A stretch of 14,760 nucleotides of DNA, taken from contig JAQULX010000023.1 in the NCBI GenBank assembly GCA_028718465.1, positions 1 through 14,760 of the forward strand, written 5' to 3'. Shown here piece by piece: positions 1 through 14,760 of the stretch (its first letter is position 1; every line of letters starts with the position of its first letter). This stretch comes from Dehalococcoidales bacterium (GTDB taxonomy: Bacteria > Chloroflexota > Dehalococcoidia > Dehalococcoidales > UBA3254). The position numbers were made by a program, and so were the translations under genes. The notes beneath the pieces are model-generated. The model was not told where the DNA came from and searched no databases. It worked only from the letters and a program-made list of their open reading frames with translations.

Positions 1-56
1 CAACCCCGCGTGACCTGGCAATAGCGGAGGTATTATTAAAAGAGCATGGCCAATAA
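1..56 (+). CDS. ispD: IspD C-terminus (2-C-methyl-D-erythritol 4-phosphate cytidylyltransferase), partial
   Basis: The window opens inside a reading frame (codons from base 3) that ends at TAA 54-56. It reads TPRDLAIAEVLLKEHGQ, which matches the usual IspD ending, where a T-P-x-D-L-x-x-A-E motif closes the protein. IspD makes CDP-methylerythritol in the non-mevalonate isoprenoid pathway, two steps before IspF. The frame overlaps the ispF start by 11 bases, so the two genes are probably translationally coupled. Only 17 residues are visible, so the call leans on the motif and on the ispF neighbour. Confidence 0.72.
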   Translation, partial: TPRDLAIAEVLLKEHGQ

Positions 57-552
57 AATCCGGGTAGGATTCGGGTACGATGTGCACCCCCTGGCAACCG
101 GAAGGAAGCTGATGCTGGGAGGAATAGAGATACCCTATAAGAAGGAACTGGCAGGCTGGAGCGATGGGGATGTACTGATACATGCCGTAATGGATGCGCT
201 GCTCGGCGCCGCCGCCCTGGGTGATATCGGGACACATTTCCCACCGGGGGACCCGCAGTTCAAGGATATATCCAGCCTGGTCCTCCTGGCCAGAGTGAAA
301 AGCCTGCTGGATGCAGGGAACTGGAAAATCAACAATATCGACGTAATGGTGATGGCCGAGGAGCCGAGACTCAAGGAATATATGGGGAGAATCGTTGAGA
401 ACCTCTCCCGCGCATTGGGGCTGGCGCCCGGCGATATTAACATCAAGGCCGGCACCGGGGAGAAGCTGGGTTTTGTGGGGCGGGGTGAAGGCATCGCGGC
501 ACAGGCCGTTGCTTTGCTGGAAAGCACAAAAATAGAGTACAGATACTTATAA
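46..552 (+). CDS. ispF: 2-C-methyl-D-erythritol 2,4-cyclodiphosphate synthase
   Basis: IspF cyclises CDP-methylerythritol 2-phosphate to methylerythritol cyclodiphosphate with release of CMP, in the cytoplasmic non-mevalonate isoprenoid pathway. Its 168 residues are slightly longer than the usual 156-160. The metal ligands are clear: D12 and H14 in GFGYDVH, and H46 in SDGDVLIHA. The motifs GDIGTHFP (residues 59-66) and EKLGF-x-GRGEGIAAQAVALL near the C-terminus are also present. The usual KATTTEK loop reads KAGTGEK here, a mild departure. ATG 46 is the only possible upstream start because an in-frame stop lies at 37-39. The nearest GGAGG (26-30) is 15 bases away, so translation probably depends on coupling to ispD, which overlaps it. 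cysS follows 12 bases downstream. Confidence 0.97.
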   Translation: MANKIRVGFGYDVHPLATGRKLMLGGIEIPYKKELAGWSDGDVLIHAVMDALLGAAALGDIGTHFPPGDPQFKDISSLVLLARVKSLLDAGNWKINNIDVMVMAEEPRLKEYMGRIVENLSRALGLAPGDINIKAGTGEKLGFVGRGEGIAAQAVALLESTKIEYRYL

Positions 553-564
553 AGGAACGATATA

Positions 565-1941
565 ATGAAAATCCATAACACCCTCAGCGGACAAAAAGAG
601 GAATTCTTACCCGGCGGTGATGAAGTTAAAATGTATGTTTGCGGGGTGACGCCGTACGATAACAGCCATTTCGGGCATGCGATGAGCTATGTTTTCTTTG
701 ACGTAATCCGGCGGTATCTCAAGTTCCGTGGATATAAGGTCAAATACGTACAAAATGTTACGGACATCGATGATAAAATCATTATCCGGGCTAACCAGCG
801 GGGTATTTCTACACAGGAACTGGCGGCTAAATATACCGATAGTTTTTTTGCCGATATGAAAGCCCTGAATGTAATGCCGGCCGATGTCAGCCCGCGAGCT
901 ACCGAGGAGATCCCCAAGATTATCGAGGTGATCCAGGGCTTGATGGAAAAGGGTTATTCCTACCAGACGCCGGACGGCTCTGTCTATTTCCGGGTGACCC
1001 GGGATGAGCATTACGGACAACTATCCCACCGGACACTGGATATGATGATGGCAGGAGCGAGGATTGAAGTCGGGGAACAGAAGGAACACCCGATGGACTT
1101 CGCTCTCTGGAAAGCGGCCAAACCCGGAGAGCCCTCCTGGGACAGTCCCTGGGGAAAAGGGCGTCCGGGGTGGCATATCGAGTGCACCGCCATGTCTATG
1201 AAATACCTGGGAGAACAAATCGATATCCACGGCGGGGGCCAGGACCTCGTTTTCCCGCATCATGAGAATGAAATCGCTCAGTCCGAATGCTTTACCGGCA
1301 AGCGGCCTTTCGTGAAATACTGGCTGCACAACGGATTCCTACAAATCGGGGAAGAGAAGATGAGCAAGTCGCTGGGCAACATGCTGACCATCAAGGAAGT
1401 ACTGGCAAAACACAGTCCGGACGCAGTCCGGGTATTTATACTCAGTTCTCATTACCGGAGTCCCTTATCCCTATCAGAGGAAGGACTGGAAGGCGCGGAA
1501 AAGGGCGCCGAACGACTGGCCCGCTCTGCCAACCGGGCGGACAGCGACGATAATAACGGCGTCCTGAATACGGACGAATTCAAGCAGCAGTTCATCGAGG
1601 CTATGGATGATGATTTCAATACGGCGAAAGCTACGGGCATTCTTTTTGATCTTGCCCGCGAGATCAATCTGGCAGCCGATTCCGGGGCCGATATCTCCGA
1701 GGCCCGCCAGACCCTCAAAGAGCTGGCCGGGGACGTGCTGGGTTTAAGGCTGCCGGCAGCGGAAGCGGAAGCCGTTTCGGTAGAAGCCGCCCCTTTCATC
1801 GATCTGCTGGTGGAAACCCGCTTCAATCTGCGGCAAGCCAAGCAATATCAACTGGCCGACACTATCCGCACCAGGCTGGCCGAGCTTGGGATCCTGCTGG
1901 AGGATACCCCCAAAGGGACCGTCTGGCGGCAGAAGAAGTAA
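565..1941 (+). CDS. cysS: Cysteinyl-tRNA synthetase
   Basis: This class I aminoacyl-tRNA synthetase charges tRNA-Cys. Its 458 residues compare with 461 in E. coli. The ATP-binding signature reads HFGH (residues 35-38), a tolerated variant of HIGH, and KMSKS lies at 265-269. The four zinc ligands that select cysteine are all kept: C26, C207, H232 and E236, each offset by two from the E. coli C28, C209, H234 and E238. The C-terminal third is the helical anticodon-binding region. An AAAGGA ribosome site precedes ATG 565. The gene closes the ispD-ispF-cysS unit, an order recalled from Dehalococcoides. Its stop is 2 bases from the stop of the convergent ABC permease, with no terminator hairpin between them. 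Confidence 0.98.
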
Positions 1942-1943
1942 AT

Positions 1944-2687
1944 CTATACCTTACTGGACAGCAGTACTCTCTCTTTGGTAAGGGTGCGAGAAAGCAGGAA
2001 AGTGACAGCGCCCAGGACCACGATCATGCCGGCGTAGATCAACCTGAAGTCTATATTTACCCCCGGTTGTGACAGGGCTGTAACCCCGAAATAAAGCATC
2101 AGGAAAATAACGGTAAAGGCGATGTTGGCGATCCGGGGATTGGTAATGACAAGCTGGAGATAGATCACTATGGCTACCACCAGAAAGATGAGGACCGGAA
2201 TGATTATAATGGCTGTGACGATGGCCGTAGCATCCGGAATGATAAAGCTGCCAACCCTCGGCTCCACCGCCACGAAACTCATTACCACATAGGCCAGCAC
2301 GGTCACCCCCAGGGCAATAACATAGCTGGGGATGGTCACGGCCAGGGCTTTGCCCAACCATAGCTGGTTCAGGCTGACCGGGGCTGCCATGAGCGACTCG
2401 AGGTTGCGCTTGGTCTTTTCTACTATCACGGCATAGGCTGCAAAAACAGAACAGATAAGTACACCGTACATCATAGGCAAGGTGGCAAAGATATTATTCA
2501 TAAATGCCAGGCTGATCTGATAGAAGACATCCGGCGAGGCATCCTGGCCGATCCGGTTGACCGCCGCATTGTAAGAGTTGAAATAGGTAAAGGTAAGAAA
2601 GAACAGCAAAATGATATAAATAATGATGCTGCGGCTGCGAAAGGCTTCCCGGATATCCTTCCGGGCAATCACCCATAGTTTTTTCAT
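1944..2687 (-). CDS. ABC-2 type transporter permease
   Basis: A 247-residue membrane protein, the channel half of an ABC-2 exporter. The first 18 residues (MKKLWVIARKDIREAFRS) are the positively charged lead-in typical of the family. About six hydrophobic segments follow, roughly at residues 20-35, 65-87, 112-137, 150-176, 184-204 and 216-232. The cytoplasmic loop EKTKRNLESLMAAPVS (residues 90-105) is the conserved ABC-2 coupling segment, as in NatB-like proteins. The start lies 1 base after the stop of the ATPase gene, so the two are one operon and surely partners. Cargo cannot be told from sequence; NatAB-type sodium export or drug/lipid export are both possible. Confidence 0.9.
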   Translation of the reverse strand: MKKLWVIARKDIREAFRSRSIIIYIILLFFLTFTYFNSYNAAVNRIGQDASPDVFYQISLAFMNNIFATLPMMYGVLICSVFAAYAVIVEKTKRNLESLMAAPVSLNQLWLGKALAVTIPSYVIALGVTVLAYVVMSFVAVEPRVGSFIIPDATAIVTAIIIIPVLIFLVVAIVIYLQLVITNPRIANIAFTVIFLMLYFGVTALSQPGVNIDFRLIYAGMIVVLGAVTFLLSRTLTKERVLLSSKV

Positions 2688-2688
2688 T

Positions 2689-3615
2689 TCAGCGGTCCTC
2701 CGCTTCTTTCAAAATGGTAGTATAGATTTCCTCCAGGGAGGCCTCCTGTTTTTTAACCTGCTCCAGGCGGACTCCCCGGGATGCCAGGTAAGTCACAACA
2801 GCGGAAACATTCGTGCTGCTATTGACGGACAAAGTGAGAAAATTGCCATCCCGGCTGCGGATATCGATCCCGGGAAGTTTTTGCAGGTCTTCCAGAACCG
2901 GAGATTCGATAGGTCCGGCAGTCTCGATCACGACTTCGCCGCGGCTCATCTCGTGCTGCAGGACTTCCAGTTCCCCATATAACCGGATTTGCCCTTTGTG
3001 GATCAAGGCAATGCGATTGCAGATACGCTGGACCTCATCCAGATTATGTGAACTCAATAGTATCGTCTTGCCATCCCGATGGATCATGTCCAGCATGATC
3101 TTCCTGATTTCAATCTGACCGGTGGGATCGACGCCGGCAGTAGGTTCGTCCAGAACCAGGACTTCAGGATCAGGCATCAGGGCGCGGGCCAGGGCTAGTC
3201 TCTGCCGCATGCCTTTGGAGAAAGTACCTACCTTATCCTTGATCCGGTCGCCCAGGCCGACCAGACCGATCATCCGGTTGATCCTCTCCGCCGGATTGGG
3301 AACGTTGTAAAGCCGGGCGTAGTAGACCAGGTTATCGAAGGCCGACAAATTGTCGTACAGCCCATCAGCCTCCAGGACGAAACCGATCTTCTGTCGGACG
3401 GAGTCCTTCTGAGAGTCCTGCCCCAGCACAAATAGGCGGCCGGAGGAAGCCCTCATCAGTCCCAGGATGATGCGGATAGTGGTGGTCTTGCCAGCCCCGT
3501 TCGGCCCCAGGTAGCCGAAAATATCGCCATGCCCGACGGCCAGAGTCACATTCTTTAATATATCCCTTTCACCTATACGCTTGGACACGTTTTCCAGGCT
3601 GATAACGCTATCCAT
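2689..3615 (-). CDS. ABC transporter ATP-binding protein (ABC-2 exporter)
   Basis: The nucleotide-binding subunit, 308 residues, that powers the neighbouring ABC-2 permease. Walker A is GPNGAGKT (37-44), the ABC signature FSKGMRQ (132-138), Walker B VLVLDE (152-157), and the switch His is H190. The Q-loop glutamine is replaced, with VLEADGLYDNL where VPQ-x-x-x-LY is common; Glu here is seen in some relatives of this subfamily. Residues from about 220 form the C-terminal accessory domain of DrrA/NatA-like ATPases. Start ATG 3613-3615 is preceded by AAAGGA at 6 bases and by an extended -10 promoter, so this gene leads the two-gene operon. It lies downstream of, and in the same direction as, the LysR gene, with a 143-base gap. 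Confidence 0.95.
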   Translation of the reverse strand: MDSVISLENVSKRIGERDILKNVTLAVGHGDIFGYLGPNGAGKTTTIRIILGLMRASSGRLFVLGQDSQKDSVRQKIGFVLEADGLYDNLSAFDNLVYYARLYNVPNPAERINRMIGLVGLGDRIKDKVGTFSKGMRQRLALARALMPDPEVLVLDEPTAGVDPTGQIEIRKIMLDMIHRDGKTILLSSHNLDEVQRICNRIALIHKGQIRLYGELEVLQHEMSRGEVVIETAGPIESPVLEDLQKLPGIDIRSRDGNFLTLSVNSSTNVSAVVTYLASRGVRLEQVKKQEASLEEIYTTILKEAEDR

Positions 3616-3648
3616 GAAATATCCTTTCTGTATCAGTTGTTCCAGAAA

Positions 3649-3657
3649 ATTATAGCA
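3649..3657 (-). promoter_or_regulatory. Extended -10 promoter of the ABC exporter operon
   Basis: Read on the minus strand the site is TGCTATAAT, a consensus TATAAT with the extended TG. No good -35 hexamer lies 16-18 bases upstream, which is normal for extended -10 promoters. The predicted transcript start is about 27 bases before the ATPase start codon, leaving room for its AAAGGA ribosome site. Confidence 0.6.
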
Positions 3658-3758
3658 TAATCAGTCGGTTTGGGGAGAGGAGGATAGATTGAGATGGTTT
3701 TCTTATGATGGCACTGCAAAAAATTACGGTATACAGGGTTCAGTTTTCGGGATATAGA

Positions 3759-4679
3759 TCACAGACCAAGGGCAGAAGGGGTGTCAAGCTCTTGTATAAT
3801 AAACTCCAGCAAATCTTTTAGAATCGGTTTCTCAAATTCATTATTTTCATTGGAAATAGCATCGATTGGTACCGTTATATCCTCGACAAATGGCAATATT
3901 TTTAATTCTCGGCCAAGAACTTCCTTTTCGGCTTCTTTAATGTGCCAGAAACCAATAGCATGCCCTTCTTTAACAAATACCTTGAGAACATCCATGCTCA
4001 AGGTATTTACCATTATATGAGGAGAAGCTGGTATCCCTGCATCACGGAATTTTTCGATTACCAGGGTATGCAGAAGTGAACCTGGTTGTCCACAGATAAT
4101 TGGCATATCCTGTAAGTCGTGCCAGTCCACTCTTTCTTTTTGGGCGATGGGGAGATTGGGAGAAGCGACAAACACTAATTTCTCCGCATCAGAGATTCTA
4201 ACCGGTCTCACCGGGATAGTTCCATAGTCCGTGCTAACTACGATACCAATATCGATCTCCATGTCAGCCACATCCTGGATAATTTTGGTTGTGTTGGTAA
4301 TGACCATCTCGATATTGACTTCCGGATAAGATTTACAGATTCTGGATAGTGCTGTGGTAACCTGCATAAGGAGAAGTGGAGTAATACCAATCTTGATAAG
4401 TTTTTGTTTTAATGAATTAAGATATCTATCCACATTACTCAGTTGTTCCCAAATGCCTTTAGTAAGTCGATAAAGGTCCTGCCCAGCTTCAGTCAGATAG
4501 ACTCTCTGCTTCTTAATATTGAATAATTTTACTCCAGCAGACTTCTCCAAACTCTTGAGATGGTAACTCACAGTGGGTTGAGTCAAACAAAGTTTATCGG
4601 CTGCTATGGAGATGCTTTGTTCCGTTGCAACATTATAAAAGACCATAAGTTGATGTAAATCTAAATCCGATACACTCAT
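3759..4679 (-). CDS. LysR-type transcriptional regulator
   Basis: A 306-residue regulator of standard LysR length. The N-terminal winged helix-turn-helix spans about residues 8-67; the recognition segment runs through AADKLCLTQPTVSYHLKSLE (26-45). Residues from about 90 to 300 form the periplasmic-binding-like effector domain, with the dimer linker helix between. It is divergent from the molybdenum enzyme genes across a 280-base gap holding two palindromic repeats, the usual arrangement for a LysR activator of a catabolic operon that also controls itself. The effector is unknown; a phenolic substrate of the neighbouring enzymes would be the natural guess. No strong ribosome site precedes ATG 4677-4679. 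The gene is AT-rich: bases 3841-3900 have 20 G+C in 60. Confidence 0.95.
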   Translation of the reverse strand: MSVSDLDLHQLMVFYNVATEQSISIAADKLCLTQPTVSYHLKSLEKSAGVKLFNIKKQRVYLTEAGQDLYRLTKGIWEQLSNVDRYLNSLKQKLIKIGITPLLLMQVTTALSRICKSYPEVNIEMVITNTTKIIQDVADMEIDIGIVVSTDYGTIPVRPVRISDAEKLVFVASPNLPIAQKERVDWHDLQDMPIICGQPGSLLHTLVIEKFRDAGIPASPHIMVNTLSMDVLKVFVKEGHAIGFWHIKEAEKEVLGRELKILPFVEDITVPIDAISNENNEFEKPILKDLLEFIIQELDTPSALGL

Positions 4680-4719
4680 AATCGTTAACCTATCTTAGCC
4701 AATTCATCTTTAGCTTATA

Positions 4720-4738
4720 TCTATAGTTATATAGAATT
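4720..4738 (+). repeat. 19-base direct repeat, copy 1 (candidate LysR operator)
   Basis: The sequence TCTATAGTTATATAGAATT occurs here and again, without change, at 4795-4813. Its core CTATA-GTTA-TATAG (4721-4734) is a 14-base palindrome. This copy lies about 40 bases upstream of the lysR start codon and next to a TATAAG (minus strand, 4714-4719) that could be the lysR -10, so it is well placed for autorepression. Confidence 0.6.
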
Positions 4739-4794
4739 TTTAATGTTTTTGGGGCTAAACTGACCGCTTAAAGAGAAGATAACCGCATCCTACC

Positions 4795-4813
4795 TCTATA
4801 GTTATATAGAATT
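4795..4813 (+). repeat. 19-base direct repeat, copy 2 (candidate LysR operator)
   Basis: Identical to the copy at 4720-4738, with the palindrome at 4796-4809. The two copies start 75 bases apart, about seven helical turns. This copy ends 7 bases before a predicted -35 element, placing its centre near -54 of the predicted start, the usual position of a LysR activation site. Confidence 0.6.
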
Positions 4814-4820
4814 ATTTGTC

Positions 4821-4850
4821 TTGTTCCCTCCTAAATCAACTACATATAAT
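4821..4850 (+). promoter_or_regulatory. Predicted sigma-70 promoter of the molybdenum enzyme operon
   Basis: TTGTTC (4821-4826), an 18-base spacer, then a perfect TATAAT (4845-4850). The -35 matches consensus at only three positions, as expected of an activator-dependent promoter. It would give a leader of about 100 bases before ATG 4960. The palindromic repeat copy 2 sits directly upstream. Confidence 0.5.
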
Positions 4851-4959
4851 GAATTTAACCACAGCTTGCTTTATGCCCAAATTGTAACATTTGATAAAGC
4901 GGTAGTCCAGAAACCTTGAGCAGGAAAGTAATGACTGATTTAGTGTCCAGGAGGATAGC

Positions 4960-7923
4960 ATGGAATTCTCTAATATTAAACTTCGACTTTTACTCTTTGC
5001 AGCAGCCCAATATATGAAATTGGCAACTATTAGATACCCCGCATTTAAAGAACGTATTAAAGGAAAAAATCTAACAGCGCAAATCAAATTAATGGATAAC
5101 TCTATTGGGCGCTATTTTATATTTAAGGATGGCAAAATCATATCCAGGAGCGGAATCCATTCTCAACCCGATATTTGTATGGGAATCCGGGATGCCAGGC
5201 TGGCCGGAAAACTTCTGGTGCCTGCCCGAGACCAGATGGAACAAATGAATGGCATGAAGAATTTTTGTTTAACACTGGATGGACAGGATGAGCTTACAAG
5301 CTGGTTCATGGAAACTCTCAGCTTATTATTTACAATCGGCCTGAAATATGGAGTAGACGTCGGTAGAGGAGTTAAGAGATATGTTAACAATTCCAATGCC
5401 GGACCCATGTTCGTGTACGTGAAAGATGGCAGGATCATCCGGATGACTCCCATTGAATTCGATAGCGATGATGCTCCTTCTTTTACTATTCAAGCTCGAG
5501 GGAAAATCTTCACACCTCCACGTAAATGCACTCTGTCTCCATTCGGGTACTCCTTAAAATCTACTGTCTATTCACAAGATAGAATTTTATATCCACTGAA
5601 GCGGGTTGATTTCGATCCTAAGGGCAAACGTCATCCTGAAAACAGGGGTATCTCAGAATATGAAAGAATCAGCTGGGATGAGGCGCTGGATATAGTGGCA
5701 AATGAGATAAAAAGGGTGAAAAGAGAGTATGGGCCAGGCGCAATTCTAAGTAGTACTCCTTCACATCATAACTGGGGCATTGTGGGATATTATTTAAGCG
5801 CTCACCGTCGGTTTATGAATGCCATCGGTTGTACTCAAACAGTAGCTAACCCGGATAGTTGGGAAGGCTGGTTTTGGGGAGCGACCCATCATTGGGGAAA
5901 CAGCATGCGTCTGGGGGGTGCTGAGATTTATGGAACTGTGGAGGATTGTCTTAAAGAATGTGAAATGATGGTATTCTGGAGCAGCGATCCTGAATCTATC
6001 CCGGGAGCGTATAGCGGGTTTGAAAGCACAATACGGCGTCAGTGGCTCCAGGAATTAGGCGTGAAAACGGTCCATATTAACCCTTACTACGATCCGACTA
6101 TCGCTTTAATGGGTGGCAAATGGTTGGCTCCTAAACCGGATACCGGCAACGCGATGGCACTGGCAATAGCCTACGTCTGGATAACCGAAAATCTCTATGA
6201 CAAAGAATACATAACCAAAAGGACTACCGGATTTGAAAAATGGCTGGATTATATCTTGGGGAAAGAGGATGGGATTCCCAAGACTCCTGAATGGCAGGAG
6301 CAAGAGACAGGGGTTCCTGCCAAGGATGTTCGGGCATTAGCTCGTGAGTGGGGATCTAAGAAAACATATCTTGGAGCTGGCAGTCCGGGGAATACTGAAG
6401 GAGGAGCCTGCCGGTGTGCTACCGGCCTTGAATGGGCGCGTTCTATGGTCTGCCTGATGGCTATGCAGGGTATCGGTAAACCTGGCATTAATATGGGAAA
6501 TATGACCTATGGAGCACCGCTGGATACTCGCTTCTATTTCCCGGGTTATGCCGAAGGCGGAATCTCCGGGGATATCGAGGGTACAGCCTCAGCAATCAAT
6601 CTTTATCAGAGGATGCCTCATCTGCCATCGGTGAATACGGTTTTCCAAAAGGTCCCGCGCTTGAATATACCGGAGGCGATCTTAGAAGGTCATTGCGAGG
6701 GTTATTTCAACAATACCAAGTCTATAGAGGGGCAGTTCGTTAAGTTTTCGTATCCAGCGCCAGGTAATTCCCGAATTAAGATGTACTACAAGTACGGCGG
6801 TTCATATATCGGTACCATGAATAACACCAACCGCTATGTCAAATCTTACCGCACACCGGAGTTAGAGTTCGTAGTGAACCAGTCAATCTGGATGGAGGGA
6901 GAAGCCAAATTTGCGGATGTTATCTTGCCGGCCTGCACCAATTTCGAACGCTGGGATATCGGAGAAACCTGCAATGCCGGAGGGTACATAATTCATAATT
7001 TCAATAAACTCAATCACAGGATAATTACTATACAGCATAAGTGTATTGAGCCTTTAGGCGAATCCAAATCCGACTTCCAGATCTTTCTGGAATTATCCAA
7101 GAGGCTGGGGTTGGGAATGTATTATTCCGAGGGAGCTACGGAGCTTGACTGGTGCAAGAAGATATTCGATGCCTCGGATATGCCAAAGGTTATTTCCTGG
7201 AAGAAATTCCTGAAAAAGGGGTACTATGTATTACCAGCGCCAAAAGAGGAACTTAAACCACCACTGGCTTATAAATGGTTTGCAGAAGGCCGGAAAAAAG
7301 ATTTAACCGAGCCTATCCCCCTGCCGTCGGACTACACTGAGGGATATCTGATTGGACTTCAAACTCAGTCCGGTAAGATTGAGTTCGAGTGCTCCAGCTT
7401 GAAGAGGCTGGATCCAAATGATCCGGAAAGGCCTACGATCAGTAAATATATTCCGTCATGGGAGGGTCCTCATACCCAGGAACTATATGCCAGGTTTCCG
7501 TTGCAGATGGTCTCATCACATCCTCGTTATAGCTTCCATACTATGAACGATGGGAAAGACAGCACTATTAATGATGTGAAAGAGCACCGAGAATTAATTA
7601 ACGGCTATTATTATTGGATTATCCGATTGAATACTCAGGATGCGGCGGCAAGGGGTATTAAGCATAACGACCTGGTAAAAGTATTCAACGACCGGGGTGC
7701 AGTAATTTGCGCAGCTCATGTGACGGAACGTTTGCCCAAAGGGACAGTGCATTCATACTGTTCATCAGCAATTTACGATCCGCTTGGAGAGCCTGGTTAT
7801 TCAGTCGACCGTGCTGGAACCGTAAATTTATTAACTTCGTCAAGGCCAATTATTAAGAGGTCGCATAGCAACGCTTCTAATACTTGCTTAGTACAGATCG
7901 AGAAATGGACCGAGGAGGGCTGA
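4960..7923 (+). CDS. Molybdopterin large subunit, pyrogallol hydroxytransferase-like, with N-terminal SCP2-like domain
   Basis: A 987-residue DMSO reductase family enzyme, most like the large subunit of pyrogallol:phloroglucinol hydroxytransferase. Residues 1-135 are an extra domain resembling sterol carrier protein 2 ([12 protein letters not shown] at 50-61, then a helix-rich end at 109-130). From about 147 the Mo fold begins, with no CxxC Fe-S motif, as in transhydroxylase. S300 in NPDSWEGW is the likely Mo ligand. H269, D299 and Y530 sit where His144, Asp174 and Tyr404 act in the Pelobacter enzyme, but Arg153 is replaced by Y278. Residues from about 845 are the dinucleotide-binding domain. 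No Tat or Sec signal is seen, so it is cytoplasmic. AGGAGG precedes ATG 4960 by 5 bases. The stop is 1 base from the small-subunit gene. Substrate unknown; catechol dehydroxylases and resorcinol hydroxylases are related alternatives. Confidence 0.88.
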
Positions 7924-7924
7924 A

Positions 7925-8839
7925 ATGAGAAAATGGAACATGATCATCGATGTCGCCAAATGCGAAGACTGTAATAATTGTTTTCTGGCTTGTAAAGATG
8001 AGTTTGTGGATAATGATTTTCCACCCTACTCGGTTGCTCAGCCCCGGCACGGTCAGAGATGGATCGATATCTTAACCAGGGAAAGAGGCCAATGCCCCTT
8101 CATTGATGTTGCTAATCTTCCCATGTCATGCATGCATTGCGATGATGCGCCGTGTATCAGGAACTCCAAAAATGGAGCCGTTTATAAGATGAGCAATGGT
8201 ATTGTCATAATAGATCCAGAAAAAGCAAAAGGGCAGAAGGACTTATTAAAAGCCTGTCCCTACGGAGCTATCTGGTGGAATAATGAAAAAAACGTAGCCC
8301 AGAAATGCACTCTCTGTGTTCATTTGTTGGAGGAAGGCTGGAAAGAGCCGAGATGTGTTCAAGCCTGCCCCACCGGAGCCAGACGTTTCATAAAAGCCGA
8401 TGATTCTCAGATGGCGCAGATTATCGAGACGGAGAGTCTGGAAGTACTCCATCCAGAATATCATACCCACCCACGGGTTTATTTTAAGAATTTGTACCGC
8501 TACACTAAATGTTTTATTGGGGGTACTGTCGCTTTCGAGCAAGCCGGTGTAACAGACTGTGGGAATGGTGCCAAAGTGACACTATTTAAGAACTCTATTA
8601 AACTGAGCGAAACCCTCACGGATAATTATGGAGATTTTAAGTTTGATAACCTTGAAGAGAATAGCGGCACATATATTCTTGAAGCAAGTTATAAAAGCTA
8701 TCCAAAACAAACGATGGAAGTAGAGTTAACCGCCAGTCGGAATATAGGCACTATCTTATTTAAAAGTCCAATAACAGGCTCCGATCAGCGTCTATCCGAT
8801 GTAGAATACCAAGAGAGTCGTACCAGGAACTCTGGATAA
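7925..8839 (+). CDS. Iron-sulfur small subunit with C-terminal transthyretin/CnaB-like domain, pyrogallol hydroxytransferase-like
   Basis: A 304-residue electron-transfer subunit. Exactly twelve Cys are arranged for three [4Fe-4S] clusters: C13, 16, 19, 23; C69, 72, 77 and 111; C128, 131, 144, 148. Pelobacter AthS also carries three clusters. Residues about 196-280 form a small beta domain of transthyretin, CnaB or carboxypeptidase-regulatory type (GGTVAFEQAGVTD, then LTDNYGDFKFDNL), which also marks the AthS subunit and is absent from ordinary DmsB-like proteins. A 24-residue polar tail follows; AthS is about 275 residues, so this one is longer. The start lies 1 base after the upstream stop, with GAGGAGG inside the end of that gene, so the two are coupled. 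It is the only small subunit for two large subunits. No signal peptide is visible. Confidence 0.9.
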   Translation: MRKWNMIIDVAKCEDCNNCFLACKDEFVDNDFPPYSVAQPRHGQRWIDILTRERGQCPFIDVANLPMSCMHCDDAPCIRNSKNGAVYKMSNGIVIIDPEKAKGQKDLLKACPYGAIWWNNEKNVAQKCTLCVHLLEEGWKEPRCVQACPTGARRFIKADDSQMAQIIETESLEVLHPEYHTHPRVYFKNLYRYTKCFIGGTVAFEQAGVTDCGNGAKVTLFKNSIKLSETLTDNYGDFKFDNLEENSGTYILEASYKSYPKQTMEVELTASRNIGTILFKSPITGSDQRLSDVEYQESRTRNSG

Positions 8840-8868
8840 CCCCCTGGATTAATAAAGGATTGAAAGGT

Positions 8869-8897
8869 CTGATAAGTTCTCTATGCCCTACTATAAC
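8869..8897 (+). promoter_or_regulatory. Possible internal promoter for the second large subunit
   Basis: CTGATA (8869-8874), 17 bases, TATAAC (8892-8897), in the 87-base gap between the small-subunit gene and the second large-subunit gene. It matches consensus at 4 and 5 of 6 positions. Chance matches of this quality are common in AT-rich DNA, so this is only a candidate; no terminator separates the genes and read-through is equally likely. Confidence 0.25.
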
Positions 8898-8926
8898 TAT
8901 CGAAATATCAGCTAAGGAAGAGATTC

Positions 8927-11434
8927 ATGGGACAAGAACAAATTTTAGTTAATTGCACCACTGGCGGTCCGGTATTCGTGCATGTTAGAGGTGGAAAAAT
9001 CGTCCGGGTTAGACCTCTGATATTTAATAATCAGACTGACGCAGATTCATGGAAGATTGAGGCCAAGGGGCATCAATTTGCCCCTCTCAGGAAAGCCTGC
9101 GTCTCCTCTTATACCCTGACCGAAAAGATGAGAGTTTACTCCGAGGATCGAATTAAATATCCCATGAAAAGGATTGATTTTAATTCTCACGGGGAGAGAC
9201 ATCCCGAGGATCGAGGTCGATCCGGTTATATCCGGATTAGCTGGGATGAAGCCTTAGATATTGTTAGTGAGGAAATGAAGCGAATCCGCAGTCAGTATGG
9301 AGTTGAGGCCATCACATCCTGTCCTGCTTCGCACCATAATTGGGGCAATATCGGTTATCGTACTAATACCTGGGCTCGTTTTTTTAATACCATCGGATTT
9401 ACCGAAATATTCGATAATCCAGATAGCTGGGAAGGTTGGCATTGGGGAGCCACCCATGTTTATGGTTTTTACTGGCGATTAGGTCTTATCGAACCTTATG
9501 ATATGCTTGAGGAAGCCCTGAAAAATACTGAATTAATTGTGTATTGGGGCAATGACCCCGATACCACCCGCGGGAACTATGGTGGGAATGAGGCTGCTCT
9601 CTGGCGTTTATGGCTTAAGCAAATTGGGGTCAAGCAAATTTTCATTGATCCTTTCTGTAACTATACCGCTGCAGTCCATGGTGATAAATGGATTGCTCCC
9701 AGACCCGGTACGGATTCAGCATTAGCACTGGCAATTGCTTATACCTGGGTTAAAGAGAATACCTACGATAAAGAATATATCGAAACCCGTACTATTGGAT
9801 TTGAGCAATTTAAAAATTATATTTTAGGGAAGGATGACGGAGTGCTGAAAACTCCGGAATGGGCGGCAGAGCTAAGCGGAATTCCAGCCCGTATTATTAT
9901 TGCCTTAGCCCGGGAATGGGCATCCAAACGGACAATGCTGGCTGCCGGCACCCGCGGAGGCATGGGCGGCGCCTGTAAGGCGGCTTATGCTCATGAATGG
10001 GCCAGGCTGATGGTCTTGCTCCAGGCTATGCAGGGATTAGGGAAAAAGGGGGTGAATATCTGGGGCACTACTACCGGTCCTCCTTACAACTATAAAATTA
10101 ATTTCCCGGGTTATGCTGAATGGGGAATTAACAAACTAGCCCAAAACCCTGCTATCAATCCCGTTAAACAAAAATTATATCGCCCACTCCTACCCGAAGC
10201 TATTCTCAACCCACCGATTAGCTGGCTGGGACAAGGCTTTTGCGGCTCTTCTCTGGAACAACAATTTATCCCCTACACTTACCCCATGGAAGGTTACCAT
10301 GAGATAAAAATGCTTTACCGCTATGGCGGTTCGTTTATTGGTACCATGTGCGATACCAATCGATGGGTAAAAATGTACCAGAGTCCGAAGTTAGAATTTG
10401 TAGTCAATCAGGACTGCTGGTGGAGTACCGAAACTCAATTCGCAGATGTTATTTTACCTGCCTGCACGAATTTTGAGAGAAATGATATCTCAGAATGGGG
10501 GAATGCGGGAGGTTATTCTCAGCATCTTTCAACAGTCTGTAATCACAGGGTATTTATCTATCAGCAGAAATGCATCGAGCCTCTTGGGGAATCCAGGTCG
10601 GATTACCTTATATTCAGCGAACTTGCTGAAAGATTGGGCTTTAGGGAACAATATACGGAAGGTAATACCGAGGAAGACTGGATCGAAAAGATGTTTAGAG
10701 CTTCTGATTTACCAAAGTATATCTCTTTTGAGGAGTTCCAGAAAAAGGGCTATTTTGTAGCTCCGCAGCTTGAAGAACATAAACCCACGCCGGCTCTTCA
10801 CTGGTTTTATGAAGGAAGAGACGCAGATACTCCAGAAAGTAATCCCAAGAAAATTGCAGGTAAGTTGAAGGAACTGGGTACTTATAGCGGAAAGATAGAG
10901 TTTGTATCGGAAAGTTTGCAAAAATTTACTCCGGACGACCCGGAGAGAGCTCCAATGCCACACTACATCCCCAGTTGGGAAGGGCATACCTCAGAACTGG
11001 CAAAAAAGTATCCTTTACAACTTATTTCACCTCATCCCAGATTCTCTTATCATTCACATCACGACCATAAAGTCAAATGGTTAAATGAGATTCCTGGTCA
11101 CCGTCAGTATAAGGATGGCTATGCATGGCAGGAAGTCCATATCCACCCTGACGATGCTGGTGCTCGAGGTATCCGAGAAAACGATATCGTTAAGCTATAC
11201 AATGATCGAGGAGCGGTCCTAGGGATAGCTAAACTTACTCAAAGAGTAAAACCGGGAGTAATCCATTCTTATGAATCTTCCGCTCAATATGATCCACTTG
11301 AAAGAGGCAAGGCGGGTAGCGTTGACCAGGGAGGTTGTATTAACTTACTGACTCCTTCCAGGATGATGTCTAAAAATGTGGCTGGAATGGCCCCCAATTC
11401 CTGTTTGATAGAAATTGAAAAATGGCAAACATAA
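8927..11434 (+). CDS. Molybdopterin large subunit, pyrogallol hydroxytransferase-like (second copy)
   Basis: An 835-residue paralogue of the large subunit at 4960-7923, without the SCP2-like extension and close to the 875 residues of Pelobacter AthL. It starts directly in the fold (LVNCTTGGPVFVHVRGGKIV) with no Fe-S Cys motif. S167 in NPDSWEGW is the likely Mo ligand. With a constant offset of 8, H136, Y144, R145, D166, W168 and Y396 fall on His144, Tyr152, Arg153, Asp174, Trp176 and Tyr404 of transhydroxylase, so this copy keeps the known active site better than its partner. The same offset puts C549 on Cys557. AAGGAAG precedes ATG 8927 by 6 bases. It probably shares the single small subunit upstream. 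No signal peptide. The reaction may be hydroxyl transfer, hydroxylation or dehydroxylation of a phenol; the substrate is not evident. Confidence 0.9.
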   Translation: MGQEQILVNCTTGGPVFVHVRGGKIVRVRPLIFNNQTDADSWKIEAKGHQFAPLRKACVSSYTLTEKMRVYSEDRIKYPMKRIDFNSHGERHPEDRGRSGYIRISWDEALDIVSEEMKRIRSQYGVEAITSCPASHHNWGNIGYRTNTWARFFNTIGFTEIFDNPDSWEGWHWGATHVYGFYWRLGLIEPYDMLEEALKNTELIVYWGNDPDTTRGNYGGNEAALWRLWLKQIGVKQIFIDPFCNYTAAVHGDKWIAPRPGTDSALALAIAYTWVKENTYDKEYIETRTIGFEQFKNYILGKDDGVLKTPEWAAELSGIPARIIIALAREWASKRTMLAAGTRGGMGGACKAAYAHEWARLMVLLQAMQGLGKKGVNIWGTTTGPPYNYKINFPGYAEWGINKLAQNPAINPVKQKLYRPLLPEAILNPPISWLGQGFCGSSLEQQFIPYTYPMEGYHEIKMLYRYGGSFIGTMCDTNRWVKMYQSPKLEFVVNQDCWWSTETQFADVILPACTNFERNDISEWGNAGGYSQHLSTVCNHRVFIYQQKCIEPLGESRSDYLIFSELAERLGFREQYTEGNTEEDWIEKMFRASDLPKYISFEEFQKKGYFVAPQLEEHKPTPALHWFYEGRDADTPESNPKKIAGKLKELGTYSGKIEFVSESLQKFTPDDPERAPMPHYIPSWEGHTSELAKKYPLQLISPHPRFSYHSHHDHKVKWLNEIPGHRQYKDGYAWQEVHIHPDDAGARGIRENDIVKLYNDRGAVLGIAKLTQRVKPGVIHSYESSAQYDPLERGKAGSVDQGGCINLLTPSRMMSKNVAGMAPNSCLIEIEKWQT

Positions 11435-11652
11435 TACTGGAAACTAAATTAAAAATGAATCCTATACTGCTGTCACTGATAGTTGTACCACGGTTAGTAA
11501 GCGCTGTAACCCATACTATGTCCGCTGCTTCCAATTGTCTCCTTTTAGATATGCTCAAGATAAACCTTTCGGCAATTATTGACACAACGACACCGTATTC
11601 AGCGATACTAATTATGAGATGCTTCACGCGGTTTGCGCTGGAGGGAATTTAT

Positions 11653-11661
11653 TGTTAAAAT
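11653..11661 (+). promoter_or_regulatory. Extended -10 promoter of rplY
   Basis: TGTTAAAAT, an extended TG followed by TAAAAT (5 of 6 to consensus), with a poor TTGCGC 17 bases upstream. The same 9-mer precedes the Trm112-like gene at 12543-12551. It would give an rplY leader of about 95 bases. Confidence 0.4.
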
Positions 11662-11682
11662 AGTTCTTTGTTGGGTTTAAAG

Positions 11683-11745
11683 ACCAGCAATGCAATTCCT
11701 GGCAGAGCGGTGAGGGGAATCTGGTGAAAACGGCTCCTGGAGCCG
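11683..11745 (+). other. Structured leader upstream of rplY
   Basis: Two stem-loops can form in the leader. The first pairs ACCAG (11683-11687) and ATTCC (11695-11699) with the contiguous GGAAT-CTGGT (11716-11725), leaving a 7-base bulge. The second is the perfect inverted repeat CGGCTCC-T-GGAGCCG (11731-11745), which ends 6 bases before AAGGAG (11752-11757), the rplY ribosome site. It has no T-run, so it is not a terminator. It may control L25 translation. Confidence 0.3.
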
Positions 11746-11762
11746 AATAATAAGGAGTTATA

Positions 11763-12446
11763 ATGGCGGACAAAATCGAAATCAAAGTCAGCGAACGAAC
11801 GGTTCAGGGTAAAAAAGTAAGATTCTTAAGGAACAAAGGGGTGGTCCCGGTCCACCTGTTTGGCCATAATATGGATTCCCAGAGCTTACAGGGCAATGCC
11901 GCAGATCTGGGCAAGGTTATTTCTCAGGCTGGGAGAACCCGCCTGATTAACCTCACTGTCGGCGATTCTGCGACACCTCGCCCGGTGCTGGTGCGTGAAA
12001 TCCAGAAAGACCCGATACGTGGCAATCTGATCCATGTGGACTTTTATGCGGTGAACATGACCGAAACGATCAAGGTGGAAGTTCCCATCGTTATAGTCGG
12101 CGAGTCTCCGGCCTTAAAGGTCAGAGAAAATATGCTGTACCAGACTTTAGACAGTTTGCTTGTCGAGTGCCTACCGGACAAGATGCCGGATCGCGTCCAG
12201 GTAGATATCAGCAGCATTACCGAGGCGGACCAGGCCATACATGTAAAAGATGTGCAGCTACCTGATGTCGAGATATTGAATGATCCCGATCTGCCTATCG
12301 TCAAGGTCAGTCTGAGACCAGTTGAAGCAGTAGAAGAGAGACCGGCGGCTGAGGAAGCTGTAGCTGGCGCGGCTGAAGCCGCCCCGGCAGCGGGAACAGA
12401 GGCTGCTGAGGCCCATGCAGAGACGGCTAAACCCGAGAAAAAGTAG
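11763..12446 (+). CDS. rplY: 50S ribosomal protein L25 (CTC/TL5 type)
   Basis: L25 binds 5S rRNA in the large ribosomal subunit. The 227 residues show the two-domain CTC form. Residues 1-95 are the 5S-binding domain (KKVRFLRNKGVVPVHLFG at 17-34, then PVLVREIQKDPIRGNLIHVD, where HVDFY is a family hallmark). Residues about 100-185 are the beta domain (VEVPIVIVGESPA, then VECLPDKMPDRVQVDIS). The last 40 residues are an Ala/Glu-rich, low-complexity tail common in this group. AAGGAG precedes ATG by 5 bases. The gene is followed by a strong terminator and so is probably transcribed alone. Confidence 0.96.
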   Translation: MADKIEIKVSERTVQGKKVRFLRNKGVVPVHLFGHNMDSQSLQGNAADLGKVISQAGRTRLINLTVGDSATPRPVLVREIQKDPIRGNLIHVDFYAVNMTETIKVEVPIVIVGESPALKVRENMLYQTLDSLLVECLPDKMPDRVQVDISSITEADQAIHVKDVQLPDVEILNDPDLPIVKVSLRPVEAVEERPAAEEAVAGAAEAAPAAGTEAAEAHAETAKPEKK

Positions 12447-12470
12447 CTTCAAGTTCAGGATATCACAGCA

Positions 12471-12508
12471 AGCGACTTCTTCCCGTACATGGGAAGAGGT
12501 CGCTTTTT
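12471..12508 (+). terminator. Rho-independent terminator of rplY
   Basis: A 14-pair stem (AGCGACTTCTTCCC with GGGAAGAGGTCGCT, one G-T wobble), a 6-base loop GTACAT, and a run of five T at 12504-12508. It begins 24 bases after the rplY stop. Confidence 0.95.
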
Positions 12509-12542
12509 AGTAATAATACCAATGTACGACAGAAGACCGAAG

Positions 12543-12551
12543 TGTTAAAAT
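12543..12551 (+). promoter_or_regulatory. Extended -10 promoter of the Trm112-like gene
   Basis: TGTTAAAAT, identical to the 9-mer before rplY. The -10 ends only 6 bases before ATG 12558, so the expected transcript start coincides with the start codon. Confidence 0.4.
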
Positions 12552-12557
12552 TAAAGC

Positions 12558-12740
12558 ATGAAGAGAGAATTGATGGCTATACTGGTCTGCCCGGTCTGCA
12601 AAGGCAAACTGGAGCTAAGAACTGAAGCAGAAAGCGAAAATGAGATAGTCGCAGGGACGCTTTACTGTCCCCGCTGTATGGTAAACTACCCGATCACAGA
12701 AACGATCCCTAACCTGCTGCCTCCGGAGAGATTGAACTAA
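12558..12740 (+). CDS. Trm112-family zinc protein
   Basis: A 60-residue protein of the Trm112/UPF0434 family. It has two Cys pairs, C11-x2-C14 and C37-x2-C40, that would bind one zinc, followed by the family ending NYPI-x-E-x-IPNLLP. Eukaryotic and archaeal Trm112 activates several methyltransferases; the role of bacterial homologues is less clear, and no methyltransferase is adjacent here. An in-frame TAA at 12552-12554 fixes ATG 12558 as the first possible start. No Shine-Dalgarno sequence precedes it, and the -10 element is so close that the mRNA may be leaderless. Its stop codon overlaps that of the convergent queD gene. Confidence 0.88.
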   Translation: MKRELMAILVCPVCKGKLELRTEAESENEIVAGTLYCPRCMVNYPITETIPNLLPPERLN

Positions 12741-13108
12741 TCCGGGGTATATATTATTCCCTGCCCCGGGTTTTCCCAGGCTTCCACCGATGAGACAGTA
12801 ACCGGATCGGCAGCCAATTTTTCTTTGAGTTCGCGATAGACAGTGATAGCGATATTCTCCGCCGAAGGATTGATATCATTAAAAGGGGGAACATCGTTCA
12901 GCAGAGTGTGGTCAAAACGGGCTGTGATCTCCCTCAGGTAACGCTTCACATCCGTAAAATCATAAACCAGGCCGATGTCATTGAGTTGTGAGGCTTTCAA
13001 ACGGACTACCACCTTATATCGATGGCCATGGACGTTCTCACACTTGCCCTGGTATCCCCTCAGGAAGTGGGCGGCCTCAAAATGCTGCTCAACAACTACT
13101 TCATACAT
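12737..13108 (-). CDS. queD: 6-pyruvoyl/6-carboxytetrahydropterin synthase family protein
   Basis: A 123-residue T-fold enzyme of the QueD/PTPS family (COG0720). The zinc ligands are H14, H27 and H29 (in VHGHR), and the catalytic set includes C23, D66-H67 and E109. QueD converts dihydroneopterin triphosphate to carboxytetrahydropterin for queuosine. Here the loop reads C23-E24-x-x-H-G-H. Adjacent Cys and Glu are, as I recall, the mark of PTPS-I/III members that can also release the hydroxymethylpterin needed for folate, replacing FolB. The gene starts 3 bases after folK stops, which favours a folate role, alone or together with queuosine. No folB is seen in the window. Its stop overlaps the stop of the convergent Trm112-like gene by 3 bases. 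Confidence 0.92.
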   Translation of the reverse strand: MYEVVVEQHFEAAHFLRGYQGKCENVHGHRYKVVVRLKASQLNDIGLVYDFTDVKRYLREITARFDHTLLNDVPPFNDINPSAENIAITVYRELKEKLAADPVTVSSVEAWENPGQGIIYTPD

Positions 13109-13111
13109 AGA

Positions 13112-13618
13112 CTACTGCTTATCCGGAGAATCCCAGGGCAGCACACCCTCTTTCCCGCTAACTTCAGCCAGGAGCTGTTTGACGGACTTCTTATTCACAG
13201 GATGAATGAAATCAGGGGCAATATCAGCTAGCGGCACCAGGACAAAAGCTCTCTCCACGAGTCTGGGATGAGGGACTATCAATTCCGGTGGGGTATTAAT
13301 CACCTGATCGCCATAGAAAAGAATGTCGATATCAATCGGACGGGGAGTATCAACCGGCACCCGGCCCAATTTAGCCTCAATACCCTTGGCCATATAAAGC
13401 AGGGTATTGGCCGGCAGGCGGGAAGAAATGGTGACAACCATGTTCAGGAAACGTGGCTGGTTAGTTTCTCCCACCGGCGCCGTATCATAAACCGGTGAGA
13501 TTTTTTCAATCTTTGCCCTCTCCTTAAGGAAGTCAATTGCCATGTCCAGATTATGACTGCGGTCCCCCAGGTTTGACCCTAAACCCAGATAGACCGTTAC
13601 AGACTGGTTATTGATCAT
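13112..13618 (-). CDS. folK: 2-amino-4-hydroxy-6-hydroxymethyldihydropteridine pyrophosphokinase (HPPK)
   Basis: FolK transfers pyrophosphate from ATP to hydroxymethyl-dihydropterin in folate synthesis. It is 168 residues, the usual length. Family motifs are complete: YLGLGSNLGDR (10-20), the pterin-binding region PVYDTAPVG-x-x-x-QP-x-FLN (42-59), the Mg-binding D96 and D98 in RPIDIDILFYG, and VPHPRL-x-x-RAFVLVPL (115-130). GAGGAA lies 6 bases before the ATG. It is the middle gene of a tight minus-strand operon: Cys4 protein, 3 bases, folK, 3 bases, queD. The last 20 residues or so are a polar tail. Confidence 0.97.
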   Translation of the reverse strand: MINNQSVTVYLGLGSNLGDRSHNLDMAIDFLKERAKIEKISPVYDTAPVGETNQPRFLNMVVTISSRLPANTLLYMAKGIEAKLGRVPVDTPRPIDIDILFYGDQVINTPPELIVPHPRLVERAFVLVPLADIAPDFIHPVNKKSVKQLLAEVSGKEGVLPWDSPDKQ

Positions 13619-13621
13619 AAT

Positions 13622-13927
13622 CTATTCCTCGTTACTCCAGTTTTGCATTATTTGTTTTAGTTTCTGGGCCAGTTTTGGGCTGGAGCGCAGCCGTTCGACA
13701 AAAACGGGGCAGGCTTCCAGCAAAGAATTCTGTGCCGTGATAGCCATTCCGGAAAGAAAGCTCTGAAGGCCGGAATCAACGCCAAACTGGTTCATGCCCA
13801 GCGGTGAGGACTCCAGTTGTTTTTTCAAATCTTCAGCCGAGAACCTCATCGGCATTACACAGGACTTGTACCAGGGACACTCCTTGCACTGGACTACTCC
13901 ATAAGCTTCGTTTAAAATATCACCCAT
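13622..13927 (-). CDS. Conserved-looking small Cys4 protein, function unknown
   Basis: A 101-residue protein I do not recognise. Four Cys are present: C14, C17 and C23 in QCKECPWYKSC, and C73 in EACPVF. That spacing suits one zinc or Fe-S site. The rest is helical, with a charged C-terminal end (RLRSSPKLAQKLKQIMQNW). AAGGAG lies 7 bases before the ATG, and the gene is first in the folK-queD operon with 3 bases to folK, so it is probably expressed. An operon link to pterin synthesis is all that can be inferred. No signal peptide or membrane segment is seen. Confidence 0.75.
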   Translation of the reverse strand: MGDILNEAYGVVQCKECPWYKSCVMPMRFSAEDLKKQLESSPLGMNQFGVDSGLQSFLSGMAITAQNSLLEACPVFVERLRSSPKLAQKLKQIMQNWSNEE

Positions 13928-14021
13928 CTAAAATCTCCTTGTCCCAACAGAATACAGCAATCGGCGACCGGCTGTTAGAGATCAAAATAAAAAGAAGGGG
14001 GTACTGAGTTACCGACATCTG

Positions 14022-14546
14022 TCAGGGTAAATACCCGGCAATCTGCTTTTCGAATGCCGTTCTGCTTCTGAAGGGACCCTCCACCTTAAATTTGAATCTA
14101 CCTTCCTTATCGATCATTAGAGTCGTTGGAATGTAGTTCACATTATATTTTCCAGCGACTTCGTACTGCCTGTCAAGTAAGACCGGGAAGGAATAATTTT
14201 TTTCTGCCATAAAGGCTTTGATAGTATCCGCGTCCTCTTCCGTATCTATAGTAAGAAGGACTATCTCTCCGGTCTGAGACCATTCCTCGTGAAGCTCATG
14301 GAGAAAGGCGATATCATCCGTACTGTACTCAAAAGAAGAATCCCAGAAATTGATAAATACGGTTTTTCCTTTGAAGCTGCTCAAGGAAACCGACCGGCCG
14401 TCAAGGTCCTTCAGTGTGAAGTCAGGGGCTGGCTCATCTATCCTGGCACCCTGCCCGCTGCCAGCCGAGCAAGCAGCCGTGGCTAAAACCCCTGTCAGGA
14501 CTACTATAGCCAGAGTTATCTTAATGACCCTTTTTAAAACTTTCAT
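14022..14546 (-). CDS. Thioredoxin-fold (TlpA/ResA-like) exported protein lacking the active-site cysteines
   Basis: A 174-residue protein with an N-terminal signal: KVLKRVIK followed by a hydrophobic stretch to ATAAC at 22-26. C26 could be lipidated, but the lipobox is imperfect, with Thr at -3. Residues 35-174 form a TlpA/ResA/AhpC-TSA-like domain, with PAPDFTLKDLDG (39-50), VFINFWDSS (63-71) and the cis-Pro segment YIPTTLMID (138-146). The site that is normally WCxxC reads S71-F-E-Y-S75, so both catalytic Cys are absent. Redox catalysis of the usual kind is therefore unlikely; a binding or chaperone role outside the membrane is possible. The ribosome site AGGAG lies about 12 bases from the ATG, rather far. 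Confidence 0.88.
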   Translation of the reverse strand: MKVLKRVIKITLAIVVLTGVLATAACSAGSGQGARIDEPAPDFTLKDLDGRSVSLSSFKGKTVFINFWDSSFEYSTDDIAFLHELHEEWSQTGEIVLLTIDTEEDADTIKAFMAEKNYSFPVLLDRQYEVAGKYNVNYIPTTLMIDKEGRFKFKVEGPFRSRTAFEKQIAGYLP

Positions 14547-14627
14547 TCTCTAATTTTACTCCTGATTGAGATCAAAATGAAACCCTGATCCGGTAGTTTA
14601 CAGCCGGCAGAGAGCCGGTGACAGACC

Positions 14628-14760
14628 TCAATCCTTTGAATTTTCCACAAATCCGGCCATTTGCTTCTCAATGGCCGCCCTGTTTGGGAAAGCGCCTGTT
14701 CTCAGGCAACTCCCGCGCATTTCCTTCACCGATTTCCGGGCCAGACCGGCTGGCGATATA
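14628..14760 (-). CDS. Unidentified protein, C-terminal end (5' part beyond the window)
   Basis: A minus-strand frame is open from the window edge to TGA at 14628-14630, giving 43 residues that end VENSKD. It includes GSCLRTGAFPNRAAIEKQ, which looks like coded protein (mixed charge, no low complexity) but which I cannot assign. It runs in the same direction as the thioredoxin-fold gene, 81 bases downstream. The stretch between them holds a CCGGC/GCCGG hairpin at 14604-14618 with no T-run. Confidence 0.5.
   Translation of the reverse strand, partial: ISPAGLARKSVKEMRGSCLRTGAFPNRAAIEKQMAGFVENSKD

What the first reader, a model, noticed from the sequence alone, without database searches (positions are those of the whole stretch)
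3759..11434. Transhydroxylase-type molybdenum locus with two large subunits, one small subunit and its own LysR regulator
Seen: two paralogous Mo-enzyme large subunits flank a single 12-Cys Fe-S subunit with a transthyretin/CnaB-like end, behind a divergent LysR gene. Known: pyrogallol hydroxytransferase (AthL/AthS), resorcinol hydroxylase and related enzymes use one large and one small subunit. Inference: the two large subunits either share the small one, giving two enzymes of different specificity, or form a mixed complex. The target is probably a phenolic compound. No phloroglucinol reductase or ring-cleavage gene lies in the window, so the classic pyrogallol pathway is not supported by context.
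Basis: partly seen in the sequence, partly recalled or inferred. Interest (0 to 1): 0.75.

Follow-up and report, generated by a model that had tools for sequence, protein, structure and literature searches.

The report
Paired molybdenum transhydroxylases, one small subunit
A sediment bacterium carries a three-gene operon for two related molybdenum enzymes that probably move hydroxyl groups on phenols; one has an extra fat-binding-type domain, and the other belongs to a branch usually encoded without the normal iron-sulfur partner beside it.

Summary
In detail: LysR (divergent), then L1–S–L2, two AthL-type large subunits around one AthS-type small subunit. L1 belongs to a cross-phylum SCP2-fused clade, 75 of 83 rows having S within 300 nt. 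L2 falls in another clade; in its branch 13 of 15 determinable relatives lack an adjacent S. Window S is an L1-type S. In G062, the held genome nearest by cysS among those searched, the L2 orthologue (81%) has no adjacent S but an orphan L2-type S lies elsewhere. The remark that the pyrogallol/phloroglucinol pathway is unsupported is true of the window but misleading: some relatives of L1 and L2 sit beside the four gene families of that pathway, and G062 has all four in one cluster. Best reading: two trihydroxybenzene transhydroxylases of different specificity feeding that pathway, L1 with S, L2 with a non-dedicated S (elsewhere or shared) or none. Substrates and partnerships are inferred. New variant of a known kind.

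The parts
3759..4679 (-). LysR-type regulator, divergent from L1
   Evidence: Pfam HTH_1 8.4e-18 and LysR_substrate 5.2e-23; below the cut-off of each of the 25 NCBIfam models shown
4680..4959 (.). divergent intergenic region, presumed regulatory
   Evidence: position only; nothing beyond chance-level consensus matches
4960..7923 (+). L1: AthL-type large subunit with an extra N-terminal domain (987 aa)
   Evidence: 4v4c_A 1013.6 bits over residues 138-984; SCP2-fused clade 100/100
4960..5349 (+). N-terminal SCP2-like domain of L1 (about residues 1-130)
   Evidence: Pfam SCP2 in 18 of 60 family members scanned at E up to 1, best 0.0016, none for the window's own copy; hhalign against 16 SCP2 domains: probability 87 local (58 columns), 68 global (100 columns); AlphaFold model pLDDT 75.6, pTM 0.67
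7925..8839 (+). S: AthS-type small subunit, 12 cluster cysteines (three 4Fe-4S expected) and a transthyretin-like C-terminal domain
   Evidence: 4v4c_B 265 bits; Fer4_11 7.4e-25; groups with S partners of L1-type proteins
8927..11434 (+). L2: second AthL-type large subunit, without N-terminal extension (835 aa)
   Evidence: 4v4c_A 926 bits; nearest row an 81% gene without adjacent S (G062, L138)

Best explanation
The operon makes two Mo-bisMGD, serine-ligated transhydroxylases with different substrates or regiochemistry that convert tri- or tetrahydroxybenzenes step by step towards phloroglucinol, which a ring-reducing pathway encoded elsewhere in the genome then degrades. L1 with S is the AthLS-like heterodimer, carrying an SCP2-like domain of unknown role that may bind a hydrophobic ligand or help maturation. 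L2 is a second transhydroxylase from a branch that usually has no S beside it; most likely it pairs with a small subunit not dedicated to it, an L2-type S elsewhere in the genome (as in G062) or the S of L1, less likely with none. Shown: families, clades, conserved active-site residues, operon order, gene contexts of relatives. Inferred: substrates, the pathway in this genome, subunit partnership, role of the SCP2-like domain.
For: AthL/AthS are by far the best solved matches. AthL positions 144, 152, 174, 175, 176, 404 and 560 (active-site roles recalled, not read here) are kept in L1 and L2; Arg153 is Tyr in L1 (Tyr or Trp in 30 of 30 SCP2-fused rows) and Arg in L2. SCP2-fused genes: S within 300 nt in 75 of 83 rows, 5 without, 3 undeterminable. 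Cyclase, BKACE, 3HCDH and SDR, the families of the C. scatologenes pathway, lie together in 8 of 81 loci (80 SCP2-fused loci plus the window) and three of the four in 4 more; the L007 cyclase has Trp20 and Tyr22, the two residues named for CsDPGC. L2-clade genes stand in such clusters too: all four families in G098 and Moorella, some of them in G025, G003, G022 and G029. G062, the nearest by cysS (76%) among the 84 of 101 genomes with a cysS match and the holder of the nearest L2 (81%), has all four families in one cluster and an orphan S 66-68% identical to S partners of L2-clade proteins. SCP2-fused and L2-clade genes lie within 11 kb of each other in Moorella sulfitireducens, Desulfamplus and Desulfobacula, and in a Peptococcaceae MAG whose row is placed unsurely.
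Against: No ring-reduction or cleavage gene lies in the window, and 57 of 81 loci, the window among them, show none of the four families (20 of 81 loci are under 10 kb). No random-locus control was run; SDR and 3HCDH genes are common in general, and the queries came from some of these same loci. G001, which has close L1 and L2 relatives, has a cyclase but no BKACE at 1e-30; G031 and G055, with the other closest L1 relatives, have neither. The SDR of G098 did not bring up a protein named phloroglucinol reductase among the 60 matches shown. The nearest determinable L1 relative (G055) has no L2 after S (L210), so the trio is not conserved there. Genomes compared are draft, many-contig assemblies of untold completeness.
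Confidence: 0.55

Rival explanations
1. L1 and L2 share the operon's single S, giving two alternative heterodimers of different specificity.
For: Three genes on one strand with gaps of 1 and 87 nt; L2-clade genes outside this branch have their own S; L2 departs from columns conserved at 97% or more in S-paired proteins at only 8 places; in four other genomes two large-subunit genes are followed by a single S, and in G062 one S lies between two large-subunit genes.
Against: S is an L1-type S and has the L1-type state at 7 of 8 columns that separate the two partner groups; 13 of 15 determinable relatives of L2 have no adjacent S; G062 keeps an L2-type S elsewhere.
Confidence: 0.3
2. L2 works without any small subunit, as a redox-neutral single-subunit transhydroxylase.
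For: 13 of 15 determinable relatives (rows from 10 genomes) without adjacent S; in G046, G036 and G053 the only S found lies beside another, distant large subunit, and G057 has none; three pairs within the branch show dN/dS of about 0.05-0.08 (one member of each pair is cut by a contig end, so its S status is open, and the window's own pair is saturated).
Against: G062 has an orphan S of the L2 type; L2 keeps the consensus of S-paired proteins nearly everywhere; drafts may miss genes.
Confidence: 0.27
3. L1, S and L2 form one mixed complex, for example passing a tetrahydroxybenzene co-substrate between two active sites.
For: Order L1-S-L2 here, and Lf-L2t-S in L109, L136 and L153 with about 20 nt between the large-subunit genes and in L155 with about 110 nt.
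Against: AthLS is a heterodimer in the crystal (recalled); L2 relatives occur alone beside housekeeping genes, which strict dependence on L1-S would not allow.
Confidence: 0.1
4. The enzymes act on a different substrate, such as resorcinol or a larger, more hydrophobic phenol, and the phloroglucinol context of relatives does not carry over.
For: SCP2-like domain; AthL Arg153 replaced in all 30 SCP2-fused rows aligned; 57 of 81 loci without the pathway families, some with TRAP transporters or FAA hydrolases instead.
Against: The loci with all four families span three phyla (Myxococcota-labelled Deltaproteobacteria, Chloroflexota, Actinomycetota) and hold SCP2-fused enzymes; G062 has the set.
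Confidence: 0.3

Closest known systems
Pyrogallol-phloroglucinol transhydroxylase AthLS of Pelobacter acidigallici (PDB 4v4c)
   Same: Best solved match of both large subunits and of S; Ser ligand and flanking residues conserved; no N-terminal Fe-S motif in the large subunits by eye, 12 cluster cysteines and transthyretin-like end in S.
   Different: Two large subunits per small one; SCP2-like domain on L1; Arg153 replaced in L1; L2 in a separate clade, mostly without adjacent S in its branch.
Pyrogallol hydroxytransferases annotated in Dehalococcoidia (DEH-C11, RBG-2, RBG-1351; PMC4959651, PMC3971608)
   Same: Same enzyme family in Chloroflexi, several copies per genome (passages read).
   Different: The passages seen mention no SCP2 fusion, no S-less branch and no two-large-one-small operon; those sequences were not fetched.
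Phloroglucinol pathway of Clostridium scatologenes (PMC10470551)
   Same: Neighbours of some SCP2-fused and L2-clade genes are of the same four families, and the L007 cyclase has the named Trp20/Tyr22.
   Different: None of these genes is in the window; the C. scatologenes sequences were not fetched and aligned.
Catechol dehydroxylases and acetylene hydratase
   Same: Same MopB superfamily; act on or near phenols.
   Different: Acetylene hydratase 2e7z scores 50 and 63 bits against 1013 and 926 for AthL; PMC7028382 places catechol dehydroxylases near acetylene hydratase and away from the transhydroxylase (passages).

Membership tests
AthLS (pyrogallol hydroxytransferase) family | Large subunit closest to AthL among solved Mo enzymes, with the AhtL-like first domain | tested here: met
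AthLS (pyrogallol hydroxytransferase) family | Ser ligand of Mo and neighbouring active-site residues | tested here: met
   positions 144, 152, 174, 175, 176, 404, 560 identical in L1 and L2; 153 differs in L1 (roles recalled)
AthLS (pyrogallol hydroxytransferase) family | Small subunit with 12 cluster cysteines and a transthyretin-like domain | tested here: met
   the domain hit is below Pfam's own cut-off, but the AthS alignment runs through it
AthLS (pyrogallol hydroxytransferase) family | One dedicated small subunit per large subunit | tested here: inconclusive
   two L and one S in the window; L1 has its S; a second S elsewhere in this genome cannot be excluded
AthLS (pyrogallol hydroxytransferase) family | Pyrogallol to phloroglucinol activity | not testable with these tools
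   needs an assay
SCP2 superfamily (N-terminal domain of L1) | Profile match and SCP2-like topology | tested here: inconclusive
   18 of 60 members hit SCP2 at E up to 1, best 0.0016, window copy none; hhalign 87/68; no SCP2 match by profile among solved sequences; no fold comparison collected
Phloroglucinol degradation cluster | PGR, DPGC, TfD and TAL beside the transhydroxylase | tested here: not met
   none in the window; all four families, by homology only, in 8 of the 80 other SCP2-fused loci
Catechol dehydroxylases | Closer to acetylene hydratase than to AthL | tested here: not met
   scores; definition
Resorcinol hydroxylase RhLS | Grouping with Azoarcus anaerobius RhL | not tested
   no RhL sequence was fetched

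The most novel reading that the evidence does not exclude
L2 represents a branch of transhydroxylases that has dropped the iron-sulfur subunit and performs hydroxyl transfer as a redox-neutral, single-subunit Mo enzyme, working in tandem with an SCP2-fused, S-dependent transhydroxylase.
Probability: 0.27. Interest if true: 0.65.

Novelty: new variant of a known kind. Interest (0 to 1): 0.47.

Why it matters
Whether the Fe-S subunit is needed for transhydroxylation, which is redox-neutral overall, is open as far as I recall; a branch encoded apart from it makes the question testable. The SCP2-fused clade, spread over several phyla and in some genomes beside phloroglucinol-pathway genes, would give a likely role to many proteins now mostly named molybdopterin or S/N-oxide reductases (names; one, P0065, is already called pyrogallol hydroxytransferase), and bears on anaerobic breakdown of plant phenols in sediments.

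Tried and rejected
Interface-loss test: of 253 columns conserved in S-paired large subunits, 12 are changed or lost in the S-less branch. Other, S-paired groups judged against their own references changed 5 (L2-like with S), 3 (clades B and C) and 24 (SCP2-fused), so 12 is within the range of S-paired groups and says nothing about loss of S binding. The AthLS coordinates were not at hand.

Adaptation of S to two partners: not seen; window S has a tail of 20 residues missing in at least 90% of the 64 other L1-type partner S proteins compared.

LysR conservation: an apparent 48% match beside a Peptococcaceae locus did not survive the stricter tblastn count (only the window at 33% or more); dropped. 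The selenium-type LysR model NF040786 is the best NCBIfam hit, but 113.8 bits is far below its cut-off of 250.

Synteny: cysS of G062 has none of the window's right-hand genes within the stretch fetched.

Plasmid search with S: 8 records, 37-47% identity; only shows spread. Wider survey: the N-domain is found in 3 of 393 genomes of the class and 4 of 24 genomes looked at, so L1 is rare there.

Single-sequence fold of the N-domain was poor (pLDDT 41) and was replaced by the 60-row alignment.

Limits of counts: labels 'L2t' were set by identity of 54% or more and also cover clades B and C; counts of S-less relatives come from the tree. Pathway neighbours of L2-clade genes were read in chosen loci, not counted over a random set; 13 of the 37 genomes were chosen after their neighbourhoods had been seen. 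One search covered the genomes of 28 of the 80 loci. One search scored at most 6 candidates per genome, so its lists of large subunits are incomplete. Searches list 120 of 6136 and of 4178 hits.
Full report
What is there. The window holds ispF, cysS, an ABC permease and ATPase on the minus strand, a LysR gene, then L1, S and L2 on the plus strand, followed by genes read as ribosomal protein L25, QueD and FolK and a thioredoxin-fold (AhpC-TSA) protein (the names ispF, cysS, L25, QueD and FolK are from recall of the sequences). L1 and S are 1 nt apart, S and L2 87 nt; no plus-strand terminator-like site lies between the starts of L1 and L2. One transcript for the trio is likely but inferred.

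Family. Among solved structures both large subunits match the pyrogallol hydroxytransferase large subunit best and by far (1013.6 and 926.1 bits; next DMSO and TMAO reductases at 252 and 307 bits), and S matches its small subunit best (265 bits). NPDSWEGW with the Mo-ligating serine is identical in AthL, L1 and L2, and so are AthL positions 144, 152, 174, 176, 404 and 560 (their roles are recalled). L1 differs at 153 (Tyr for Arg), as do all 30 SCP2-fused rows of that alignment (22 Tyr, 8 Trp). S has 15 cysteines, 12 in the pattern expected for three 4Fe-4S clusters.

The extra domain of L1. AthL aligns from residue 138 of L1 on. A match to the first ~135 residues was found in a large subunit at all 80 loci of the genome scan. 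Pfam finds in the window's own copy only a chance-level hit, but SCP2 in 18 of 60 aligned members (best E 0.0016) and Alkyl_sulf_C in 5. A profile comparison with 16 SCP2 domains from six genomes gives probability 87 (local, 58 columns) or 68 (global, 100 columns). The AlphaFold model has pLDDT 75.6 and runs two helices, four strands, two helices, a strand and a helix. A profile search of solved sequences found no SCP2 protein, and no fold comparison was collected. I call it SCP2-like, with moderate confidence. Its role is unknown.

Where L1 belongs. Of 83 SCP2-fused rows, 75 have an S within 300 nt on either side, 5 do not (three of these have one 0.7-2.1 kb away), 3 cannot be judged. In both trees L1 is inside this clade (100 and 100/100), with AthL nearby. 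It is rare in the class of G001, a Dehalococcoidales MAG: 3 of 393 genomes.

Where L2 belongs. L2 lies in another clade. Its nearest held relative is an 81% gene in G062, which also has the closest cysS (76%) among 101 genomes searched. In the 100-row tree the branch with L2 holds 21 rows: 13 without adjacent S (from 10 genomes), 2 with, 5 undeterminable because of contig ends, and L2 (SH support 88; inner 19 rows 96). In the 48-row IQ-TREE run the matching 16 rows have support 93/80 and the larger set of 20 rows 97/97 (13 without S, 6 with, L2). The two S-bearing members are G029 and G098. Several S-less members share a neighbourhood (uvrC, a HAD phosphatase, an exo/endonuclease-family gene by Pfam in L144; same order and lengths in L145, L147, L148 and L150, and in part in L141-L143), which points to vertical descent. 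Three pairs within the branch give dN/dS of about 0.05-0.08.

Is there an S elsewhere? In G046, G036 and G053 the only S found lies beside another, distant large subunit; G033 has one such S plus two weak partial matches; G057 has none. But G062, the nearest genome, has an S with no large subunit within the 20 kb fetched around it, and that S is 66-68% identical to S partners of L2-clade proteins and only 47% to the window's S. So trans pairing with a dispersed L2-type S is a serious possibility, also for the window, whose own genome is not held.

Small subunit. In a tree of 86 S proteins the window's S groups with S partners of L1-type proteins from G001 and G055; 18 S partners of non-fused large subunits form a separate group (100), while three from clade C fall on the L1 side. 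At 8 columns that separate the groups window S has the L1 state at 7. So S came with L1, and nothing shows that it has adapted to a second partner.

Two large, one small elsewhere. In four genomes drawn as relatives of G001 (G001 itself, G029, G032, G037) a distant large subunit and an L2-like one are followed by a single S (L109, L155, L136, L153; in L109 and L136 the first gene is cut by the locus end, in L155 a partial S also lies upstream), and in G062 one S lies between two large-subunit genes (L163). L1-S-L2 itself was seen only in the window.

Pathway. Common neighbours of SCP2-fused genes are a cyclase, a BKACE protein, a 3-hydroxyacyl-CoA dehydrogenase, an SDR, a cupin and transporters (Pfam on representatives). 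These are the families of dihydrophloroglucinol cyclohydrolase, triacetate acetoacetate-lyase, 3-hydroxy-5-oxohexanoate dehydrogenase and phloroglucinol reductase of Clostridium scatologenes (PMC10470551: abstract, part 1 of the Results, section 12 and passages read). All four occur in 8 of 81 loci (L002, L003, L004, L007, L014, L017, L023, L041), three in 4, two in 2, one in 10, none in 57, the window among them; 20 of the 81 are under 10 kb. The queries came from some of these loci and no random-locus control was run; cyclases occur in 15 of 81 and BKACE in 11. The cyclase of L007 has Trp20 and Tyr22 as named for CsDPGC; cyclases near L2-clade genes have W-P-F (G098), W-P-W (G025, G003) or W-P-S (G008, G022) there. 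Of the L2-clade loci read, G098 and Moorella have all four families, G025 three, G003 and G022 two, G029 two on the contig piece seen. G062 and G010 have all four in one cluster without a large subunit beside it. SCP2-fused and L2-clade genes lie 7.4 kb apart in Moorella sulfitireducens, 8.8 in Desulfamplus, 10.8 in Desulfobacula and 1.4 in a Peptococcaceae MAG, whose L2-clade row is on a long branch and unsurely placed. By the tree 9 of 28 genomes with an SCP2-fused gene also have an L2-clade gene, that MAG included. I infer that the two act in one pathway. A title in the reference list of PMC3971608 records sequential transhydroxylations from hydroxyhydroquinone to phloroglucinol in Pelobacter massiliensis; its content is recalled only. 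The most specific hypothesis is that L1 and L2 do different transfers in such a series.

What is known. Pyrogallol hydroxytransferases in this part of Chloroflexi have been reported, three copies in DEH-C11 (PMC4959651) and two complexes each in RBG-2 and RBG-1351 (PMC3971608; passages). I saw no report of an SCP2 fusion or of an S-less branch in searches; these cover open-licence papers only, were read as listings apart from the papers named, and two of them listed only 20 of 148 and 25 of 10,656 papers.

Verdict. Family membership about 0.95; two enzymes of different specificity about 0.75; link to the phloroglucinol route about 0.65-0.7; for L2, an S elsewhere about a third, the operon's S about 0.3, none about 0.27, a mixed complex about 0.1.

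Noticed in passing
window 4001-12000: G+C per kb is 0.39-0.49 over the LysR-L1-S-L2 stretch, against 0.51-0.56 in the first 3 kb and 0.49-0.50 after 12 kb; with the rarity of L1 in the class this hints at lateral acquisition.
   Followed up: partly
window 8777-8836: S ends in 20 residues missing in at least 90% of the other L1-type partner small subunits compared; they lie just before L2.
   Followed up: partly
L199:10459-11382 (G062:C11): An orphan AthS-type gene of the L2 type, about 5 kb from a full set of phloroglucinol-pathway families and with no large subunit in 20 kb.
   Followed up: yes
L017, L023, L031: In three actinobacterial loci S is encoded upstream of the SCP2-fused large subunit instead of downstream.
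   Followed up: no
L140:3904-4482, L139, L002, L005: An FmdE-family gene (Pfam for L140; the others by similarity) stands beside transhydroxylase genes of both clades; role unknown.
   Followed up: partly
L195, L197, L022: Two different cyclase genes in tandem, one with W-P-S and one with S-Y-P at the site of the CsDPGC Trp/Tyr pair; perhaps a second ring-cleavage step.
   Followed up: no
G001, G029, G032, G037, G046, G117: These draft genomes of 1.5-2.2 Mb each give six AthL-type matches at 1e-100, the most that one search scored per genome.
   Followed up: partly
L034-L080: Many of the 80 SCP2-fused loci are from Alpha- and Betaproteobacteria (Rhodospirillales, Xanthobacteraceae, SAR116); TRAP permease genes occur in 10 of the loci and FAA hydrolases in 6, mostly without phloroglucinol-pathway families.
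   Followed up: no
window 13622-13927: A 101-aa minus-strand ORF between FolK and the thioredoxin-fold gene has no Pfam match.
   Followed up: no
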